Made by a program: the position numbers and the translations under genes
Part shown: positions 1 to 64,000 of the stretch, one piece after another
Layout: every line of letters starts with the position of its first letter
Numbering within the stretch: position 1 is the stretch's first letter
Notes under the pieces: model-generated
What the model saw: the letters and a program-made list of their open reading frames with translations, nothing else
Told to the model about the DNA's origin: nothing
Database searches by the model: none
From: an uncultured Gemmatimonadota bacterium
GTDB taxonomy: Bacteria > Gemmatimonadota > Gemmatimonadetes > Gemmatimonadales > Gemmatimonadaceae
DNA: 64,000 nucleotides
Reading direction: 5' to 3'
Assembly (NCBI GenBank): GCA_903882745.1
Contig: CAIRYG010000011.1
Span: 310,001 to 374,000, forward strand

Positions 1-173
1 CGCGTCGTCTGGAATCTCAGCCATCGCAAGGGCTCGCGCGTGGAGGTTAGGGAGCGAGGGACGCGCCCGAGCCGAAGCATACCAGCTTTAGGCGGCTTCG
101 CGCGAGTGTATGCCAGAAAAGCCACGTTTGAGGTTGCGTCCGAGCGCTCCTCCGGCGACATTACGAAACCTTG
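1..173. other. Left-edge non-coding stretch upstream of tRNA-Ser
   Basis: No gene is clearly supported here. On the minus strand an ATG at 22-24 opens a frame that runs off the left edge (M-A-E-I-P-D-D-A), which could be the start of a divergent gene. Eight codons cannot establish this, and no Shine-Dalgarno motif lies in front of it. The rest is presumably promoter DNA for the tRNA, but I could not find a convincing -35/-10 pair. Confidence 0.3.
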
Positions 174-259
174 GGAGGGCTGCGCCGAATTGGTAAGGCA
201 GCGGTCTTGAAAACCGCCGCGGTGAAAGCCGCTTACAGGTTCGAGTCCTGTGCCCTCCG
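174..259 (+). tRNA. tRNA-Ser (anticodon TGA)
   Basis: The acceptor stem is a perfect 7 bp (174-180 with 252-258) followed by discriminator G259. The anticodon loop CTTGAAA gives anticodon TGA, which reads UCA. A long variable arm, typical of class II tRNAs such as tRNA-Ser, lies between the anticodon and T arms, and the T loop holds GTTCGAGTC. The 3' CCA is not encoded and must be added after transcription. Confidence 0.95.
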
Positions 260-323
260 CTCCGCCGCCAGGTCATCGACGGCGGCGCTACAGAGGCACG
301 ACAGAAGCATTAGCAGGTGTTGG

Positions 324-414
324 GGAGCGATGGCCGAGAGGCTGAAGGCACCGGTTTGCTAAACCGACATACGGGTTTACGCCTGTATCGAGGGTTCGAA
401 TCCCTCTCGCTCCG
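324..414 (+). tRNA. tRNA-Ser (anticodon GCT)
   Basis: The acceptor stem GGAGCGA (324-330) pairs perfectly with 407-413, with discriminator G414. The anticodon loop TTGCTAA gives GCT, reading AGC/AGU. The 91-nt length reflects the long class II variable arm. CCA is not encoded. Together with the tRNA-Ser(TGA) 65 bases upstream it forms a two-gene serine tRNA cluster in front of gltX. A GCC/GGC-rich hairpin without a T run separates the two. Confidence 0.95.
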
Positions 415-483
415 TGGCGCGGGTCCGCCGGATTTCGGTTGGACCCGCGTCGTGCATTGCGGCTGAAGGTAAACACCCGTTTC

Positions 484-516
484 CCGGTCACGGTGACCGG
501 AACGATTCTCCCGTTC
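484..516 (+). promoter_or_regulatory. Two adjacent dyads upstream of gltX-lexA
   Basis: Two inverted repeats sit side by side 20-52 bases before the gltX start. The first is CCGGTCAC-G-GTGACCGG (484-500), with eight perfect pairs around one base. The second is GAACG-N7-CGTTC (500-504 and 512-516). GAAC/GTTC half-sites are used by LexA in several phyla (for example GAAC-N4-GTTC in Bacillus), but the spacing here is not a standard one. Because lexA overlaps gltX, an autoregulatory operator in this position is plausible. This is inference. Confidence 0.35.
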
Positions 517-535
517 TCGCGGTCCTGCATCTGCC

Positions 536-2020
536 ATGAGTGCTCCACACAGCGTTGCCTCCGGTGCTCCTGTTCGCGTCCGATTTGCCCCGTCACCGAC
601 GGGCTACCTGCATGTCGGCGGCGCGCGGACCGCGCTCTTCAACTGGCTCTTTGCGCGCAAACTCGGCGGCAAGTTTCTGCTCCGCATTGAGGATACCGAC
701 AAAGCGCGAAGCACCGACGAAAGCACCGCCGCGATCTTTGAAGGACTCACCTGGCTCGGCCTCGAGTGGGACGAAGAGGTTGTGTATCAGGGCGGAAACC
801 TCGAACGCCATCGCCGCGACGCGCACGCGATGCTCGAGCGCGGACTTGCGTATCGCTGCTTCTGCACGCCGGCCGAGCTCGACGAACGTCGCAAAGCCGC
901 CGAGAGCGCCAAGACCGCATTCAAGTACGATCGCCGCTGTGATCGCCTGAGCAAGGAAGACGTGGAACGCCGCACGGCCGCTGGCGAGCCCTCGGTGGTG
1001 CGCTTTCGCGTTGCTGACGGTGCCACGTCGTGGCCCGATCTCGTGCACGAGACGATCAGCTTCCCGAATAAGGACATCGAGGATTTCGTCATTCTGCGCT
1101 CGGACGGCACGCCGATCTACAACATGGCGGTGGTGTCAGACGACATTGCGATGGGGATCACCCACGTGATGCGCGGCGACGATCATATCTCCAACACGCC
1201 CAAGCAGATTCTGCTATACGAAGCGCTCGGTGCGTCACTGCCAGTCTTCGCGCACTTCCCGATGATTCACGGGCTCGACGGCAAGAAGCTCTCGAAGCGC
1301 CACGGAGCGACGGCGGTCGGCGACTATCAGCATCTGGGCATTCTCCCCGAGGCGATGAACAACTTCCTCGCGCTCATGGGCTGGAGCCCCGGCGGGGATC
1401 TCGAGGTGATGACGCGCGACGACATGATCGCGCGCTTCGATACCGATCACCTGCTGCGGAAAGCGAGCGTCTTTGACACCAAGAAGCTCGAGTGGATGAA
1501 CGGCCAGCATCTGTCGCGGCTCACGGGCGATGCGCTCGTCGCGGCGATGTCGCCGTCGTTTATCGCGGCTGGTCTCTTTGCCGACGCCGCCGCCGTACAC
1601 GCGGTACAGGAATGGTTCGCCACCGTACTCGAAGACTGCAAAGAACGTGCGCGCACCACCGATCAGCTGGTGGAGCTCGCACGCCCCTTCTTCCCCGGCC
1701 AGCCGCTCGTTATCGACGCGGCCGCGGCGGCCAAGCACTGGGCCGACCCCGCCAAGTCCATCGAATGGCTGCAGGCGGTGCGTGCGCGCCTCGCCGCGAT
1801 CACCGATTGGACTGACGCCGGCATCGAAGCCGATCTCAAGGCGCTGGCCACGGAACTCGGCGTGGGTGCGTCCCCGCTCTTCCAGACAGCTCGCGTCGCG
1901 GTCACTGGCCGCGGTGTCGGTATCAGCATCACCAAGACGATCTTCCGCTTGGGACGCGACGTCTCGCTCGCCAACATCGACAGTGCGTTGACCCACCTCG
2001 CGGGGCATTCCGCCGCGTGA
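536..2020 (+). CDS. gltX: Glutamate--tRNA ligase
   Basis: This class I aminoacyl-tRNA synthetase charges tRNA-Glu with glutamate in the cytoplasm. At 494 aa it has the usual bacterial length. The N-terminal Rossmann catalytic domain carries the HIGH-type motif as H-V-G-G at residues 26-29, within a typical P-S-P-T-G-Y-L-H context. The KMSKS-type loop is K-L-S-K-R at 251-255. The C-terminal third is the helical anticodon-binding region. Whether it is discriminating or also makes Glu-tRNA(Gln) cannot be told here, although a tRNA-Gln gene exists further along. Its stop overlaps the lexA start (GTGA, 2017-2020), so the two are probably co-translated. Confidence 0.97.
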   Translation: MSAPHSVASGAPVRVRFAPSPTGYLHVGGARTALFNWLFARKLGGKFLLRIEDTDKARSTDESTAAIFEGLTWLGLEWDEEVVYQGGNLERHRRDAHAMLERGLAYRCFCTPAELDERRKAAESAKTAFKYDRRCDRLSKEDVERRTAAGEPSVVRFRVADGATSWPDLVHETISFPNKDIEDFVILRSDGTPIYNMAVVSDDIAMGITHVMRGDDHISNTPKQILLYEALGASLPVFAHFPMIHGLDGKKLSKRHGATAVGDYQHLGILPEAMNNFLALMGWSPGGDLEVMTRDDMIARFDTDHLLRKASVFDTKKLEWMNGQHLSRLTGDALVAAMSPSFIAAGLFADAAAVHAVQEWFATVLEDCKERARTTDQLVELARPFFPGQPLVIDAAAAAKHWADPAKSIEWLQAVRARLAAITDWTDAGIEADLKALATELGVGASPLFQTARVAVTGRGVGISITKTIFRLGRDVSLANIDSALTHLAGHSAA

Positions 2021-2664
2021 CCCGCACCGCGCTCACCCCAATCGAGGAGCAGGTCTACCACTTCCTCCTCGATTTCCTTGCCGAACGCACGTTTCAGCCG
2101 AGCGTGCGCGAAATCGCCGAACGGTTCAAGATTGCGAGTACCAAGTCGGTCGCGGATCTACTCGCGTCGCTGGAGCGGAAGGGATACATCGAGCGCGAGG
2201 CCGGGCGGTCGCGGGGCGTCACATTACTGGGGTTTGCTGGGGGTGCAGGCACGGTGCCTGTTCCCGTGATGCGCGCCGATGGAGAACAGCGCGCAATGAT
2301 CGATGACGGATTCCTCACCATCGACCGCACGCTCGTGAGCGCGAGCGACGCCTTCATCACCCGTGCCTTTCCCGAGGGATGCGCCGAGGCCGGCGTGCTC
2401 GAGGGCGACTTACTGATCGTGAATCCGTCGGAGCGCTCCCGTGACGGGGACGCACTGGTAGTGCGCGTGGGCGGAGCGATTCTCGTGCGCGGGATGCAGC
2501 GCTTGGGAAGCAATATTCGACTGATGCCCTCGGGCGATCGCGAGGCGATCGAACTCGGCCCGCACGACGACTACGCGGTGCTCGGCGTACTCGGCGGGGT
2601 CATCCGGAGCAACACGCGCAGCGAGTTCAGCAGCGAGTTCAGCAGCGAGTTCAGCAGCGAGTAG
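2017..2664 (+). CDS. lexA: LexA-family repressor lacking the self-cleavage residues
   Basis: The 215-aa protein has the LexA layout: an N-terminal winged HTH (about 1-70) and a C-terminal S24-like domain (about 78-195). The alignment anchors are clear, with G-V-L-E-G-D-L-L (126-133) matching the LexA G-I-M-D-G-D-L-L block. The catalytic Ser position is Gly121, the catalytic Lys position is Arg158, and the Ala-Gly cleavage pair is Asp88-Gly89. Self-cleavage as in E. coli LexA is therefore not expected, so it may be a constitutive or differently controlled repressor. The last 14 residues are an E-F-S-S tandem tail. It overlaps gltX by 4 bases. The family is certain; SOS function is doubtful. 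Confidence 0.9.
   Translation: MTRTALTPIEEQVYHFLLDFLAERTFQPSVREIAERFKIASTKSVADLLASLERKGYIEREAGRSRGVTLLGFAGGAGTVPVPVMRADGEQRAMIDDGFLTIDRTLVSASDAFITRAFPEGCAEAGVLEGDLLIVNPSERSRDGDALVVRVGGAILVRGMQRLGSNIRLMPSGDREAIELGPHDDYAVLGVLGGVIRSNTRSEFSSEFSSEFSSE
2620..2661 (+). repeat. 12-bp tandem repeat encoding the LexA tail
   Basis: Three perfect copies of AGCGAGTTCAGC (2620-2631, 2632-2643, 2644-2655) plus a half copy run up to the TAG stop. They encode the repeated S-E-F-S tail. In-frame 12-bp units allow slippage to change tail length without breaking the gene. Confidence 0.95.
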
Positions 2665-2697
2665 TACAGCGACCGCGCGCGTCCCACCTGCGCGAAC

Positions 2698-3588
2698 TCA
2701 GGGTGTGCCGGGCACCTTGGTGTCGCCCGCGTCCTTCTTGGCCGCCGCACGTTCCTTGTCTTTGCGCTCTCGCAGTGCTTTGACCGCCGCGCGAAAGTCG
2801 TCGTCGCGCGCGCCACGCGCCGCTTGGTCGAGAATCTCGCTGCGGATCTGCGTGAGCATCTTCGCCCGTTCGGTCTGACCGGGGTTCGCCGTCTGATTCA
2901 GCGGGAGCAAGGCGAGTGCAGCGGTCGGGAGTTGAAACTTCCCGAGACGAATGTACTTGCCGTCGATCCCGTACTTCTTGCCATCGCGCTCGAAGGTCCA
3001 GTCGCCGGGTTCGCGCTCTTTCGGAATCTGCGCGAGCGAATCGTTGAGCGCGCCGAGGCGTGTGGCAAGTGTGCTGTCGAGCTTTCGGGTCCCCGTGAGC
3101 GGCATCTGCACCACGGTCGCGCCCGGTGCCCACACGCGTGGATCGGTGAACTGCGGCCGGATGCCACGCGCCGGACCACCGGTGCCAACAATCGGACCGC
3201 TGCCCTGCTCTTCGTCGCCTGGCCGGAAGGGGCGCGGAAGATCGGGGAGCCCCTTCGGCACGATGGTCGGCGCCACCAGCGGCGGAAGCGACGGCGTTGG
3301 GTTGTTCGTCCGGACGATCGGCCGACCATTGCCCCCGGAGCGGGCGGGCTCGGTTTCCTTGGGATCGCCCTTGGGCATGGCGATGAACCCAATGCGCTCG
3401 ACGACCGGCGGGGTGTTCCCCTCGCTCATCAAGCGCGCCCAGTCGACTGGGAACACCAAAATCCGGACGAGCAAGGTGATGACCACGACGTGCGCCACCA
3501 ACGACACCAACACGGCACCGGGGCCGCGTCGCGACGGATCGCGATGCGTCCCCGGCGTGCTGATGAGCTGCCGGCGCGGCGTGGTCAT
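2698..3588 (-). CDS. Membrane-anchored periplasmic protein, TonB-like layout, function unknown
   Basis: I do not recognise a defined family. The 296-aa protein has a basic N terminus, one hydrophobic segment (about residues 25-46), then a proline- and glycine-rich stretch (about 60-150). This is followed by a compact region (about 155-265) and a Lys/Ala/Asp-rich charged tail. The layout resembles TonB energy transducers, with one N-terminal anchor and a long Pro-rich periplasmic arm, but I see no diagnostic TonB C-terminal motif. It is the last gene of the minus-strand run, 16 bases downstream of the FAH-family gene, and its stop faces lexA across about 33 bases. Confidence 0.75.
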   Translation of the reverse strand: MTTPRRQLISTPGTHRDPSRRGPGAVLVSLVAHVVVITLLVRILVFPVDWARLMSEGNTPPVVERIGFIAMPKGDPKETEPARSGGNGRPIVRTNNPTPSLPPLVAPTIVPKGLPDLPRPFRPGDEEQGSGPIVGTGGPARGIRPQFTDPRVWAPGATVVQMPLTGTRKLDSTLATRLGALNDSLAQIPKEREPGDWTFERDGKKYGIDGKYIRLGKFQLPTAALALLPLNQTANPGQTERAKMLTQIRSEILDQAARGARDDDFRAAVKALRERKDKERAAAKKDAGDTKVPGTP

Positions 3589-3604
3589 CGGGTGTTCAAC
3601 GGCA

Positions 3605-4216
3605 TTAGAGCGCGGTCACCGTGCTGCGCACGATTGAGTGGCCGAGGATCTCGACCTCGACCATGTCGCCCTGAAAGATCTGCGCGACGCCGGCGGGGGT
3701 GCCCGTCAGCACGAGATCGCCGGGCTCGAGCGTGATGTAGCGGGTGATGTATTCCAACAGCACCGGAATCGAGAACGCCATGTCAGCACTGTGGCCCCGC
3801 TGCTTCTCCACACCATTGTGGCGCGTCACGACGGTCAGGTTCGCCAAGTCGAACGGCTTGTTGGACTCTTCACCGAGTGGAAGGAAGGTGTCGCATCCCT
3901 TGGCGCGTGCCCACTGGCCGTCTTCTTTCTGCCATTCGCGAGCAGACACGTCGTTGGCCGCCACTACACCACGAACGCCGGCCGCACATTCCGCGGCGGT
4001 TGCTTTGCGCAGGCGCGACCCGATCACCACGCCGATTTCGCCCTCGAAATCGATACGGCCCGCGTCGGCGGGGAGCTCAATCGCTTCGCCCGAGGCGATG
4101 ACGGTGGTCGGCGGCTTGAGAAAGAGCAGCGGCTCCTTCGGCACGTCGTTCCCCATCTCTTTGGCGTGCTCGAGGTAGTTCCGGCCAACACAGACAATCT
4201 TCCCTGGCGTTTTCAT
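3605..4216 (-). CDS. Fumarylacetoacetate hydrolase (FAH) family protein
   Basis: The 203-aa protein is a single-domain FAH-fold enzyme, the short form typical of acylpyruvases, oxaloacetate decarboxylases and 2-oxo-acid hydratases/isomerases. The divalent metal site is visible as Glu58 and Glu60 (D-F-E-G-E) and Asp89 (A-N-D-V-S-A-R), with the family start C-V-G-R-N-Y near residue 9. The exact substrate cannot be read from the sequence. It begins 8 bases after the stop of the DinG-like helicase gene and probably shares its transcript, without an obvious functional link. Confidence 0.88.
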   Translation of the reverse strand: MKTPGKIVCVGRNYLEHAKEMGNDVPKEPLLFLKPPTTVIASGEAIELPADAGRIDFEGEIGVVIGSRLRKATAAECAAGVRGVVAANDVSAREWQKEDGQWARAKGCDTFLPLGEESNKPFDLANLTVVTRHNGVEKQRGHSADMAFSIPVLLEYITRYITLEPGDLVLTGTPAGVAQIFQGDMVEVEILGHSIVRSTVTAL

Positions 4217-4224
4217 GTCTTAAT

Positions 4225-6789
4225 TTACCCTGAAGTGTTTGAAAGGGTCGTCCCGTAAAATACGCGCAACTGCTCGAGAAGTGCCGGCCAGGCCCCCTCA
4301 ATGCGCCGAGCCGGTGGCAACCCGGCCAGCAGCGCCCTGCCATACGACTTCCGCACGACCCTGGGGTCACAGATGACAACGACGCCTTGGTCCGTCGCGG
4401 TGCGAATGAGTCGGCCGAACCCCTGCTTGAGCCGCAGTGCGGCGTGGGGCACCATATACTCGCCAAACGAGTCGCCCCCGGCACCGTCGATCGCTTCACA
4501 TTGGGCGGCGGTCACCGGCTCCGACGGCACCCGAAAGGGAATCTTTCCGAGGACGAGTCCGCGGAGCGCGCGCCCCGGCACATCGACCCCTTCCCAGAAC
4601 GAGGCGGTGCCGATCAAGACGGCATCGCCGTGCTCACGGAATCGCCGCAACAGTGCGTCACGCGTGTCCTCGCCGTGCACCAGTAACGGATGTTGCGACT
4701 CCATCCCCAAGGCGCGCATCGCCTGCGCGGCCTCGCGCACGTCGCGATGGCTGGTGAAGAGCAGAAATACCCCGCCGCCCGAGACGCCCACGAGATCAGC
4801 CGCCGCTTGCACCGTACGGCGGAAATGTACGCGCGCATCTTCGTTCGGCGCTGGAAAATCCGTGGGAATCGCAAGAATCGCCTGCGTCGCGTAGTCAAAG
4901 GGCGACGGCAGCGACGCGGTCACGGGCTCCACATCCTCTTGGTCGAGCCCCAACCGGCGACTCACAAAATCAAAGGCCTCCCCCACGGCGAGCGTTGCGC
5001 TGGTCACGACGCAGGTCTCGAGTCGGCGAAACAGATCCTCGCGCAACAACGGCGCCATGTCGAGCGGAACGCTGGCGAGCGCCACATTGCGATCGAGGCG
5101 ATCCCCTTCCTCGGCCGTATTGTCACTCTGCCGTCGACGCGAATCGGTGCGCGCCTCGATCCAGCGCACCAGCTTGTCCGCGTCCTTGCCAGGCCGAAGC
5201 GCCATCCGCATACCGTCGGCCGCGTTGCCAAGCCGGCGCGTCACACCGCGGATCTCATTGAGCAGGGGCGCGAGCTCCTCAGCGCGGCGTTCGTCGGTCT
5301 CCAAACGCTCACGGACCATCACGAGTCCTTCGGAGAGCAGTTCAATCTCGCGCAGCACGTCATCAAGCGACGCGCTCAGCCCGGCGCGCCAGACGGGTTC
5401 TTCGTCGAAGGCCGGCGTCAGGCGCACCTGCTGCTCGCTCCGCGCATGCATCAATTCGTCGAGAATGTCGAACAGACGCATCCCCAACTCGCGCGCGGTC
5501 GCCGCCGACGGCACAAGGCGCGCCCGCACGAGATCCAAGCTGGCCACGCTCAACAGGTCATCGGCTGCGACAAGCTTTCGTTCGAGCGAATGCAGCAGCC
5601 CCTTTCCGTTGCGATCGAGTCGCGCGAACAGTCGCTGCACGCCTCGGCGCGTGACCGTCTGCCCTAAGTGCGAACTCGCCGCGTCCTCCAGATGATGCCC
5701 TTCGTCGATGACGAGCCGCGTGTACGCGGGGAGCACTGCAGACTCCCCCCAGTTCCCCGAGGCACGGCGCACCGCGACATCCGCCATGAGCAGGTGATGG
5801 TTCACCACCACAATGTCCGCCTGCGCCGCGAGTTTCCGCGCCGAGAAGACAAAACATTTTTCGAAGTACGGACAGCGGAGACGCGTGCACAGATCGGGCT
5901 CCGCGGCGACTTCGTCCCACACGTCCGTTCGCGGCGCCACCAGGAGGTCCGCGGTCGACCCATCGCGTGTTTTGTCCGCCCACGACGCGAGCGCATCGAG
6001 CTCGGCCGCCGCCCCGGTATCGAACAACGACGCGCCGGCCGCACGCGCCTGCTCGAGACGCTGCAGGCACAAATAGTTCCGCCACCCCTTGAGGAGCGCA
6101 AAGCGCACGGGCTGATCGCTCAGCGCTTCGGCGAGGAAAGGCAAATCCTTCCCCACTAACTGCTCTTGCAGCGTGATGGTCGCGGTGGAGACAATCGTCC
6201 GCTCCCCGTTCGCGGCCGCCCAGCGCAATGCGGGCACGAGATAGCCGAGTGATTTTCCGACGCCCGTGCCGGCTTCAATCAGCCCAATCCCGCCGCGCGA
6301 ATACAACTTGCTCACTCGGCGTGCCATCTCGCGCTGACTCGGGCGATCTTCGTAGCGCCCGAGTGCTGCTGCGATTGGGCCGTCGGGACCGAGCAAATCG
6401 GCGACGTCATTCGGGTTGATCTCAATGATCGGCTGCTCACGCGGGACCTCGACCACCACATACAGATCGCTGGCCGCGTTATCGATAATCCCGAAGCCGA
6501 TGCCGTCGCCGTGCACGCGAACGGCGATTTCGAGGTCCGGCCCAGACGGCTGCAGCACCCCGGAGGGATGATTGTGCACCAGCATCTCCCCGCGCTGCGC
6601 GAACCCCGGGAGTGCGAGGACACTCGAGATATCGCCACGCGCTACAGGGCGCGCCGCGGTGATGATACCCTCGTCGTTGACCGTACAGGAAAAGCAGACC
6701 TCGTTCCCACCCGCGAGCGAAATCGCGGCGCGCATCGCGCGCGCCGGTCCCTGTGCAATTCGTGAGGCTGGCGTTACGCGATCGCTCAC
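4225..6789 (-). CDS. DinG/XPD-family Fe-S helicase with N-terminal RadC-like JAMM domain
   Basis: The 854-aa protein is a fusion. Residues about 15-120 look like a JAB/JAMM (RadC-type) domain. It has Glu30 and the signature H72-N-H74-P-S-G then S82 and D85, matching the metal-binding H-x-H-x(10)-D of RadC. Residues about 145-854 are a superfamily 2 DinG/XPD helicase. This part has Walker A A-G-T-G-V-G-K-S (173-180), four cysteines for an Fe-S cluster (241, 301, 306, 312), the D-E-G-H box (362-365), and late motifs W-E-G-V-D-V-P-G and G-R-L-I-R. DinG enzymes unwind 5'-3' and act on R-loops and forks. I chose the GTG at 6789 because it overlaps the upstream stop (GTGA). A longer frame would run into that gene. 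Confidence 0.92.
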   Translation of the reverse strand: MSDRVTPASRIAQGPARAMRAAISLAGGNEVCFSCTVNDEGIITAARPVARGDISSVLALPGFAQRGEMLVHNHPSGVLQPSGPDLEIAVRVHGDGIGFGIIDNAASDLYVVVEVPREQPIIEINPNDVADLLGPDGPIAAALGRYEDRPSQREMARRVSKLYSRGGIGLIEAGTGVGKSLGYLVPALRWAAANGERTIVSTATITLQEQLVGKDLPFLAEALSDQPVRFALLKGWRNYLCLQRLEQARAAGASLFDTGAAAELDALASWADKTRDGSTADLLVAPRTDVWDEVAAEPDLCTRLRCPYFEKCFVFSARKLAAQADIVVVNHHLLMADVAVRRASGNWGESAVLPAYTRLVIDEGHHLEDAASSHLGQTVTRRGVQRLFARLDRNGKGLLHSLERKLVAADDLLSVASLDLVRARLVPSAATARELGMRLFDILDELMHARSEQQVRLTPAFDEEPVWRAGLSASLDDVLREIELLSEGLVMVRERLETDERRAEELAPLLNEIRGVTRRLGNAADGMRMALRPGKDADKLVRWIEARTDSRRRQSDNTAEEGDRLDRNVALASVPLDMAPLLREDLFRRLETCVVTSATLAVGEAFDFVSRRLGLDQEDVEPVTASLPSPFDYATQAILAIPTDFPAPNEDARVHFRRTVQAAADLVGVSGGGVFLLFTSHRDVREAAQAMRALGMESQHPLLVHGEDTRDALLRRFREHGDAVLIGTASFWEGVDVPGRALRGLVLGKIPFRVPSEPVTAAQCEAIDGAGGDSFGEYMVPHAALRLKQGFGRLIRTATDQGVVVICDPRVVRKSYGRALLAGLPPARRIEGAWPALLEQLRVFYGTTLSNTSG

Positions 6790-8066
6790 GTCTTGAGCGG
6801 CTTCTTTTTGGCGGCTGGGAACAGCACGTTGTTGAGAATCAAACGATAGCCTGGCGAGTTGGGATGCAGCGCAAGGTCGGTCGGCGCCGCCCCGATGTTG
6901 TGTTGCGGATCTTCGGGGTCGTGACCGCCCAGGTAGGTCCACGAGCCCTTGCCATAGTCCCCGTGGATGTACTTGACCCACGGCGCTCCATCTTCTGTCG
7001 CGAGGATTGTGACCCCTGGCTTGAGCACCGCTTTGGCAAACGAGGTCGTGACCCCGTAATAGTCGGGAATGACCTTGCGATGGTCTTGCAAGAGCATCGT
7101 GGCGACGGGATCGAACTTCGCCGAGAAGTTGAACAGGGTGAACTGCCCCAGCGGCTGACGCCGCGCCGGCACATTGACTTGGTGACCGTCAATGTCGCTC
7201 ATGGCATTCACGCCGGGCGACATCTCGAGGTGCACATTCTGAAACGCGAAGGTGTGGATCCAATCCATCTTGGAATCCGCATCGGCGTCCATCGGCGTTC
7301 CATCTGAGTAGGGGCCGGCGATATCGACGTTTTGCGCACCCATGGCGAGTTCAATGGTTTCGGTCGCGCCGCACATCGCGAAGAGGAACCCGCCCTTCTC
7401 AACGAAATCGCGCAGCTTGCCGGCGACGGCCTTCTTCACCGCGGGAACATTCGCGAGCCCGTTGCGCTGGGCGGTGGCCATGTCGCGGTCACGCTGTTCA
7501 ATGAACCAGGGCGTATCGCGGAATCCGAGGTACAGCTTGTTCATCTGCCCCGTGAAGTCTTCGTGGTGCAGATGGATCCAGTCGAACTTGGTGAGGTCGC
7601 TCTTGAGCACCTCGTCGTCCCAAATCTGGGTGAACTCAATGCCGGCGTACTTGAGGGCGAGCGTGACCGCGTCATCCCAGGGTGGGGACTTCGGCGGTGA
7701 GTAGATCGCAATGCGCGGCGCTTTCTCGAGCGCCACGGCGTCCATGTTGCCGGCCGCGATTTCCTTGCGGATTCCGGCAAGCGTCGCGTCTGACATCGAC
7801 TCCACGGTAATCCCGTCGAGGGCTGCCTTGCGGCGGAGCGCCGGATCCTCAGGCAGCAGGAAGGCTCCACCACGATAGTTCAGGAACCACTCGGTTTTTG
7901 TTCCCGTCTTGAGCGCGGTAAACGCGAGTCCGTAGGCTTTCAGGTGGTTGGCCTGAATGTCATCCATGGGAACGAGCATATGCTGCGCGCCAACGGTTGC
8001 CGCGGCGCCGCTGAGAAGCGCGACGGCGACCACCATGCATTGAACAAGTGAACGACGAACGGTCAT
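6786..8066 (-). CDS. Secreted GATase1-like protein (asparagine synthetase B-type annotation), function unknown
   Basis: The 426-aa protein has a signal peptide (about 1-27, ending A-T-V-G-A-Q). The rest looks like a class I glutamine-amidotransferase/ThuA-like fold: an I-A-I-Y-S start near residue 120, then W-I-H-L-H-H-E-D and G-G-F-L-F-A-M-C-G-A-T-E at a nucleophile-elbow-like site. From memory, relatives are often called asparagine synthetase B, but the synthetase domain is absent and a periplasmic location argues against that role. It overlaps the TPR gene upstream (ATGA) and the helicase gene downstream (GTGA). Confidence 0.75.
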   Translation of the reverse strand: MTVRRSLVQCMVVAVALLSGAAATVGAQHMLVPMDDIQANHLKAYGLAFTALKTGTKTEWFLNYRGGAFLLPEDPALRRKAALDGITVESMSDATLAGIRKEIAAGNMDAVALEKAPRIAIYSPPKSPPWDDAVTLALKYAGIEFTQIWDDEVLKSDLTKFDWIHLHHEDFTGQMNKLYLGFRDTPWFIEQRDRDMATAQRNGLANVPAVKKAVAGKLRDFVEKGGFLFAMCGATETIELAMGAQNVDIAGPYSDGTPMDADADSKMDWIHTFAFQNVHLEMSPGVNAMSDIDGHQVNVPARRQPLGQFTLFNFSAKFDPVATMLLQDHRKVIPDYYGVTTSFAKAVLKPGVTILATEDGAPWVKYIHGDYGKGSWTYLGGHDPEDPQHNIGAAPTDLALHPNSPGYRLILNNVLFPAAKKKPLKT

Positions 8067-9769
8067 GCCGTGGCTCCCGTGCGAGCGATATCGAGTTCAC
8101 GACGTGCCTGCGGCACGAGTGCGCTCTGCGGATACGTAAGAATCAAATGCTCAAGCCGGTCCACCGCGCCGGCGGCGTCCCCTTTGCGACGTAAGGCGCG
8201 AGCCCATTCCAGATCAGATTCCGCGGCTTCAGGCGCCGTGGCGTACTGCTGCACGATCCGTTGCCAGAGGGGAATCGCCTGCCCGTCGCCGCGACGCGCC
8301 ACGTGGATGCGGGCGGCGAGCGCGAGCAGCAGCGGGGCGGCATCCACGACCTCATCCGCCGCCCGCTCAAAGCGCTGCGCTGCCTGTGTTGAGTCGTTGC
8401 GCGCGAGCGCCATGAAGGCGGCGCCAATCGCGCGCGAACTGTCGGACTTGGTGCGACCGAGGAGCGCCATGGCATTCACCACATCAGGGGTGACTTCCGC
8501 GGGGTGTCGCAGTCCAGCCCGTGCCTTCACAAGGTCGCCGTCAAAGAGGGCGATCCACGCCGTGACTTCATCTTCGTCGTCCAGGGTCGCTTGGGTGAGC
8601 GCGGCACGGGCCTTGTCGATCTGGCCGTTCCGGATCCAGGCCCACGCCACAACACGCGCGTAGCTCTTGACGACAGCAGGATCGAGTTGCGGGGCGTTGG
8701 CCGCGAGGCGCGCCTCGACGTCGCGCGCGCGACCGAGTTGACTCAGCGCCTTCAGCTCGAGCGGTAGCAACTGCGTTCGCGCTGCGGCAGGAGGCAGCAG
8801 TGCACCCCCCGTGGCAATGAACGCAAGCGCAGCGGTCGGCTCACCCGCGTTGAGCGCGGCGGTTGCGGCGCGCGTGGCGAGCGGCCCCGAGGGGCGAGCG
8901 GCGAGCATCGCGGCGAGCGCGTCACGTGCAGGCCCCCACGCCGTGGCACGCTCGGCGTCGGACGCGAAGTCACTCCAGGTATCGAACGCGGAATCAGCTG
9001 GCGCGAGTGTGGCGAAGGAGCGCCACGCCTCGCGTGGCTGACCCCAACCCATCTCGAGCAGGCCCAGCGTCTTACGCACCGATATCGGAGCGGGGGTCAC
9101 GCGGAGAATCGCGCGAATGGAGTCCCGTTTTTCCGTCGGAGCGGGCTGTAGCGAGTACTGCGCCGCCTGCTCTAGGTAGCCCTCGTTGGCCAGCGCTTCG
9201 CGCCAGGCGACCGCCGCTTCGGACCACAGACCAAGCCCCGCGCGCAGCTGTGCGACTTCGATGCGCAGTTCTTTCGTGCTGCCGAGCGACCTCGTGGCTT
9301 CCTGAAGAATCGTATCCGCGAGCGCGGCGCGGCCATCCATCAGCAGTTGGCCGGCGAACTCGCGGTAGGGCGTCGGGTCGTGCGGCTGGAGGCGCACCCA
9401 ATCGTTGAATGCGTCTCGTGCGTCCTTGTCGCGCGCCACAGCACGCAATACCCGGAGCTGCGAACCGCGCAACATGCGATCCGTGGGACGCTGCCGGACG
9501 AGTGTATCGAGCGCCACCAACACGCTGTCGTCCTGCGCGAGCTGCGAGAACACTCGTTCGAGACCGAGCACTCCCTGCCCCGGTTGGCCCGCGCTAATGA
9601 CCGCGCGCCAGGCAGTGACGGCATCGCGCCATTTTCCTGCGTTCTCGAGATCGATGGCCCGTTGAATCAGCTGGTCCTGCGCCTGCGCATAGACCACGAC
9701 AGGACGCACCGTGATGGCCACGCAGGCGCTCAGCGCCAGCGCGCGCACGAAGTTCCCCACGGTGATCAC
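8063..9769 (-). CDS. Exported tetratricopeptide-repeat protein
   Basis: The 568-aa protein has a signal peptide (about 1-28, ending V-V-Y-A-Q-A-Q) and then helical repeats over nearly its whole length. They are rich in Ala and Leu with TPR-like spacing. The last repeat region (about 510-560) has the form seen in outer-membrane assembly TPRs (D-A-A-G-A-V-D-R-L-E-H-L-I-L-T-Y-P). It probably acts as a periplasmic scaffold. The start is GTG and overlaps the DUF4175 stop by 4 bases; its own stop overlaps the next start (ATGA). Function is inferred from context only. Confidence 0.82.
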   Translation of the reverse strand: MITVGNFVRALALSACVAITVRPVVVYAQAQDQLIQRAIDLENAGKWRDAVTAWRAVISAGQPGQGVLGLERVFSQLAQDDSVLVALDTLVRQRPTDRMLRGSQLRVLRAVARDKDARDAFNDWVRLQPHDPTPYREFAGQLLMDGRAALADTILQEATRSLGSTKELRIEVAQLRAGLGLWSEAAVAWREALANEGYLEQAAQYSLQPAPTEKRDSIRAILRVTPAPISVRKTLGLLEMGWGQPREAWRSFATLAPADSAFDTWSDFASDAERATAWGPARDALAAMLAARPSGPLATRAATAALNAGEPTAALAFIATGGALLPPAAARTQLLPLELKALSQLGRARDVEARLAANAPQLDPAVVKSYARVVAWAWIRNGQIDKARAALTQATLDDEDEVTAWIALFDGDLVKARAGLRHPAEVTPDVVNAMALLGRTKSDSSRAIGAAFMALARNDSTQAAQRFERAADEVVDAAPLLLALAARIHVARRGDGQAIPLWQRIVQQYATAPEAAESDLEWARALRRKGDAAGAVDRLEHLILTYPQSALVPQARRELDIARTGATA

Positions 9770-12700
9770 GGCTTGTCGCCGTTCAGCCGACGGAAGTATT
9801 CAATCACCAATCGACGCTCTTCGTTGCTCAACCCGCGCAACTCATTCCATTCCGGCACGCGATACTTGAGCGCGGCTTTCCCCGATGCATTCGCGGAGGG
9901 CGGGACGAACGGATTGTTCTGATCGCCAGGCTTCGACTCGCGACGCGACGACTCGTCCTTTTGGTCGTTCTCTAGCGTGCGGCCCGCGTCGAGCATGCGC
10001 TTGAACAAGCGCTGTTGGCGTTCGAGGACCGTCGGATCTGCAGCACCCTGCTCGAGCGACTGCGCCAACTGCCGCGCTTCGCGCGCCAGCTCCGCGGCCT
10101 TGCCCGATGCATCGGCGTCGCCCACGTCGTCGAGCTTGCGCGCCACGTCGCGCTGCGTGCGCGCGAGATCCTTGGCCAGCGCCTGGCCTTCCGGAGACAT
10201 CTGCTGCCCCTGCTTCTGCTGCTGGATCGCGTTTTGGAGGAAACTCTGCATCTGCCCGTTCAGCGATCCCTGCTGACGCGCCAACTGCTGCAACTGCGCG
10301 AGCAACTCTGGAAGTCCGCTAGCCGACTGCGAATTCCCGGCGCGCTCGCGATCACGCGTGAGCGACGCGGCGGCTTGGCGCAACGCATCCGCGGCGTCGG
10401 ACATCGTGCCGCTGGCCTGCGAGGCGTTCCGCTGATCCGACGCGTCCTTGGTGGCCTGCTCAACTTTCTGTTCAGCGTCACTCACCGCCTTCTGCGACTT
10501 CGGCGAGACGAGCGCCGAGCGTTTGGCTTGGCTGTTGAGCCGGTCCGACGCCTTCTGCACCCCTTGGGCGAGCGCACTCTGCTCCGAGCGCAACGACGGA
10601 TCCGAGGGATTTTGCTTGGCCTTGTTCGCGAGCGCGTCCTGCTGTCGCGCGAGCTGCAGCATCTCCTGCACGGAGCGATCAAGCTCGCCCGTGACTTCCT
10701 GCTTCCACTCTTCGACCTGCGCCTTGCGTCCATCGGAGAGCGCTTGCGCGGCAGCGTCCATTGCATCGGCCGCTTCGCGTGCCGCATCCGAGCCCTGCCC
10801 CTTCTGCCCAGGCTGCCACTTCTGCCCTTGCTGGCCTTTCTGTCCCTGTTGCCCTTGCTGCCCTTGCTGGCCCTGCTGGCCCTGCTGGCCTTGCTGGCCT
10901 TGCTGGCCTTGCTGGCCTTGCTGGCCTTGCTGGCCCTGCTGGCCCTTTTGCCCGCTCTGGCTCTGCTGCTGGCCTTGCTGCTGGCCCTGCGGCTGGCCCT
11001 TGCTGTCCTTGGGCTGCGCCTTGTCGTCGCCAGACTGGCCCTTCTCGCCTGACTTTTCCCCCGCCTGATCGCGGTCCATCGCGCTCTGGGCCTTCATCGC
11101 TTCGTCCAGCGCGCGCTGCGCGTCTTTCGCGGCGGTGTCGGCGTTCTCCTTCTTCAATCGATCCTTGAGCGCCTCAATGTCCTTGGCCAGCTGAGCGGTG
11201 CGGTCCTGCATGCGCTTGTTCGCGTCGGGGCCCCCTTTGGCGCCGGAGTCCGCCAGCGCGCGCTGCTGCTTGGCCAGATCTTTCGCTTCGTCGCGCAACG
11301 TTTGCATCGCGCCTTCGAGCGCCGCCCGCTTCAAGATTTCCGCGCTCTTCTCGAGCGCCTCGCGCATCTTCTTTTGCTGGTCCGACATCTGTTGCAACGA
11401 CGCCTTGGACTGATCCTGCGACAAATTCTGCGTGGCGTTGTCGAGCTTCTTCAACGCCTCCATCATCTCGGGCGTGAGCGCCTCGCGCAGCAGGCGCTGG
11501 GCCTCACGCAGCTGTCCGGCCATGGCCGTGTCGAGCGCCCCGGCCGCGCGCATCCGATCCTCAAGCGCCTTGGACGTTTGCTGTAACTGCTGCACGCGCT
11601 CGGCCATCGCCTTCTGTTCCGCGGCAAGCGCTTTGGCCTGCTGCGCCCCTTCGTACTTCATTGCATTAGGCTGCCCAGCCTTCGCCGGATCGTCCGATTT
11701 CCCGGGGCGCTGATTGGCGGCATCTGACGTGCGCTGTTGCAACTGCTGCATCGCTTTTGCTGCCGCCGCTGCGCGGGACGCGGCCGAATCAGCAGCAGAA
11801 CGCGCGGCCAAGCGCTGCTCTTCAGTTGCCGGAATGCGGAGCACCAGCTCGCGGCTCATCCCGTCTTGTCCACCGGGCGATTCGTCACGCGCCACCAGCT
11901 GCACGTGCACCGCATCGCCGGCCCCAAGACCAAACGGGGTGAGATCCATCATGAGCGTGCCGCTCCAATCCGCACTGCCGCCGCCCGCCACCTTCTGCAC
12001 ATTCGGTGTGGTCGCGCGCCCGTCACGCGTGATGCGCCAGACCTTGAGCGAGACCGACGCCAACGCGTGATCGTCGCTCGCCACGAGCTGGAGTTCAATT
12101 TTATCCGTCGCCTGCACCAAACTGTCGCTGCCGGGCGAGAGAATCTCAGCCAGCGGCGCGGAATCCGGGAGGACCTCGAGCACGAGAGGGGCCGGCACAT
12201 CGGCAATCACCTTCGTCTGGCCGCGTGCACTCCAGCTCCAGGTACCGCTCGACATCGGCGTCATACGACCGCTGAATCGCCGGTCATCGCTCGCGAGCGC
12301 AATCGTCTGCGTGCCGTCCGACAACGCCACGGCGGCCAATGGCTCCGACGAATGTCCCTCGATCGTCAACGACGTGCCGCGCGGCAGCCGCAGCGGTGCA
12401 TCCGCCACCAATGTCTCCGGCGCGCGACGCAGGTACGCCGGATACGTCGCACGAATGGCGACATCGCCCACGAACGGACGGTCCACCACGCGCACCACCA
12501 CCGTGTCGCTCAGCGCACGCCCATCGGTTGCCACCAACGTCAGGTCCGCATCGAGTGGACCAAACTCCACCTTCGCCTCGCCACGCTCCACCACAATGGG
12601 CGTCTCCGACCAGGCATTGCCCGTCGTCCGACGGCGCAGCACGAGCGCGCTCCGCCCCGCCGCGCGAATCGTAAAGCGCACCGTGCTCCCACGCTGTGCC

Positions 12701-13284
12701 CGACGCGGCGCTCCTGGAATCTCAATGGGCGACAACAGCGTTCCACGCCACGCGTCCACCGGATGCACCAGCGCCGCCCACCCATCGCGCCGTGACGTCG
12801 CCCCAATCACCAGCGCTATGAGCACCGGCACGAGCACCGCGCCCGCGCGAAACGCCCGCGTGCGGAGCCGCCGCTCAAGCGCCGGCGCCAGCACGTCGCC
12901 GCTGCGATGCAACCGCTCCGCCAACTGCTGCTCCGCCACTCGCACGAAAATGCTGCGATCGTAGGCGAGCTCCACAACGCCGCGCACCGCACCGTCGCGC
13001 AACGACTGCTCACGCTCCACCGCCGCCGCTACCGCCGGCAGCGACGACAACGCGGTCGCCGTACGCGTCCCACGACGCGCCACAAGCCATCCGGCAATCA
13101 CCACCACCGCCCACACCGCAAAGGGGACGAACCGCGGGAGCCCAATCCACCGCGCGCCGCCCAAGACCTGCACCCCCAACACAAGAATCGCCGCTGCCGC
13201 CGCGAGCACCGCCACGGTCGTTCCCGCGTGCGCCAACCGCACCACACGCGCGCGCTCGCGGATCAGAATATCCATCAGGCTCAT
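9766..13284 (-). CDS. DUF4175-type membrane protein with coiled coil and GQQ repeat tract
   Basis: The 1172-aa protein has hydrophobic segments near residues 20-45, 50-70 and 148-165. These are followed by beta-rich extracytoplasmic domains (about 190-490), then a very long Ala/Gln/Lys-rich coiled-coil region (about 500-1120) that matches the DUF4175 style. Residues about 760-830 are low complexity, dominated by repeats of Gly-Gln-Gln. DUF4175 and DUF4159 genes commonly sit in clusters with MoxR ATPase, DUF58 and vWA proteins. Here only the DUF4159 gene (ATGA overlap upstream) and a TPR gene (GTGA overlap downstream) accompany it. The molecular role is unknown. Confidence 0.85.
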   Translation of the reverse strand: MSLMDILIRERARVVRLAHAGTTVAVLAAAAAILVLGVQVLGGARWIGLPRFVPFAVWAVVVIAGWLVARRGTRTATALSSLPAVAAAVEREQSLRDGAVRGVVELAYDRSIFVRVAEQQLAERLHRSGDVLAPALERRLRTRAFRAGAVLVPVLIALVIGATSRRDGWAALVHPVDAWRGTLLSPIEIPGAPRRAQRGSTVRFTIRAAGRSALVLRRRTTGNAWSETPIVVERGEAKVEFGPLDADLTLVATDGRALSDTVVVRVVDRPFVGDVAIRATYPAYLRRAPETLVADAPLRLPRGTSLTIEGHSSEPLAAVALSDGTQTIALASDDRRFSGRMTPMSSGTWSWSARGQTKVIADVPAPLVLEVLPDSAPLAEILSPGSDSLVQATDKIELQLVASDDHALASVSLKVWRITRDGRATTPNVQKVAGGGSADWSGTLMMDLTPFGLGAGDAVHVQLVARDESPGGQDGMSRELVLRIPATEEQRLAARSAADSAASRAAAAAKAMQQLQQRTSDAANQRPGKSDDPAKAGQPNAMKYEGAQQAKALAAEQKAMAERVQQLQQTSKALEDRMRAAGALDTAMAGQLREAQRLLREALTPEMMEALKKLDNATQNLSQDQSKASLQQMSDQQKKMREALEKSAEILKRAALEGAMQTLRDEAKDLAKQQRALADSGAKGGPDANKRMQDRTAQLAKDIEALKDRLKKENADTAAKDAQRALDEAMKAQSAMDRDQAGEKSGEKGQSGDDKAQPKDSKGQPQGQQQGQQQSQSGQKGQQGQQGQQGQQGQQGQQGQQGQQGQQGQQGQQGQKGQQGQKWQPGQKGQGSDAAREAADAMDAAAQALSDGRKAQVEEWKQEVTGELDRSVQEMLQLARQQDALANKAKQNPSDPSLRSEQSALAQGVQKASDRLNSQAKRSALVSPKSQKAVSDAEQKVEQATKDASDQRNASQASGTMSDAADALRQAAASLTRDRERAGNSQSASGLPELLAQLQQLARQQGSLNGQMQSFLQNAIQQQKQGQQMSPEGQALAKDLARTQRDVARKLDDVGDADASGKAAELAREARQLAQSLEQGAADPTVLERQQRLFKRMLDAGRTLENDQKDESSRRESKPGDQNNPFVPPSANASGKAALKYRVPEWNELRGLSNEERRLVIEYFRRLNGDKP
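10797..11000 (-). repeat. 9-bp minisatellite encoding the Gly-Gln-Gln tract
   Basis: Plus-strand units of CTGGCCTTG and close variants (CTGGCCCTG, CTGCCCTTG) are repeated about a dozen times in tandem. They read as Gly-Gln-Gln on the minus strand inside the DUF4175 gene. The central copies are identical, so copy number may vary between strains. Edges are approximate because the flanking copies are degenerate. Confidence 0.9.
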
Positions 13285-13952
13285 GTCGTGGGCCGCCCAG
13301 TAATCGCGTAGACAAACAGATTCACGCCCATCCGCAGCGCCGCCTCGTGCAACTCCGGCGGGTCACTGTAGGTCCCGATGTCTTCCCAGCCGTTCCCGAG
13401 ATCGCTCTCCGAGCTGTAATACACCGCTAAGCGATTTCCCAGAAAAATCCCAAAGCCGCGCGCCGGCTTTCCGTCATGCTCGTGGATCTTCGGAATCCCG
13501 CGCGGAAAGTCATACATCACATGATAAATCGGATGCGACAACGGCACGTCCACGAGCTCCCGATCCGGGAACACGCGCTTGATCTCGCGGCGGAAGCTCT
13601 CATCGAGTCCGTAGTTGTCATCCACATGCAAAAAGCCGCCGCGCGTCAGATACTCGCGCAGCCGAACCACCTCAGCATCGCTCAGCTTCATGTTCCCGTG
13701 GCCGGTCACATGCAGGAACGGATAGTCCCAGAGCCGGTCGTCCATCAAGGTCACCCGCGCTTCCGTGGCCTCAACGGATAACGTGGTGCGCTCCTTGATC
13801 GCCCGCAGCAAATTCGGCAGGCTCGACGGATTCGAGTACCAGTCGCCGCCGCCATCGTATTGGAGCCGCGCAACAGTGAGCCGCGGAGCCCGTGCCGACG
13901 CGGCCAAGGGAACGAGGAGCAGCAGAATAGCAAAGCGACGGAAACGGTTCAC
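13281..13952 (-). CDS. DUF4159 domain protein, exported
   Basis: The 223-aa protein has a signal peptide (about 1-22, L-L-L-L-V-P-L-A-A-S-A-R-A) followed by one DUF4159 domain. Recognisable features are the R-L-Q-Y-D-G-G-G-D-W-Y start, F-L-H-V-T-G-H-G near 78, G-G-F-L-H-V-D-D-N-Y near 105 and the closing Y-A-I-T-G-R. The fold is related to class I GATase-like domains. The start is GTG, overlapping the rsmI stop (GTGA), and the stop overlaps the DUF4175 start (ATGA), so all three are tightly coupled. The function is uncharacterised. Confidence 0.9.
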   Translation of the reverse strand: MNRFRRFAILLLLVPLAASARAPRLTVARLQYDGGGDWYSNPSSLPNLLRAIKERTTLSVEATEARVTLMDDRLWDYPFLHVTGHGNMKLSDAEVVRLREYLTRGGFLHVDDNYGLDESFRREIKRVFPDRELVDVPLSHPIYHVMYDFPRGIPKIHEHDGKPARGFGIFLGNRLAVYYSSESDLGNGWEDIGTYSDPPELHEAALRMGVNLFVYAITGRPTT

Positions 13953-14785
13953 TCGTGGGCCAGGCGGTACGCCAAGTTTCGGGGGGCGGCAGACTCTTCC
14001 ATCAATACGCGCACAATGTCGCGTGCGCTCAATCCTTCCCCTCGCAAAACGACCGCTCGGGCGCTGAGTGCCTCCTCGTCGAGCGCCACGGCCACCGCGC
14101 CCGACACCAGCAGCACGACCTCGCCACGCGGCGCCGTCTCCTCATACGAGAGCGCCAACTCGGCGACCGTGCCCCGCCGGAACTCCTCAAACTGCTTGGT
14201 GAGCTCACGCGCCACCACTGCCAGCCGCTCCCCAGCCCCCGCCTTTACCAAATCGGCCAGGGTGTCTCCCACCCGCCCCGGGGCCTCGTACAGCACCGAC
14301 GTATGCCGCGACTCCACCACCTCACGCACCACGGAGCTCCGCTCCTTCCCCTTCCGCGCTAAAAAGCCGTAAAACGTGAAGCTCGTTGCGTCCAAGCCCG
14401 ACCCCACCAACGCCGCTAACAATGCCGAGGCGCCAGGGATGGGCACAATCGTCACACCAGCGTCGATCGCGGCGCGCACCAATCGCGCACCTGGATCCGA
14501 GAGCAAGGGCGTGCCGGCGTCACTGATCAACGCCAACCGTGCGCCCCCCACGAGCCGAGCCACCAACGCCGGAGTGCTTTTGGCCTCGTTGTGCTCGTGA
14601 TGCGCGAGCAGCGGCGTATGCACCTCAAAGCGGTCCAGCATGGGACGTGAGTGACGGGTGTCCTCGGCGAGAATCGTCTCCACCGACTGGAGCACCTCGA
14701 TGGCGCGCGGACTCAGATCGCCGAGATTCCCGATCGGCGTGCTGACGAGATACAGCGCTCCCGCGCTCACAGTTTCACCGGCCAA
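13949..14785 (-). CDS. rsmI: 16S rRNA (cytidine(1402)-2'-O)-methyltransferase
   Basis: This SAM-dependent enzyme 2'-O-methylates C1402 in the decoding centre of 16S rRNA. The 278 aa match the family length. The tetrapyrrole-methylase-type N-terminal signature is clear (Y-L-V-S-T-P-I-G-N-L-G-D near 12-23), followed by A-E-D-T-R-H-S and the G-T-P-L-L-S-D-P-G loop. The last 50 residues form the C-terminal helical part. It is the first of a run of overlapping genes that continues into DUF4159, so ribosome modification and envelope genes share a transcript here. Confidence 0.96.
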   Translation of the reverse strand: MAGETVSAGALYLVSTPIGNLGDLSPRAIEVLQSVETILAEDTRHSRPMLDRFEVHTPLLAHHEHNEAKSTPALVARLVGGARLALISDAGTPLLSDPGARLVRAAIDAGVTIVPIPGASALLAALVGSGLDATSFTFYGFLARKGKERSSVVREVVESRHTSVLYEAPGRVGDTLADLVKAGAGERLAVVARELTKQFEEFRRGTVAELALSYEETAPRGEVVLLVSGAVAVALDEEALSARAVVLRGEGLSARDIVRVLMEESAAPRNLAYRLAHE

Positions 14786-14800
14786 GGCTGCATGTCACAC

Positions 14801-14850
14801 AGCCCCGCGCATGGCGCCGCTTGGCGACGCATCCAGACACACGCGGGGCT
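14801..14850 (-). other. Inverted repeat between trxA and rsmI
   Basis: Nine perfect pairs, AGCCCCGCG (14801-14809) with CGCGGGGCT (14842-14850), enclose 32 bases. The dyad lies downstream of trxA and ahead of rsmI on the minus strand. No T run follows in that direction, so it is not a classical intrinsic terminator. It could attenuate transcription or protect the trxA 3' end. Confidence 0.5.
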
Positions 14851-14863
14851 CGTAACGCGACGG

Positions 14864-15190
14864 TTAGACGAGGTGCTTGTCGAACTTCTCCGCCAGCGCC
14901 GCCTTCGGCACCGCACCCACGACCTGGTCAATCAGCTTGCCGTCCTTGAAGAACAGCAGCGTCGGAATCGACCGCACGTTGAACTTCATCGACGTCTTCT
15001 GGTTGGAATCCACGTCAAGCTTGGTGATCTTCACCTTGCCCGCGTACTCCACCGACAGCTGGTCGAGGATCGGCGCGATCATGCGGCACGGGCCGCACCA
15101 GGTCGCCCAAAAGTCCACCACCGTCAGCCCTTCGGCCTTCTCAACGTTCGCTTCGAAATCGGCGTCCGTCACCACGATTGCGTTCGACAT
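14864..15190 (-). CDS. trxA: Thioredoxin
   Basis: The 108-aa cytoplasmic thioredoxin has the redox motif W-C-G-P-C with Cys32 and Cys35, and the cis-proline loop S-I-P-T-L near residue 77. Length and motif are those of the general disulfide reductase rather than a membrane-tethered TlpA/DsbE form, since there is no signal peptide or anchor. It stands alone with about 78 bases before rsmI, and its 5' side faces the methylmalonyl-CoA epimerase gene. I could not identify a promoter in the shared 136-base divergent region. Confidence 0.97.
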   Translation of the reverse strand: MSNAIVVTDADFEANVEKAEGLTVVDFWATWCGPCRMIAPILDQLSVEYAGKVKITKLDVDSNQKTSMKFNVRSIPTLLFFKDGKLIDQVVGAVPKAALAEKFDKHLV

Positions 15191-15326
15191 AGCTCGGGAG
15201 TCTCCCCACGTCTGACTGTTCCGTGCGCGCCACAGGTGCCGAGTGCCCCCGGGTCGCGCTAACCTTCACGGTGCAGCTGCCGCTCCAGTCCGGGCGGATC
15301 GCCCTTTCCTTTGCTCATACTCACCG

Positions 15327-15737
15327 ATGACTTCCCCCATCCGTCGCGGTACCCGCATCGCCCACATCGGCATTGCTGTGCAGTCCCTCGACGCCCTGCT
15401 GCCATTCTACCGCGATGTCCTCGGTCTTTCCGAAGTCCCCCTCGATGACGCCGACGGTGCCCGGATTGCAGGGCTCGCCGCTGGCGAATCATTGGTCGAA
15501 CTTCTGCAACCCGAAGCGGCCGGTTCGCCCATCGACAAGTTCATCGAGAAGCGGGGACCGGGAATCCATCACGTCTGCCTAGCGGTGGACGACCTCGACG
15601 GCACCCTAGAAAAGTGCCGCGCGGCGGGCATCGCTCTCATCGATTCCGTGCCGCGGATTGGAGCGGAGGGCAAACGCATCGCCTTCCTGCACCCCAAGTC
15701 CACGGGCGGTGTGCTGATCGAACTCTCTGAATACTAA
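15327..15737 (+). CDS. mce: Methylmalonyl-CoA epimerase
   Basis: The 136-aa VOC-fold enzyme interconverts (R)- and (S)-methylmalonyl-CoA in propionyl-CoA/methylmalonyl-CoA metabolism. It shows the paired beta-alpha-beta-beta-beta modules with metal-ligand positions at His13 (I-A-H-I-G-I-A-V), the H-H-V-C-L-A-V-D-D strand and the C-terminal Glu in V-L-I-E-L-S. I prefer the ATG at 15327 over an upstream GTG at 15243, because the protein then starts directly at the conserved fold. No mutase or carboxylase gene is nearby. Its stop overlaps the stop of the convergent lipoprotein gene. Confidence 0.92.
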   Translation: MTSPIRRGTRIAHIGIAVQSLDALLPFYRDVLGLSEVPLDDADGARIAGLAAGESLVELLQPEAAGSPIDKFIEKRGPGIHHVCLAVDDLDGTLEKCRAAGIALIDSVPRIGAEGKRIAFLHPKSTGGVLIELSEY

Positions 15738-16255
15738 AACAGCGCTTCCGCGTCTGGCGTCTTGCCCATGCCAGCGCTTCGGCAAAAGCCCTTGTTCTGC
15801 AGCGTGACAATATCGAACTCCGACACGAACCATCGTCCCGACGGACCGCGGACAGCCGTGAACTTTGTGGTGGCCTGCAACAGGCCCTGCACAAGATCGA
15901 CGTTGAAAATCACTTTCCCGCCCACACTCGCGGCCCCTTCCGTCACCTTCGCCTGATCGTGGCGGAGGGCACAGACCATGATGACCTCGCGCTGCTCGAA
16001 CGCGCGCGCATCATCACGGGCGCGCGCGGGGCCCGCTTCGTCGCCAAAGAGTGTTCCGAGCGTCGCCAAGTCTTGCTCGCGTGCCGCCGCAAGGAATCGG
16101 TCGACCGCGAGCCGCGCCGAGGGGGCGCCGTCGGTCCCGCTCGCGGTCCCGCTGGCCACGCGAGCGCCGGCGCCATTCGGCGAACCAGCGCCGCCGCTGA
16201 CCGGCACCGTACGGCACGCAACCAGGACGAGGAGCACACAGGCGACTCGCTTCAC
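15734..16255 (-). CDS. Small predicted lipoprotein, function unknown
   Basis: The 173-aa protein starts at a GTG and has a lipoprotein signal (V-L-L-V-L-V-A-C, lipid-attached Cys near 15). A Gly/Ala/Ser linker follows, then an alpha+beta domain that looks like an NTF2/SnoaL-like stress module (L-A-V-D-R-F-L-A-A-A-R-E-Q-D-L near 50; closing R-W-F-V-S-E-F). A much longer open frame upstream lies antisense to pdxJ and lacks a signal peptide, so I reject that longer start. It is convergent with mce, with 4 bases shared at the stops. Confidence 0.78.
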   Translation of the reverse strand: MKRVACVLLVLVACRTVPVSGGAGSPNGAGARVASGTASGTDGAPSARLAVDRFLAAAREQDLATLGTLFGDEAGPARARDDARAFEQREVIMVCALRHDQAKVTEGAASVGGKVIFNVDLVQGLLQATTKFTAVRGPSGRWFVSEFDIVTLQNKGFCRSAGMGKTPDAEALF

Positions 16256-16384
16256 GCGCGACTCCGTTTCAGAGGGATATGGGAAGCTAAGCGGGGCACG
16301 TGAATGCCAGCAAGCGTGTCGACTTGTTAACATTATCAAGAGCCGGCTCCCGGTCCGTCCCATCCCCCCCGACTTCTTTCGCCG

Positions 16385-17107
16385 ATGTTGCCCCTTCGTC
16401 TCTGCATTAACGTCGACCACGTCGCCACCGTCCGGCAGGCGCGACAGACCGATGAACCCGACCCCGTCGCAGCCGCCTTGGCATGCGAAGCGGCCGGCGC
16501 GGACGGCATTACGGCGCACCTGCGGGAAGATCGGCGGCACATGCAGGACGCCGACATCGAGCAACTGGCGGTCCGCTGCCGGACCCCGTTCAACCTCGAG
16601 ATGGCCTGCACCGAGGAGATGCTCCTGATTGCCGAACGGTTGCGGCCGGCGCAGGTCACCCTCGTGCCGGAGAAGCGCGCCGAGGTGACAACGGAAGGCG
16701 GGCTCGACGTGACCAAGGCGAGCGACATGCTGCAACCCGCGATCGCCCGACTCAGCGCCGCGGGAATCCGCACGGCGCTCTTTGTTGACCCGGTGCCCAT
16801 GATCATTGAGCGCTCCGCGTGGCTGGGTGCCCAGGCGATTGAACTGCACACCGGCACCTACGCGCACCACCCGCACGACCAACGCCCGCTCGCCGCGTTG
16901 CGCACTGGTGCGCGCCAGGCCGTCGCGCTCGGACTCAAAGTGCACGCCGGGCACGGCCTCACCGTGCGCAATGTCGCGCCAGTCGCGGCCATCCCCGAGA
17001 TCGAAGAGCTCAACATCGGACACACGATCGTGAGCATGGCCATGTTCACGGGGATCGCCCAAGCGGTGCGCGAGATGCGCCGAGTGATGGATGCGGCGCG
17101 CCGTTGA
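16385..17107 (+). CDS. pdxJ: Pyridoxine 5'-phosphate synthase
   Basis: The TIM-barrel enzyme condenses 1-deoxyxylulose 5-phosphate with 3-amino-1-hydroxyacetone 1-phosphate to form pyridoxine 5'-phosphate, the last ring-forming step of the DXP-dependent vitamin B6 route. The 240 aa agree with the family. Signature blocks are L-C-I-N-V-D-H-V-A-T-V-R near 6-17, H-L-R-E-D-R-R-H near 46-53, and G-H-G-L-T-V-R-N near 198. It is the first gene of the long plus-strand block. An A/T-rich patch at 16323-16340 in the divergent region may hold its promoter, but no clean hexamers are visible. Confidence 0.97.
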   Translation: MLPLRLCINVDHVATVRQARQTDEPDPVAAALACEAAGADGITAHLREDRRHMQDADIEQLAVRCRTPFNLEMACTEEMLLIAERLRPAQVTLVPEKRAEVTTEGGLDVTKASDMLQPAIARLSAAGIRTALFVDPVPMIIERSAWLGAQAIELHTGTYAHHPHDQRPLAALRTGARQAVALGLKVHAGHGLTVRNVAPVAAIPEIEELNIGHTIVSMAMFTGIAQAVREMRRVMDAARR

Positions 17108-17141
17108 CACGTTACCTCACGCGTTACCTCACGCGTTGCCT
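17108..17141 (+). repeat. Short tandem repeats immediately after pdxJ
   Basis: Two 12-bp copies, CACGCGTTACCT (17118-17129) and CACGCGTTGCCT (17130-17141), follow a shortened copy CACGTTACCT (17108-17117). All start directly behind the pdxJ TGA. They do not form a hairpin and have no coding role. Confidence 0.85.
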
Positions 17142-17206
17142 GACGCAGGGGTTGTGCGTTCTCTTCGTCGAAGGGGACCACGCCCCGTTCTTCAACAGGA
17201 GCCGAC

Positions 17207-17470
17207 ATGAGCGCTGATGCACCGATGCCCACGGGAAACGACCTCGACGCGCTGCTGGGTGCGGGCATCGCCGGGCTCTCTGGTATGGCGCCCGTGACGC
17301 ACGCCTCCGACGAAGAGCGGGTCCCGATCGAGTCGCTGCTGTATCGCGGTCCCGTTGCACTCGCGCGCGCGATTGCCCTCGCCGATCAGGCAGCTGCGCG
17401 CGGGACGGTGCTCGACCGCGAGCGCTTCGGTGAGCTGCGCGACCTGCTGCATCTCGCGACCACGGAGTAG
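17207..17470 (+). CDS. Small conserved-looking protein, function unknown
   Basis: The 87-aa soluble protein has no recognisable domain. It is acidic and Ala-rich, with a likely helical C-terminal half (about 48-87) and no signal peptide or membrane segment. The reading frame shows ordinary coding character and ends 3 bases before the flippase-like gene, which argues that it is real and co-transcribed. AACAGGAG at about 17193-17200 may be its ribosome-binding site. Confidence 0.7.
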   Translation: MSADAPMPTGNDLDALLGAGIAGLSGMAPVTHASDEERVPIESLLYRGPVALARAIALADQAAARGTVLDRERFGELRDLLHLATTE

Positions 17471-17473
17471 CCT

Positions 17474-18484
17474 GTGAAATTCGGCTGGCGCGGCGCGCTG
17501 GGCTTCGCCCTCAGCGCCGGGGCACTCTGGTGGACGTTGCACGGGGTCGACCTCGCAAAGGTCTGGTCCGTGCTCGCCGCATCGAACCTCGCGCTCTGGA
17601 TCGCCTGCACAATCACCGCGACGGCGATCTTCCCGCTGCGCGCCCGCCGCTGGGCCGCCCTGCTCGAACCGGTTGCCGGCCGACTGCCGTTCGCCTCGCT
17701 CTGGCAGGCCACCGCCGTCGGGATGATGATGAACAACGTGGCGCCAGGACGCGCCGGGGAGTTCGCGCGCCCCTTCGTGCTCTCCCGCTCCGAACCAACG
17801 GTCAAGTTTACCGCCGCCTTCGCCTCGCTCGCCGTCGACCGCCTCTTTGACGGCGTGATCGTGCTGCTGCTGATGATCGTCGCGACCTTCGACCCGCGCT
17901 TCCCGCACGATTCGCCAGCCGCCGCGGGCGTCGCCCACTCGATGCGCTACGCCGCACTGTTCCTCACGGCAGTCCTCGTCGTACTGGCGACCATGGTCTT
18001 TGCGCCACAGACGATCTTCGCCACCTACGACGCCACCGCGGGGCGTCTCGCACCCACGCTCGCCGCGCGCATTCGTCCGCTCCTTGAGGGATTCGCCTCT
18101 GGGCTCGGCGTGTTGCGCAGCCCGCGGCTGGTCGCCGAAGTCTTCTTCTGGGCCCTGCTCCACTGGCTCTGCAACGCCTTCGCCTTCTGGCTCGGCTTCC
18201 GCGCCCTCGGGATCGAAGCACCGCTCACCGCGGCGCTCTTTCTGCAAGGGATCATCGCGATCGGTGTGGCGATTCCCTCGTCGCCTGGGTTCTTCGGTTT
18301 CTTTGAGGCCGCCGCAAAGGTCGGACTCGGACTCTACGGCGTAAGCGAGACGCAGGCCGTGAGCTTCGGACTGGGCTTTCATATCCTGTCGTACATTCCG
18401 ATCACGGTGATCGGGGCGTGGTACCTCACGCGGTTGAACCTGCGCCTCTCCGACTTTAGCGGCGGCGGAGCCAAAGCCCCGTGA
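17474..18484 (+). CDS. YbhN/AglD-type lysylphosphatidylglycerol synthase-like membrane protein
   Basis: The 336-aa integral membrane protein has about eight hydrophobic segments and matches the UPF0104 (flippase-like) half of lysylphosphatidylglycerol synthases. The typical conserved loop A-P-G-R-A-G-E-F-A-R-P lies near residues 92-102 and the Pro/Ser/Phe-rich P-S-S-P-G-F-F-G-F-F-E near 273-283. It lacks the aminoacyl-transferase domain, so lysyl-lipid synthesis is not implied. The family is associated with lipid or glycan translocation. The start is GTG, 3 bases after the small upstream gene, and the stop overlaps ispE (GTGA). Confidence 0.87.
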   Translation: MKFGWRGALGFALSAGALWWTLHGVDLAKVWSVLAASNLALWIACTITATAIFPLRARRWAALLEPVAGRLPFASLWQATAVGMMMNNVAPGRAGEFARPFVLSRSEPTVKFTAAFASLAVDRLFDGVIVLLLMIVATFDPRFPHDSPAAAGVAHSMRYAALFLTAVLVVLATMVFAPQTIFATYDATAGRLAPTLAARIRPLLEGFASGLGVLRSPRLVAEVFFWALLHWLCNAFAFWLGFRALGIEAPLTAALFLQGIIAIGVAIPSSPGFFGFFEAAAKVGLGLYGVSETQAVSFGLGFHILSYIPITVIGAWYLTRLNLRLSDFSGGGAKAP

Positions 18485-19365
18485 GCGCTCGAGGGACGGT
18501 CGCACGTGTCGCCGCGCACGCCAAGCTGAACCTCTCGCTCCGCATCACTGGACGCACCGAGAACGGCTACCACGCGCTGCATACGCTCTTTCAACTGGTC
18601 GCGCTCTCCGACAGCGTTACCGTACGCGTGGGCGTCCACGGCCGCGCTCTGGATTGCGATGCGCCAGCAGCTGGCCCCGACGAACACAACCTCGGCTGGC
18701 GCGCCGCGGTGGCGTTCTGCGAGGCGACCGGCTGGGACACCGGTTTCGAGATTGCCATTGAGAAGCACATTCCGATCGGCGGCGGCATGGGCGGAGGGAG
18801 CGCTGATGCGGCGGCCGTACTCCGCGCCCTCAACGCGCTCGCCCCAGCGCCACTTATGCCGAGCGCCCTCCTGACGCTGGGCGGGCAACTCGGCGCCGAC
18901 GTGCCCTTCCTGCTGTTGGGGCACACCACCGCACTGGGCACGGGCACCGGAGCACTCCTCACCCCGCTGCTTCCACTCGAGGCGCGCGCGGTGGTGCTCG
19001 AACTGCCGGGATTTGCCGTGTCGAGCAAGGACGCCTTTGGGTGGTTCGCAGCTGATCGCGACGGGCGACCGTACAGCGGGGCGCCGGCGCTACTTCCCTC
19101 TCCGCCAACCTGGGACGCCGTTCAGCGTGAGGCACAGAACGACCTCGAGGCCCCGGTTTTCGCGCGACACCCCTCGCTCGTGCAGCGCCGCGAGGCCCTG
19201 GAGCAGGCCGGCGCCGAGATCGCGCGTATGACAGGCTCTGGCTCCACCCTGTTTGGCACCTTTTCCGACCCGGCCGCCGCCAAATGGGCTGTTGCTGCAG
19301 CCCCCGCGGCACGAGTTCTGACAAAAACGGTCCGAGAAGTAGCCCCAATCGAGGTGATCGCCTAA
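18481..19365 (+). CDS. ispE: 4-diphosphocytidyl-2-C-methyl-D-erythritol kinase
   Basis: This GHMP-superfamily kinase phosphorylates CDP-methylerythritol in the non-mevalonate (MEP) isoprenoid pathway. The 294 aa fit. The N-terminal substrate region reads A-K-L-N-L-S-L-R with G-Y-H-A-L-H, and the ATP loop P-I-G-G-G-M-G-G-G-S-A-D-A-A is at about 97-110. The C-terminal G-S-G-S-T-L-F motif is near 257. It begins with a GTG overlapping the flippase stop. With pdxJ, which uses DXP, it shows that the cell has DXP-based biosynthesis. A tRNA-Gln gene follows its stop by 21 bases. Confidence 0.96.
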   Translation: MSARGTVARVAAHAKLNLSLRITGRTENGYHALHTLFQLVALSDSVTVRVGVHGRALDCDAPAAGPDEHNLGWRAAVAFCEATGWDTGFEIAIEKHIPIGGGMGGGSADAAAVLRALNALAPAPLMPSALLTLGGQLGADVPFLLLGHTTALGTGTGALLTPLLPLEARAVVLELPGFAVSSKDAFGWFAADRDGRPYSGAPALLPSPPTWDAVQREAQNDLEAPVFARHPSLVQRREALEQAGAEIARMTGSGSTLFGTFSDPAAAKWAVAAAPAARVLTKTVREVAPIEVIA

Positions 19366-19386
19366 GTTTGTAGGGCTGTCACACAG

Positions 19387-19457
19387 TGCCCTCTCGTCCA
19401 ATGGCAGGACAGCGGCCTTTGGAGCCGCGAATGGTGGTTCGAATCCACCGGGGGCAA
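19387..19457 (+). tRNA. tRNA-Gln (anticodon TTG)
   Basis: The acceptor stem pairs 19387-19393 with 19450-19456, with one T-G wobble and discriminator A19457. The anticodon loop CTTTGGA carries TTG, reading CAA. The T arm has GGTTCGAATCC. At 71 nt it is a compact class I tRNA without an encoded CCA. It sits between ispE and prs on the same strand. Confidence 0.95.
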
Positions 19458-19490
19458 TTGGCATGTTGGTCTGCAGGAAGCCCATCGGCG

Positions 19491-19519
19491 TTGCCCGAGG
19501 GGCTGAAATCTTCTAGCTT
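19491..19519 (+). promoter_or_regulatory. Possible sigma-70-type promoter for prs
   Basis: TTGCCC (19491-19496), a 17-bp spacer and TAGCTT (19514-19519) lie 19 bases before the prs start. Both hexamers are only partial matches, so this is a weak candidate. Its position between the tRNA and prs is what makes it worth noting. Confidence 0.35.
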
Positions 19520-19537
19520 TCAAGGCTACGGCAAATC

Positions 19538-20494
19538 ATGGACGGCTTGTCGGTACCAATGCATGGGTTTCGGGTCCTTACGGGGACCGGGAATCGGGCG
19601 CTCGCAGAATCCATTGCGAGCCACCTCGGTGTTGATCTCTGCAAGGCCACCGTCAATCGATTTGCCGATGGTGAGGTGTTCGTCCGCATCGACGAAAACA
19701 TCCGCGGTGCGGATGTTTTCATTGTGCAACCGACGAACCCGCCGGCCGAAAACACGTTGGAGCTCTTGCTCCTCGTGGACGCGGTGCGACGGGCTTCGGC
19801 GGCGAGAATCACGGTGGTACTGCCCTACTACGGCTATGCTCGACAGGACCGCAAGGACCAGCCGCGTGTGGCCATCGGTGCCAAGCTCATGGCCAACATG
19901 ATCATGCGCGCCGGGGCGGATCGGGTCCTCGGACTCGACTTCCACCAGCATCAGCTGCAAGGGTTCTTTGATATTCCGGTCGATCACCTCTACGCTGCAC
20001 CGGTGTTCACCGCGCACTATCGCAAAAAGAACCTGACGAACCTGGTCGTGGTGGCACCAGACGTCGGAAGCGCCAAGATGGCCCGCGGCTTTGCCAAGCG
20101 ACTCAATGGCAGCCTCGCGATCATCGACAAGCGCCGCCCGACGGCCAATGTGGCCGAAGTCGTGAACGTGGTTGGAGAAGTCGAGGGGATGGACGTGCTG
20201 ATCCCCGATGACATGATCGATACAGCGGGCACCGTGAGTGAAGCGGCGCGCGCCCTGAAAAAGTTGGGAGCCAAGGACATCTATGTGTGCGCAACGCACG
20301 CCTTGCTGTCTGGGCCGGCGAGACAGCGGTTGGCCGATGCACCGATCACGGAAGTGGCGGTCACGAACAGCATCTATATCCCGGAAGAACGGCAGTTCCC
20401 AACGCTCAAAATCCTCTCGGTCGGCGAGCTGCTGGCCAAGGCGATTCGCTTCACCCACGCCGATCAAAGCGTGAGTTCGTTGTTCGAGCAGTAA
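19538..20494 (+). CDS. prs: Ribose-phosphate pyrophosphokinase
   Basis: The enzyme makes PRPP from ribose 5-phosphate and ATP for nucleotide, histidine and tryptophan synthesis. The 318-aa length is standard for class I PRPP synthetase. Visible blocks are R-F-A-D-G-E-V near 42, the N-P-P-A-E-N-T-L-E-L-L-L helix, Y-Y-G-Y-A-R-Q-D-R-K near 105, the catalytic flexible-loop region P-D-V-G-S-A-K-M-A-R near 171, and the PRPP-binding D-D-M-I-D-T-A-G-T near 226. Three 16-bp repeats follow its stop. Confidence 0.98.
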   Translation: MDGLSVPMHGFRVLTGTGNRALAESIASHLGVDLCKATVNRFADGEVFVRIDENIRGADVFIVQPTNPPAENTLELLLLVDAVRRASAARITVVLPYYGYARQDRKDQPRVAIGAKLMANMIMRAGADRVLGLDFHQHQLQGFFDIPVDHLYAAPVFTAHYRKKNLTNLVVVAPDVGSAKMARGFAKRLNGSLAIIDKRRPTANVAEVVNVVGEVEGMDVLIPDDMIDTAGTVSEAARALKKLGAKDIYVCATHALLSGPARQRLADAPITEVAVTNSIYIPEERQFPTLKILSVGELLAKAIRFTHADQSVSSLFEQ

Positions 20495-20501
20495 GCCCCA
20501 C

Positions 20502-20549
20502 CGCACCACCGCAGGATCGTACCACCGCAGCACCGTACCACCGCAGCAC
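20502..20549 (+). repeat. Three 16-bp tandem repeats between prs and rplY
   Basis: Two identical units CGTACCACCGCAGCAC (20518-20533 and 20534-20549) follow a divergent first copy CGCACCACCGCAGGAT (20502-20517). They begin 7 bases after the prs stop codon. No hairpin is formed. Confidence 0.9.
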
Positions 20550-20647
20550 CTCTGGAGCTCCCGTGCGACGCCGGGCCGGACTTTGTTGACCGGGCACCCC
20601 CGTAGCGCACACTCCCTCATTCACGCTTTCGCAGGATTCGGTTTCGC

Positions 20648-21310
20648 ATGGCTACAACGAATGTCAGCGCCAAGTTTCGCTCCTCGGTCGGCAAGGGCGC
20701 CGCTCGCAAGCTCCGCGCGGGTGGTGAAATTCCCGCCGTGATCTACGGCCATGGCCGTGAGCCGCAGTCGCTCACGCTCCATAACCACACCTTCGAGCGT
20801 CTCCTCGAGAAGGTGGCCTACAAGACGACCGTGTTCGAGCTCACCTTCGAGAACGGCACCACCGCCAAGACGCTGATCCGCGAGATCCAGCGCCATTCGT
20901 TCAAGCGCTTCATCCAGCACGTGGACTTCCAGGAGCTGGTGGCCGGCGAAAAGGTGACCATGAAGGTCCCCCTCATCTTCGTGGGCACGGCGACTGGCGT
21001 GCGTGAAGGCGGCGGCATCCTCGAAGAAGTGATGCGCGAAGTCATGATCGCCTGCGACCCGGCCAACATCCCGAACCATCTCGAGATGAACGTCGCGCAC
21101 CTCGCCGTCGGTCATTCGTACCACGTCCGCGACATTCCGATTCCTGCTGGCGTCGACGTCATCACCGATGGCGACGACACGATCTGCTTGGTCGCGATTC
21201 CGAAGACGTCCGCCGAGCCGACTGCGGCCGAAGCCGCTGCCGCCGCCGAACCGGAGCTCATCCGCAAGGCCAAGGCAGACGAAGACGCCGCCGCCGCGGA
21301 GAAGAAGTAA
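20648..21310 (+). CDS. rplY: Large ribosomal subunit protein bL25 (CTC/TL5 form)
   Basis: The 220-aa protein is the long CTC/TL5 version of L25, which binds the 5S rRNA. The N-terminal L25 domain (about 1-95, with R-K-L-R-A-G-G-E-I-P-A-V-I-Y-G) is followed by the TL5 C-terminal beta domain (about 100-185). A charged Ala/Glu/Lys tail ends the protein. The prs-rplY-pth order is common in bacteria and is kept here. The ATG is preceded by an unremarkable leader with TTGACC at 20585 but no good -10 hexamer. Confidence 0.96.
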   Translation: MATTNVSAKFRSSVGKGAARKLRAGGEIPAVIYGHGREPQSLTLHNHTFERLLEKVAYKTTVFELTFENGTTAKTLIREIQRHSFKRFIQHVDFQELVAGEKVTMKVPLIFVGTATGVREGGGILEEVMREVMIACDPANIPNHLEMNVAHLAVGHSYHVRDIPIPAGVDVITDGDDTICLVAIPKTSAEPTAAEAAAAAEPELIRKAKADEDAAAAEKK

Positions 21311-21375
21311 TCTCCCATGCCGCGCGCGCCGCAGTACGCGCTGCAGTACGCTCCGCGTTGCGCGCGGCCTGAGCA

Positions 21376-21969
21376 GTGAAGGTCATCGTCGGCCTCGGCA
21401 ACCCGGGGCGCGAATATGCCGACACCCGGCACAACGTCGGCTGGTGGGTCATCGACCTGCTAGCCGACGTTTGGCGTTTCGATGGATGGAAAAAAGACGG
21501 CCAGGCCCATGTCGCCAGTGGGCTGGTCGGCAACATCAAAGTGCGACTCGTCAAGCCGCAGACGTTCATGAACCTCAGCGGCGAAGCGCTGCACCACTAC
21601 CTACGCCGCCCGTTCTGGTCGGCCAGTTCCGACCTGCTCATCGTCGTCGACGAAGTCGCCCTGCCGGTCGGGCGCTTCCGCTTCCGCGCCAAAGGCTCGG
21701 CGGGTGGCCACAACGGGCTCAAGAGCATCGAGCAACACATGCGCACGCAGGAGTACGGGCGTTTGCGCATCGGCGTCGGCCCCGCAGAAGCCGAGCGACA
21801 GATTGGCGTGCTGCGCGACTACGTGCTGGGCAAGATTGGCAAGATCGAAGCAGACGAGATTCGCGCCCTCTTCCCGACCTTGGTCGAGGGCGTTGAACTC
21901 TGGCTCCGCGAAGGGATGGCGCCGACGATGAACCGATTCCCGGGAAAGCCCGCCGGCGAGACGCCGTGA
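21376..21969 (+). CDS. pth: Peptidyl-tRNA hydrolase
   Basis: The enzyme releases stalled peptides from peptidyl-tRNA after abortive translation. The 197 aa fit bacterial Pth. The first strand reads V-G-L-G-N-P-G-R-E-Y near 5-14 with the conserved T-R-H-N-V-G (catalytic His near 20). Further conserved parts are K-P-Q-T-F-M-N-L-S-G and the D-E-V-A-L-P and G-S-A-G-G-H-N-G-L-K blocks. It starts with GTG, 65 bases after rplY. The intervening DNA contains two imperfect copies of GCAGTACGC. Confidence 0.97.
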   Translation: MKVIVGLGNPGREYADTRHNVGWWVIDLLADVWRFDGWKKDGQAHVASGLVGNIKVRLVKPQTFMNLSGEALHHYLRRPFWSASSDLLIVVDEVALPVGRFRFRAKGSAGGHNGLKSIEQHMRTQEYGRLRIGVGPAEAERQIGVLRDYVLGKIGKIEADEIRALFPTLVEGVELWLREGMAPTMNRFPGKPAGETP

Positions 21970-21993
21970 CCGCTGCCCGGTAATCCGTATAGA
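21966..21993 (+). promoter_or_regulatory. Candidate promoter for ychF
   Basis: GTGACC (21966-21971), a 16-bp spacer and TATAGA (21988-21993) overlap the end of pth and lie about 65 bases ahead of ychF. The -10 is a good match and the -35 is partial. The call is by eye. Confidence 0.4.
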
Positions 21994-22058
21994 TTTCGCA
22001 CGTTCCCCCCTGCGCCATCGGCGCGGGTCGACCCGCTCCACCTCCTGATCCCTACGCA

Positions 22059-23159
22059 ATGCTGAAGCTCGGCATCGTTGGTCTGCCGAATGTCGGCAAG
22101 TCCACGCTGTTCAATGCCCTGACGGCCGCCAAGGCCGATGCGGCGAACTATCCGTTCTGCACCGTCGAGCCCAATGTCGGCATGGTCAATGTCCCGGACC
22201 AGCGCCTCGACACGCTCGCCGAGATCGTGCATCCTGAACGCACGCTGCCCGCGGCCGTGCAGTTCGTCGACATCGCCGGGCTCGTGAAGGGGGCCGCAGA
22301 CGGCGAAGGACTCGGCAATAAGTTTCTCGCGAACATCCGAGAGTGCGACGCGATTGTTCACGTCGTGCGCTGCTTTGATGACCCCGACGTGACCCACGTG
22401 ATGGGCGGCGTCGATCCGGCGCGCGATCGGGAAGTAATCGAGTTTGAACTCGCCCTCGCCGATCTTGGTGCGGTGGAGAAGCGCCTCGACAAGTCGAAGC
22501 GCGCCGCACGCACCGGCGACAAAGAAGCGACCAGCGAACTCCCCACGCTCGAAAAGGCGCATGCCGCCCTTGCCGAAGGCAAGGCGCTCTGGCACGTCGA
22601 CCTGACCGCCGAAGACAAGGCGCTGCTCCAGCCGCTGCAGTTGCTCACGGTGAAACCGGTGCTCTACGCGGCGAATGTGACCGACGCCGAGCTCGCCGGC
22701 GACGAGGGGAAGTACCTGACCGCGCTTCGCGCCGCGATTGCAGGCTCGAACGAACAGGCCGAGGTGGTGCCGTTCTCGGCGCGTATCGAGGCGGAACTTG
22801 CCGAACTGGCTCCCGAGGATCGCGCGGACTTCCTGGCCTCGATCGGACTCGAGTCCGCCGGGTTGGACCGCCTGATCCGCGCGGGCTATCACCTGCTGGG
22901 CCTCCAGACCTACTTCACCGCCGGTGAGAAAGAAGTGCGCGCCTGGACCATTCATCGCGGCGACACCGGCCCGAAGGCGGCGGGAGTCATTCACACCGAC
23001 TTTGAGCGGGGCTTCATTCGCGCCGAGACGGTGTCGTACGCCGATTTTGTGACGCACGAAGGGTGGAAGGGCGCCCGTGAGAAGGGCGCGGTGCGTTCTG
23101 AGGGCAAGGAATACGTGGTGCAGGACGGTGACGTCCTGCTGTTCCGCTTCAACGTCTAG
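22059..23159 (+). CDS. ychF: Ribosome-binding ATPase YchF (Obg-like)
   Basis: The 366-aa Obg-family P-loop protein binds ribosomes and, unlike most relatives, prefers ATP. The G1 loop is G-L-P-N-V-G-K-S-T near residues 8-16, followed by the characteristic N-Y-P-F-C-T-V-E-P-N-V-G switch region and the G3 D-I-A-G-L-V-K-G-A. The C-terminal TGS domain ends with the typical R-A-E-T-V-S-Y-A-D-F and D-G-D-V-L-L-F-R-F-N-V. The pth-ychF pairing is a widely conserved gene order. Confidence 0.98.
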   Translation: MLKLGIVGLPNVGKSTLFNALTAAKADAANYPFCTVEPNVGMVNVPDQRLDTLAEIVHPERTLPAAVQFVDIAGLVKGAADGEGLGNKFLANIRECDAIVHVVRCFDDPDVTHVMGGVDPARDREVIEFELALADLGAVEKRLDKSKRAARTGDKEATSELPTLEKAHAALAEGKALWHVDLTAEDKALLQPLQLLTVKPVLYAANVTDAELAGDEGKYLTALRAAIAGSNEQAEVVPFSARIEAELAELAPEDRADFLASIGLESAGLDRLIRAGYHLLGLQTYFTAGEKEVRAWTIHRGDTGPKAAGVIHTDFERGFIRAETVSYADFVTHEGWKGAREKGAVRSEGKEYVVQDGDVLLFRFNV

Positions 23160-23228
23160 GTCAACGCGCGCCACGGCAGGGATGGGCCGTGCCGTGGCGC
23201 CTTGCAGGGTTCTCGCGCTGTGTGGTGG

Positions 23229-23257
23229 TTGACTCCGCCCCGCAGCGCGGGTACGTT
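23229..23257 (+). promoter_or_regulatory. Promoter of the rpsF operon
   Basis: TTGACT (23229-23234), a 17-bp spacer and TACGTT (23252-23257) form a good sigma-70-type promoter. It would give an untranslated leader of about 113 bases before rpsF. Confidence 0.6.
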
Positions 23258-23284
23258 TAAGGGCTGTTGTAGTTCATCTATCAC

Positions 23285-23314
23285 GATCCGGTCCTCACCC
23301 GAGGGCCTCGGATC
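23285..23314 (+). promoter_or_regulatory. Hairpin in the rpsF 5' leader
   Basis: GATCCG (23285-23290) pairs with CGGATC (23309-23314), with further internal pairing CTC/GAG around an ACCC loop. Leaders of rpsF operons in many bacteria carry an S6:S18-binding hairpin used for feedback control. The position and stem fit that idea, but I have not matched the known motif base by base. Confidence 0.45.
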
Positions 23315-23376
23315 ACTCTCCCGCCGCGCCGGCAACCCGCGACGGGCGTTACAGACCAAAGGGAGGATTGCCCACA

Positions 23377-23739
23377 GTGCTTCGTGCCTACGAGGCGGTG
23401 TATATCTTCGATTCTTCACTCGAAGACGCCGCCATCAGCGAAAAAATGACCAAGCACCACGCGCTCCTCGGAGCGACGGGTGAGATTGCCCTGAATCTTT
23501 GGGGCCGTCGCCAGCTCGCGTATAAGATCGGCTCCAAGGAGTCGGGCTATTACATCGTCGCAAAGTTTGAGTGCGACCCGACTGCCCTGCCCGAGTTCGA
23601 GCGTTCGCTCAAGCTCGACGACAGTGTGGTCCGTTGGCTCATCTCGGTCGACGAGCACGAGCTCGGCGCACCGCCGATGACAGAAGAGCAGCTCGCCGCC
23701 CGCGCCCGCGGCGACGATGACGACGACGACGAGGATTAG
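23377..23739 (+). CDS. rpsF: Small ribosomal subunit protein bS6
   Basis: The 120-aa S6 binds the 16S central domain together with S18. It starts R-A-Y-E-A-V-Y-I-F-D, has the usual Y-Y-I-V-A-K-F-E strand, and ends in an acidic tail of Asp and Glu, as seen in species whose S6 is glutamylated or naturally acidic. I chose GTG at 23377 because GGGAGG at 23361-23366 is then 10 bases upstream. An in-frame TTG at 23368 would sit only one base from that site. It opens the rpsF-rpsR-DUF2232-rplI operon. Confidence 0.96.
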   Translation: MLRAYEAVYIFDSSLEDAAISEKMTKHHALLGATGEIALNLWGRRQLAYKIGSKESGYYIVAKFECDPTALPEFERSLKLDDSVVRWLISVDEHELGAPPMTEEQLAARARGDDDDDDED

Positions 23740-23742
23740 CTC

Positions 23743-23964
23743 ATGCGCCGCCAGAGAAAGTCATGCCCGATTACCGAAGCCGGTATCCGCTTCGTGGACT
23801 ATAAGGACGAGCGTTTCCTCGCCCGCTTCATCACCGAGAACGGCAAGATCCTGCCGAGCCGGTTGAGCGGCGTCGACGCCCGTCACCAGCGCCAGTTGGC
23901 GCGGGCCATCAAGAAGGCCCGTTACCTCGCGCTGTTGCCGTACATGCGGGGCGGCCAGCCGTAA
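23743..23964 (+). CDS. rpsR: Small ribosomal subunit protein bS18
   Basis: The 73-aa S18 pairs with S6 on the 30S platform. It begins with the basic, Cys-containing R-R-Q-R-K-S-C-P and keeps the conserved [16 protein letters not shown] and [12 protein letters not shown] blocks. It follows rpsF by 3 bases and is followed after 10 bases by the DUF2232 gene. Confidence 0.98.
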
Positions 23965-23974
23965 GGCTGGTGCT

Positions 23975-25033
23975 GTGATGGAGGACGGGGCCGCTCGCCG
24001 GGATCTCCCGGACGAGGCAGCGCACGAAACCGTGCGCGAGCGTGGGTGGGGCCGTGTCACGTTGGTGTTGGTGCTGTTTCTCATCGTCCCGATTTCCCCG
24101 CTCCGCCTGCTACTTCCGGTGGAGAACATGCTTCTGCTGCTGGTGCCGGCGTTCGCCGTCTGCACCATTGTCGGATGGATGCGGGGAGGGCGCCTCGGCC
24201 TCATGCTCCTCTGGGTGGCGGTTGCGGTGTCTGTCATGCTCCCGCTGATGGCGTCGGGAGTCGACCGGATCGAGATGCTGGCGGCAGGGTGGTCGCTGTT
24301 CGTGGCGGCCGCGTTCGGTGCCAGTGCGCTCTTCCCATCACCCGATGCACCACGGCCGTTCTTGCCGCGGGCGGTCGGAGCGATTGGCGTGACGCTGGCG
24401 CTCGCTGGCAGTGTGGCCTTCGCGGTCCCCGATGGGGCGCCGCGTCTGACCCAAGCGATCACGGGGGCGTTCGATCGGCGTGCAACGGAAACGATTCAGA
24501 ACTGGCACGCGTCGCAGGGCTCGCCGGAGATGAAGGATTTCATTGCGGCGAATCCGGAGTGGATGACGATTATGCAGGATGGGGAACGGCAGTTGCCGAT
24601 CCTTGCACGACGCGGGGGGCAGCTCTACCCCGCGATGCTGGCCCTCGAGTCGTTGATTGCCTTGGCGTTAGCCTGGGCGCTGTACCATCGGCTCGCGCGG
24701 GTGCGGATTGGTCCGCCCTTGCTTCGGGTCAGAGCCTTTCGGTTCAACGATCAGTGGGTGTGGGGATTCATCGCCGGGTTGTTGTTGGTTCTCCTCCCGG
24801 GGTTCGCCCCACTGCAGTTGCTGGGGTACAATCTGTTGCTGTTTTTTGGTGCGTTGTATGCGGCGCGCGGATTCGGAGTGTTGGTCTGGATTCTCGCCCC
24901 TGGAAAGATCGTGACGATCCTGCTCACGCTGTTCGCGGCCTTCTTTTGGTACTTGGTTGGCCCGCTGGCGCTTGGGTTGGGTGTGGGTGATACGTGGCTG
25001 GACTGGCGCAACCGCGCCGGGCAGAAATCCTAA
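23975..25033 (+). CDS. DUF2232 (YybS-type) polytopic membrane protein
   Basis: The 352-aa protein has a charged cytoplasmic N terminus (about 1-24) and then about eight hydrophobic segments, with a longer soluble loop near 165-205. The position between rpsR and rplI is exactly where the DUF2232/YybS gene is found in many phyla, which supports the assignment. Its function is not established. The start is GTG at 23975 or the ATG directly after it. The reading frame is richer in T and G than its neighbours because of the hydrophobic content. Confidence 0.85.
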   Translation: MMEDGAARRDLPDEAAHETVRERGWGRVTLVLVLFLIVPISPLRLLLPVENMLLLLVPAFAVCTIVGWMRGGRLGLMLLWVAVAVSVMLPLMASGVDRIEMLAAGWSLFVAAAFGASALFPSPDAPRPFLPRAVGAIGVTLALAGSVAFAVPDGAPRLTQAITGAFDRRATETIQNWHASQGSPEMKDFIAANPEWMTIMQDGERQLPILARRGGQLYPAMLALESLIALALAWALYHRLARVRIGPPLLRVRAFRFNDQWVWGFIAGLLLVLLPGFAPLQLLGYNLLLFFGALYAARGFGVLVWILAPGKIVTILLTLFAAFFWYLVGPLALGLGVGDTWLDWRNRAGQKS

Positions 25034-25051
25034 CGTTTGAGAGAGGGTCCC

Positions 25052-25501
25052 ATGGAAGTCATTCTGCGGCAGGCAGTCGACAAGCTCGGACACCCGGGCG
25101 ACATCGTGAAGGTCTCGGCGGGCTACGCGCGCAACTTCCTGCTGCCACGCGGCGCCGCCTATGAGGCGACCCCGGGCAACAAGAAGCGCATTGCTCAGGA
25201 AAAGGAGCGCCTCGAAGCGGCGGAAAGCGCCCGCGTCGCGACGGCTCAGGAATATGCGAACCGGCTCGAGCAGGTCTCGCTCACCTTCTCCGCCCGCGTG
25301 GGCGAAGACGGCAAGCTCTTCGGCTCGGTCACCTCGGCGGACATCCAGCACCAGCTGGAAGCGCAGGGGTTCCCCGAAATCGAGAAGCGGATGATCGACC
25401 TGCAGGAACCGATTCGCGCACTCGGCGTGTACAAGGTGGCCGTCCGGCTCCACGCGGACGTCAAGCCCGAGATCAAGGTCTGGATCATCAAGGCCTCGTA
25501 A
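25052..25501 (+). CDS. rplI: Large ribosomal subunit protein bL9
   Basis: The 149-aa L9 has the two-domain form: N-terminal 23S-binding domain starting M-E-V-I-L-R and containing G-Y-A-R-N-F-L-L-P, then a long connecting helix (about 45-75) and a C-terminal domain ending I-K-V-W-I-I. ATG 25052 gives the standard length and has GAGAGGG about 5 bases upstream. It closes the rpsF operon and is followed by an intrinsic terminator. Confidence 0.97.
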   Translation: MEVILRQAVDKLGHPGDIVKVSAGYARNFLLPRGAAYEATPGNKKRIAQEKERLEAAESARVATAQEYANRLEQVSLTFSARVGEDGKLFGSVTSADIQHQLEAQGFPEIEKRMIDLQEPIRALGVYKVAVRLHADVKPEIKVWIIKAS

Positions 25502-25548
25502 GCAGCCTCCAGTTGTGCCAAGTCGGGGTGTGACGCCCCGCTTCACTG

Positions 25549-25576
25549 ACGCCCCGCTCTGCGGGGCGTTATTGTT
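25549..25576 (+). terminator. Intrinsic terminator after rplI
   Basis: ACGCCCCGC (25549-25557) and GCGGGGCGT (25561-25569) form a 9-bp perfect stem with loop TCT, followed by TATTGTTTT. It lies 48 bases behind the rplI stop and should end the rpsF operon transcript. Confidence 0.9.
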
Positions 25577-25691
25577 TTCCAGAAGCCCCGCCGCCCCCCT
25601 CCCACAGGACGCGGCGGCCGAGCCGCGCTCACGGAACATTCGAACGCGGCCGTCCTACAACCCGAATAGGGTCCTTCAGCGTTCCCGCGTT

Positions 25692-26060
25692 ATGAGTGCT
25701 GTGTCATCAGGAAAAGCGAATGGGCTCGTTCGTGCGCGGCAAGCCGCGACAACGTGCCTCAATTCCAAAGCCGACGACGTTGTCCTGCTCGATCTTCACG
25801 GTGTCACCGACATGACGGACTATTTTATCGTCGCGTCGGGGACCTCCAACACCCATGTGCGCGCCGTGGCGCGGCATGTGGTCGAAACGCTCGAACGCGA
25901 CGGTGTGAGTGTCGTCTCGGTCGAAGGGTTGGAAGAAGGCAAATGGGTCCTGCTCGACTTTCTGAATTTTGTGGTGCACGTGTTCCACCCGTCCATGCGG
26001 TCGTATTACCAACTTGAGCGACTCTGGGGCGATGCTCCCGAACTCGCCGTGACACCCTGA
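25692..26060 (+). CDS. rsfS: Ribosome silencing factor RsfS (Iojap family)
   Basis: The 122-aa protein binds L14 and blocks subunit joining in starved cells. The core shows the typical K-A-D-D-V-V-L-L-D-L, D-Y-F-I-V-A-S-G-T-S, H-V-R-A-V-A and W-V-L-L-D-F-L-N-F-V-V-H-V-F motifs. The ATG at 25692 gives the usual length; an upstream in-frame extension would read through the terminator region. It is followed after 14 bases by the large secreted protease-like gene, a pairing with no obvious logic. Confidence 0.95.
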   Translation: MSAVSSGKANGLVRARQAATTCLNSKADDVVLLDLHGVTDMTDYFIVASGTSNTHVRAVARHVVETLERDGVSVVSVEGLEEGKWVLLDFLNFVVHVFHPSMRSYYQLERLWGDAPELAVTP

Positions 26061-26074
26061 GAGGGGGTTCGCTG

Positions 26075-29000
26075 ATGTCCCGTCGCTGGATTGCTATCAT
26101 CCGCCGCCCGCTGGCGTGCCTTGCCCTGCTCCTCGCGGGAGCCATCGCCACCACGGCCGCCCCGCGCAGTGCGCGCGCGCAGGGGTACTTCGGCCAGAAC
26201 CAAGTCCAGTTCCAAGTGTTCGAGTGGCGGATCTACAAGACTGAGCACTTCGACGTCCACTACTACCAAGGGATGGCCGAAGGGGCAAAGATCGCCGCAC
26301 GGATGGCGGAACGCTCCTACGCCCGCTTGTCGCGCCTGATGGGCTACACGTTCAAGGAACGCAAGCCGATTGTGGTCTTCGCCTCGCGCGGAGATTTCGC
26401 ACAGAACAACGTGACTGGCGACCTCGGCGAAGGCACCGGCGGCGTGACGGACGCCATGCATCAGCGCAACATGTTCTTCTTTGGCAGCGATCTTGCCGAA
26501 GTCGAACATGTGATGGCGCACGAAATGGTGCACCAGTTCCAATACGACATCATGTTCAAGGGGCGCACCGGCAGCGCCCAGCAGATGATTCAGGGGGACA
26601 ACCTCCCCCTCTGGTTCGCCGAAGGCATGGCGGAGTACCTGTCGATCGGTCCGGACCATAAGGCGACCGACGCCATCATGCGCGACGCAGCCCTCAACGG
26701 CAATCTGCCAACCATCAAGCAGCTGCAGGACGAACCCAATCGGTTCTTCCCATATCGCTATGGGGAGTCATTCTGGCGCTACATCGGTCAGCGATGGGGG
26801 GACGAGATCGTTGGCGAGATTCTGCAGGCGAGCGCCACCATTGGCGTGGAACGCGGATTCAAGCGCCACACGGGCTTTGAACTCGACGAACTCGGCGACG
26901 AGTGGAAGGAGACGCAGCAGACGAACTACTTGCCCGCCGTCGCCACGCTCGATCGTCCGCGCAAGAACGCGCAGGCGCTGCTCAACGAGAAGAAGACCGG
27001 CGGCATTATCCCGGTGTACATCGCACCGGCGCTCTCGAGCGACGGCAAGCAGATCGCCTATATCTCCACGGGATCGCTGCTGCGCGCCGAGGTATTTCTT
27101 GACCTCTTTCTCGCTGACGCGACCACCGGCAAGCGCATCAAGCGCCTCACGAACAGCGTGTTGAATCCGGAGACCGAGGAACTGCGCTACGTGTACTCGC
27201 AGAGCGCGTTCTCTCCGGACGGCCGCACGCTGGCGTACACCGGGATGCGGAAGGGCAAAGATGTGCTGTTCCTGCTCGATGTTCGCTCGCGCAACGTGAT
27301 CCGGCGGCTGGATACCGATCTCGACGCGATGGTGGGCCCGACCTTCTCCCCTGACGGCAAGCGGATTGCCTTTAGCGGAAGTAAGGGGGGACTCACGAAC
27401 ATCTACACGATCGATGCGGACGGCCGGAACCTCCGCCAGCTCACGAAGGGATGGTATGCCGGACTGATGCCGGCCTGGTCGCCGGACGGACGCAAGATTG
27501 CCTTTGTCAGCGATCGTGGACCGAAGACCAATCTGGAACTGCTCCGCTTCGGCAAGTGGGAGATCAACTTGCTCGATGTGGCGAGTGGAGACATCGAGAC
27601 GATCCCGGGTCAGGGGGGCAAGAACCTGAATCCGGCATGGGCGCCCGATGGCAAGTCGCTCGCATTCATCAGCGACCGCACGGGGATCGCGCAGATCTTC
27701 CTCTACGACTTTGAGGCCAAAGAGCACTACCAGCTCACGCGCTATATCGGCGGCGTGCTCTCCCTGACGGAGAACAGTCCGGCCATCACGTGGGCGCGCC
27801 AAGCCGACAAGCTGGCGTTCGTCTACTACGACAACAACGACTACACGGTCTGGTCGATTTCGAATCCGCGTCAGTTGAAGAAGGAACCGTACCGCGATCC
27901 AACAACGACCGCCGTGGTCGCGAGCGCACCACGTGCCCCGCTCACGGCGGAGGATTCCGCCGCCGCGCGTCGCGCGCAGGCGGCGCTTGCGCTGTCGGAG
28001 ATTGCCAAGGCGGCCAAGGATTCGGCCGCCGCCGTGCCGGCAAACCCGCGCCGCGTCTCGATCTATCGTGGCCCCGGCGGTATGCGCGCGTCGGGAGAAC
28101 TCCCGGCCCCGGGCACACCGGGAGCATCCTCGCCGGTGTCGGTCGCCGCACTCATGGACAGCTCGGCGCTCGCCTTGCCAACGGACGCGAGCATCAAGGA
28201 TGAGCCCTATAAGGCAGAACTCCGCGCAGAGGCTGTGCAGCGGCCGCAGGTGGGCTACGCGCAGGACAACTACCAACGGGGCGTGTATGGCGGCACCGCC
28301 ATCTTGTTTGCGGACCTCCTGGGCAACCGGCAGCTGTTAGCGGGGCTCGCAATCAACGGCCGCGTGGAAGAGGCGCAGGTCGCGCTGAACTACACGAACT
28401 ATTCAAACCGGTTGAACTTTTCGACCGGCTTTAATCAGAGCCCATTCTATTTGTTCACCGGCTACTCGACCGATCAGGTCGGCACCGGTCAGTACTATCA
28501 GCGCCAGTCGCTCATGCGCTACATCGTGCGGACGGCAAACTACAACGCCATCTATCCGATCAATCGCTTTACGCGCTTCGAGTTCGGTGCGGCCTTTACG
28601 AACATCGACCGGAGTGCGATGTACCTCTCGCAAGGCGTGGACTACCAATCCGGCTACAGCACGGGATTCTACGTCGACAGTGTGCGGGGATTGGGGTCGT
28701 TGAACTTCCTGAACCCTGTAGCGGCGTTCGTGTCGGACAATGCGCTGCAGAGCTACACGGGTCCGATTTACGGCCATCGCTACCGCGTTGAGGTCGCCCC
28801 TTGGGTTGGAGTGCGCGACACCAAGGGCTTCGTGAACGTGCTCGCGGATCTGCGTCGCTACGATGCGATCGCCTTCAGCTTCCTGACGTTGGCCACGCGA
28901 TTCTACGCGGACATCTCGCAGGGGCCTGGGGAAAATCTCATCCAGAAGTACATCGGTGTGCCGCAGTACATTCGCGGCTACGACCGCGAGAACTATCTGT

Positions 29001-29383
29001 CCGCCAACTGCGGCGCGTCGAACGCGAATAACTGCAACGCCCTGATGCAGCTCGTCGGAAGCCACACGCTGGTGATGAACGCCGAGTTGCGGTTCCCGCT
29101 GATCCGGCGCTTTGAGTTGGGCGTGTTGCCTGTTTCGCTTCCGCCGCTCGACGGCCTCTTGTTCTACGACGCCGGCATGGCGTGGAGCTCCGGGCAGACC
29201 CTCTCGGCCGCGAAGCCTGACGTCTACGACTTCAACAAGCAGCGCTTCTTGCTCCGGAGCTATGGCTACGGCATGCGGCTGAACTTGTTCAACTTCGCCA
29301 TCATCCGGTTGGACTACGCGATCCCACTCGACTCGTTCAACCATCAGGGGTATTGGTGGTGGTCGATCGGCCAGTCATTCTAA
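26075..29383 (+). CDS. Exported gluzincin-like protease / TolB propeller / Omp85-like barrel fusion
   Basis: The 1102-aa protein has four parts. A signal peptide covers about 1-36 (R-S-A-R-A-Q). An N-terminal zinc-peptidase-like domain has H149-E-M-V-H153 and downstream W-F-A-E-G-M-A-E (Glu183/Glu187), a gluzincin-style arrangement. A TolB/PD40 beta-propeller at about 300-620 has repeated F-S-P-D-G-K/R and S-P-D-G-R-K-I-A-F blades. After an Ala-rich linker, a C-terminal region (about 725-1102) has alternating aromatic strands, Q-Y-I-R-G-Y and a final aromatic residue (Phe), as in Omp85/bacterial surface antigen barrels. It probably displays the peptidase and propeller at the outer membrane. 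Activity and substrate are unproven. Confidence 0.85.
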   Translation: MSRRWIAIIRRPLACLALLLAGAIATTAAPRSARAQGYFGQNQVQFQVFEWRIYKTEHFDVHYYQGMAEGAKIAARMAERSYARLSRLMGYTFKERKPIVVFASRGDFAQNNVTGDLGEGTGGVTDAMHQRNMFFFGSDLAEVEHVMAHEMVHQFQYDIMFKGRTGSAQQMIQGDNLPLWFAEGMAEYLSIGPDHKATDAIMRDAALNGNLPTIKQLQDEPNRFFPYRYGESFWRYIGQRWGDEIVGEILQASATIGVERGFKRHTGFELDELGDEWKETQQTNYLPAVATLDRPRKNAQALLNEKKTGGIIPVYIAPALSSDGKQIAYISTGSLLRAEVFLDLFLADATTGKRIKRLTNSVLNPETEELRYVYSQSAFSPDGRTLAYTGMRKGKDVLFLLDVRSRNVIRRLDTDLDAMVGPTFSPDGKRIAFSGSKGGLTNIYTIDADGRNLRQLTKGWYAGLMPAWSPDGRKIAFVSDRGPKTNLELLRFGKWEINLLDVASGDIETIPGQGGKNLNPAWAPDGKSLAFISDRTGIAQIFLYDFEAKEHYQLTRYIGGVLSLTENSPAITWARQADKLAFVYYDNNDYTVWSISNPRQLKKEPYRDPTTTAVVASAPRAPLTAEDSAAARRAQAALALSEIAKAAKDSAAAVPANPRRVSIYRGPGGMRASGELPAPGTPGASSPVSVAALMDSSALALPTDASIKDEPYKAELRAEAVQRPQVGYAQDNYQRGVYGGTAILFADLLGNRQLLAGLAINGRVEEAQVALNYTNYSNRLNFSTGFNQSPFYLFTGYSTDQVGTGQYYQRQSLMRYIVRTANYNAIYPINRFTRFEFGAAFTNIDRSAMYLSQGVDYQSGYSTGFYVDSVRGLGSLNFLNPVAAFVSDNALQSYTGPIYGHRYRVEVAPWVGVRDTKGFVNVLADLRRYDAIAFSFLTLATRFYADISQGPGENLIQKYIGVPQYIRGYDRENYLSANCGASNANNCNALMQLVGSHTLVMNAELRFPLIRRFELGVLPVSLPPLDGLLFYDAGMAWSSGQTLSAAKPDVYDFNKQRFLLRSYGYGMRLNLFNFAIIRLDYAIPLDSFNHQGYWWWSIGQSF

Positions 29384-29407
29384 CGGGATTGTAAGCTGGA
29401 CCGAGAG

Positions 29408-29444
29408 GCGCGGCGGCCCCGGAACACCGGACCGCCGCGCTTTT
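29408..29444 (+). terminator. Intrinsic terminator after the barrel-fusion gene
   Basis: GCGCGGCGG (29408-29416) pairs with CCGCCGCGC (29432-29440) in a 9-bp stem, with CCGG/CCGG available inside the loop, followed directly by TTTT. It lies 24 bases after the stop. Confidence 0.85.
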
Positions 29445-29476
29445 CCGTCGCGGCCGCAGAGCGGTTAGATTTCAGC

Positions 29477-30940
29477 GTGCGCAGAACGCTCCTTCTCCTG
29501 CTCGCGCTCACCGCCTGTTCGGGTGGTGACGCGTCGAGTCGCAATGCTTCGGCGTCGGCGGCCAATGGTCCCGACGCGATTCTCGTGCGCGTGCCGCGCG
29601 ACGGCGGTGCCGCCAAGGCCTACCGCTTCGGGCGCGACTCCGCGCTCTGGACCTCCACCGAGCGCGTTCCCCCGATGCGGCGCGTGCTCGGATTCGACGA
29701 GGAACAGGGTGCTATCGCCTACCTCGACGACAAAGGAAGCGCGAGTCGCCTCGACCTCCGGCTGGCGGTGGCCACGCCGGCCGCGACCGGCACGCTCAGT
29801 GGCGTGACGAGCGCCGACGGCTGGGCCGTGTACGGACTCACCGCGAACGGTCAGGTCTCACGCACCACCCCGAGTGGGAGCTGGAGCTACGCACCGTCCC
29901 CGGCAGCACGCCTGCTGATTCCACTCCCCGACGGATCCCTCGTGCTCGTGCACGACGACGGCGGCCGCTCGCGCCTGCGACGGCTGCGGCCGCCCGAGCC
30001 GCGGATTACCGACACGAGCTCGGTGCCGCACCCCGAGCTCGTGATGCGCACCGACATTGGGGACCGCATTTACTTTACCGGCGACTCCGGGCTCGTGAGT
30101 ATTCGCGTCCGCGATTTTGTCCGCACCAAAACGATCAAGCTCCCGCAGCGCGCCACCGCATTGGTGGCGACGCCGAGTGGCGACCGGGTATTCGTCGCGC
30201 TCGAGGGGAAGAAGCGCATCGCGATCGTGGACCGCTACGCGGACAAAGTCGACCGCACTATCGACCTGCCGGACGTCGCCACCGCACTGCGCATCGACTC
30301 GGACGGGCAGTATTTATTGATCAAGGCCGCGTCGAGTGACTCAACCTTCGTGTTTGCGATTGGCAGCGGACGGCTCATCGGGTCACTCCGAACAGAGTGG
30401 CGTGAAGACCTTCCAATCGTGGGCCCGGACGGCGGGATCGCGATCGTGCGGGACAGCGACGTCGTGATCGTCGATGCCGAATCCCGTCGTGAGCGGGTAC
30501 GGTTCAAGGGCGGCGCCGCCGACCGGTGGGCACTCGTGCGGTGGAATGGGTTCCGGCCGCGCGCGGCCGGCCTTGATGCGCCCGTCAAGTTCGACCGCGA
30601 TTCCACCGACGACCCCGCCGCGGGGCCACCCGCGGACACGGCCCGTGTAACGCCGCCGGCTCCCGAGCCGCCGCCCACCGCTCCCGCCGTCGCGCCCAAA
30701 TCAACCGCGGTTGCTGGGCGCTGGATGATCGCCTTTGCCTCGCTGCTCTCCGAGGACCGCGCGAGGGCAATGGCACAGTCGATCAAAGTGGATGGCAAGC
30801 CCACCCAGGTCACCGCACTGACCACCAACGGCACCACCGCCTGGCGCATCGTGTTCGGGCCCTACGACACACGCGATGCCGCGGAGAAGGCCGGAAAGCG
30901 CACCGGGCTTCCCTACTGGGCCTTTGAGGCAACGCCGTGA
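29477..30940 (+). CDS. Lipoprotein with beta-propeller-like body and C-terminal SPOR domain
   Basis: The 487-aa protein starts with GTG and has a lipoprotein signal (L-L-A-L-T-A-C, Cys14). Residues about 30-370 are beta-rich with repeated strand patterns suggestive of a propeller (for example V-A-T-P-S-G-D-R-V-F-V-A-L). A Pro/Ala linker (about 375-410) leads to a SPOR domain (about 413-485, G-R-W-M-I-A-F-A-S-L then W-R-I-V-F-G-P-Y). SPOR domains bind glycan stripped of stem peptides, usually at division septa. Its stop overlaps the next SPOR gene (GTGA), so the two products likely act together. Confidence 0.85.
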   Translation: MRRTLLLLLALTACSGGDASSRNASASAANGPDAILVRVPRDGGAAKAYRFGRDSALWTSTERVPPMRRVLGFDEEQGAIAYLDDKGSASRLDLRLAVATPAATGTLSGVTSADGWAVYGLTANGQVSRTTPSGSWSYAPSPAARLLIPLPDGSLVLVHDDGGRSRLRRLRPPEPRITDTSSVPHPELVMRTDIGDRIYFTGDSGLVSIRVRDFVRTKTIKLPQRATALVATPSGDRVFVALEGKKRIAIVDRYADKVDRTIDLPDVATALRIDSDGQYLLIKAASSDSTFVFAIGSGRLIGSLRTEWREDLPIVGPDGGIAIVRDSDVVIVDAESRRERVRFKGGAADRWALVRWNGFRPRAAGLDAPVKFDRDSTDDPAAGPPADTARVTPPAPEPPPTAPAVAPKSTAVAGRWMIAFASLLSEDRARAMAQSIKVDGKPTQVTALTTNGTTAWRIVFGPYDTRDAAEKAGKRTGLPYWAFEATP

Positions 30941-32331
30941 CTGATGGCGGGAACGACGCGGTGAACGACCGCGTCCTCGACAGCACCGCCGAGCGCCCCA
31001 ACCACTGGGAGGCGGAAGGGCGCCGCCTGGCCGACTGCCTCGCGGCGGTGTCGTCCGCCGTGGTGATTGGACTCGACCCCGACGCGACCGCACGCGTGGC
31101 AATCGGGCTCGCGCACGAGTGGCGCGCCCGGAAAGGTGTCGCCATTGGCGACCTCACGGGGTTCGCGTTTCCGCTCTACGAGCTCGCGGGGGGCGAGGAC
31201 GCCGCCGGTCTCACCGACTGCTTTCGCGATGACCTCTCGCTCAACGACATTGCCCGTCCAGCGCCCAGCGTCGAGGGGCTCTTCGTGCTGCCCGCAGGGA
31301 CCCCGCCGCTCGCCACCGAAGCGTTCTTGCGCAGCGAGCGCTGGGACAAACTGATCGGCGGGTTCGCGCAGGCGGGAGGACTCTTTCTGCTCATTGCCCC
31401 ACTCGGGGCCGCGGGACTCGATCATCTGGTCTCGCTCACGGGCGGCGTGATTGCCGTGGACGTCCCCGTCAACCGCCGCCAGGCCTACCCCCTGCTCGGT
31501 GCAGCCGAGGCGCCCGCACCCGAGACAGCGCCGGACACGGGCTGGGGCGCGGCCGCCTTGGAACGCGCAGGGTTCGCCAGTGGTGTCGGGCGCGCCGGGC
31601 GCACCTCAACCGGGCGCTCCCGACCAGCCGTGCGGCGCCTAGGAGCCCTTCTGGGGGCCCTGGGGGTGCTTGTGGCGGCGGGATGGGGGGCGATCGCCTG
31701 GCGCGCCCGCCACGCGCCCCCTGCCCTCCTGAAGCCTCGGTCCACCGCCCCCGCACCGGGAAAGCCAGACACCACCCTGGCGCAGCTCGTGGTCCCCAAG
31801 GCCGACACGATTCCGCTCAACGAGCCCGCCGCGGGGGCCGATTCGCTACTCGGCGCCCCCTACGCCGTCAATGTCGTAGCGGCGAACACGGTCGCGGGTG
31901 CAAATTCCGTGTTGCGCGACGGCGAAAAGGCGATCCTCCTTCCCGCCGTTACGGTCTCCCCGGTCACACTCGGCGGCGGGACCATTTGGTACCAAGTGAT
32001 TATCGGCGCATACGCGACACGTGCCGACGCGGACGACATGTTGCAGCTCTTGCGACGCAAAGGTGTCGTGCGCACGGATGGCGGCGTGGTCGTGCGGTTG
32101 CCCTTCGGCCTGCTCGTGGCTGACGGCCTGTCGGCATCAGAAGCGCACGCAGTGGTAACAGAGTGGCGGGGCAAAGAGATCATGGCCTACGCCCTTTTGC
32201 AGGCCGATGGGCGGGCACGCGTGCTGGCCGGTGCGTTTGAAACACCGGCGCAGGCAGCACCGCTAGCAGCACAGTTGCGACGGGCCGGAGTTCCGGCGAC
32301 GGTCGTTTATCGTCTAGGGAGAGTGTTCTAA
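30937..32331 (+). CDS. Membrane SPOR protein with decayed ParA/BY-kinase-like N-terminal domain
   Basis: The 464-aa protein has an N-terminal region (about 20-190) whose order of blocks resembles SIMIBI ATPases of the MinD/CpsD group. It has A-I-G-L-A-H-E-W, then G-L-T-D-C-F-R-D, S-V-E-G-L-F-V-L-P-A-G and a F-L-L-I-A-P-L-G strand. The Walker A position has no G-K-T/S, so ATP hydrolysis is unlikely. One transmembrane segment lies near 230-252, so the N-terminal part would be cytoplasmic. The C-terminal part (about 335-464) looks like two SPOR-type repeats. GTG start, overlapping the SPOR lipoprotein gene; smc begins one base after its stop. Confidence 0.75.
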   Translation: MTDGGNDAVNDRVLDSTAERPNHWEAEGRRLADCLAAVSSAVVIGLDPDATARVAIGLAHEWRARKGVAIGDLTGFAFPLYELAGGEDAAGLTDCFRDDLSLNDIARPAPSVEGLFVLPAGTPPLATEAFLRSERWDKLIGGFAQAGGLFLLIAPLGAAGLDHLVSLTGGVIAVDVPVNRRQAYPLLGAAEAPAPETAPDTGWGAAALERAGFASGVGRAGRTSTGRSRPAVRRLGALLGALGVLVAAGWGAIAWRARHAPPALLKPRSTAPAPGKPDTTLAQLVVPKADTIPLNEPAAGADSLLGAPYAVNVVAANTVAGANSVLRDGEKAILLPAVTVSPVTLGGGTIWYQVIIGAYATRADADDMLQLLRRKGVVRTDGGVVVRLPFGLLVADGLSASEAHAVVTEWRGKEIMAYALLQADGRARVLAGAFETPAQAAPLAAQLRRAGVPATVVYRLGRVF

Positions 32332-32332
32332 C

Positions 32333-35300
32333 GTGCGGTTGACCAAACTCGAGTTGCATGGCTTCAAGTCGTTCGCCGATCCCACGGAGCTGGTCTTTAG
32401 CCAGGGAGTCACGGCGGTCGTCGGGCCGAATGGTTGCGGCAAGTCCAATGTGTCCGACGCCGTGCGTTGGGTGCTGGGTGAGCAGCGCGCGCGGTTATTG
32501 CGCGGCGCGAAGATGGAGGAAGTCATCTTCCAGGGCTCGTCAGCGCGTCGCGCGGTGAACTTGGCCGAAGTCTCCCTGCATTTCGACAATGACGACGGCG
32601 CGCTCCCCGTGCCGTTCAAGGAAGTCGTGATCACCCGGCGCCTCTCGCGCGCTGGTGAAAGCGAGTATTTCCTCAACCGTGCCCCCTGCCGCTTGCGCGA
32701 CATTCACGATCTCGTGCGCGGCACCGGACTCGGCGCCGACAGCGGCGTGGTGATCGAGAGCAAGATGATTGACGCGCTATTGTCGGATCGCCCCGACGAC
32801 CGCCGCGAACTGTTTGAGGAAGCGGCGGGCGTTGGGCTCTACCGCGACCGCCGCCGGAGCACGGAGCGTAGCCTCGAGCAGACGACCGCCGACATGGCGC
32901 GTTTGGACGATCTCATCAACGAAGTCACGAGTCAGGTCCGCTCGTTGGCGCGTCAGCGCAAGCGCGCCGAGCGTCACGCCGAAATCACCACACGACGCTT
33001 CGCCGTCGAGCTCACGCTCGCGTCGCGCGAAATGGCCGCGTGGAAGGATGAACTTGAGCAGCTCGACGAGCGGCTGATTCAGCTCCGCGAACAGCTCCCG
33101 CACGCGCAGAACGAAGTCATCGTGAAGGAAGCGCAGCGCGACGCCGCCCATGCCGCGCGCGCGGCCTCGGAGACGGTGCGTCACGAACGGGCCCGTGTGG
33201 CCGGAGAGGCCCGGGAAGCGGCGCTCAAGCTGCAGGGCGAGATTGCCGTCGCCGAAGAACGCCATCGCAATGCGGTGAGCCGTCGCGAGCGCGCCGAAGC
33301 GGAGCGCAGCGAAGGCGCCGCGATCGGCGAACGTGTCGTGGCCGAATGGGAAGCCGCGCGCGCCGAAGAAGAGCAGACCACCGCCGCGCTCCAGGGTGCG
33401 GTGGAGGCCCTAAAGCAGCAGTCGGCCGTCGAAGAAACGACCCGCACCGCCGTCGCGCAGGCCCGCACCGCCCTCGAGCGCGCGGACCAACATGTGCGGT
33501 CGCTGCGCGATGCGCTGCGCCGTCTTGAACTCGACCGCGAAGGCGCGGAACGCGAACTCGCTGATGTTGCACAACGCTCGGCAACGCTCGCCGTGGAACA
33601 CGAGGCGCTGGCCTCAACGCAGCGACTCGCCGAGCGCGAGCTCGCAACCGCCGACGAACAGCTCGCGATCGCTCAGAGTGCCGCACTCGAGGCGGATGCC
33701 GCGCTGTCACAGGCGCGCGATCACGCCCGCGACTGGCGCGACAAGGATACCGCCGCCCGCGCCGAGGCGCGCAAGGCAGAAGAAGAAGCGGCCGGCCTCG
33801 CCGGTCGTGTGAACGCGATTGAAGGACTCGAGCGTGAGCGCGTGGGGCTCGCCCCAGGTGCCGCACGTCTGCTCAAGGACCGTGAACAGTTTGGCGAAGG
33901 CGCCGTGCTAGGCCCGCTCTCCGACTACATCGGTGCCGATGCCAACACCGCCATGCTTGTGGAGCGCTTCCTCGGCCCCACGGTGCATGCAGTCGTGATT
34001 CGTGATGCCGCCGTCGCGACAGCAGTGCGCGAGTGGCATGGTCGTACGAATCCGGGAGCCCTGCTCCTGCTCCCGCTCGACGTTGTGTCGCAGTTGCCCG
34101 AAGCCGCCGAAGCGGGCGAGCTCTCTGCCTCCGTGCAGACCGAAGGTCCCGTGCGCGGGTGGGTCCGGACACTGCTTGGTCGGGTAAAGCCGGTCGATGC
34201 GGGCTCCGCGTTCGTCGATGCGCGCGGTGCCGTGTGGCTCCCCGACTCGACGTCGTCGGATGGTCCGCTCCGTCGTCGCGCCGAACTGACCAAGCTCCGC
34301 GAGTCGCTGGCGCTCAGCGTCGCGTCGCGTGATCACGCCACGGCCGCGCTGGCCGAGGTGCACGCCGCCCTGCTGACCGCGGAATCGGAGGCCACCGCCT
34401 GTGCCGATGCGTCCACGCAGGCGCATGCGCGGTCGCAGCAGGTCGCGTTGCAGCGGGCAGAACGTGAGCGCGCCTACCAGCGCGCCACCCGTGAGCTCGC
34501 CGATGCCGTCGCCCTCAGCGAGCGTCTCTCAGGCCGTCGGAACGAACTCTCGACGCGCGTCACGCAGAGCATCGCCGCGCAGGAAGAGCAGAATGTGGCG
34601 CTGGCAACAGCCGAACAGGCGGCCGGCACCTCGCGTGAGACGCTCGGCGAATCGGATCGTGCCCAAGATGCGGCCCGCGAAGCCCGTGCGGCCGCTCAAG
34701 TCACGCACGCGCAGGCTCAGGCGCGTCGTGAGGTGGCCACCGAACGGCGCTCGCGCCTCGAGCGCGAGCGGGCCAACGCGGCCGCGCGTCTCGAAACGCT
34801 GCAGAAGGAGCTCAGCGCGCTCGCCGAAGGCGATGCGGTGCTCGAGCGCCAGATGCAGGAATGGCGCGACTCGCTGACCGGTCGTCAGCAGACGCTCACC
34901 GACGCCGAGTCGTCGCTGGCGGACGCCGAGCAGGGCGTACGTACCGCGGATGCCGAACTCGCAGCCGTGGAGCAGGCGCTCGATCAGTCCCGTCACGATG
35001 TCACGGCGCTCGGCGAGTCGCTGCACGTGGCAGAACTCCGCCACACGGAGCTCTCGGGCAAGCGCGCGGCCATTACCGAACGTCTCGAAGCCGAATGGCG
35101 TCGCCCGCTTGGCGATCTCTTTGCCGACTACACCGCAGTCGAGGCCGAAGACGATGCCCTCCGCGCGGAAGCCGAAGAACTGCGCTCGGCGCTGGAATCG
35201 CTGGGCCCCGTGAATCCGCTGGCGATTGAGGAGCACGAGGAGGAGATGAAGCGTCTCGACTTCCTGACGAGCCAGCGTGCCGACTTGGCCGCGGCGCAGA

Positions 35301-35851
35301 TCTCGCTCCAGCAGGCAATCAAGGAGATCGACGTCACGGCACGTGAGATGTTCATGAAGACCTTCACGGAGGTTCGCGAGAACTTCCGCCAGATCTTCCA
35401 GACGCTCTTTGGCGGTGGCGAGTGCGACCTGAAGCTCGAAAACCCCGACTCACCGCTCGACTGCGACATCGAGGTGCACGCCTCGCCGCGCGGTAAGAAG
35501 ACGCAGCGTATCCATCTCCTGTCCAGTGGCGAGCGGGCGTTAGTCGCGCTCTCCCTGCTCTTCGGCATCTTCTTGACCAAGCCCAGCCCGTTCTGCTTGC
35601 TGGACGAAGTCGACGCCCCGCTGGACGACGCCAACGTGGGGCGCTTCGTGAAGATGCTGAACCAGTTCAAGACGAACACCCAGTTCATCGTCATCACGCA
35701 CAACCCGCGCACCACGACGGAGGCGGCCGACGCCGTCTACGGCGTGACCATGCAGGAGCCGGGGGTCAGCTCGCTCGTGAGCGTACGGATGAAGGGGCCG
35801 GCGGTGGACGAAGCAGAAGCACCGGCCGAGGCGCCCGCCACGGGGGCCTAA
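32333..35851 (+). CDS. smc: Chromosome segregation protein SMC
   Basis: The 1172-aa condensin ATPase has an N-terminal head with the Walker A loop G-P-N-G-C-G-K-S-N near 32-40, two long coiled coils (about 170-510 and 660-1010), a hinge at about 520-640, and a C-terminal head. The latter carries the ABC signature L-S-S-G-E-R-A-L and Walker B C-L-L-D-E-V-D-A-P-L-D-D. Length and order are those of bacterial SMC. GTG start, immediately after the SPOR gene. No scpA or scpB is in the window. A strong hairpin terminator follows. Confidence 0.98.
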   Translation: MRLTKLELHGFKSFADPTELVFSQGVTAVVGPNGCGKSNVSDAVRWVLGEQRARLLRGAKMEEVIFQGSSARRAVNLAEVSLHFDNDDGALPVPFKEVVITRRLSRAGESEYFLNRAPCRLRDIHDLVRGTGLGADSGVVIESKMIDALLSDRPDDRRELFEEAAGVGLYRDRRRSTERSLEQTTADMARLDDLINEVTSQVRSLARQRKRAERHAEITTRRFAVELTLASREMAAWKDELEQLDERLIQLREQLPHAQNEVIVKEAQRDAAHAARAASETVRHERARVAGEAREAALKLQGEIAVAEERHRNAVSRRERAEAERSEGAAIGERVVAEWEAARAEEEQTTAALQGAVEALKQQSAVEETTRTAVAQARTALERADQHVRSLRDALRRLELDREGAERELADVAQRSATLAVEHEALASTQRLAERELATADEQLAIAQSAALEADAALSQARDHARDWRDKDTAARAEARKAEEEAAGLAGRVNAIEGLERERVGLAPGAARLLKDREQFGEGAVLGPLSDYIGADANTAMLVERFLGPTVHAVVIRDAAVATAVREWHGRTNPGALLLLPLDVVSQLPEAAEAGELSASVQTEGPVRGWVRTLLGRVKPVDAGSAFVDARGAVWLPDSTSSDGPLRRRAELTKLRESLALSVASRDHATAALAEVHAALLTAESEATACADASTQAHARSQQVALQRAERERAYQRATRELADAVALSERLSGRRNELSTRVTQSIAAQEEQNVALATAEQAAGTSRETLGESDRAQDAAREARAAAQVTHAQAQARREVATERRSRLERERANAAARLETLQKELSALAEGDAVLERQMQEWRDSLTGRQQTLTDAESSLADAEQGVRTADAELAAVEQALDQSRHDVTALGESLHVAELRHTELSGKRAAITERLEAEWRRPLGDLFADYTAVEAEDDALRAEAEELRSALESLGPVNPLAIEEHEEEMKRLDFLTSQRADLAAAQISLQQAIKEIDVTAREMFMKTFTEVRENFRQIFQTLFGGGECDLKLENPDSPLDCDIEVHASPRGKKTQRIHLLSSGERALVALSLLFGIFLTKPSPFCLLDEVDAPLDDANVGRFVKMLNQFKTNTQFIVITHNPRTTTEAADAVYGVTMQEPGVSSLVSVRMKGPAVDEAEAPAEAPATGA

Positions 35852-35890
35852 CCCCCTCGGAACGGCCTTCTCAGGCCCCGCAGGACCATT

Positions 35891-35938
35891 GGACGCCCCT
35901 TGGAATGTCGATTCCACGGGGCGTCCGCTTATATTTCT
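35891..35938 (+). terminator. Terminator hairpin after smc
   Basis: GGACGCCCC (35891-35899) pairs with GGGGCGTCC (35918-35926), and TGGAAT with ATTCCA inside it, separated by one T/C mismatch and capped by GTCG. A T-rich stretch (GCTTATATTTCT) follows. It lies 39 bases behind the smc stop. Confidence 0.85.
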
Positions 35939-35943
35939 AGGTT

Positions 35944-35962
35944 CGCCCCTCGACGAGGGGCG
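35944..35962 (+). other. Second hairpin, in the presumed leader of the DAHP synthase gene
   Basis: CGCCCCT (35944-35950) pairs with AGGGGCG (35956-35962) around CGACG, ending 27 bases before the aroF-type start. It has no T run, so it may shape the 5' leader rather than end transcription. I see no leader peptide rich in aromatic codons. Confidence 0.45.
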
Positions 35963-35989
35963 CCTCTGCCTAATCTTGGGGTTCTTGTC

Positions 35990-37051
35990 ATGCTGGTCGT
36001 GATGTCGCATACCGCCACCCAGGCTGATGTCGAGCTCGTGTGCTCGACCATCACCGCTATGGGTTATACTCCCGCCCCGATGCCCGGCGCTCAGCGCACC
36101 GCGGTCGGCTTGGTGGGGAACGATGGACGCGTTGATGATTCGCTGATCGCCGAGTTGCCTGGCGTATCGCGGGTGATCCACGTCTCGAATCCGTACAAGC
36201 AGGTCTCGCGTGAGTGGCGCCCGGAAAACACGATTGTCACGATCGGTCCCGGGGTGAGCTTTGGCGGCACGGACGTGCCGGTGATCGCAGGGCCCTGCTC
36301 TGTCGAGAGCGAGAAGCAGATTGTCGCCTCTGCCCTGGCGGTGAAAGCGGCCGGCGCTACGGCGCTCCGCGGCGGTGCCTTCAAGCCCCGCAGCTCACCC
36401 TATTCGTTCCAAGGGATGGGGAAGCAGGGGCTTGAGTTGCTGGCCCTCGCCAAGCGCGAAACAGGACTGCCGATTGTCACCGAAGCCATGGATGACGCCG
36501 GCGCGTATCTCGTCGCTGAATACGCCGACTGCATCCAACTCGGCGCTCGTAACATGCAGAACTACTCGCTGCTCAAGACGGTCGGTAAGATCGGCAAGCC
36601 GGTGCTGCTCAAGCGCGGGATGGCGGCCACGATCCAGGACCTACTTTTGAGCGCCGAGTACATCCTGGCGGAAGGCAACCCGCACGTGATTTTGTGCGAG
36701 CGTGGACTGCGCAGCTTCGACTCGACGTCGCGCAACTTGTTTGACCTGACCGCGATCCCGGTGGTGCATCAGCTCTCGCACCTCCCGATTGTGGCCGATC
36801 CGAGTCACGGCACCGGCCGTCGCGACAAGGTCATGCCAATGGCGCGGGCGGCGATCGCCGCGGGGTGCGATGGCCTCATCATTGAGGTGCATCCGCAGCC
36901 GGATCAGGCAAAGTCAGATGGCGCGCAGTCGCTCAATCCGGAACAGTTCGCGGAGTGCATGAAGCAGCTGCGCCGCGTCGCCAACGCGGTAGATCGTTCG
37001 GTGGCGAGCGCCGCGAACGGCTCGAGCGGCTCGACCGCCGCGGTCACCTGA
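35990..37051 (+). CDS. aroF: 3-deoxy-7-phosphoheptulonate (DAHP) synthase, type I-beta
   Basis: The enzyme joins PEP and erythrose 4-phosphate as the first step of the shikimate pathway. The 353 aa from ATG 35990 match the Thermotoga-type enzyme: an N-terminal ferredoxin-like regulatory domain (about 1-75, starting M-L-V-V-M) and the TIM-barrel. The barrel carries I-A-G-P-C-S-V-E-S, the [13 protein letters not shown] block, K-R-G-M, and [10 protein letters not shown]. The N-terminal domain is the site of tyrosine feedback in that group. A longer upstream frame would run into the hairpins after smc, so I reject it. Confidence 0.95.
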
Positions 37052-37053
37052 GG

Positions 37054-37728
37054 TTGCCTCGTGCGGCGGTAACGCTCGCAGCGGCGCTCCTGCTGCCGCT
37101 GCACCGCGCGACCTCGCAGGACACAACCTTCGCCGCGCTCGATCGGGCGGTCGGTATGTACGGTTCCGCAGCGACCGTGCGCGCCAAGCTTGAGCAAACA
37201 CTGACCAACCCGCAGGCCAAGAGCACCTTCAACGCGAAGGGGGAACTCTTCCAGCGCGAGCGGAAGCAGTTTGCGCTGCGTTTTACAGAGCCCGCCGCCG
37301 ACGCGATTGTCAACGACGGCACGACGTTCTGGGTGTATCTCCCCAGCACAATGCCAGGGCAAGTGATGAAATTGCCGATGGCGGCTGGCGGTACCTTTGA
37401 TTTTCTGTCGCAGTTGCTGCGTGCGCCGCGGGAGTCCTACACGGTGACGGCACGCGCCGATACCACGGTGAGCGGGCATAAAACGGCGACCTACGCCTTG
37501 GTACCCCGAAAGCCCAACACGCCATTCTCCCGGGCCACACTCTGGATTGGCCGCGACGACGCCAAGCTCTGGATGGTCGAGACGGTGGAGCCGAGCGGAA
37601 TGGTGCGGCGTGTCCGCTTTACCACTATGGCGCTCGGCGTGCCCCTCCCCGACGGCGTGCTCAGCTTTACGCCGCCGCCCGGCGTGAAGGTTGTGGACCC
37701 GCAGGCAATGATGGCGGGGAAGCCCTAA
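37054..37728 (+). CDS. lolA: Outer-membrane lipoprotein carrier LolA
   Basis: The 224-aa periplasmic chaperone has a signal peptide (about 1-22, A-A-A-L-L-L-P-L-H-R-A-T-S-Q) and the LolA half-barrel pattern. Features are F-A-A-L-D-R-A-V near 25, the F-N-A-K-G-E-L-F-Q-R-E-R-K-Q-F-A-L-R-F strands, D-G-T-T-F-W-V-Y-L-P, and a C-terminal G-V-L-S-F-T-P-P-P-G-V-K. It ferries lipoproteins to the outer membrane, consistent with the several lipoproteins here. The start is uncertain: TTG at 37054 puts the signal peptide right at the N terminus but overlaps TGAGG from the aroF stop. A longer start inside aroF is possible. Confidence 0.85.
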   Translation: MPRAAVTLAAALLLPLHRATSQDTTFAALDRAVGMYGSAATVRAKLEQTLTNPQAKSTFNAKGELFQRERKQFALRFTEPAADAIVNDGTTFWVYLPSTMPGQVMKLPMAAGGTFDFLSQLLRAPRESYTVTARADTTVSGHKTATYALVPRKPNTPFSRATLWIGRDDAKLWMVETVEPSGMVRRVRFTTMALGVPLPDGVLSFTPPPGVKVVDPQAMMAGKP

Positions 37729-37766
37729 CTAGCGAGCAGCGGCGAGCCGCAGCAACGGTTGCGTCG

Positions 37767-39395
37767 CTACTGCTGATTCGACCCTGAGGGCCCGCTCGCC
37801 ACAGGCTTTGGCGCCGCCTTGACGGGCTGCTGGGCGAGACGCTTCATGAGCGCCTCCGGGGCCGTGATCCCGCGGAGCAACTCCAGCGCCTTCGCGACCA
37901 CCGGATCACCGGTCGCCGATCGCTGCGCAGCACCCGGCACGCCAAACTTCTGGCGCGCCACCTCAAGCCCAATCACACGATCGATGGCGTCGTGCGCTCG
38001 GTCGTAGACGTCGCGCGACACCTCAAGCTTCGCGGCCTGCATCTTTTGCCACAGCTGGTCGCGCATTGCGGGGGTGACCGTGAACTCGGGGGAGCTCACC
38101 TCGGGCTGGCGCGCAATCTGAACGGCAACCGCCGTCAACGCTTCGCGGAACGGGCGCACGCGCGTGCCAACGGCTGTCACCCACGCCCGCTCCGCCGGCG
38201 GCGGGACACTGTCGCCAGACACGATATCCGGCACAATGCCACCTCCGCCGATGACCGTGCGCCCAAGCGCGGTCTTGTAGCGCGGACGCTGGGAATCGGT
38301 GAGGGTCGAATCCGCATTCGCCGCGTGATGGGGCCTGCTGATGGTGCGACCAACCGGCGTGTACCAGAACGCGTTGGTAATGCGAATCGCGCCGCCATTA
38401 TCCAGGGCAATCACCTGCTGCGCACTTCCCTTCCCATAGCTCGACCGTCCGATCACGAGCGCGCGATCATGATCCTGTAACGCGCCAGCGACAATCTCGG
38501 CCGCACTCGCGGTGCCACTGTTCACGAGCACCACAATCGGCAGCGTCGGCCAGCGCTGTGGGTCCTTGGACGTGAAATCCGTCGTGGTGCCCGGCGTGCG
38601 TCCGCGCGTGCTGACAATCTTCTTGCCGACCCCGAGAAACAGGTCCGCCACTGCCACGCCCTGGCTCAGCAGACCACCAGGATTGCCGCGCAAATCGAAC
38701 ACCAACGCGCGTGCCCCCGCCTTCACGAGAGAATCCACGACCGAGGCAACCTCAATCGCCGTCGAGTCGCTGAACGTGCTGAGCGCAAAATAGCCGACGC
38801 TCTGTGGAAGCATCTGCGCGCGTTGCACCGAGCTCACATGGATATCGCTCCGCTCGAGCGCGAACGGGATTTTCACTCCCCCGCGCTGCACCGTCAGCGT
38901 GAGCTTCGACCCGAGCGGACCACGGAGCGCGTCGCGCCCTTCCTCGACAGTCCACCCCCGCATCGACTGGCCATTCACCTCAACTAACCGATCCCCCGCA
39001 CGGATGCCGGCGTGCTCCGCGGGCGACCCAAGCCGCGGCTGGATCACAACAATCCATCCGTCCCGCAGGTCCACGGTAAGCCCAACGCCACGATAACTCC
39101 CACTCGTCACTTCCCGCAGTCGCTTCAAGCGTTCCGGCGGGAGATACGAACTACTGGGATCGCCGAGTTCCGACACAACGCCGATAGCGGCCTTGCGATA
39201 CATCTCGTCGACCGAGATGCTATCGACCCAGTTTTTCTGGACGCGCTTCATGACCGACTCGAACAACCGCGCCCCTTCGGCCGCAGACAGTCGCGCCGTG
39301 TGCACCTGAGGACGTATCGCGCGCTGGACCAACCACGCTCCAGCCCCAAAGGCACAGCCAATCAGCAACAGCGACACCATCCAGCGGCGGTTCAT
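37767..39395 (-). CDS. S41-family C-terminal processing protease (Ctp)
   Basis: The 542-aa protease has an N-terminal signal anchor (about 5-25) and a PDZ domain (about 95-180, G-V-G-L-T-V-D and G-I-R-A-G-D-R-L). The S41 catalytic core has the nucleophile Ser in N-S-G-T-A-S-A-A-E and the general-base Lys in S-Y-G-K-G-S-A-Q-Q. A C-terminal helical extension (about 400-542) follows. Such proteases trim or degrade periplasmic proteins. I chose ATG 39395, which overlaps the tmk stop. A longer frame would be antisense to nothing but would bury the signal anchor. Confidence 0.95.
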   Translation of the reverse strand: MNRRWMVSLLLIGCAFGAGAWLVQRAIRPQVHTARLSAAEGARLFESVMKRVQKNWVDSISVDEMYRKAAIGVVSELGDPSSSYLPPERLKRLREVTSGSYRGVGLTVDLRDGWIVVIQPRLGSPAEHAGIRAGDRLVEVNGQSMRGWTVEEGRDALRGPLGSKLTLTVQRGGVKIPFALERSDIHVSSVQRAQMLPQSVGYFALSTFSDSTAIEVASVVDSLVKAGARALVFDLRGNPGGLLSQGVAVADLFLGVGKKIVSTRGRTPGTTTDFTSKDPQRWPTLPIVVLVNSGTASAAEIVAGALQDHDRALVIGRSSYGKGSAQQVIALDNGGAIRITNAFWYTPVGRTISRPHHAANADSTLTDSQRPRYKTALGRTVIGGGGIVPDIVSGDSVPPPAERAWVTAVGTRVRPFREALTAVAVQIARQPEVSSPEFTVTPAMRDQLWQKMQAAKLEVSRDVYDRAHDAIDRVIGLEVARQKFGVPGAAQRSATGDPVVAKALELLRGITAPEALMKRLAQQPVKAAPKPVASGPSGSNQQ

Positions 39396-40060
39396 ACCAC
39401 CACCTGCAGCGCCTGCGCGACATCGGGGAATGCGGCAACCACCACACCGAGCACACGCGCGGCAACGTCCTCCACGCTCCCACTCGCCGAGACCGCAACA
39501 ATGGGCCCGCACTCCGGATGCCCCTGCTGCCACACGGGCGTCGCAAACTCGGCGAACGCGGCCTCCACGCGCGCATGGAATTCCGCGCCCGATCCTTCCA
39601 TCCGATCGTGCCCGCCGCGCGCGCCGGCACGGAGCAGCCCTTCCTCGGCGTTCAGCGTCAGCAGGATCGTGAGATCAGGAGTGAGTCCTTGAGTTGCCAG
39701 CGCGTTGGCGGCTTGCACCTCCTGCTCGCGCATCTGACGCCCGGCAATCTGATAGGCGTAGGTCGAGAGGAAGAAGCGATCGAGCAGTACCGTCGTCCCC
39801 GCATCGAGCGCGGGGCGGAGTTCATCGCGCACCAACTGCGCGCGCGATGCCATGAACAACAACGCTTCGGCCGTCGGCGTGATCTGCTGCGCGGGGTCGA
39901 GGAGCAGGCGACGAATCTCGTCGCCGAGCGGCGTGCCACCAGGCTCGCGCCAGGTGGCGGTTCGGATCGCCGCGGCCGACAAACGCACCGCGAGGCGGGC
40001 GAGCTGTGTGCTCTTCCCCGCCCCTTCTCCACCTTCAAAGACGATCAAACGCCCCGGCAT
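39392..40060 (-). CDS. tmk: Thymidylate kinase
   Basis: The enzyme phosphorylates dTMP to dTDP. The 222 aa from ATG 40060 begin with R-L-I-V-F-E-G-G-E-G-A-G-K-S-T, the P-loop near 6-18. The D-R-F-F-L-S-T-Y-A-Y-Q substrate region lies near 95-105, and L-I-L-L-T-L-N with a lid segment rich in Arg and Gly follows. It overlaps the S41 gene by 4 bases and follows ylbF by 7 bases. Confidence 0.96.
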   Translation of the reverse strand: MPGRLIVFEGGEGAGKSTQLARLAVRLSAAAIRTATWREPGGTPLGDEIRRLLLDPAQQITPTAEALLFMASRAQLVRDELRPALDAGTTVLLDRFFLSTYAYQIAGRQMREQEVQAANALATQGLTPDLTILLTLNAEEGLLRAGARGGHDRMEGSGAEFHARVEAAFAEFATPVWQQGHPECGPIVAVSASGSVEDVAARVLGVVVAAFPDVAQALQVVV

Positions 40061-40067
40061 CGGCTCC

Positions 40068-40421
40068 TTAGCCGAGCGTGATGATCGAGCTCGTGGCACC
40101 CTTTCGGATGCCGTCCATGATCCACTGGTTCACCTGCTGCATGATCTTCTCGTAGTTCTCGTTCGCCACGAGGACACGCTGGTAGGTCGGGTTCACCTGG
40201 ACTTTGGAGAGCAGGGCGTCCAGTTGCGCTTCCATGTCCGGCGTCGGGTTTTCTCCGCGCTCGATCATGGCCTGGGCATCGGTGCGGATCTGCTCCATCT
40301 GCTTGAGCAGTCCGAGCGCCTCGGTGTCACCGCTCATCGCTTCGTTGGCGCGCTTCACGGCCTGGTACTCGCTGCTCTGACCAATCAGCCGCCCGAGTTC
40401 GGCAGCACGTTCGCTTAACAT
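40068..40421 (-). CDS. YlbF/YmcA-family protein
   Basis: The 117-aa all-helical protein matches the YlbF/YmcA (Com_YlbF) fold: an N-terminal helix R-A-A-E-L-G-R-L-I, then the conserved Y-Q-A-V-K-R-A-N-E-A-M segment and a C-terminal helix. In Bacillus these proteins support RNase Y function and competence/biofilm regulation. Whether a Gemmatimonadota homologue does so is unknown. It lies one base after prmC and 7 bases before tmk. Confidence 0.85.
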   Translation of the reverse strand: MLSERAAELGRLIGQSSEYQAVKRANEAMSGDTEALGLLKQMEQIRTDAQAMIERGENPTPDMEAQLDALLSKVQVNPTYQRVLVANENYEKIMQQVNQWIMDGIRKGATSSIITLG

Positions 40422-40422
40422 C

Positions 40423-41277
40423 TCAGGACTCCTTGCGTCGGGCCACGACAAAACGCTCGCGGCCGGTGAGGTCCAACCGAATCTCCACCCCGCGGTAGTG
40501 CGGGTCGCCCTCCACCACATCGCGGACAAGCCTGGCGCGTGTGCTGTCGACTTCCATCAGCAGCACCCCGCCCGGTTGCAGCACGTCTGGCGCGCCGTGC
40601 ACGAGCGCCCGAATCGCCGCCATACCGTCGTCGTCGCTGAAGAGGGCCAGGTGGGGTTCCCAGTCGCGAACTGCGGCGGGGAGTGCACCTGCTTCAGCTG
40701 GTGAAATATAGGGGGGGTTCGACACGATAGTACGCACCCGTTCCCCCTGCAGCGGCGCAAGTAAATCGCCCTGGAGGAACTCCACGAGGGCACGCCGTTC
40801 CTCCGGGATCGCGAGGAGATTCCCGCGCGCCACCTCAAGAGCGTCCGCCGACAGATCCGTGCCAATCACCCGGTCGTAGCTCCCCTCGGCGGCCAGGGCC
40901 AAGGCAATGCAGCCCGACCCCGTGCAGATATCGGCGATCGTCCCGACCCCACCACTGACCATCAGGGCGAGATCCACCAGCACCTCCGTCTCTGGGCGCG
41001 GGATCAGCACCCGCGCGTCCACGGCGAGGGTCAGGTGGCGGAAGGCCGCATTGCCGACGGCGTACTGCATCGGCATCCCCTGCATCAGGCGCGCAGCAGC
41101 GGCGCGTATGGCCGCTTCGGTGACCCCGTCGAGCTCGAGCGCGCGGTTGCCGCTCGGCCAGAAGCGCGGCTTGTCGAGCAGGGAGGCAATCAAATCCCGC
41201 GCGTCGGCGCGGGCGGGGGGCACGTTGGGTCCCACCAACGTGACGGCTAGCTGGTCCAGCAGCTCGCCGACGGTCAC
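40423..41277 (-). CDS. prmC: Peptide chain release factor N5-glutamine methyltransferase
   Basis: The enzyme methylates the Gln of the GGQ motif in release factors. The 284 aa have an N-terminal helical domain (about 1-90) and a SAM-binding Rossmann domain with A-D-I-C-T-G-S-G-C-I-A and the signature N-P-P-Y in I-V-S-N-P-P-Y-I-S. It overlaps its substrate gene prfA by 4 bases (41274-41277), a widely conserved pairing. Confidence 0.97.
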   Translation of the reverse strand: MTVGELLDQLAVTLVGPNVPPARADARDLIASLLDKPRFWPSGNRALELDGVTEAAIRAAAARLMQGMPMQYAVGNAAFRHLTLAVDARVLIPRPETEVLVDLALMVSGGVGTIADICTGSGCIALALAAEGSYDRVIGTDLSADALEVARGNLLAIPEERRALVEFLQGDLLAPLQGERVRTIVSNPPYISPAEAGALPAAVRDWEPHLALFSDDDGMAAIRALVHGAPDVLQPGGVLLMEVDSTRARLVRDVVEGDPHYRGVEIRLDLTGRERFVVARRKES

Positions 41278-42326
41278 TGGTCCCCCATGTCCTCCTCAAG
41301 ACGTGCCAACTGCACCGCTTCAATCAGCGGCCAAATCTCACCGTTCATCACGGCGGGGAGATTGTGGGTCGTGAAGTTGATGCGGTGATCCGTCACGCGG
41401 CTCTGCGGCCAGTTGTAGGTGCGGATCTTGGCCGAGCGGTCGCCGGTGCTGACTTGGCTTTTGCGCATCTTGGAGCGCTCAGCTTCCTGCTGCGAGACCC
41501 GAAGGTCGAGCAGGCGCGCGCGGAGCACTTCCATGCCCTTCAGCTTGTTCTGGAGCTGCGACTTCTGGTCCTGCTGGCTGACGACGAGCCCTGTGGGAAG
41601 GTGCGTGATGCGCACCGCGGAGTCGGTGGTGTTCACCGACTGGCCGCCTGGGCCTGAGGCGCGGAAGACGTCGATGCGGAGTTCCTGCGGGTCAATCTTA
41701 AGGTCGATTTCGTCTGCTTCAGGCAACACCGCGACGGTCGCCGCCGAGGTGTGAATGCGCCCCGCGGCTTCGGTGGCGGGCACGCGCTGCACGCGGTGCA
41801 CACCGCTCTCGCCGCGCATGTCGCCAAAGGCGCCGTCGCCGACGACTTTAAAAATCACTTCCTTCACGCCGCCCAGTGTGCCGTCGGACATCGTGATGAT
41901 TTCGATCTTCCAGCCGCGGCGTTCGATATAGCGCGAGTACATGCGCCAGAGATCGGCGGCAAAGAGGGCGGCTTCGTCGCCCCCAGTCCCGGCACGGAGC
42001 TCGACAATCGCGTTGCGGTCATCGAGCGGGTCGCGCGGGATGAGCAGCGGCTTGAGCTTTTCTTCGGTCGTCGCGATGGTGGCCGTCAAGCGTTCGAGCT
42101 CAGCGCGTGCTTCGGCCGCCATTTCCGCGTCGTCGCCGTTGGCGAGTTCGCGGGTCTCAATCAGCTCGTCGTCGGCCCGGTGGAGGGTGTGGGCAAGCTC
42201 GGCGACCTGGGTGAGTCGCTGCGACTCACGGCCCAAAGACGCCAAGAGCTTCGCGTCCCGGAGTGTTTTCGGGTCGAGAAGCTCTTGATCAACGACCGCC
42301 TGGCGCGCGAGCGCGCCGGCGAGCAA
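41274..42326 (-). CDS. prfA: Peptide chain release factor 1
   Basis: The factor terminates translation at UAA and UAG. The 350 aa hold the P-V-T-type codon-recognition region and the catalytic G-G-Q in G-P-G-G-Q-S-V-N. R-A-G-T-G-G-D-E-A-A and V-Q-R-V-P-A-T-E-A are further family blocks. The start is probably the TTG at 42326, as no in-frame ATG is close and the rpmE stop is only 11 bases away. This gives a slightly short N terminus. prmC overlaps its end. Confidence 0.96.
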   Translation of the reverse strand: MLAGALARQAVVDQELLDPKTLRDAKLLASLGRESQRLTQVAELAHTLHRADDELIETRELANGDDAEMAAEARAELERLTATIATTEEKLKPLLIPRDPLDDRNAIVELRAGTGGDEAALFAADLWRMYSRYIERRGWKIEIITMSDGTLGGVKEVIFKVVGDGAFGDMRGESGVHRVQRVPATEAAGRIHTSAATVAVLPEADEIDLKIDPQELRIDVFRASGPGGQSVNTTDSAVRITHLPTGLVVSQQDQKSQLQNKLKGMEVLRARLLDLRVSQQEAERSKMRKSQVSTGDRSAKIRTYNWPQSRVTDHRINFTTHNLPAVMNGEIWPLIEAVQLARLEEDMGDQ

Positions 42327-42337
42327 TGAGCGGAGGC

Positions 42338-42544
42338 TCAGGCGCTCGCCTTGGCGTACTTCTGGCGGAAGCGCTCAACACGGCCAGCGGTGTCGATAAG
42401 CTTCTGCTTGCCCGTGAAGAACGGGTGGCACTGGGCGCAGATGTCGAGACGGATCTCGTACTGCGTCGAGCGCGTCTCGAACGAGTTCCCGCAGGCGCAG
42501 ATGACCTTGGCGGTCGCGTACACGGGATGGATTTCGGGCTTCAT
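42338..42544 (-). CDS. rpmE: Large ribosomal subunit protein bL31, zinc-binding type
   Basis: The 68-aa L31 begins M-K-P-E-I-H-P and has two cysteine pairs, C-A-C and C-A-Q-C, as in the zinc-containing (C+) form. It heads the rpmE-prfA-prmC-ylbF-tmk-S41 run. I chose ATG 42544 because it matches the family start; an in-frame upstream ATG would add 13 non-conserved residues. A promoter was not clear, with TTGTTC and TACTAC upstream at an unfavourable 15-base spacing. Confidence 0.96.
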
Positions 42545-42730
42545 TTGAGCACCTCGGTAGTATTCAGGACTAGCCTCGAACAATAAGCGGCGTTGGCGCC
42601 TGAGGCAAGTCCGTTCGCTGTCCTGATTCCACTGCCCTCAGTGCCGCCCAGCCACGGGATTTGGGTGGGATTGGGCGGTCCCGAGGTCGGTGATGCGGGT
42701 CACAGCCAGAGCCGGAGCCCCCGCCCTACT

Positions 42731-42771
42731 TTGACAGAGGTGCTCCGGAGGCGTAACTTCGCCTCTGTCAA
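42731..42771 (+). promoter_or_regulatory. Strong promoter built into nested palindromes, upstream of the Crp/Fnr gene
   Basis: A consensus -35 TTGACA (42731-42736), 17-bp spacer and TAACTT (42754-42759) lie ahead of the regulator gene. The same bases form palindromes. TTGACAGAGG (42731-42740) is the exact inverse of CCTCTGTCAA (42762-42771). Inside this, GAGGCG (42748-42753) mirrors CGCCTC (42760-42765) with the -10 hexamer as the six-base centre. The predicted start of transcription (about 42766) falls in the right arm. This looks like an operator overlapping the promoter, probably autoregulatory. Confidence 0.75.
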
Positions 42772-42788
42772 CATCCTACCCCATTGCT

Positions 42789-43454
42789 GTGTCCTTTCTC
42801 GCCACGGTCCCCATCTTCAAGTCGCTCGACGCGGCCGAACTCGAAAAGTTCGGCGAGCTGTTGCGTGAGAAGAGTTACCCCAAGGGGAGCGTGATTCTGT
42901 TTGAGGACGACCGCGGCGACAGTCTCTTTGTCATTCGATCGGGGCGGGTCAAGGTCGTGTTGGTGGCCGAGGACGGGCGCGAAGTGATTTTGGGGATTCT
43001 CGGAGTGGGAGAACACTTCGGCGAGCTCTCGCTGATCGACGATCAGCCCCGCTCGGCACATGTGATTGCCATGGAGGACGCCACCCTGCTCGTGCTACGA
43101 CGCGACGATTTCCGTCGTCGCGTCGAGGCGAGCCCGGCGGTGGCCTGGTCGTTGCTCACCGAGCTGTCGCGTCGGCTGCGGCGCGCCGACGGGAAAATCG
43201 GCTCGCTCGTCTTGCTCGACGTGCCCGGCCGGATCGCGCGTATGTTGCTCGACTCCGCCGAGGAGAGCGGCGGGCCACAGATTGATAAGCCCATCACGCA
43301 TCAGACCATCGCGCAGGTGATTGGCGCGAGTCGCGAGACGGTGTCGCGGGCCATGCGCGGATTTCAGGATGCGGGGTGGATTGCCGTCGAGCGGCGCCGC
43401 ATCCGCCTCACCGATCCGGCCGCGCTCGAACGACGCGCCTTACAGCGAGGCTGA
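42789..43454 (+). CDS. Crp/Fnr-family transcriptional regulator
   Basis: The 221-aa regulator has an N-terminal cyclic-nucleotide-binding-like beta barrel (about 10-125, with G-E-H-F-G-E-L-S-L-I-D and P-R-S-A-H) and a C-terminal winged helix. The recognition helix is A-S-R-E-T-V-S-R-A-M-R near 178-188. The F-G-E-L-S and R-S-A elements resemble a cAMP-type phosphate cassette, so nucleotide binding is possible, and the FNR cysteines are absent. GTG start. It lies behind a palindromic promoter and ahead of an MBL-fold hydrolase gene. Confidence 0.92.
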   Translation: MSFLATVPIFKSLDAAELEKFGELLREKSYPKGSVILFEDDRGDSLFVIRSGRVKVVLVAEDGREVILGILGVGEHFGELSLIDDQPRSAHVIAMEDATLLVLRRDDFRRRVEASPAVAWSLLTELSRRLRRADGKIGSLVLLDVPGRIARMLLDSAEESGGPQIDKPITHQTIAQVIGASRETVSRAMRGFQDAGWIAVERRRIRLTDPAALERRALQRG

Positions 43455-43551
43455 CCGTGATTCCTCTTGCATCGCATCAGCGATTGGCGATCTTCCGCCT
43501 CTCGAGCCCCCACCGTGCGGACCTCCGCGGCGGTGTGACAAGGATTGATTC

Positions 43552-44427
43552 ATGACGTTACGGGTGACCTTCTGGGGCACGCGCGGGTCTATTGCGAGCC
43601 CCGGAGCGACGACGGTGCGCTATGGCGGCAACACGCCATCCATCGAACTGCGCACCGAAGCCGACTGGCTGGTGATTCTCGACGCGGGCACGGGGATTCG
43701 TGCGCTGGGCAACAAGCTGCTCGCGCAGGCCAACGGGAAGCTCATTGCGGGCGACATTTTTCTCACGCACGCGCACTGGGATCATATCCAGGGCCTCCCC
43801 TTCTTCGCGCCGATCTTTCAGGGCGGAAATCACTTTACGATTTGGGGCTCGGCTGCACTGCAGACGAGCATCGATCGCGTGGTGCGCGACCAGATGAACC
43901 CGGTCGTGTTCCCCGTCGCCTTTGATGACCTCAGCGCCTCGATTGATTTTCGGAAGATTCACGAGGGCGACGTCTGCACCGGCACCGGGTATGAGGTGAC
44001 GGCAATGGACGTGCAGCACCCCGGCGGGGCACTCGCGTACCGCTTTACCGAGACGGGACATTCCGATCGCGCATTCGTCTACGTATCGGATAACGAGCTC
44101 CAGCCGCACGAGCGGTACGGAACCCCCGCGGGATGGCGCGACAAGCTGGTGGCGTTCGCCCGGTCGGCGACCGTGCTGGTGCACGACACGACGTACACGA
44201 CCGAGGAATATGCGAGTCACCGCGGCTGGGGGCACTCGACCTACCGCGATGGTGTGGAGTTAGCGCTCGAGGCGGGAGTCGAAACGCTGGTGCTGTTTCA
44301 TCACGAGCCGCGACGCACAGACGACCAGCTCGACGCAGAGGTCGACGCCTGTCGGGCGATGGTGCAGGAACGTGGGGGCACATTGCAGGTGATGGCCGCC
44401 GCCGAAGGTCTCACACTGACGGTCTAA
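43552..44427 (+). CDS. MBL-fold metallo-hydrolase (RNase Z / class II phosphodiesterase-like)
   Basis: The 291-aa protein begins with F-W-G-T-R-G-S and R-Y-G-G-N-T-P-S, then I-L-D-A-G-T-G and the metal motif T-H-A-H-W-D-H, followed by later His residues (V-Q-H-P and V-H-D-T-T). This subgroup resembles RNase Z and cAMP-phosphodiesterase-like hydrolases rather than beta-lactamases. The substrate is unknown. AAGGA 8 bases upstream supports the ATG at 43552. Being next to a Crp/Fnr-type regulator invites a cyclic-nucleotide link, but nothing in the sequence proves it. Confidence 0.88.
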   Translation: MTLRVTFWGTRGSIASPGATTVRYGGNTPSIELRTEADWLVILDAGTGIRALGNKLLAQANGKLIAGDIFLTHAHWDHIQGLPFFAPIFQGGNHFTIWGSAALQTSIDRVVRDQMNPVVFPVAFDDLSASIDFRKIHEGDVCTGTGYEVTAMDVQHPGGALAYRFTETGHSDRAFVYVSDNELQPHERYGTPAGWRDKLVAFARSATVLVHDTTYTTEEYASHRGWGHSTYRDGVELALEAGVETLVLFHHEPRRTDDQLDAEVDACRAMVQERGGTLQVMAAAEGLTLTV

Positions 44428-44452
44428 GCTCTACTTCTTGAGGAGGGTCCAG

Positions 44453-45151
44453 ATGAAGCGTTCCACCATGTTGTCGATGATTGGTAGCCTCGCGCTGTTT
44501 GGCGGAGCATTGCAGGCACAGGGCAAGCCGGGGCTTGGCCTCCTGCCCTTCACGAATAGCGCCACCGGCAAGTCGCACGACGAGCTCGCCCCGTTGGCGA
44601 AGGGCTTGGCCGATATGGCCATCGAAGAACTGCTGCCGAATCCGAGCCTGCGCATCGTCGAGCGTGACCAGATGAACAAGATCATGGAGGAGCAGAAGCT
44701 CTCCGCCGACGGCACCGTGGATCCGTCGACCGTGATCAAGCTCGGCAAGATCGTGGCGGCCAAGTACATGCTCACCGGCGCCTACATCACCATGGGAAAC
44801 TCGCTCGTACTCACGATGAAGGCATTCAGCGTGGAGACGTCGGAGATTGTCTGGACGGGGAGCGTCACCGGAAAGACGGACAATATTTTGGTGCTGATCA
44901 ACCAGCTCGCGTCGAAGGCGACGAAGGGACTCAACCTGCCGCCGCTCTCGCCGGTACAGGAGCAGGCGCAACAGGCCAAGGCCGAGCGCATCAAGCTGCC
45001 GTTGCAGGAGGCCTTGAAATTCGCCCGCGCACTGGATGCCAAGGATGCCGGCAAGAAGGACGAAGCCGTCGCGCTCTTTAATCAGGTGCTGGACAAGTTC
45101 CCAGAATACGAACTCGCCAAGAAGGAAAAGGCGTCGATCAGCGGTAAGTAA
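44453..45151 (+). CDS. CsgG-family exported protein
   Basis: The 232-aa protein has a signal peptide (about 1-23, G-G-A-L-Q-A-Q). A CsgG-type domain (about 25-170) follows, with L-L-P-F-T-N-S, R-I-V-E-R-D-Q-M-N-K-I-M-E-E-Q-K and the A-A-K-Y-M-L-T-G-A-Y strand. The C-terminal helices (about 175-232) look like one TPR-like repeat. CsgG is the curli export channel, but this group includes many soluble periplasmic relatives (FlgO/LpoB-like), and no curli genes are nearby. AGGAGG at 44441-44446 supports ATG 44453. Confidence 0.87.
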   Translation: MKRSTMLSMIGSLALFGGALQAQGKPGLGLLPFTNSATGKSHDELAPLAKGLADMAIEELLPNPSLRIVERDQMNKIMEEQKLSADGTVDPSTVIKLGKIVAAKYMLTGAYITMGNSLVLTMKAFSVETSEIVWTGSVTGKTDNILVLINQLASKATKGLNLPPLSPVQEQAQQAKAERIKLPLQEALKFARALDAKDAGKKDEAVALFNQVLDKFPEYELAKKEKASISGK

Positions 45152-45160
45152 GTGTCAGAT

Positions 45161-45199
45161 CGAATGCGCCGGCCTCCCGTTGGGACGCCGGCGCATTCG
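45161..45199 (+). terminator. Long hairpin after the CsgG-family gene
   Basis: CGAATGCGCCGGC (45161-45173) pairs perfectly with GCCGGCGCATTCG (45187-45199), 13 bp, with CCC/GGG also able to pair in the loop. There is no T run after it, so it may be a factor-assisted terminator or an mRNA stabiliser. A smaller hairpin (ACACC/GGTGT, 45205-45219) follows before the HD-GYP gene. Confidence 0.6.
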
Positions 45200-45231
45200 C
45201 AATTACACCCCATTGGTGTGAGATTCTACGC

Positions 45232-47244
45232 GTGCTGACGCCGTTGATGCATGTCCCCGAGGGCTGGGCGATCCCAGCACTTGACCAGCTGGCCGCCGCA
45301 GGGCGCGCCGAGGTGGTGCGAACGAGCGCGCTCCCACACCCCGACACGCTGCATCACGACCGCGCACATGTCGTACTGGTGCCGATCGACCACGCCACCG
45401 AAACGACGCTTGCGCCCCTCGCCGATCTCGCGGGCATCATCTGTCTCACCCCGGCCGCTGCCAATTCCCACGGAGTTGCGTCCTCCGCGGTGGAGGGGCT
45501 GCTGTCGGGTCTCGTCGCAGCGGATGCACCGGCCGACAGCGCGCGCCTCACACTCCGCGCCGCCCTCCGACACGCAACGGCGCTCCTTGCCGCACGTCGA
45601 TCGCGCGATGCGCGGGAATCACGCGATGCGCGCGATGCGCGAGAGTCGCGCGAAGCAGGCGATGTGCGCGAACTCGCACGAGTCGGGGTGGCGCTCTCAA
45701 CCGAACGTGACCTCGACACACTCCTGCGTTTGATCCTCACGCAGGCACGCCGGATCGCCTGCGCCGACGCGGGATCCCTGTCACTGGTGATGCCGCATCC
45801 TGACGGCCCGTCGACACTCGTGTTCAAGCTGACGCAGAACCATAGTCTCCCCGAGCTCCCGCGCACGGAGTTCGAGGTGGCGATCGACAGCACCTCGCTG
45901 GCAGGACACTGCGCGGTGGAGCGTGAGACGCTGGTGATTGACGACGTGTACGATATCCCGGGCGACGTCCCTTACCGGTTTAACCGCGCCATCGACGCAC
46001 GCACGGGCTACCGCACGCAATCGGTACTGGTGATCCCGATGCAGACGCACTTGCAAGAAGTCGTCGGGGTGCTGCAACTGATCAACCGGAAGCGGAACGC
46101 CGACACACGACTCACGAGCGAAGCGGACGTCGCACGCGAGGTGATTCCCTTTGACGCCCGCGCCGTGGAGATGGTTGAAGCCCTCGCCTCGCAGGCGGCG
46201 GTGGCGATCGAGAACAGCCGGCTCTACGAGGACATCGAGCGGCTCTTCGAAGGCTTTGTCACGGCCGCGGTCACCGCCATCGAGTCGCGAGACCCGGCGA
46301 CCAGTGGACACTCCTGGCGCGTGGCGACGCTGACCTGTGCGCTCGCGGAAGCGGTGGATCGCGGCGGCACGGGGATCTATCGCGACACGACATTCACCCG
46401 CGATCAGTTGCGCGAGATACGCTACGCCGGGCTCCTCCACGATTTCGGCAAGGTCGGCGTCCGTGAGCAAGTGCTCGTCAAGCAGAAGAAGCTCTATCCC
46501 GGCGATCTCGCGGTCGTGAAGCAGCGCGTGCAGTTGCTCCAGCAACGCGCGGATCTGGTGTTCGAACGCGAGCGCGCCGAGTTCTTGTATCACCAAGGGC
46601 GCGACGGGTATGCAGATGCCCTCGACCGATTCGACAGCACCCGGCGCGCAGAGCGCGACAGACTCCAGCACTTTCTGCAGGTGATCGTCGAGGCCAACGA
46701 GCCCACTGTGGTTCGCGAAGGGAGCTTCGACGAACTGCGTGCCATCAATGCCCAGACGTACCTGGACAGCGATGGCGTGGAACGGCCGCTCCTCGACGAG
46801 AACGAGCTGCGCTTCCTGATGATCACCCGCGGAACGCTCGACGACGCGGAGCGCCGAGAAATCGAATCGCACGTGACGCATACGTTCCGGTTCCTCGACC
46901 AGATTCCCTGGACCGCGGCCCTCAAAGGCGTTCCCACGATCGCCCACGGCCATCACGAGAAACTCGATGGCACGGGCTATCCTCGGCAGCTCGCCGCCGA
47001 TGCGATTCCCGTGCAGACGCGCATGATGACGATCTCCGACATCTACGACGCGTTGACGGCGCGGGATCGCCCCTACAAGCCCGCGGTGCCTCTAGATCGG
47101 GCGCTTGGGATTCTGCGCGACGAAGCCGCACGCGGAGCACTCGATGCGGTCTTGCTCGACACATTCGTCGAGGCGCGGATTTTTGAGTCCGTTCGGGAGG
47201 ACGTCGAAAAGCGGCGGTCGGGTTTCACGCAGCAGCACCCATAA
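45232..47244 (+). CDS. GAF and HD-GYP domain phosphohydrolase
   Basis: The 670-aa protein has a possible degenerate receiver-like region (about 1-120), a charged Ser-Arg-Asp-Ala-Arg repeat linker (about 123-145) and a GAF domain (about 150-335). An HD-GYP-type domain (about 340-640) follows. The metal and substrate residues are present: H360, H403-D404, K407, H547, H574/H575, D603, and the signature H-H-E-K-L-D-G-T-G-Y-P at 574-584. About 100 extra residues (about 435-535) split the domain between K-Q-K-K-L-Y-P-G and T-R-G-T-L-D. HD-GYP enzymes hydrolyse cyclic di-GMP; the insert makes the exact activity uncertain. Confidence 0.9.
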   Translation: MLTPLMHVPEGWAIPALDQLAAAGRAEVVRTSALPHPDTLHHDRAHVVLVPIDHATETTLAPLADLAGIICLTPAAANSHGVASSAVEGLLSGLVAADAPADSARLTLRAALRHATALLAARRSRDARESRDARDARESREAGDVRELARVGVALSTERDLDTLLRLILTQARRIACADAGSLSLVMPHPDGPSTLVFKLTQNHSLPELPRTEFEVAIDSTSLAGHCAVERETLVIDDVYDIPGDVPYRFNRAIDARTGYRTQSVLVIPMQTHLQEVVGVLQLINRKRNADTRLTSEADVAREVIPFDARAVEMVEALASQAAVAIENSRLYEDIERLFEGFVTAAVTAIESRDPATSGHSWRVATLTCALAEAVDRGGTGIYRDTTFTRDQLREIRYAGLLHDFGKVGVREQVLVKQKKLYPGDLAVVKQRVQLLQQRADLVFERERAEFLYHQGRDGYADALDRFDSTRRAERDRLQHFLQVIVEANEPTVVREGSFDELRAINAQTYLDSDGVERPLLDENELRFLMITRGTLDDAERREIESHVTHTFRFLDQIPWTAALKGVPTIAHGHHEKLDGTGYPRQLAADAIPVQTRMMTISDIYDALTARDRPYKPAVPLDRALGILRDEAARGALDAVLLDTFVEARIFESVREDVEKRRSGFTQQHP

Positions 47245-47257
47245 CGCCGCTGCCCGA

Positions 47258-48802
47258 TCAGGGACTCCCCCACCCGCCACCACCGGGGGTCTCGAGCGTC
47301 ACCACATCACCGGGCTTCAGCTCCATGCGGCATTTGGCGGGAATCGCCGTGCCGTTCAGGAGGTTCCGCCCGGTGGCACCGTCCTTGCCCCCCGACGCCC
47401 CCTTGGGGCCGCGCGAGCGGCGTTCGGTGAGCAACGTCACCGTACACGGTTCATGCACCTCATAGCTGCGCACCACGCCGTCGCCACCGCGGTGCTGCCC
47501 CGCCCCGCCTGACCCGCGGCGCACGGCGTACTCCGTGATGCGGATCGGGTAACTCCGCTCGAGCGACTCAATCGGCGTGTTGCGCGTGTTGCTCATGCCC
47601 ACGTGCACAGCGCTCGGCCCATCCCCGTGCGCGCTCGCGCCCTGACCGCCGCCGAGTGTCTCGTAAAAGGTCCATCCGCGCCCGCCGAAGGTGATGTTGT
47701 TCATCGTGCCCTGCCCCTGCGCAATTGTGGGCAGTCCGGCGTCGGCCAGCGCGGCAAAAATCAGATCGGTCACGCGTTGCGACGTCTCAACATTTCCAGC
47801 CGCGACCGCAGAGGGCCACTTGGCGTTCAGGAAACAATCGTCCGGCGTCTGTATGGTGATCGGGCGTGCAATGCCTTCGTTGGTCGGCACGTCGTCTGCC
47901 ATCAAGGACCGCAACACGAACATCGACGCTGAACGGGTGACCGCGATTGGGCAATTCAGATTGCCGCGCACGCGCGCCGACGTGCCGGTGAAATCGAGAT
48001 GTAGCGTGCCGGCTGTGATCGTCGCGGTGACAGCCAGTGGAATGGGTTGGTCAGACACACCATCCCCCTCGAGAATATCCTCGGCGTGCCCCGTCACGGA
48101 GCCGAACTCGAGCAGCCGCGCGGTGGCGCGCCGCGCGGTATAGCTCAGCAGCGCATCACACCCTGCCGCGAGTCGCTCGGCGCCCTCGCGTGCGACCAAC
48201 GTGCGCCAGCCAGCGGCACCGGCCGCGCAGGCGCTTCGCTGTGCGGCGAGATCACCGCGCCGTTCTTCTGGCGTTCGCACGTTTGCGAGGATGAGCTCGA
48301 GAATTGCTTCGTCGAGTACCCCGCGCCGCACTAGGCGAATCGGCGGGAGAATCAGCCCCTCTTGCACGAGCTCCGTGGCGCCCTGCGGCATCGAACCTGG
48401 GCTCATCCCGCCGACGTCGGCATGATGCGCGCGCACGGCGGCGTAGCCGGCAATCGCACCATCGATGTCGATGGCTTCGACCAAGGTGAGGTCGGGGAGG
48501 TGCGACCCCCCGTGGAACGGACTGTTCAAGATGAACACGTCACCGGGGGCCGGATTCCGCTCACGGACCGCACGCACCGACTCGGGCATCGCGCCAAGGT
48601 GCACGGGAATGTGCGCGGCCTGCGCAACCATGCGTCCTTCCGCATCGAACAGCGCGGAGGAGGCATCGCGGCGCTCACGAATGTTCGGCGAGAGCGACCC
48701 GCGCTCCAACACGGTGCCCATTTCTTCGGCGATCATGGCCACCGCGTTGGCCATCACCGCGAGATCGAGCGGATCGAAGGTCGGACGACTCGTGGGGCTC
48801 AT
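47258..48802 (-). CDS. Hydantoinase B/oxoprolinase family protein
   Basis: The 514-aa protein is the B subunit type of ATP-dependent hydantoinase/5-oxoprolinase/acetone carboxylase-like enzymes. It has the family start D-P-L-D-L-A-V-M-A-N-A, the early S-P-N-I-R-E-R-R-D-A-S-S-A-L-F-D block and the Gly-rich C terminus T-P-G-G-G-G-W-G. ATG 48802 overlaps the A subunit stop (ATGA). The ring amide substrate cannot be told. Its stop lies 13 bases from the convergent HD-GYP stop. Confidence 0.93.
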   Translation of the reverse strand: MSPTSRPTFDPLDLAVMANAVAMIAEEMGTVLERGSLSPNIRERRDASSALFDAEGRMVAQAAHIPVHLGAMPESVRAVRERNPAPGDVFILNSPFHGGSHLPDLTLVEAIDIDGAIAGYAAVRAHHADVGGMSPGSMPQGATELVQEGLILPPIRLVRRGVLDEAILELILANVRTPEERRGDLAAQRSACAAGAAGWRTLVAREGAERLAAGCDALLSYTARRATARLLEFGSVTGHAEDILEGDGVSDQPIPLAVTATITAGTLHLDFTGTSARVRGNLNCPIAVTRSASMFVLRSLMADDVPTNEGIARPITIQTPDDCFLNAKWPSAVAAGNVETSQRVTDLIFAALADAGLPTIAQGQGTMNNITFGGRGWTFYETLGGGQGASAHGDGPSAVHVGMSNTRNTPIESLERSYPIRITEYAVRRGSGGAGQHRGGDGVVRSYEVHEPCTVTLLTERRSRGPKGASGGKDGATGRNLLNGTAIPAKCRMELKPGDVVTLETPGGGGWGSP

Positions 48803-50688
48803 ACGCGCTCCAGCAGCCAACCGCCGACCGGGAGTGGACGTGCCACCCATGCGTCGGCGACGACCATCGTGGCATCGGGAAGGGTGACAACCGCAGGGCC
48901 TGGCACCTCGTGCTGCGAGGGGGCGGGCGGCGCGAACTGTACGGGAACCGGCGTGCCCGATACCGCAACGCGCACCGCAACGACCTCCACGGGGCGGTCG
49001 AGAGTGAATCCATAGCGCGTGTGGTGAAGCGCTGAAAAACGTTCAGCCAACATGATGCCATCATCGTCGGGCGTCGTGGTCACGTCGAGCTCGTGCCCCT
49101 GCCCGGCATACCGCACCCGTGCCGTCCACTGTGCGCGATGTTCGGCTGAGCCCACCGGCCCCGCCTCAACGACCAGGCGCTTGAGCAGCGCGGGCCAGTC
49201 AAGCCCCGAGATGCTGAGCGCCAACTGCATCACACTGGCGGCCGCCTCGCGACGCTCTGGCGCGATCGCGAGCCCAAGCGCGCTGAGCACGCCGGCGTGC
49301 GGCGGCACAAGGATTGTGCGCATGCCGAGGAGGTCCGCCAGGGCACAGGCGTGCAGTGGACCGCCCCCGCCAAAGGCGAGGAGTGCACAGGAGCGCGGAT
49401 CGATACCGCGCTCCACGCTGACGCGGCGCAGCGCGCGGGCCATTTCGGCATCGGCAATCGCAATGATGGCCGATGCCGTCCGTGTGGCATCGGTTCCCAA
49501 GCGCTCCGCGAGATCGGCAATCGCAGCGCGCGCAGCCTCGGCATTGATGCGCACACCCCCTGACAGCTGGGCAGCGTCGAGGCGTCCGAGCGCGATGTGC
49601 GCGTCGGTCACGGTGGGAACCGTTCCCCCACGGCCAAAGGCGACCGGCCCCGGCACGGCACCCGCGCTGCGCGGCCCCACACGGAGCGCACCGCCATCAT
49701 CGATCCAGGCAATACTTCCGCCGCCAGCACTGACGGTCTCGACCAGCACCCGCGGCAAGGCAATGGGCACCCCCGCCACGCTGCCACCGGGCTCAACCAA
49801 GGGCTCGCCGTCGAGGATCAGCCCTGCGTCGGCACTGGTACCGCCAATATCGATAGTCAGGGCGCGCTGCAGCCCGGCCGCACGCAACACGGCCGCCGCG
49901 CCAACCACGCCACCCGCGGGCCCAGAGAGCGCGAGTGCGGCCGCGGTCTGCGAGGCTTCAATCGCCGTTCGCATGCCGCCACCCGAGGTCATCACATTCG
50001 GCGCGGGATACCCGCCGACCGCCAGACGCGCCGACAAATGTTCGAGATAGGTGGCAACGCGCGGACGCGCATAGCCTTCCGCAACAGCTGTGGCCGTCCG
50101 TTCGTACTCGCGAATCTCCGGAAGCACCGCGGACGAACAGACCACGGGAATCTCGGGGAGGCGCGCGCGAAGGAACGTGGCGAGCATCAGTTCAGCCGAC
50201 GGGTCTTCGTACGAGTGCAACAAACTGACAACCACAATCTCAGGATTCAACGCCGCCACCGCCTCCGCCACGCGTAACGCTTCGGCGTCGAGCAGTGGGG
50301 TGCGAACGCCGTCGGGGGTGCGCCGCTCCTGCACCGCAATCACGCGCTCAGGCGGAACAAGCGCGGGCGGATGTTGCGTGGTGAGATCGTAGAGCGACGC
50401 CCGCTCCTGCCGCCGCAGCTCGAGCAGATCGGTGGCGTGCTCCGTGGCACAGAGCACCACGCGCGCGCCGCGTCGTTCGAGCAGCAAGTTGGTCACCACG
50501 GTGGTGCCATGCGCCACCCGTTCGATGGCGGGACCACCGGCCCCCAGTGCGTTGAGTGCCGCCGCAACACCCTGGCTCTGGTCGGACGGCGTGGACAGGA
50601 CCTTCCGCGTCTCCACAAAGCCGTCGCCGCGCACGGCGACCAGGTCGGTAAAGGTACCACCAACGTCGATGCCTACCGAGATACTCAT
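48799..50688 (-). CDS. Hydantoinase A/oxoprolinase family protein
   Basis: The 629-aa ASKHA-fold subunit binds ATP and activates the amide. It starts S-V-G-I-D-V-G-G-T-F-T-D-L, the phosphate-1 loop, and keeps A-H-G-T-T-V-V-T-N, D-I-G-G-T-S-A-D near 277 and F-G-G-G-G-P-L-H-A near 428. With the B gene it should form a heteromeric ring-opening enzyme. It is coupled to DUF4105 upstream and hydantoinase B downstream by 4-base overlaps. Confidence 0.94.
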   Translation of the reverse strand: MSISVGIDVGGTFTDLVAVRGDGFVETRKVLSTPSDQSQGVAAALNALGAGGPAIERVAHGTTVVTNLLLERRGARVVLCATEHATDLLELRRQERASLYDLTTQHPPALVPPERVIAVQERRTPDGVRTPLLDAEALRVAEAVAALNPEIVVVSLLHSYEDPSAELMLATFLRARLPEIPVVCSSAVLPEIREYERTATAVAEGYARPRVATYLEHLSARLAVGGYPAPNVMTSGGGMRTAIEASQTAAALALSGPAGGVVGAAAVLRAAGLQRALTIDIGGTSADAGLILDGEPLVEPGGSVAGVPIALPRVLVETVSAGGGSIAWIDDGGALRVGPRSAGAVPGPVAFGRGGTVPTVTDAHIALGRLDAAQLSGGVRINAEAARAAIADLAERLGTDATRTASAIIAIADAEMARALRRVSVERGIDPRSCALLAFGGGGPLHACALADLLGMRTILVPPHAGVLSALGLAIAPERREAAASVMQLALSISGLDWPALLKRLVVEAGPVGSAEHRAQWTARVRYAGQGHELDVTTTPDDDGIMLAERFSALHHTRYGFTLDRPVEVVAVRVAVSGTPVPVQFAPPAPSQHEVPGPAVVTLPDATMVVADAWVARPLPVGGWLLERV

Positions 50689-51935
50689 GTGTGCGATTCC
50701 TTACGAAGCGCCTGTCGAACGAACAGTGCCAGCATCAGGTGTCCCGGCAACAGCATGGCGACGGCAGACCCATTCAACTGCGCCAACGGACCACCAATCG
50801 TGATCACCGCCCCGAGCACCGCAGCAACAGCCGCCGCACTCGTCAGCGCCACCGCGGCAGTTCGCAGGCGGTCTGAGGCCGCACGACGGAACGCGAACGG
50901 CACGACGCAGGCAATCGCAAGTGAGAGCGGCGTGGCAAGCAATAAATTCAAATTGGCGCCCATGAAATAGTGGCGCGAAAACAGTCCGGCGAACAACAGC
51001 AGGCCACCGCTCAGCCCCACGGCTAGGCTCCACACGATGGCGACCGCGACCACCGTCCAGCGCACGGCGACCTTCCTCGCCAGTGCACTGGCCATTGCCA
51101 CGAGGAATATCGCCGCAACGAGCGAACCGATGCGACGCCCCATTGGAATCATCGACGGTGGAGCGATCGCCTCGGCGTACGTCGGATCGCTCACCAGCTT
51201 CACCTCGCGCGCCACGAGGGGCACGAGCGTCCCGTTCGGGCCAGCGACGCGCACCTCACGCAAGAGATCGCGCAATCGCATGGGCACGAACAGTTCTTCC
51301 CATCCGCTGCTCGTTGCATCGGCGCGCGGACCCAGCACGAAATCCATGCCGAGACTCAACTCAGGGAATTCCTTGGCCAGGCGGAGCGTCTCACTTCGAT
51401 ACGACACGCCATGCGCGCGCGACTCGGCGGCTCTTCGAATGGCGCCCCCGACGATGCCATCAATCGCATCACGCACGCGCGTGGAGCAGTTATCCCGATA
51501 GTAGTCGTAGCGGTAGTAGCGATTCTCCTCGCGCTGGTTCCAGTCGAGGAACTTCACGAGCGAATCTTTCTCTGTCGCGCTGAGCGTGAGCTCCTGCTCC
51601 CACACTTCCCGATGCTGCGCCTGATACTCGGCAATGAACGCAGCGCCACTGAAGCCCTGCATCCAGTATTTCGTGTCGCCCGTCAGAAAGCGCTGGATGA
51701 AGTGCGGCTGATCGAACGAGAACATCCCCCAGTTGAACGCCACATCGAGCCCGGTACCGGGGCGCTGCACGCGAATGGCGTTGTGTCCGAAGCGCTCGAA
51801 TACTTCTTCGCCAGGGCCGAAGGTGAGCACCGACACCGTGACGGCCGCACCCGGCGGTGGCCCCTGTGCCGCAGCACCCGACACCGACCCGGCGAACAGG
51901 GCGAGCATGAGTCCAACGACGCGAGACGTCCTCAC
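50685..51935 (-). CDS. DUF4105 membrane protein (Lnb-like periplasmic domain)
   Basis: The 416-aa protein has a signal peptide (about 1-23) and a DUF4105 domain (about 30-260). This carries F-G-H-N-A-I-R-V, F-N-W-G-M-F-S-F and the hallmark Y-R-Y-D-Y-Y-R-D-N-C-S-T-R. The C-terminal part (about 270-410) has four or five hydrophobic segments. The Cys and neighbouring Asp/Asn in R-D-N-C-S resemble a papain-like NlpC/P60-type active site. Its position inside a hydantoinase operon is unexplained. It is linked on both sides by 4-base overlaps. Confidence 0.88.
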   Translation of the reverse strand: MRTSRVVGLMLALFAGSVSGAAAQGPPPGAAVTVSVLTFGPGEEVFERFGHNAIRVQRPGTGLDVAFNWGMFSFDQPHFIQRFLTGDTKYWMQGFSGAAFIAEYQAQHREVWEQELTLSATEKDSLVKFLDWNQREENRYYRYDYYRDNCSTRVRDAIDGIVGGAIRRAAESRAHGVSYRSETLRLAKEFPELSLGMDFVLGPRADATSSGWEELFVPMRLRDLLREVRVAGPNGTLVPLVAREVKLVSDPTYAEAIAPPSMIPMGRRIGSLVAAIFLVAMASALARKVAVRWTVVAVAIVWSLAVGLSGGLLLFAGLFSRHYFMGANLNLLLATPLSLAIACVVPFAFRRAASDRLRTAAVALTSAAAVAAVLGAVITIGGPLAQLNGSAVAMLLPGHLMLALFVRQALRKESHT

Positions 51936-52963
51936 GCGCGGAACTCTCGACCCGTTTCGGCCGCTTTGTAGATCTCCTCGAGCGCGTAATAGATCAGGAC
52001 CTGGTCGTCCGGCGCCTTGTACGCGGCCTCCCCTCGCAGCACGGCCAGCACGTGCGCAAACTCGGCACGATAGCTCTGGAGGAGCGGCGTTTCGCGCTGC
52101 AGCGCACCCGACGGCGACACGTCGATCGGTTTGCCGTGAATCAGTTTGGTCACGCGTAGCGGAGCCATACGCGCACTCCCTTCCGTGCCGAGCACTTCAA
52201 ACCACCAGCGATCCTCACCGCCGGGGTATGCCCAGTTCACATCGATGGTGACGTTGAATCCATTCGCGAGCTCAGCGAACACAAAGAGCGAGTCCTCGAC
52301 CGCCGACGCGCCGCGGCCTCGCGTCATGGTCGCACTCGCGCGGAGCGGTTCGGAAAAGCCCGCAATCCACCCGGCTAAGTCCAGCAACGGGAGCCCCAGG
52401 TGCATGAAGGCTCCGCCACCGGATTCCCCACGACGGAGGCGCCAGGGTGCGATTGCAGCTGGGGTCCGGTACTCACCCGCACGGACCGCGTAGACCTTCC
52501 CGAGCTCTCCTCCGTGCACAAAGGCGTGCAGCGCCTGCGCATCGAGGCGGAAGCGATGATTGTTCGCGACAAACACCATACGCCCGGCCTTCTTGGCCGC
52601 GGCGAGAATTCGCTCGACTCCCTTCCCCGTCAGCGCGAAGGGACGCTCGCAGATCACATGCAGACCGGCGCGCAACGCACTGAGCACGTGGGGCTCGTGG
52701 GCGTGCGAGGGGGTCGCAATGACGACGGCGTCCAGTTGTTCCGTCTCGAGCAGATCGTCGATATCGGTATAGGTGTTGTCGACACCGAATCGCTGCGCGA
52801 GCGCACGGGCCTTGAGCCGATCGTTGTCACAGAGCGCGACCACGCTGATTCCGCGCATTTTGCTGAGCACGGGAAGGTGGGCCGTTTGCGCAATCGCCCC
52901 GAGGCCGACGAGCGCCACGCGGATCGTTGATTTGGCAGTTCCGCCCGTCGCGATTTGTGTCAT
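51932..52963 (-). CDS. Gfo/Idh/MocA-family oxidoreductase
   Basis: The 343-aa protein has an N-terminal NAD(P)-binding Rossmann fold (V-A-L-V-G-L-G-A-I-A-Q-T-A-H near 18-31) and A-T-P-S-H-A-H-E. The E-R-P-F-A-L-T motif stands where the usual E-K-P-lysine motif occurs, so the conserved Lys is Arg here. The C-terminal alpha/beta domain carries the substrate pocket. Gfo/Idh enzymes oxidise sugars or related alcohols, and the K-to-R change may alter catalysis. ATG 52963 has GGAG 5 bases upstream, so I prefer it to GTG 52969. It is first in a four-gene overlapping run ending with hydantoinase B. Confidence 0.88.
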   Translation of the reverse strand: MTQIATGGTAKSTIRVALVGLGAIAQTAHLPVLSKMRGISVVALCDNDRLKARALAQRFGVDNTYTDIDDLLETEQLDAVVIATPSHAHEPHVLSALRAGLHVICERPFALTGKGVERILAAAKKAGRMVFVANNHRFRLDAQALHAFVHGGELGKVYAVRAGEYRTPAAIAPWRLRRGESGGGAFMHLGLPLLDLAGWIAGFSEPLRASATMTRGRGASAVEDSLFVFAELANGFNVTIDVNWAYPGGEDRWWFEVLGTEGSARMAPLRVTKLIHGKPIDVSPSGALQRETPLLQSYRAEFAHVLAVLRGEAAYKAPDDQVLIYYALEEIYKAAETGREFRA

Positions 52964-52997
52964 CGGCACTCCATTGCTGACTGTTCCGGCACCCTGT

Positions 52998-53012
52998 TGG
53001 ACGCTGCGCGTC
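52998..53012 (-). terminator. Small hairpin after the SpoIID-like gene
   Basis: GGACGC (52998-53003) and GCGTCC (53007-53012) pair around TGC, three bases behind the SpoIID-like stop on the minus strand. There is no T run. It separates that gene from the Gfo/Idh operon. Confidence 0.45.
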
Positions 53013-53015
53013 CGC

Positions 53016-54404
53016 TCAGTTCGCTGGGCCTACTGTTGTGCCCGGATAATAGGTCGCGAGAATCGCGCGGGCCGACTGCCCGGCGCGGGCGCGTCCGATG
53101 GCGCCCCATTGGCACATCCCGATTCCGTGACCATATCCGTTTCCACGCACCACCACTCGGGCAATCCCGCCGTCCCGCGCCTTCTCTGGTTCCAGCGAAA
53201 AATAGGTACTGTTCAGCATCTCGCTACCGGGCGCACGCAGCACCGCACGAATATCGTTGCCGCGCAGATTGTACTTGCCACGATCCGTGGTAATCATCAA
53301 CTGCCCTACGCGGCCACTGGGCGTCCGAGTTTCAATGGAAATGGCCTGGACATGCCCTGGCCCGCCCTCGGGAACCGTCACAAAGTTGCGCAGATAGGTG
53401 CGAACCGCCGCGTCGATTTCGTCACCGCTAAAGGCACGGGTCCACGCGTACCGTGGGGCGATGTCGCAGTAAAAGCGGTTTGAGCCCGGAATCTTGTCGC
53501 TGACGCGCTTGAGGTACGGTTCGGACGCTGCACGCCACACCTCTTCGGGCGACGCCGTCTCACCGCCGCAGCTGGCGTGGTATGGGGCCTCAGCCGTCCG
53601 TCCGTTGTACTTGATCACGAGACCATTGGTTTCGCGCACCGCCGCATCAGAGAACGGTCGTTCGGCATCGACGCCGCCGTACACCTGATCGGCGACCGTG
53701 GCGAGCATGTCGTAGGCGGCGTTGCGCGCAGTCCCGCCCTGGCTGAGATGCACCCAGCTGTAGCTCCGCGCCGCAATCGCCTGTGCCTCGGCGGCGGCCT
53801 GTTCGGCGGGCGCGCGAAGGCCAATCTCGAGGGGCACCACACCGCGCAGATACTGTTCGATCGGGAGCACGTTGACGACCAGCACGCTCGTGTCCGTGGG
53901 GACCACGCGAATCACCCCGCGGTAGCGACGTCCGGCAAAACTCCCGTAGCTCCCGTCCCCTTCGGGGCGCAGGGTGACTGGGCCGTCAACCCAGGGCGTT
54001 GCCGACGTGCCACGAAGGGTCGCGCGAAGTTGGCGACCGCGCCGCTCAACGGTCCACTCCTCACCCGAGCGCCCGCGGACCAGCACGGAGTTGCGGCCGT
54101 CGAACAGCCGCCAGGCGCCCGTTGCCGATAGTGCGGCCTCCTGCGCGGCGGTGGCAAGCCCAATCCGCACATCGCCGGGGGCTTCGGTGCGAGGCCGAGG
54201 GGGCTCGTCGCGCGGAATGTCTTGGGCGGGTGCGCGCTCCGCTGGACGGTCGACGCGCGTCGCCGGTTGCTTGGCAGCGCCAGCATCCGGTGACGGCTGA
54301 TCCGTGGGCCGCTGACGCGGGGTGGGACACCCGAGAACACCCGCGAGCAGCGAGAGAGCCAGCCCGACGCGCACCATCCCCGCGGGAGGGCGCGCGAGCA
54401 TCAC
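53016..54404 (-). CDS. SpoIID/LytB-domain protein (amidase enhancer/lytic transglycosylase type)
   Basis: The 462-aa exported protein has a lipoprotein-like signal (L-L-A-G-V-L-G-C near 18-26), a Pro/Ala-rich segment (about 30-90) and then a SpoIID domain (about 180-460). The domain has Y-L-R-G-V-V-P-L-E-I-G, where the Glu matches the catalytic position of SpoIID, A-A-A-E-A-Q-A-I-A-A-R-S-Y and the C-terminal G-Y-G-H-G-I-G-M-C-Q-W-G-A. SpoIID is a glycan-strand-cleaving enzyme in sporulators; homologues in non-sporulating bacteria also act on peptidoglycan. GTG start overlapping the rimO stop. Confidence 0.92.
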   Translation of the reverse strand: MMLARPPAGMVRVGLALSLLAGVLGCPTPRQRPTDQPSPDAGAAKQPATRVDRPAERAPAQDIPRDEPPRPRTEAPGDVRIGLATAAQEAALSATGAWRLFDGRNSVLVRGRSGEEWTVERRGRQLRATLRGTSATPWVDGPVTLRPEGDGSYGSFAGRRYRGVIRVVPTDTSVLVVNVLPIEQYLRGVVPLEIGLRAPAEQAAAEAQAIAARSYSWVHLSQGGTARNAAYDMLATVADQVYGGVDAERPFSDAAVRETNGLVIKYNGRTAEAPYHASCGGETASPEEVWRAASEPYLKRVSDKIPGSNRFYCDIAPRYAWTRAFSGDEIDAAVRTYLRNFVTVPEGGPGHVQAISIETRTPSGRVGQLMITTDRGKYNLRGNDIRAVLRAPGSEMLNSTYFSLEPEKARDGGIARVVVRGNGYGHGIGMCQWGAIGRARAGQSARAILATYYPGTTVGPAN

Positions 54405-55783
54405 CGACCGAAGCTCCCGATGCTCGCCAACGGGAGAATGCGTCCGGCGCGCACGGAGGCGACGGCGGCCACCGGTGCAATCTCGCGGATCACGCGTGCC
54501 TCAAAGTCGTAGTCGTCGACAACATCCGTGACCTCGACCTCGACAAAATTGCCGGCGGTCGCGGACCGGTCGAGCAAGGTGATCCCATCGATGTCGTCGG
54601 CCTGCCACGGGAGTCGCGCACGCGCCGGCTCGTCCGCATCGCCACCGTGTTCGACCAACGCCAACACCGTGCTGCCGATACGGGTTTCGTAACGCTCCGC
54701 CGTGATCGACCGCTGCAACTCCATGAGTCGCTCGAGCCGCTCGCGCTTGAGGTCTTCGGGCACGTCGTCCACCAGCGCCGCCGCGCGTGTCCCCTCCTGC
54801 GGCGAATAGGTGAACGCACCAACGCGCTCGAACTGGATCTCCTCAAGGAACTCCATCAACTGATTGAAATCGTCCGCGGTTTCGCCCGGGAAACCCACAA
54901 TGCAGGTGGTGCGCATGGCGAGCTCGGGCACCGCATCGCGGAAGCGTTGCACTTTCTCGCGAATCGTCTTGCGGCGCTCAGGGCGCCGCATGCGCTCGAG
55001 TACGGAGTCCGATGCATGCTGAATGGGAATATCCAGATAGCGCACAATCCGCGGCTCCGACGCGATCACCTCGAGCAACGCGGGAGTGATCCCCGCGGAG
55101 TAGAGGTACATGTTGCGGAACCAGGGAATCGAGGTCTCCTTCACCAGCGCCTTGAGCAAGTCTGGGAGACGCACACCATCACTCCGGTCGCGCCCGTAAT
55201 GCGCGAGATCCTGCGCCACCAGATTCACCTCGCGCGCGCCCTGCAACTCCAGCAGCTGCGCCTCCCGCACAATCTCGTCGAGCGAGAAGGACCGGTGCTT
55301 GCCGCGCATAAGGGGAATGGCACAGAAGGCGCACCCGTGGTCGCACCCTTCGCTGATCTTCAGGTAGCGCACATGCGGCGTGTCGCCAGCATAGGTGCGC
55401 ACACCGGGATGCTGCGTCACGGGGTCGCCAATGAGGCCGCGCTCGTACAGCCGCGGCACCAGCTGCTCCATTTCCGAGGCGCCGAGGAAGAAATCCACCT
55501 CAGGCAATGCCTCGGCCAACTCGTCTTTGTGGCGTTCGACCATGCAGCCCACCGCCACCACCGCCTGCGCAGCGCCGTCGACCTTGAGTCGCCCCGCCTG
55601 CACAATGGCGTCAATCGACTCGGCCTTGGCGGCATCAATAAAGCCGCAGGTATTCACAATAATCAGCTCGGCGTCCGCAGGATCGAGCACCTGCTCCGCA
55701 CCATGGTCGAGGAGCTGCGCCAAGTAGCGCTCCGAGTCCACGGTGTTTTTGTCACAGCCGAGCGTGATAAGGGCGACGCGCAT
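54401..55783 (-). CDS. rimO: Ribosomal protein uS12 methylthiotransferase RimO
   Basis: This radical-SAM enzyme adds a methylthio group to Asp89 (E. coli numbering) of ribosomal protein S12. The N-terminal UPF0004 domain has cluster cysteines C10, C46 and C80. The radical-SAM motif C147-D-H-G-C151-A-F-C154 is intact, and a TRAM domain lies at about 395-450. The first residues V-A-L-I-T-L-G-C-D-K-N-T-V-D-S-E separate it from MiaB. I chose ATG 55783; an in-frame ATG at 55792 is also possible. It overlaps the SpoIID-like gene by 4 bases. Confidence 0.95.
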   Translation of the reverse strand: MRVALITLGCDKNTVDSERYLAQLLDHGAEQVLDPADAELIIVNTCGFIDAAKAESIDAIVQAGRLKVDGAAQAVVAVGCMVERHKDELAEALPEVDFFLGASEMEQLVPRLYERGLIGDPVTQHPGVRTYAGDTPHVRYLKISEGCDHGCAFCAIPLMRGKHRSFSLDEIVREAQLLELQGAREVNLVAQDLAHYGRDRSDGVRLPDLLKALVKETSIPWFRNMYLYSAGITPALLEVIASEPRIVRYLDIPIQHASDSVLERMRRPERRKTIREKVQRFRDAVPELAMRTTCIVGFPGETADDFNQLMEFLEEIQFERVGAFTYSPQEGTRAAALVDDVPEDLKRERLERLMELQRSITAERYETRIGSTVLALVEHGGDADEPARARLPWQADDIDGITLLDRSATAGNFVEVEVTDVVDDYDFEARVIREIAPVAAVASVRAGRILPLASIGSFGR

Positions 55784-55872
55784 GTGGGGCACAGGAGCTC
55801 AGGGAGGCCAGCGGGTGCTCCTGAAAGCTACCCGCCGCGCCCCTCACGCTCTACTGGGCAGGGCCGAAATCC

Positions 55873-56373
55873 CTAGCGGTAGTTCCCGAACTGGAGTTCG
55901 ACGCCAAAGTCCTCAGACCGGAGGAAGGCGATCACTTCTTGGAGTTCGTCGCGCGCGGGCGCGCTCACGCGCACCTGCTCCGCCTGAATCGAGGCCTGCA
56001 CCTTTTTGAACTTCTTTTCCTTGATGGCGGCGGTGATCTTCTTGGCCGTCTCGGTGTCGAGGGCCTGCTTGAGCTTGACCTCGCGACGGAGCGTGTCCCC
56101 ACCGGCCGGCTTGACGTCGCCGATGTCGAGGTTCTTCACCGGGACGCCGCGCTTGATGAGCTTGGACTGGACCACGTCGAACAGCGCACGCATCCGCATG
56201 TCGTTGTCGGCCATCAAGTTGATGAGCCCCTCCACGCGTTTGAACTCGATCTCCACCTTGGCGTCCTTGAAGTCGTAGCGCTGCTGGACTTCCTTGGTGG
56301 CCTGATTGATGGCGTTGTCGACCTCTTGGAGGTCCACGCCGGTCGTTACGTCGAAGCTTGCGTCCTTTGCCAT
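55873..56373 (-). CDS. YajQ-family (DUF520) nucleotide-binding protein
   Basis: The 166-aa protein has the YajQ double ferredoxin-like fold, starting with S-F-D-V-T-T-G-V-D-L-Q-E-V-D-N-A-I and a central R-Y-D-F-K-D-A-K-V-E-I-E-F. Some members bind cyclic di-GMP and modulate transcription; it is not known whether this one does. It follows the sigma factor gene by 3 bases. With the HD-GYP gene elsewhere in the window, this is the only other possible cyclic di-GMP component seen, and no GGDEF protein is here. Confidence 0.92.
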   Translation of the reverse strand: MAKDASFDVTTGVDLQEVDNAINQATKEVQQRYDFKDAKVEIEFKRVEGLINLMADNDMRMRALFDVVQSKLIKRGVPVKNLDIGDVKPAGGDTLRREVKLKQALDTETAKKITAAIKEKKFKKVQASIQAEQVRVSAPARDELQEVIAFLRSEDFGVELQFGNYR

Positions 56374-56376
56374 GAA

Positions 56377-57258
56377 TTATCCAAGATAGCTTTCGAGCGC
56401 CCGCGCGCGGCTGACGTGCCGCAGACGCGACAGCGCCTTTTCTTTGATCTGGCGTACGCGCTCCCGGGTGATGTTGAGCACCACGCCGATTTCCTCAAGG
56501 GTCATGGGTTCGGCCGCGTCGAGCCCGAAATAGAGGCGAAGAATCTTGGACTCGCGTTCCTTGAGACCCGCGAGCGCCTCCTGAATCGAGTTCGTCAGTG
56601 CCTGCTCGACAATCGCGTCCTCAGGCGTCGGGTTGACGGTGTCCGGTAGATAATCGAGCAGCCGGTTGTCCTCGCCCGGCGTCATCGGCGCATCGAGGGA
56701 GAGGTGCGTCTGCGAGATCGACATCGTCTTCGCGACTTCCTCTTCCGTGATGTCCATGCCGTCGGCGATCTCGGCGTTCGTGGCCTCGCGACCGAGCTCT
56801 TGCAGCAGCGCGCTCGCACGCTTGCCGATCCGGTGCAGTGTGCCGGCGCGATTCAGTGGCACGCGCACAATGCGGCTTTGCTCCGCGAGCGCCTGCAGGA
56901 TCGCCTGCCGGATCCACCAAACCGCGTAGGAGATGAACTTGATCCCCTTGGTCTCGTCAAACTTGTGGGCCGCGCGAATGAGACCGAGGTTGCCCTCGTT
57001 GATTAGATCGCTGAGCGAGACGCCCTGGTTTTGATATTTCTTGGCAACCGAGACGACGAAGCGCAGATTCGAGCGCACCAGCGTGTCGAGCGCCTCTTGA
57101 TCATCGGCACGAATCCGCTGCGCGAGCTCGACCTCTTGCTCACGCGTGATCAGCGGGTAGATGCTGATGTCGCGCAGATATTGGTCGAGCGATCCTTCCT
57201 CGTACGCTTGTCGTTTGTGCGGCAGCGCACCACGACGACCGACCTGACGTTCCGTCAT
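56377..57258 (-). CDS. RNA polymerase sigma factor, RpoD/RpoS type
   Basis: The 293-aa sigma-70 family protein has region 1.2 (D-Q-Y-L-R-D-I-S near 24), region 2 with N-L-R-F-V-V-S-V-A and the Y-A-V-W-W-I-R-Q-A-I -10-binding segment, region 3 and region 4 with the HTH E-E-I-G-V-V-L-N-I-T-R-E-R-V-R-Q-I-K. Region 1.1 and the long non-conserved insert of housekeeping RpoD are missing. It is therefore either the compact primary factor of this phylum or a group 2 factor. It follows lepB by 55 bases. Confidence 0.93.
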   Translation of the reverse strand: MTERQVGRRGALPHKRQAYEEGSLDQYLRDISIYPLITREQEVELAQRIRADDQEALDTLVRSNLRFVVSVAKKYQNQGVSLSDLINEGNLGLIRAAHKFDETKGIKFISYAVWWIRQAILQALAEQSRIVRVPLNRAGTLHRIGKRASALLQELGREATNAEIADGMDITEEEVAKTMSISQTHLSLDAPMTPGEDNRLLDYLPDTVNPTPEDAIVEQALTNSIQEALAGLKERESKILRLYFGLDAAEPMTLEEIGVVLNITRERVRQIKEKALSRLRHVSRARALESYLG

Positions 57259-57313
57259 TCCACCTCCCCCAGTCGAATGGAGAATGTGGGGTGCTCGCGC
57301 GCAGAGCGGAACG

Positions 57314-58090
57314 TCACCGGACCCGCTCGCCGAATCGCTGCCACCGGACCCTTGTCAGCCAGTCGAAGGCGTAGGCCGAATCGGGTGCGTAGCTGTAGTA
57401 GACCACCAGCGGTCTCCCACGCACCAACGTGTCGGCCACAAAGCCCCAGTACCGGCTGTCGAGGGAGTTGTCCCGGTTGTCGCCCAGCATGAAGTACTGC
57501 CGCGGCGGCACAACGATCGGCCCCCAATTGTTCCTGGAGGGATGATACGACGGGAAGGCCCCCGCACGCCGCACCAAAAACCCGCGCTGCCAACCAAAAT
57601 CTTCCCCGGCAGGGTCGCCGCCCGGGTCGCTGTGCGTCACGTAGGGCTCGACCTCGCGCCTCCCGTTACGAATCAGCTCGCCGTTCTCCATCGCGATCGT
57701 ATCGCCGGGCAAGCCGACGAGCCGTTTCACGAAGTTCACCTCGGGGTCAACGGGGTACTGAAACACCACGATATCGCGGTACTTCGGCATCGCGATGGCC
57801 GGGAGGCGGCGCCCCGTATAGGGCACCTCCGCACCGTAGACGAGCTTATTGACGAGGAGGAAATCGCCGACGAGCAATGTCCCTTCCATGCTTCCGGTCG
57901 GGATCTTAAATGCTTCGACGAAGAACGATCGCACCACCAAGAACAGCAGGATGGCGAGCGACACCGATTTCGCCCACTCGAAGAGGCCACGTGCAACGGC
58001 GCGCACGAAGCGACGTCGACGAGGCGGCTCGGAGGGCGCCAGGTCGGCGGCGTCCGGGGGCGTGGGGAGCTCGTCCGGTTGTTCAGTCAC
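57314..58090 (-). CDS. lepB: Signal peptidase I
   Basis: The membrane-bound Ser/Lys protease removes signal peptides. From GTG 58090 the protein has 258 aa: a charged N-terminal tail (about 1-40), one transmembrane segment (about 42-58), catalytic Ser67 in P-T-G-S-M-E-G-T-L and Lys122 in V-K-R-L-V-G-L-P-G-D, and the later G-D-N-R-D-N-S-L-D-S-R box. A longer frame from a TTG at 58126 would begin inside the -35 element of an excellent promoter, so I reject it. The predicted mRNA would start within a base or two of the GTG, making it leaderless. Confidence 0.93.
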   Translation of the reverse strand: MTEQPDELPTPPDAADLAPSEPPRRRRFVRAVARGLFEWAKSVSLAILLFLVVRSFFVEAFKIPTGSMEGTLLVGDFLLVNKLVYGAEVPYTGRRLPAIAMPKYRDIVVFQYPVDPEVNFVKRLVGLPGDTIAMENGELIRNGRREVEPYVTHSDPGGDPAGEDFGWQRGFLVRRAGAFPSYHPSRNNWGPIVVPPRQYFMLGDNRDNSLDSRYWGFVADTLVRGRPLVVYYSYAPDSAYAFDWLTRVRWQRFGERVR

Positions 58091-58126
58091 TGGTGGTATT
58101 AAAGACCCCGCCGAGCGTGCCGTCAA
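58091..58126 (-). promoter_or_regulatory. lepB promoter, predicted leaderless transcript
   Basis: Read on the minus strand, TTGACG (58121-58126), a 17-bp spacer and TTTAAT (58098-58103) form a near-consensus sigma-70-type promoter. Only 7 bases separate the -10 from the lepB GTG at 58090, so transcription should begin at about 58091-58090. No Shine-Dalgarno sequence can then be present. Confidence 0.7.
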
Positions 58127-58156
58127 CCACCCAACATCGCCGGCCCGGGGTTGCCC

Positions 58157-59641
58157 TCAGTAGTTGTCGATCTGTGCGCGCTGTAAGGTCCCCGAGAAAT
58201 CAACGTAGCCCACCTTTGTTTCCGAGTAGAACTCGTAGACTTCCCATCCCCCTTCGCGGTGGCCGTTCCCAGTCGCCTTGACACCCCCAAAGGGGAGATG
58301 CGCCTCGGCGCCGATCGTTGGGGCGTTGATGTAGGTGATGCCGTTGTCGAGGTCATTCAGGGCCCGAAACGCGAGGTTCACATCGCGGGTGTAGACGCTC
58401 GAGGAGAGCCCGTACACCACACCGTTGTTCACGCGGAACGCCTCGTCGGCGTCTTTGACCTTGATGACGGAGAGCACCGGACCAAAGATCTCCTCCTGCT
58501 CGAGCCGTGACCCCGCTTTGACACCGGTAAAGATGGTCGGCTGGAAGAACCACCCGTGGTCGAGCCCCTCGCCGGTGGCGACCGCGCCGCCCAACCGCAG
58601 CGTCGCCCCCTCCTGCTGCCCGATCGCCACATACCGCTCGACCTTGGCGCGCGCGTCGGCGTGGATCAGCGGCCCGACATCGGTGCCGGCGGCACGACCA
58701 TCCCCGAGCTTGAGCTGTACGGCCCGGGTGGCGAGCAGGTCGACGAACTGATCGTGCACCCCCTCCTGAACAATCAGGCGGCTGGTGGCGGTGCAGCGCT
58801 GCCCTGTGGTCCCAAAGGCGCCCCAGAGAATCCCCTCGAGCGCGAGGTCGAGATCCGCATCGTTCATGACAATCATCGCGTTCTTCCCACCCATCTCCAG
58901 CGACAGCCGCTTGTGGGTGCGCCCGCACTCCGCCCCAACCTTGCTGCCCGTCTCGGTGGAGCCGGTGAAGGACACGAGCGCGACATCGGGATGCGCCACG
59001 ATTGCCGCCCCGACTGCTCCGTCGCCATGCACGAGATTGATCACCTCGGGTGGCAGCCCCGCCTCGAGCAGGATCTCGACAAAGACATGCCCCGTATGCG
59101 GCACATCCTCCGCGGGCTTGAACACGCAGCTGTTTCCGCAGAGGAGCGCGGGGAACATCTTCCAGGTCGGAATCGCGAGCGGAAAGTTGAAGGGCGTAAT
59201 AATACCGGCTACGCCAATTGGTCGGCGAAAGCTCATCGCCCACTTGTTGCGCAGCTCACTTGGTACGGTGTGTCCGAACAGCCGCCGCCCTTCCGTGGCT
59301 GCATAAAATGCGGTGTCGATCCCCTCTTGCACGTCGCCGCGCGTTTCCGCGAGGGGCTTCCCCATCTCGCGCGTCATGAGGTCAGCGAGCTCTTCCTTGC
59401 GCGCCACCATGATCTCGCCCACGCGCCGGAGCACATCGCCGCGCGCCGGGGCCGGCGTGCGACGCCACAGTTCAAAGCCACGCTTCGCCGACGCGACCGC
59501 GGCCGCAACATCGGCGGCATCCGACAGTGGAAACTGCCCGATGAGGTCACGCGTGTCGGCAGGATTCCGATTCTCAAAGTGCGCGCCGCTCGTCGGAGCC
59601 ACCCACCGCCCGCCGATAAAATTCTGAAAGGTTTTTGTCAT
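58157..59641 (-). CDS. NAD(P)-dependent aldehyde dehydrogenase
   Basis: The 494-aa ALDH oxidises an aldehyde to the acid. The oxyanion Asn152 (T-P-F-N-F-P), cofactor-site Lys175 (F-K-P-A-E), general base Glu249 (L-E-M-G-G-K-N) and nucleophile Cys283 (G-Q-R-C-T-A) are all present. The specific substrate is open; the overall look is that of the semialdehyde or alpha-ketoglutarate-semialdehyde group. ATG 59641 is favoured over upstream starts because it matches the family N terminus and overlaps the preceding stop. It ends a five-gene run starting at larE. Confidence 0.94.
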   Translation of the reverse strand: MTKTFQNFIGGRWVAPTSGAHFENRNPADTRDLIGQFPLSDAADVAAAVASAKRGFELWRRTPAPARGDVLRRVGEIMVARKEELADLMTREMGKPLAETRGDVQEGIDTAFYAATEGRRLFGHTVPSELRNKWAMSFRRPIGVAGIITPFNFPLAIPTWKMFPALLCGNSCVFKPAEDVPHTGHVFVEILLEAGLPPEVINLVHGDGAVGAAIVAHPDVALVSFTGSTETGSKVGAECGRTHKRLSLEMGGKNAMIVMNDADLDLALEGILWGAFGTTGQRCTATSRLIVQEGVHDQFVDLLATRAVQLKLGDGRAAGTDVGPLIHADARAKVERYVAIGQQEGATLRLGGAVATGEGLDHGWFFQPTIFTGVKAGSRLEQEEIFGPVLSVIKVKDADEAFRVNNGVVYGLSSSVYTRDVNLAFRALNDLDNGITYINAPTIGAEAHLPFGGVKATGNGHREGGWEVYEFYSETKVGYVDFSGTLQRAQIDNY

Positions 59642-60099
59642 GGATTGTGATTCGGTAAAGAACAGGCCCAAACCGCGGGATGATCGGCCGTGGGTTTGGC
59701 GTAGCCAAGCCGAGGTAACAGGTCCACCGCTCCGAGGATCATTCCCCAGAGCACAAGCAACAACGACAGCGTGTGCGCGCGTGCTGCCCGGTGGCGCCAG
59801 GTCCACACCGACGACCAGACGCCGGCCGTCACCAGCGTGGCAACGGCGCCGAGGTACGCGGTCATGCCAAAGCCGCACCGCGCCTCGTAGGGCCAAAAGA
59901 CGATGGCAACGCCGAGCAACACCGCGAGGGTGAGTCGGGCGAAGACGCCAAAGGTCGACGTCGTACGCTGCGCCTCGAGCGCGTCGACCTTGGCCGCAGG
60001 GGACTTGGCCGTCTTCGAGGGAAAGACCGCCTCGTCACTCACCTGCTCCAACTGACGATCAATCTTTTTCAGCTCGGCGTCCCAGTCGCGGTCGCTCAT
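59638..60099 (-). CDS. Small membrane protein, function unknown
   Basis: The 153-aa protein has a charged, possibly coiled N-terminal helix (about 1-45) and three hydrophobic segments (about 52-70, 76-95, 104-125). The short C-terminal tail has Cys and His residues (V-W-A-C-S-L-P-N-H-N-P). I do not recognise a family. It overlaps both neighbours by 4 bases, so it is certainly translated with the NtrC-type regulator and the aldehyde dehydrogenase. Confidence 0.75.
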   Translation of the reverse strand: MSDRDWDAELKKIDRQLEQVSDEAVFPSKTAKSPAAKVDALEAQRTTSTFGVFARLTLAVLLGVAIVFWPYEARCGFGMTAYLGAVATLVTAGVWSSVWTWRHRAARAHTLSLLLVLWGMILGAVDLLPRLGYAKPTADHPAVWACSLPNHNP

Positions 60100-61463
60100 G
60101 CGTCATCCCGCGTGAGGCCGTGCCGCTCGATCTTGTTGTACAAGTTGCTGCGCGGCATGTCGATGGCGCGCGCCGTCTCGGCTACATTCCAGTCGTGTTC
60201 ACGCAATCGCGCCTGCAGAAACAATTTTTCCGCGGCGTCCTTGAACTCCTCGTACGTCTTGCACTGTTCGAGCGCCCCGATGCCACCGCTCGCGCCGGTG
60301 CGCGCCCCGACTAAGCGTTCTGCGTCAGCGGCCGTGATGCTTGGCCCCGACGACAGAATCAGCAGACGCTCGATCGTGTTGCGCAACTCGCGCACGTTGC
60401 CGGGCCACTCGTGATGCACGAGTCGCTCGGCCGCTGCTTGTTCCATCCCGCGCGAGGGTGCCCCGTCGAGCGTCGTGAACTGCTGCAGGAAGTGCACGAT
60501 GAGCTGCGGAATGTCCTCACGCCGTTCGCGTAACGCCGGCACGTGGATGGGGACGACGTTGAGCCGATAATACAAATCCTCGCGAAAACGCCCGGCCGCG
60601 ATTTCATCCTCGAGGGTCTTGTTCGTGGCCGCGAGCACGCGAACGTCGACACGCGTGGGCTTCTGCCCGCCGATTCGCGTGACTTCGCCGTCCTGCAGCA
60701 CACGCAACACCTTGGCCTGTGCCGCGAGCGACATGTCGCCGATTTCGTCGAGGAAGAGGGTGCCGCCGTCGGCCTGCTCGAACTTGCCCGCGCGATCGGC
60801 CACGGCACCCGTAAACGACCCCTTCATATGCCCAAAGAGTTCGCTCTCGATCAGCTCTCCGGGGATCGCCGCGCAGTTCACTTCCACAAAGCGCTTGGCG
60901 GAGCGCGGCGACTGCCGATGAATGGCGCGCGCGACCAACTCCTTGCCCGTGCCATTCTCGCCAGTGATCAGCACGCGCGCCGTGGTCTGTGCGACTCGGT
61001 CAATCTTCTCGATCACCGCGCGAATCGCCGCCGAACGGCCGACCATCTCGTAGCGCGACTCAATCGTCGCCTTGAGCCGCTGATTCTCCTGCGCGAGCTC
61101 AATGCGACCAATCGCGTTGCGCAGCGTCACGAGAATGCGATCGGTATCCAGCGGCTTCTCGAGAATGTCGTAGGCGCCGAGTTGCGTGGCTTCGACGGCA
61201 TTCTGAATCGTCGCGTGCCCGCTGATCATGACGACGATCGCCGCTGGATCACGCCCGCGCAGTCGCTTCAGCGTTTCGAGACCGTCCATGCCGGTCATCT
61301 TCACGTCCATGAAGACGAGCTCCGGCTTCCAGGCCTCGTACGTGGCCAGCGCCTCGGCGCCGCTCGACGCGACGCGCACCTCGTAGCCTTCGAACTCGAG
61401 CAGCTGGCGGAGTGCGGCGCGCACGCCGGACTCGTCGTCCACCACCAGCAGTCGGCGACTCAT
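60096..61463 (-). CDS. Sigma-54-dependent response regulator (NtrC family)
   Basis: The 455-aa regulator has a receiver domain (about 4-120) with phosphoacceptor Asp53 and a V-V-D-D acidic pair. The AAA+ domain (about 140-370) has the G-E-N-G-T-G-K-E Walker A and the sigma-54-contacting loop G-S-F-T-G-A, a variant of G-A-F-T-G-A. The C-terminal Fis-type HTH (about 410-450) reads N-V-A-E-T-A-R-A-I-D-M-P-R-S-N-L-Y. No histidine kinase gene is beside it, so it is an orphan in this window. It overlaps both neighbours by 4 bases. Confidence 0.95.
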   Translation of the reverse strand: MSRRLLVVDDESGVRAALRQLLEFEGYEVRVASSGAEALATYEAWKPELVFMDVKMTGMDGLETLKRLRGRDPAAIVVMISGHATIQNAVEATQLGAYDILEKPLDTDRILVTLRNAIGRIELAQENQRLKATIESRYEMVGRSAAIRAVIEKIDRVAQTTARVLITGENGTGKELVARAIHRQSPRSAKRFVEVNCAAIPGELIESELFGHMKGSFTGAVADRAGKFEQADGGTLFLDEIGDMSLAAQAKVLRVLQDGEVTRIGGQKPTRVDVRVLAATNKTLEDEIAAGRFREDLYYRLNVVPIHVPALRERREDIPQLIVHFLQQFTTLDGAPSRGMEQAAAERLVHHEWPGNVRELRNTIERLLILSSGPSITAADAERLVGARTGASGGIGALEQCKTYEEFKDAAEKLFLQARLREHDWNVAETARAIDMPRSNLYNKIERHGLTRDDA

Positions 61464-62128
61464 CGTCCCGATTTGTACAGCGTGATCGCGCCTTTCTGCA
61501 CGCGCACATCGCCGATTTCGGGCGGCAGTGGGAAGGTGAGCGATTCGCCACCATTCGCCTCGGCCGTCCCCGCATAGTGCGCGATCAGCTTGCGCACCGC
61601 GGCGGCGGGGAGTCGCAACTCGCCGATCTTGACCTCATCGACATTGAACACGCCATGTCCAGGCGAGGCAACTTCCATGCGACCACCCACGCTAATCTGC
61701 TGTTCCCCACGCAACATGCCGTCCATCACGCCGGACAGCGGACCGGTCTTGGCGGACGCCCCGAGTTCTGCCGTGTTCACGGCGCCACGGAAGTAGACGC
61801 GGTCCCCTTCGGCGCGCGATTCCAGGTGTTTGATGCCGCTGAGTGCTTTCCCGGGCGCAAGACCGATCGCGTACGACGCGAGATCAGCGGGACGCACTTT
61901 CACGAACACCGGACCGTTGCGCTTGCGGAGCTGCACCAACGCGTCGCGTCCGCGCGCGGCCCCCTCTGTTTTTACGGGCTCCCAGACCGAGGCACTGACC
62001 GCCGGCGCAAAGCCCGCGCGCGCTCTGAGCTTGGGCATCCACATGTCTTGCGTGAACCAACCGACGACTCCTGCGAGCAGCAGCAGGATGGTCGCGAAAC
62101 AACCGAGACGGCCGAGGCAGGAGAACAT
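61460..62128 (-). CDS. Membrane-anchored or exported protein, function unknown
   Basis: The 222-aa protein has a hydrophobic N-terminal segment (about 8-26) that could anchor it or be cleaved, followed by a soluble beta-rich domain with no family I recognise. Repeated short strands such as R-V-Y-F-R-G-A-V and Q-I-S-V-G-G-R-M suggest a lipid-binding or beta-sandwich fold. It starts on the base after the larE stop and overlaps the regulator gene, so all are co-transcribed. Confidence 0.75.
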   Translation of the reverse strand: MFSCLGRLGCFATILLLLAGVVGWFTQDMWMPKLRARAGFAPAVSASVWEPVKTEGAARGRDALVQLRKRNGPVFVKVRPADLASYAIGLAPGKALSGIKHLESRAEGDRVYFRGAVNTAELGASAKTGPLSGVMDGMLRGEQQISVGGRMEVASPGHGVFNVDEVKIGELRLPAAAVRKLIAHYAGTAEANGGESLTFPLPPEIGDVRVQKGAITLYKSGR

Positions 62129-63019
62129 TCAGCGATTCAGAGTCGAGAGTTCACCAGACGCGGGCACTGGCTCGTCGTCGGGTTCAAGGGTGTCGAACTG
62201 TGGAACGTCGTCGTGATTGAGCGAACCGGAGCGGAAGCCGCGCCGGTCCACCTCCACCCGTGCGAAACCGCTGGCCACGACCGCGCGCCGCAAATCGTCG
62301 CGCTTCGCCGGCTGTAGCCACCGCTCCAGTTCACCATACGTAAGTTCGAGCCGTGCGGTGTCACCGTAGTAGCGCACCCGCAGGTCCCCCGTCACCCCCA
62401 GCGCCCGCAGGGCACGTTCGGCGGCCTCGACCTTCCCGAGGCGAAGCGGGGTGACCTCGGTGCCGTAGGGGAGGCGCGAGGCCAGGCATGGGGATGACGG
62501 CTGCGACCAGGTGGGAATGTCGCGTGCTTTGGAAAGGTCGCGGATGTCGTCCTTGGTGAATCCCAGCTCGGCGAGCGGCGAGGCCACCTGGTGCTCTGCT
62601 GCGGCTTGACGGCCCGGGCGGTGATCACTGAGATCGTCCGCGTTGGTGCCATCCACAACCACTGCGAGCCCGCGTTCCTGAGCCACCGGGGTCAGCTGGC
62701 CCCACAGCTCCGTCTTGCAGAAGTAGCAGCGGTTGGACGGATTCGCCGCGTAGCGCGGATCGTTGAGTTCGTCGGTGTTGAGTTCGAGGACCGGGATCCC
62801 GAAACGATCGGCCACCCCACGCGCCCGTTCCCACTGCTCGAGCGGATAACTCGCGCTCCGGCCAATCACGGCGAGCACGTGCTCGGGCCCAAGCGCCTCA
62901 AGGGCGACGCAGGCGAGATACGTGGAATCCACCCCACCGCTGAAGCCGATGAGCGCGGATCCGCGGGATCGGAACCAGTCGAGGAGCGCCGATTCCTTGG
63001 CGCGCGTGCGGTCGGTCAT
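62129..63019 (-). CDS. larE: ATP-dependent sacrificial sulfur transferase LarE
   Basis: LarE adenylates and thiolates the nicotinic-acid-derived precursor of the nickel-pincer nucleotide cofactor. The 296-aa protein has the PP-loop S-G-G-V-D-S at 27-32, the conserved C98-Y-F-C101 pair and P-C-L-A-S-R with Cys178, which lines up with the sulfur-donating Cys of the Lactobacillus enzyme. The single donor Cys suggests the sacrificial type rather than the Fe-S type. No larB, larC or larA is in the window. It heads the five-gene run ending in the aldehyde dehydrogenase. Confidence 0.93.
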   Translation of the reverse strand: MTDRTRAKESALLDWFRSRGSALIGFSGGVDSTYLACVALEALGPEHVLAVIGRSASYPLEQWERARGVADRFGIPVLELNTDELNDPRYAANPSNRCYFCKTELWGQLTPVAQERGLAVVVDGTNADDLSDHRPGRQAAAEHQVASPLAELGFTKDDIRDLSKARDIPTWSQPSSPCLASRLPYGTEVTPLRLGKVEAAERALRALGVTGDLRVRYYGDTARLELTYGELERWLQPAKRDDLRRAVVASGFARVEVDRRGFRSGSLNHDDVPQFDTLEPDDEPVPASGELSTLNR

Positions 63020-63034
63020 AGAGGGGAAATGTAG

Positions 63035-63067
63035 TCGAGGGCGGGGTCCGTTGCGGACCCCGCCCTC
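63035..63067 (-). terminator. Strong hairpin between the M14 peptidase gene and larE
   Basis: Fifteen perfect pairs (63035-63049 with 63053-63067) enclose a three-base loop. On the minus strand it lies 47 bases after the M14 peptidase stop and is followed by a weakly T-rich ACTACATTTCCCC. It probably ends the M14 transcript and isolates the larE operon. Confidence 0.75.
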
Positions 63068-63114
63068 GCCATACTACCCCCCTGCCGCCAAAAACCTCCC
63101 GGCGGGACGTCAGA

Positions 63115-64000
63115 TCACATCTTGCCCCGCAGCATGGCGTACCAGATGAGCGGCTGCGTCGCCATGCTCTGCCCGCGGTACTGCGGGCGGAACCCGTAGA
63201 GATACACGCGGCCGGTGCCGACCACCGACTCGACCATCGCCGCCTTTCCGTTCAGCTTGGAACCGCCCAGCAGCCACCCAGACAGGAGCGGATCGCCCTT
63301 GGCCTGGTAGGTGGCAATCGCCGTGGTCTGCGACGGATCTGTGATCTCGAACGCGGGACTGTTCTCAAACCAGATGGCCGGCACGGGGGCGGTCACGTTC
63401 ACCGTGGCGAGGTGCCCCTTCATCAGTTCCACCGACAGCAACGATCCCGGCGCATAAAAATCCGTGTTGCGAACGCCGGCCAACACGTTCTTCACCGGCA
63501 GCTTGAGCGCTTCAATCGCATAGTCGCTCGCGTTGTTGAAGGCGAGCAGTGTTCCACCGCCACGAACGAACGCTGCGAGTGCCTGCGCGCCCGGCTCGCC
63601 CAGTCCGCCTCGCAGGCTGTCCGGGAAGGCCGCTCCGAGGCCACCGGCGATCTGGCGCGCGTTCTGGTCAGGGATAATGACGACGTCGAACCGCCCGCCG
63701 AGGTTCCCCGCGCGCACATCCTTGTCGGTGATCGAGGTGAAGGCCACGCCGTACGAATCGAACATCCAGCGCGTCCACCCTTCGTCCATGGTCGAGGCGA
63801 AGCTGCGATAAATCGCGATGCGCGGGATCCCCGTCTTGCGCGACAGCTCAGGCACGCTGTACGTGGGCTCCGCCACCGCCGCGACCGGCGCGGTCACACT
63901 CGGCTCGGCGCCCGTGTAGGCCGCGACGTCCACACCGAACAGGAGCGGGAGGGTGTGGGCCGTCACGTCATACGGACGCTTCGGCGGCCCCCCCGGGTAT
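63115..64000 (-). CDS. M14-family peptidase, C-terminal part (cut by window edge)
   Basis: The frame stays open to the right edge, so only about the last 295 residues are seen and the true start lies outside. The visible beginning (R-P-Y-D-V-T-A-H-T-L-P-L-L-F-G-V-D-V) is the join seen in secreted zinc carboxypeptidase-like M14 proteins. It is followed by a GATase1-like C-terminal domain (V-V-I-I-P-D-Q-N, then F-V-R-G-G-G-T-L-L-A-F-N and the final Y-L-Y-G-F-R-P-Q-Y-R-G-Q). The zinc-binding catalytic domain is not in the window. A GTG at 63966 is a false internal start. Confidence 0.85.
   Translation of the reverse strand, partial: YPGGPPKRPYDVTAHTLPLLFGVDVAAYTGAEPSVTAPVAAVAEPTYSVPELSRKTGIPRIAIYRSFASTMDEGWTRWMFDSYGVAFTSITDKDVRAGNLGGRFDVVIIPDQNARQIAGGLGAAFPDSLRGGLGEPGAQALAAFVRGGGTLLAFNNASDYAIEALKLPVKNVLAGVRNTDFYAPGSLLSVELMKGHLATVNVTAPVPAIWFENSPAFEITDPSQTTAIATYQAKGDPLLSGWLLGGSKLNGKAAMVESVVGTGRVYLYGFRPQYRGQSMATQPLIWYAMLRGKM

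Follow-up and report, generated by a model that had tools for sequence, protein, structure and literature searches.

The gene at positions 4225-6789 (minus strand) of the window, the 64,000-nucleotide stretch of Gemmatimonadaceae DNA analysed here, encodes a protein of 854 amino acids in which a RadC-like JAMM domain is fused to a DinG-type Fe-S helicase. It joins an already described kind of protein, the RadC-like DinG, in a phylum (Gemmatimonadota) that goes unnamed in the main text of the review describing it (PMC11981726). Our leading interpretation, held with slightly less than even confidence, is an Fe-S helicase with an intact N-terminal JAMM zinc hydrolase that acts on what the helicase exposes, somewhat more likely nucleic acid than protein.

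The two halves are translated as one protein, as the preliminary description had supposed. The frame is open throughout, and its GTG start codon at 6789 overlaps the TGA stop of an upstream gene (6786-8066, minus strand). The dN/dS ratio is about 0.1-0.3 in the JAMM half and in the helicase half alike, and mean identity to the window protein is 62% for the JAMM domain and 58% for the helicase. Of 123 distinct homologues placed in a tree, 115 carry the JAMM motif; these are from many assemblies and share the fused frame. This recurrence and the purifying selection in each half exclude an artefact of the frame, and the probability that two unrelated genes were joined by faulty sequencing or by calling the ORF too long is negligible.

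The JAMM domain covers about residues 13-117 (6439-6753, minus strand). Its metal-site motif HNHPSGVLQPSGPD spans residues 72-85 (6535-6576, minus strand), and the ligands are invariant. The protein carries the JAMM/MPN+ signature E...HxH-x7-S-xx-D, and E30, H72, H74, S82 and D85 are unchanged in 50 of 50 aligned Gemmatimonadota sequences, some of which are just 35-45% identical to the window protein across the domain. The chance of these five sites all falling among the 21 invariant columns (of 136) is about 6e-5. The spacing is the same as in the motif described for AfJAMM, EXnHS/THX7SXXD (PMC300881), but an N stands between the histidines instead of S or T. The Pfam RadC model (PF04002) matched the N-terminal 138 residues alone with 25.0 bits, over the curated cut-off of 22.1. 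Inside a scan of the full protein it scored 19.6 bits over residues 69-93, and it matched all 50 aligned members (best E 1.5e-10). Alignment of the JAMM profile with 29 canonical RadC proteins of the same phylum (hhalign) gave a probability of 96.9% and an E value of 1.3e-10, and the N-terminus of the full-length profile matched RadC 2qlc among solved structures.

The preliminary description had named structure prediction as what could overturn a JAMM fold for residues 15-120. AlphaFold predicted the JAMM fold for residues 1-136 (pLDDT 87, pTM 0.77), and the best Foldseek match of this model was RadC 2qlc (E 2.8e-5). The model also matches the JAMM/MPN enzymes Rpn11, CSN5, BRCC36 and PfJAMM1; the JAMM/MPN fold matches listed have Z 7.4-9.6 and identities of 10-21%. 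We conclude from sequence and model that the N-terminal domain is a genuine RadC-like JAMM domain with a predicted JAMM fold.

Judged by its sequence, this domain is not RadC itself. With RadC (PF04002; 2qlc) it shares the JAMM fold, the HNHPSG...PS..D motif, a glutamate in the first strand and an RG before the next loop. However, the HPREVF segment that follows the RG in RadC, ahead of the metal motif, is absent from the fusion, which is about 10 residues shorter there, and RadC's own N-terminal region is absent too. RadC equivalog scores are far below their cut-offs (20.7 vs 180 bits and 17 vs 133.85 bits; NF000642/TIGR00608), and a separate canonical RadC is present on another contig of the same genome.

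The helicase, about residues 142-845 (4255-6366, minus strand), is of the DinG/YoaA type. Pfam places DinG helicase domains, including Helicase_C_2, behind the JAMM domain, and NCBIfam places YoaA and DinG models over the helicase, with the score for the YoaA equivalog NF053712 (562.5 bits) below its cut-off of 680. The Walker A motif GTGVGKS, the DEGH motif and the cysteines C241, C301, C306 and C312 (segment 5854-6069, minus strand) are present. The first solved-structure match of the full-length profile is E. coli DinG, and the ssDNA-bound form 6fwr matches the helicase. S. aureus DinG 8zef, deposited as a 3'-5' exonuclease, is aligned with the helicase from near residue 251, and FANCJ is a distant sequence relative (9ej9, E 6e-12). 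A complete JAMM metal signature followed by a full DinG helicase with four Fe-S cysteines had been claimed in the preliminary description. Both claims stand, with the refinement that C241 (6067-6069) is replaced by Ser in 11 of 41 homologues, from families f4-f6; single-cysteine substitutions of this sort are listed by a 2025 review (PMC11981726).

That review models RadC-like DinG with zinc as one of ten DinG subgroups, gives Desulfuromonas soudanensis as an example, reports that organisms with it lack HolC, and notes that the subgroup has yet to be studied (PMC11981726, section 3.8). The window protein has the features of the subgroup: an N-terminal RadC-like domain with the conserved E, two H and D, then a YoaA-like Fe-S helicase with motor domains, arch and an Fe-S domain, for which three or four cysteines are given (PMC11981726). 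The novelty of the JAMM-DinG architecture implied earlier is therefore lost, since the subgroup was already named (PMC11981726) and the fusion already argued from (PMC5512222). The companion claim, that the JAMM domain takes the place of the exonuclease found in other DinGs, is borne out; exo- or endonucleases occupy this N-terminal position in other DinGs (PMC11981726). Compared with DinG/YoaA (6fwr; NF053712), the fusion has the entire helicase body and the Fe-S cysteines, but an extra N-terminal JAMM domain. Like ExoDinG (S. aureus DinG, 8zef/9ii8), it has an added domain before the same helicase. However, the added domain of ExoDinG is a DnaQ-type exonuclease, whereas the N-terminus here matches RadC alone in Pfam, and the match to TIGR01407 (ExoDinG) begins at position 245 of the 889 in the model. 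Our analysis adds the conservation of the fusion over at least six families of one Gemmatimonadota class in a conserved neighbourhood, a Gemmatimonadaceae clade that retains the helicase after losing the JAMM domain, and a Fusobacterium relative whose JAMM domain is apparently degenerate.

The window protein matched 207 of 249 genomes sampled across the phylum, mostly at full length, with full-length matches in every family group (f1 to f6, one class of Gemmatimonadota). Certain Gemmatimonadota genera had no match among the 249 genomes. A single genome-collection scan with the window protein, which reached little beyond the phylum, kept 80 loci, nearly all named Gemmatimonadota; the two named Planctomycetota both branch inside Gemmatimonadaceae in the tree. 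The neighbourhood recurs in most loci. The upstream gene whose stop overlaps the fusion start encodes a 426-amino-acid protein without a Pfam match and lies upstream in 84 homologous loci, and an FAA-hydrolase gene (3605-4216, minus strand) lies downstream in 89. These wide full-length matches, the similar evolution of the two halves and the recurrent neighbourhood indicate that the fusion is an old, conserved, chromosomal and vertically inherited lineage gene rather than part of a mobile element.

Few neighbours of the fusion are as well conserved as the 426-amino-acid protein, with 55-84% identity in the loci listed. Farther along the window, a DUF4175 protein (9766-13284, minus strand) contains an extended glycine-glutamine (GQQ) repeat around residues 780-830.

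An origin in a mobile element or defence system was considered and rejected. PADLOC hits fell in the helicase half alone (mainly type IV DinG models), with none in the JAMM domain, and the conserved chromosomal neighbourhood also speaks against it. The JAMM profile had no match among 56 DinG relatives in viral contigs. Among the 15 records listed from a plasmid search, the one aligning over the JAMM region was a chromosome-size Fusobacterium record, filed as a plasmid though 2.1 Mb long.

A LexA-like gene (2017-2664, plus strand) is convergent with the operon of the fusion. Neither the Ala-Gly cleavage site nor the Ser-Lys dyad of LexA is present in its product or in near relatives. The dyad is retained by orthologues at this locus in other Gemmatimonadaceae (L054, L064, L142), and another LexA, this one intact, is encoded at G000:C10:70872 (L238). 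E. coli LexA served as the reference in this comparison. On these sequences, the gene looks like a non-cleavable LexA paralogue. Its product ends in the repeat EFSSEFSSEFSSE, which the relatives shown lack. Four simple forms of LexA-box-like pattern gave six scattered matches in the window (a raw count) and none before the operon of the fusion.

Eight distinct homologues lack the JAMM domain. Seven form one supported clade nested among Gemmatimonadaceae that bear the JAMM domain. The eighth, L142, branches near that clade on a long branch, and the pattern fits one or two losses. In the six clade members with available upstream sequence (L140, a locus also numbered L089, and L141, L143, L144, L095 and L098), the helicase gene directly follows rsmI, and the four usual upstream genes (DUF4159, DUF4175, TPR and the 426-amino-acid gene) are gone together with the JAMM domain. 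L142 has retained the upstream genes and lost the JAMM domain. Whole-genome searches of genomes with a JAMM-less helicase returned RadC-type matches only and no relocated JAMM copy, a point in favour of our leading interpretation. Since the helicase persists in a clade that has dropped the JAMM domain, this domain is accessory to the helicase in Gemmatimonadota.

The Fusobacterium DinG (L145:3977-6409) aligns along nearly its full length, with the glutamate, both histidines, the proline and the aspartate replaced. Its N-terminal profile match is weak (E 3.6e-4, probability 37%). This N-terminus is likely, though not proven, to be a degenerate JAMM domain.

Family knowledge of DinG suggests how the protein could work. 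The helicase half would load on ssDNA and translocate in the 5' to 3' direction. Anchored in the position that DnaQ has in ExoDinG, the JAMM domain would hydrolyse what the helicase exposes, as an activity accessory to it. The candidate substrate is nucleic acid, namely a displaced strand, a flap or an R-loop strand, on which the cut would be zinc-dependent. The link of the JAMM domain to forks, R-loops or DNA ends drawn in the preliminary description is an inference. By analogy, nucleic-acid cleavage seems somewhat more likely than cleavage of DNA-bound protein, because the JAMM domain sits where other DinGs carry nucleases. The metal site kept intact in 50 sequences, conservation of the JAMM domain on a par with that of the helicase, and the RadC profile, RadC fold and DinG structure matches (6fwr, 8zef) all agree with a helicase-tethered hydrolase. 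The proposal that RadC is a nuclease is said to go back to Iyer in 2011. According to an earlier suggestion, repeated in a later paper, RadC domains act as nucleases or in nucleic-acid processing, on the grounds of their fusions, including those to DinG/RAD3-like helicases, and of a missing ubiquitin groove (PMC5512222), and we count both grounds in favour of nucleic acid as substrate. We found no RadC-family protein with demonstrated nuclease activity in the literature. It weighs against a nuclease that DALI shows no similarity of the RadC-like domain to nucleases (PMC11981726). Sequence and predicted fold are alike compatible with nuclease, peptidase and binding-module readings, which could not be separated on these grounds.

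The biochemically characterised JAMM relatives from the fold search are peptidases or isopeptidases, which counts against nucleic-acid hydrolysis and in favour of a metallopeptidase that cuts proteins on DNA, as roadblocks or DNA-protein crosslinks, met and unfolded by the helicase, a one-chain analogue of FANCJ and SPRTN. The precedent is that the metalloprotease SPRTN can cut crosslinked proteins once FANCJ has unfolded them (PMC12279946), and the distant relationship of FANCJ to the helicase adds to it. However, SPRTN does not belong to the JAMM proteins, a protein substrate is not known, and RadC-clade JAMMs reportedly lack the groove for the ubiquitin tail (PMC5512222). We regard such a peptidase as unlikely, though worth serious consideration. 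Its fullest form, drawn by analogy, would be bacterial repair of DNA-protein crosslinks by one polypeptide, in which a FANCJ-like Fe-S helicase unfolds the crosslinked protein and passes it on to the JAMM protease of the same chain; this we consider improbable.

The JAMM domain could also be a non-catalytic module for binding, dimerisation or regulation. The clade that keeps its helicase without the domain is consistent with this, as is the Fusobacterium homologue, in which the metal ligands are lost and the domain is apparently retained. However, the metal ligands and the glutamate are invariant in Gemmatimonadota, which disfavours a mere binding module there and makes this explanation rather doubtful overall.

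An activity like that of deubiquitinases, directed at a ubiquitin-like modifier, is highly improbable. The fold matches to Rpn11, CSN5, BRCC36 and PfJAMM1 speak for it, but the nearest relative by sequence and fold is RadC and not a Ubl peptidase, and no ubiquitin-modifier gene was noticed in passing beside the fusion. A search for E2 (UQ_con) gave no match, yet the control genomes gave none either.

RadC is widespread and, to our knowledge, there is no agreement on its biochemical function. A strictly conserved RadC-type domain that is tethered to a helicase, and that was lost in one clade which keeps the helicase, offers a handle on the role of JAMM domains of the RadC type. The fused enzyme could be compared, on identical DNA substrates, with versions that lack the JAMM domain or have a dead metal site.

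Follow-up and report, generated by a model that had tools for sequence, protein, structure and literature searches.

Computational analysis of the window (the whole stretch of DNA studied, 64,000 nucleotides) identified a protein of 464 residues belonging to a phylum-wide family, placed tightly before smc, in which a BY-kinase fold that has lost its catalytic motifs is followed by a transmembrane (TM) helix and two SPOR domains. This architecture, which unites in one chain a BY pseudokinase and SPOR domains drawn from two known kinds of protein, phylum-wide and coupled to smc, is new. Our working interpretation, held with a confidence that stops just short of even, is that the protein is a membrane-anchored, non-catalytic BY-pseudokinase scaffold that would be co-expressed with SMC and would perhaps recruit segregation or division proteins.

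The 464 residues are encoded by an ORF with a GTG start. As the first-pass annotation had described, the upstream SPOR lipoprotein gene overlaps this ORF and smc starts one base after the pseudokinase stop; the overlap is of 4 bp, and the pseudokinase gene begins within the stop of its neighbour. The ORF is not a chance one, because matches were obtained in 17 of the 18 genomes of the genus and in 137 of the 148 genomes of the family sample. Other neighbours at the locus were a DAHP synthase, a LolA-like protein, an S41 protease and a TolB-like protein. A scan for promoters and terminators returned counts close to the chance level. The features of the locus are as follows.

29477–30940, + strand: upstream SPOR lipoprotein gene, with a beta-propeller-like body (ORF, Pfam)
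30937–32331, + strand: gene for the BY-pseudokinase domain, TM helix and two SPOR domains (ORF, Pfam, model)
30985–31527, + strand: N-terminal BY-kinase-fold domain, residues 17–197, catalytically degenerate (AlphaFold, Foldseek, VIA, hhalign)
31066–31092, + strand: eroded P-loop, residues 44–52, IGLDPDATA, without GK[ST] (homologue comparison)
31150–31152, + strand: D72, first Asp of Walker A', kept (D in 75 of 82 homologues)
31642–31710, + strand: transmembrane helix, residues ~236–258 (hydropathy peak and model helix)
31855–32064, + strand: SPOR domain 1, residues 307–376 (Pfam PF05036)
31870–31872, + strand: N312 in SPOR domain 1, at the position of the conserved Gln (RlpA Q270; alignment)
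32143–32307, + strand: SPOR domain 2, a weaker match (PF05036, E 4.6e-4 in the genome search)
32333–35851, + strand: smc (TIGR02168, E 2.6e-264)

A BY-kinase fold without catalytic motifs

The AlphaFold model of the protein had a mean pLDDT of 84.8, with the N-terminal domain mostly above 90. When the model was compared with the PDB by Foldseek, the best 50 matches shown were all BY-kinases (Wzc, VpsO, BceF, CapAB and Etk), at E-values down to 2.4e-6. Structural alignment with VIA placed 19 BY-kinase entries at Z 14.2–18.6 (6u1q_B, for example, at Z 18.6, rmsd 2.9, 179 aligned), after which there was a drop, MinD and Soj (ParA) scoring 12.7 or less. The BY-kinase alignments began at residues 15–19 and took in the helix ahead of strand 1; those with MinD/ParA began only at about residues 36–39. 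A second model, of a SPOR-less class-level relative, showed the same fold (Foldseek E 1.3e-11), with BY-kinases at Z 17.4–20.6 and MinD at 15.6 or less in VIA.

Profile comparisons pointed the same way. A 36-row profile of the domain (A2) aligned by hhalign, at 95.9% probability, with seven of the phylum's BY-kinases, and the 48-row alignment A3 matched BY-kinases of the phylum at 96.8%. The ATPase-like block order that had been read from the letters alone is thus real. The true BY-kinases of the phylum were also matched by the family profile. Sequence families alone missed the identity of the domain: single-sequence Pfam scans of 36 N-terminal domains found no ATPase family, NCBIfam returned weak BY-kinase names for them (TIGR03018 in 15 of the 36), and a PDB profile search with the N-terminal domain reached Wzc at E 0.13 only.

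MinD/ParA was considered as the parent of the domain and rejected, given its rank under the BY-kinases in VIA; the profile match of the domain to the ParA/MinD-like set of the genome was 0.2%, which is weak evidence as the set holds three sequences. The earlier description of a MinD/CpsD-type fold therefore stood as regards a dead SIMIBI domain of the CpsD type, but the nearest fold is that of BY-kinases (CpsD/Wzc type) rather than that of MinD. The comparison of the predicted structure with MinD, ParA and CpsD left the SIMIBI relation standing and gave no sign of an unrelated fold. We conclude that the N-terminal domain is, on the strength of the models and alignments, almost certainly a BY pseudokinase.

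Loss of the Walker A lysine, proposed from the single sequence, held throughout the family: in none of 82 homologues (82 genomes) do the 55 residues that precede D72, the Walker A' position, contain GK[ST]. As a positive control, all six BY-kinases examined (L102–L107) carried a GDGKS or NDGKS P-loop. The deviant Walker A motif of MinD/ParA (KGGxxGK[ST]) was likewise absent, with no GK[ST] at the site. At Walker B, the window protein has GGLFLLIAPL, and no Asp was present among the residues listed for columns 149–155 in the 82 homologues, the BY-kinases of the phylum having IIVDSPP-like sequences there. The kinase domain is followed by no C-terminal tyrosine cluster, and there is no Tyr between residue 185 and the TM helix; the complete set of tyrosines is at positions 81, 184, 309, 352, 359, 418 and 458. 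D72 was invariant in A3, G91 and G121 were glycine in 82 of 82 homologues, and W136 was tryptophan in 73 of 82. As in BY pseudokinases of the EcpK kind, then, the fold is kept and both the catalytic motifs and the tyrosine tail are lost. The P-loop was also absent from two of the deepest relatives, L185 and L187, whose sequences were read. Since none of the 82 homologues has it and even these two deep relatives lack it, the loss of the P-loop is old and probably precedes the split of the classes of the phylum.

Distribution and placement before smc

Matches were obtained in 73 of 101 genomes of the order sample and 215 of 298 genomes of the phylum sample. The phylum tally includes some other proteins (for example an AAA-SPOR protein, L097 of genome G205) and misses two genomes, G230 and G244, both of which were detected with A3, and a count centred on smc was therefore preferred. 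The AAA-SPOR protein (3182–5110, − strand) joins SPOR to an AAA_22 (ExeA-like) ATPase whose P-loop looks intact, and is another ATPase–SPOR fusion in the phylum.

A match to smc was found in 111 of 111 sampled genomes of the phylum, 109 of which could be assessed, the other two, at order level, having smc at contig ends. The pseudokinase gene lay immediately upstream of smc in 78 of the 109. It did so in all 41 genomes of the window's family (in G018 by the TM-SPOR part only), in nine of the 28 other genomes of the order (17 being without the gene, and two having smc at the end of a contig), in 28 of the 39 genomes at class level (the remaining 11 having smc and no such gene) and in none of three genomes of another class. 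The expectation that homologues would always accompany smc was thus borne out as a strong and old association, but not as an invariable one. In 67 of the 81 loci in which the domain is present, the stop of the gene and the start of smc were separated by −4 to +1 bp, which suggests that the two genes are translationally coupled. Since the 28 order- and class-level genomes (17 and 11) keep smc without the gene, the protein is an accessory rather than a core part of SMC function.

The 31 genomes lacking an adjacent gene were searched in full with A3, together with two positive genomes. Long homologues were found in the three outermost genomes, two of which carry the homologue on the strand opposite to smc, some 4 kb away from it. 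The others of the 31 gave weak matches only (E 1e-8 or worse), which were mostly BY-kinase-looking frames of 560–860 residues, or SPOR regions. The deepest relatives are open frames of 1034–1208 residues (L185, 8096–11587, − strand; L186, 1257–4880, + strand; L187, 961–4062, + strand); in the two that were read, L185 and L187, the dead kinase domain is separated from the TM-SPOR part by a highly acidic linker several hundred residues long.

The ORF before smc was the SPOR lipoprotein in 17 of the 17 order genomes without the gene, so that the neighbourhood can persist in its absence. Among class genomes without the gene, the four loci that were read (L146, L150, L155 and L157; genera g69 and g85) had one and the same type of ORF upstream of smc, which from its sequence we take to be RsfS/Iojap-like.

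A contig scan across genomes with the single window protein gave no match. The same scan with profile A1 gave 42 loci, of which 41 were titled Gemmatimonad- and one 'bacterium isolate WY3.bin98'. The family is likely to be restricted to the phylum; this is likely rather than proven because the A1 scan was pattern-limited. Two membrane proteins of ~310 residues from the same genus (L108, 978–1922, − strand; L109, 938–1864, − strand) carry another degenerate BY-kinase-like domain. Both were matched by the family profile at ~1e-5, L108 had no Pfam or NCBIfam match, and the pair is a candidate for a second, unlinked BY pseudokinase.

SPOR domains and separable modules

In the 464-residue protein, Pfam found SPOR alone, in two stretches (E 2.1e-11; 44.4 bits against a cut-off of 21). 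The model has a helix at residues 231–258, and the most hydrophobic stretch of 19 residues begins at residue 235. Pfam and the model helix together agree with the order first proposed, a TM segment and then two SPOR repeats. Searched against PDB sequences, the SPOR part of the protein gave matches to 1x60 (E 4.8e-6) and FtsN 1uta (E 0.005). Four SPOR matches at E ≤0.01 were present in the window's genome: the two described here, that of the upstream lipoprotein, and one in a protein elsewhere. The lipoprotein has, by eye, a lipobox-like start (LALTAC) and matched Pfam SPOR at E 8.7e-9; its homologue lay upstream of the pseudokinase gene in 39 of 39 loci (L001–L039).

Q270 of RlpA is described in PMC6895207 as a glycan-contacting and highly conserved SPOR residue. 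The corresponding position of SPOR domain 1 was occupied in 32 family rows by E (27), N (2), Q (2) and R (1), and in 16 deeper rows it was Q in 11. In the SPOR domain of the lipoprotein, mapped by eye, Gln was present in 24 order-level sequences and in none of the 36 family sequences printed. The SPOR domains of the window's family have thus probably moved, to judge from these residues, away from naked glycan and towards a different ligand or partner. The parallel loss of this residue from two SPOR proteins of one operon, within a single family, suggests that their ligand changed jointly or that the two are partners. The proposal that the protein senses septal glycan was accordingly weakened, both by these substitutions (N312 in the window, and E, N or R in 30 of 32 family members, with Gln lost from the lipoprotein too) and by the complete absence of SPOR from 11 of the 28 class-level members.

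These 11 proteins consist of the dead BY-kinase domain and a C-terminal TM helix, end soon after it, and still adjoin smc; Pfam detected no SPOR domain in the eight of them that were scanned. The reverse truncation was seen in G018 of the window's family (L140), where the TM-SPOR part is kept before smc and a BY-kinase domain was not detectable (A3N E 0.59, filters off). As the dead domain and TM helix are retained next to smc without SPOR, the cytoplasmic half evidently has a job of its own in the 11 SPOR-less genomes. The SPOR-less members and the kinase-less G018 show the modules to be separable, so that the general function is unlikely to depend on a signal passed from outside to inside along one chain.

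Possible roles and known systems

The protein is predicted to be bitopic, with the BY pseudokinase in the cytoplasm, one TM helix, and both SPOR domains facing outwards. Having lost the P-loop lysine along with the Walker B Asp and the tyrosine cluster at the C-terminus, the domain would be incapable of the usual ATP binding and of autophosphorylation, and for this reason may work as a scaffold on which partners dock, the role proposed for EcpK; by that analogy, a non-catalytic scaffold is quite probable. The protein would be produced together with SMC and be membrane-anchored, and in members that retain SPOR its position would be set by envelope contacts. The cytoplasmic partner would most likely belong to the segregation or division apparatus (SMC-ScpAB, ParB or a protein of the divisome), by analogy with the binding of ParB by active CpsD. 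Gene order and the CpsD–ParB precedent, the only two grounds for a partnership in chromosome segregation, leave it a real possibility, though less likely than not. Because the 17 order-level and 11 of 39 class-level genomes manage with smc and without the gene, the segregation link suggested by the locus is guilt by association, and gene order alone is no proof of a shared pathway. An smc-linked scaffold is further opposed by the three deepest-relative genomes, in which the gene is not next to smc, and by G018 with its undetectable kinase domain.

The principal alternative is that the protein is an operon passenger, an FtsN/DamX-like SPOR factor of the envelope or division whose dead BY-kinase domain provides a docking site for proteins of division or of cell-wall synthesis, smc being merely a long-standing neighbour. 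The SPOR domains, and the presence of another SPOR protein in this operon, favour it, as do the persistence of smc in genomes that lack the gene and the retention of the lipoprotein beside smc after gene loss. SPOR is dispensable in the 11 class-level members, however, while the kinase domain and its closeness to smc remain, and the first annotated genes past smc (DAHP synthase and LolA) are not division genes. We give this alternative a real chance, though one well below even. A pseudokinase of the EcpK/HfsB kind that scaffolds a polysaccharide co-polymerase is improbable. The domain is indeed a BY pseudokinase, and those described in PMC12004946 serve PCP-2 proteins, but no polysaccharide gene or link to a polysaccharide co-polymerase was found among the neighbours examined at the window locus, the window protein has TM and SPOR parts of its own, and elsewhere the genome encodes a BY-kinase/PCP-type protein (L114) whose P-loop is intact. 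We consider it similarly improbable that a remodelled site, with its kept Walker A' Asp, still binds nucleotide or another ligand and makes the domain a sensor or switch: conservation of D72 and of the two glycines speaks for such a site, but the P-loop is missing throughout and Walker B lacks an Asp among the residues listed, and the kept Asp may be structural.

A more specific form of the scaffold interpretation, which we regard as rather unlikely, would have the dead BY-kinase dedicated to tethering SMC, or the factor that loads it, to the membrane, and made with it by translational coupling. In some lineages SPOR would aim this tether at an envelope site, and a protein not known outside the phylum would thereby link chromosome handling physically with envelope constriction. 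Little is known of where bacterial SMC sits with respect to the membrane and the division site, and the cell biology of Gemmatimonadota has been little studied. A phylum-wide BY pseudokinase that carries an envelope domain and is tightly coupled to the SMC gene is a concrete candidate for a link between envelope and chromosome. It would also extend BY pseudokinases, so far described in PMC12004946 for polysaccharide export, to a different context.

Literature searches for a SPOR domain in Gemmatimonas, and for a SPOR domain with tyrosine kinase and Walker A, found no report in the sources covered, most subscription journals lying outside the search. Proteins of the FtsN/DamX/DedD type have one TM helix, a cytoplasmic N-terminus and SPOR outside. 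The window protein, by its predicted topology, shares this layout of a single TM helix and SPOR; we know of no BY-kinase fold in proteins of that type. The nearest solved folds to its N-terminal domain are the kinase domains of Wzc, VpsO, BceF, CapAB and Etk, in which the ATP site and tyrosine cluster are present and the kinase is C-terminal to the PCP membrane part. MinD and ParA (Soj) share the SIMIBI superfamily fold, but with a similarity below that of the BY-kinases. EcpK of Myxococcus, as described in PMC12004946, is a BY pseudokinase proposed to be a scaffold that acts by binding its membrane partner, and like the window protein it has a BY-kinase fold without Walker motifs and no Tyr-rich tail. 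It differs, in that account, as a stand-alone partner of a PCP-2 protein in a polysaccharide cluster, whereas the window protein is fused to TM-SPOR, precedes smc and, unlike EcpK, keeps the Walker A' Asp. CpsD of Streptococcus pneumoniae is described in PMC4574921 as an active BY-kinase at the septum that binds ParB (7 uM) and affects nucleoids and constriction. It has the BY-kinase fold in common with the window protein but, on that description, is active and autophosphorylates, has its membrane part in a separate protein, CpsC, and carries no SPOR domain.

Follow-up and report, generated by a model that had tools for sequence, protein, structure and literature searches.

Nested dyads overlying a conserved promoter of a crp-like gene in Gemmatimonadota

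The striking palindrome at positions 42731-42771 of the window (the whole stretch of DNA analysed, 64 kb at 65% G + C, from a Gemmatimonadota genome of 3.06 Mb) can be resolved into two layers, a promoter that is conserved and an overlay specific to the lineage. Judging from the orthologous loci, the conserved layer is an ordinary promoter of a crp-like gene; the two nested dyads are found in full only here and nearly in full in the closest relative. The reading we favour, with about even confidence, is CRP-type (auto)regulation from a box at about -70 acting on the conserved promoter, with the dyads as a lineage-specific, operator-like addition. The analysis also gives, for Gemmatimonadota, a local form of the promoter, TTGACA-N17-TAASTT, and a site likely to serve CRP-type control; in the open-access literature on this group, nothing on its promoters or Crp was found among the matches listed.

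Gene neighbourhood and the conserved promoter

The 41-bp element is located between a divergent gene for ribosomal protein L31 (42338-42544, minus strand) and a gene for a 221-residue Crp/Fnr-family protein, a CRP/GlxR-type regulator with a cNMP-binding domain and HTH_Crp_2 (42789-43454, plus strand, GTG start). For the L31 gene, our reading of the sequence prefers the ATG at 42544 to the TTG given in the list, at 42583. The crp-like gene may be translated from GTG 42789 or, more unusually, from ATT 42783. This ATT aligns with the ATG start of the crp-like gene in the closest relative (locus L003, hereafter the sister). The 3' neighbour, a metallo-beta-lactamase-fold hydrolase gene (43552-44427, plus strand), is probably co-transcribed or co-regulated with the crp-like gene; in the sister only about 20-30 nt separate them. 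The hydrolase matched RNase Z and cyclic nucleotide-degrading phosphodiesterase models, all below cut-off. If it were a cyclic-nucleotide hydrolase, its place adjoining a CRP-like gene would make it a candidate for feedback.

The promoter consists of a -35 hexamer TTGACA (42731-42736) and a -10 hexamer TAACTT (42754-42759), both on the plus strand and separated by 17 bp. Compared with E. coli-type sigma-70 boxes at 16–18 bp, the -35 matches at 6 of 6 positions and the spacer is 17, but TAACTT agrees with the E. coli standard TATAAT at only 3 of 6, so that the term consensus promoter, used in the first-pass annotation, suits the -35 and not the -10. A generic promoter scan called no promoter at the element, being blind to it because of the -10 form. 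The relatives indicate that TAASTT is the local form of the -10.

Around these hexamers the dyads are arranged as follows. The outer left arm, TTGACAGAGG (42731-42740, plus strand), begins with TTGACA, and the outer right arm, CCTCTGTCAA (42762-42771, plus strand), overlies the predicted start of transcription at about 42766; the arms pair at 10 of 10 positions with 21 nt between them. The inner arms are GAGGCG (42748-42753, plus strand) and CGCCTC (42760-42765, plus strand), with the -10 box TAACTT (42754-42759) as their loop, and the two right arms have the 4 bp at 42762-42765 in common. As a description the first-pass annotation was exact in sequence and coordinates: a perfect 10-bp inverted repeat with TTGACA leftmost and its right arm on the predicted start, a -10 hexamer that is precisely the loop of a 6-bp inverted repeat, and bases shared between the dyads.

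Orthologous loci were collected in two sets. For the first, 61 genomes were searched, 60 of which had a family match, and the best 30 loci were kept, one being that of the genome itself; the second comprised the best 80 of 89 loci from named Gemmatimonadota records. The resulting 110 loci were reduced to 108 and, after duplicate removal, to 101; 64 distinct crp promoter sequences were compared. Duplicates were removed by exact coding stretch, and a few near-duplicates may persist among the 101. Promoters were searched as TTGACA-N16-18-TAASTT with at most one mismatch per box (an earlier pass was looser, with 1 and 2 mismatches). Since such a search finds what it seeks, scrambled motif pairs were used as controls. 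The TTGACA/TAASTT pair was present upstream of crp in 68 of 101 loci, compared to 6, 0, 3 and 1 of 101 for the four scrambled pairs, which supports the promoter that had been placed ahead of the Crp/Fnr-family gene and shows it to be conserved in most relatives. TTGACA was exact in 57 of the 64 distinct promoters, and the 17-bp spacer was likewise found in 57 of 64. The -10 was mostly preceded by CG, with G as the commonest second base after it; in more distant relatives it reads TAAGCT. In another clade (L119, L145, L146 and L149) the crp -10 is followed by a near-constant initial transcribed region (GTTCGCGTGTCTGC).

The form is not restricted to crp. In 288 genomes of the order, TTGACA-N17/18-TAASTT occurred about 433 times and the reversed pattern about 47 times (hand sums), and in the genome studied it also precedes a gene read as dnaE from its translated start (L050). 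Given this conservation, RNA polymerase with the housekeeping sigma factor would be expected to use TTGACA-N17-TAACTT.

Chance expectation and conservation of the dyads

Either dyad alone is unremarkable in such DNA. Perfect 10-bp inverted repeats with a gap of 3–40, overlapping ones included, numbered 27 in the window against a simulated mean of 8 (range 0–21), and 6-bp dyads with a loop of 6 numbered 31 against a simulated mean of 32. The nested combination was found once in the window, and 60 simulated windows of 64 kb yielded it a single time. When simulated promoters were anchored on TTGACA, the outer arm paired 10/10 in 3 of 400,000 (about 7.5e-6), the inner dyad 6/6 in 0.3%, and both together in 0 of 400,000. 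The geometry, described as far more regular than chance, is unusual as a nested combination but not as single dyads, and the site had been picked by scanning many.

A genome search with both dyads had been suggested as a way to define a regulon, and none was found. Both the outer arm pair and the combined motif have a single occurrence in the 3.06 Mb of the genome. The arm TTGACAGAGG has four sites, two of which are the arms themselves; the other two (L171 and L172) have no partner arm within the next 50 nt. GAGGCG-N6-CGCCTC gave 2 sites, the same as its reversed control, and the extended dyad motif with 3 mismatches gave 2 against 5 in the control.

Conservation of the dyads upstream of orthologues, the lack of which had been named as grounds for refutation, is nearly absent; only the closest relative, with a CRP-like protein 91% identical, keeps both, with one mismatch in the outer dyad. 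The inner dyad pairs 6/6 in 2 of 64 promoters (the genome studied and the sister) and 5/6 in one (L080), and the outer dyad pairs 10/10 only in the genome studied and 9/10 in the sister, where the right arm reads CCTCAGTCAA. Over the whole set the inner pairing averaged 1.98 of 6 (2.28 in permutations) and the outer best pairing 5.23 of 10 (5.17 in permutations). An outer arm pairing at least 8 was seen in four promoters, those of the genome studied (L002), the sister, L004 and L080; this count exceeded permutation (fraction 0.005 with and 0.035 without the sister pair). The excess mildly favours the dyad; of the five permutation measures it is the only one to do so. The promoter of L080 (inner pairing 5/6 and outer 8/10, with the offset unchanged; its sequence is that of L176 in genome G155) was considered as a third case of the dyads and dropped, as L082 and L015, which partly share the L080 downstream sequence, lack a dyad.

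Between the genome studied and the sister, the spacer (17 of 17) and the 12 nt after the -10 (11 of 12) are identical at 28 of 29 positions. This is the highest value of 68 similarly diverged pairs, the next best being 23 of 29. Background identity of the pair is 82% in coding sequence and 50% at four-fold sites, and most of the intergenic sequence surrounding box and promoter block agrees at only about 35–50% of positions. This implies that the sister pair is constrained in something beyond the hexamers, an argument based on this single pair of species. Since constraint continues past the dyad (ACATCC), symmetry need not be its object, and the pair may instead be keeping an initial transcribed region. 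At the sole difference in the block, a base of the outer right arm, one pair is lost.

These data also bear on the view that the dyads have no function: a conserved promoter with a slightly symmetric CG-TAASTT-CG context, to which the rest of the symmetry was added by chance in the ancestor of the two species. The innermost two pairs of the inner dyad are already contained in that context. There is no family-wide dyad, as the permutation averages given above indicate, inner 6/6 pairing is confined to two promoters, the combined element has no second copy in the genome and dyads occurring singly are frequent in DNA of this kind. Against it stand the sister-pair identity, an outlier among the 68 pairs, and the very low joint chance per promoter. 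We regard this view as a serious possibility that nevertheless falls short of probable.

Given the unusual constraint on the 41-bp block in the two species that carry it, its simplest and most likely reading would be an operator. The nested dyads would then lie as an operator over the promoter, where a putative dimeric repressor would block RNA polymerase. The pattern TTGACA-N17/18-TAASTT-N6-8-GTCAA had 6 sites in the 288 genomes, 3 of them at crp, and its control had 0, with about 1 expected by a rough composition estimate given the approximately 433 promoters. This is a weak hint that promoters of the TTGACA/TAASTT kind carry the right arm above chance. Three non-crp sites in other genomes (L175, L178 and L179) read TTGACA ... 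TAASTT ... TGTCAA.

A CRP-type box upstream of the promoter

The product of the crp-like gene contains both a cyclic-nucleotide-binding domain (PF00027, E 2.4e-27) and a Crp-type HTH (PF13545, E 2.1e-21). With 112 bits it did not reach the cut-off of 266 of the NCBIfam CRP equivalog model; it is a member of the wider CRP family and is not assigned as a CRP equivalog. Of the solved structures that it matches over the full length, 4cyd and 4byy, which we take to be GlxR of C. glutamicum, and 3d0s, presumably CRP of M. tuberculosis, are among the closest. The HTH/recognition stretch GASRETV is common to the protein and 4cyd. From these similarities a site of the TGTGA-N6-TCACA type would be expected (PMC3972247 and PMC5449483). 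The GlxR site is given as TGTGA-N2-TA-N2-TCACA, and autoregulation of glxR is stated, in PMC3972247.

A putative site of this kind, GGTGA-TGCGGG-TCACA (GGTGATGCGGGTCACA), with 9 of 10 consensus bases, is present at 42689-42704. The sister keeps it as GGTGATGCCGGTCACA, with its spacing to the -35 unchanged and flanked by stretches that are only about 35–50% identical. Its centre would lie at about -70 relative to the predicted start, and as in class I promoters the box is upstream of the -35, 42 bp start to start in both species. In the relatives a box (at most one mismatch) was found within 180 nt after crp in 41 of 101 loci, compared to 0 of 101 for the control pattern, and there it precedes the metallo-hydrolase gene (seen in L004-L023). 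Within 190 nt upstream of crp it was found in 5 of 101 loci. Neither the genome studied (43455-43551) nor the sister has a CRP-type box downstream of crp. In the window the box pattern shows no significant excess (7, with 5 expected); the genome has 104 occurrences of GTGA-N6-TCAC where window tetramer frequencies, a crude estimate, predict about 58 (about 1.8-fold), and 16 of the reversed control where about 13 are predicted.

The box, its conservation and its spacing suggest that 42689-42704 is probably where the CRP-like protein binds, in class I geometry, and from where it would regulate its own gene and probably the metallo-hydrolase gene. The box may serve autoregulation of crp or regulation of the divergent L31 gene.

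Autoregulation, as put forward in the first-pass annotation, is thus plausible through this box; it is the dyads that do not suit it. On that view the CRP-like protein would bind the dyads and repress its own promoter. Autoregulation is frequent among such regulators, and that of glxR is stated in PMC3972247. However, the dyads lack TGTGA-type half-sites 6 bp apart: the TTGACAGAGG arms are 21 bp apart, the TTGACA/TGTCAA arms 31 bp centre to centre, and the inner dyad is GAGGCG-N6-CGCCTC. Moreover, a 9/10 CRP-type box is nearby, and nearly all orthologues lack the dyads though the protein is conserved. We consider binding of the CRP-like protein to the dyads very unlikely.

RNA structure and comparison with known systems

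The first-pass annotation also held that the two dyads could form alternative structures, as a two-state switch. This was not borne out: in the predicted minimum-energy fold the outer arm stays whole and is accompanied by a shifted inner helix, with no choice made between the dyads, and a start near 42766 would yield an RNA without either left arm. Nor were mutually exclusive, conserved structures found: only 4 bp are shared, and outside the sister both dyads are not conserved. A further possibility is that the element acts as RNA, a transcript from further upstream folding into a hairpin through which the crp-like gene would be controlled at translation. The RNA of 42727-42775 indeed folds at -20.2 kcal/mol (z -3.5), with 0 of 200 shuffles as good. 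However, the conserved promoter lies inside the element, which would place the beginning of the main transcript in the right arm; the predicted fold of RNA from 42766 is no better than that of shuffles (z 0.12), and the orthologues lack a conserved dyad. On these grounds the hairpin was set aside as very unlikely.

A more far-reaching form of the operator reading combines both layers. A new two-dyad repressor operator would have been laid over the old crp promoter, with the CRP-type box upstream of crp and not before the metallo-hydrolase gene, and the two genes would form one self-regulated, doubly controlled unit. We put this forward tentatively, as a rather unlikely extension.

Repressor operators can overlap the -35 and -10. 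The element resembles these in having a perfect dyad across the core promoter and the predicted start, and differs in having two nested dyads, in one sister pair only, with a regulator that is putative. With sigma-70-type promoters it shares TTGACA, the 17-bp spacer and a -10 that starts with TA and ends with T; this -10 is TAASTT (TAAGCT in more distant relatives) and not TATAAT. CRP/GlxR-type genes with a class I CRP box are alike in protein family, in a box of the TGTGA-N6-TCACA type, in its place upstream of the -35 and in possible autoregulation, whereas the box position here is reckoned from a predicted start, and many relatives have the box after the gene.
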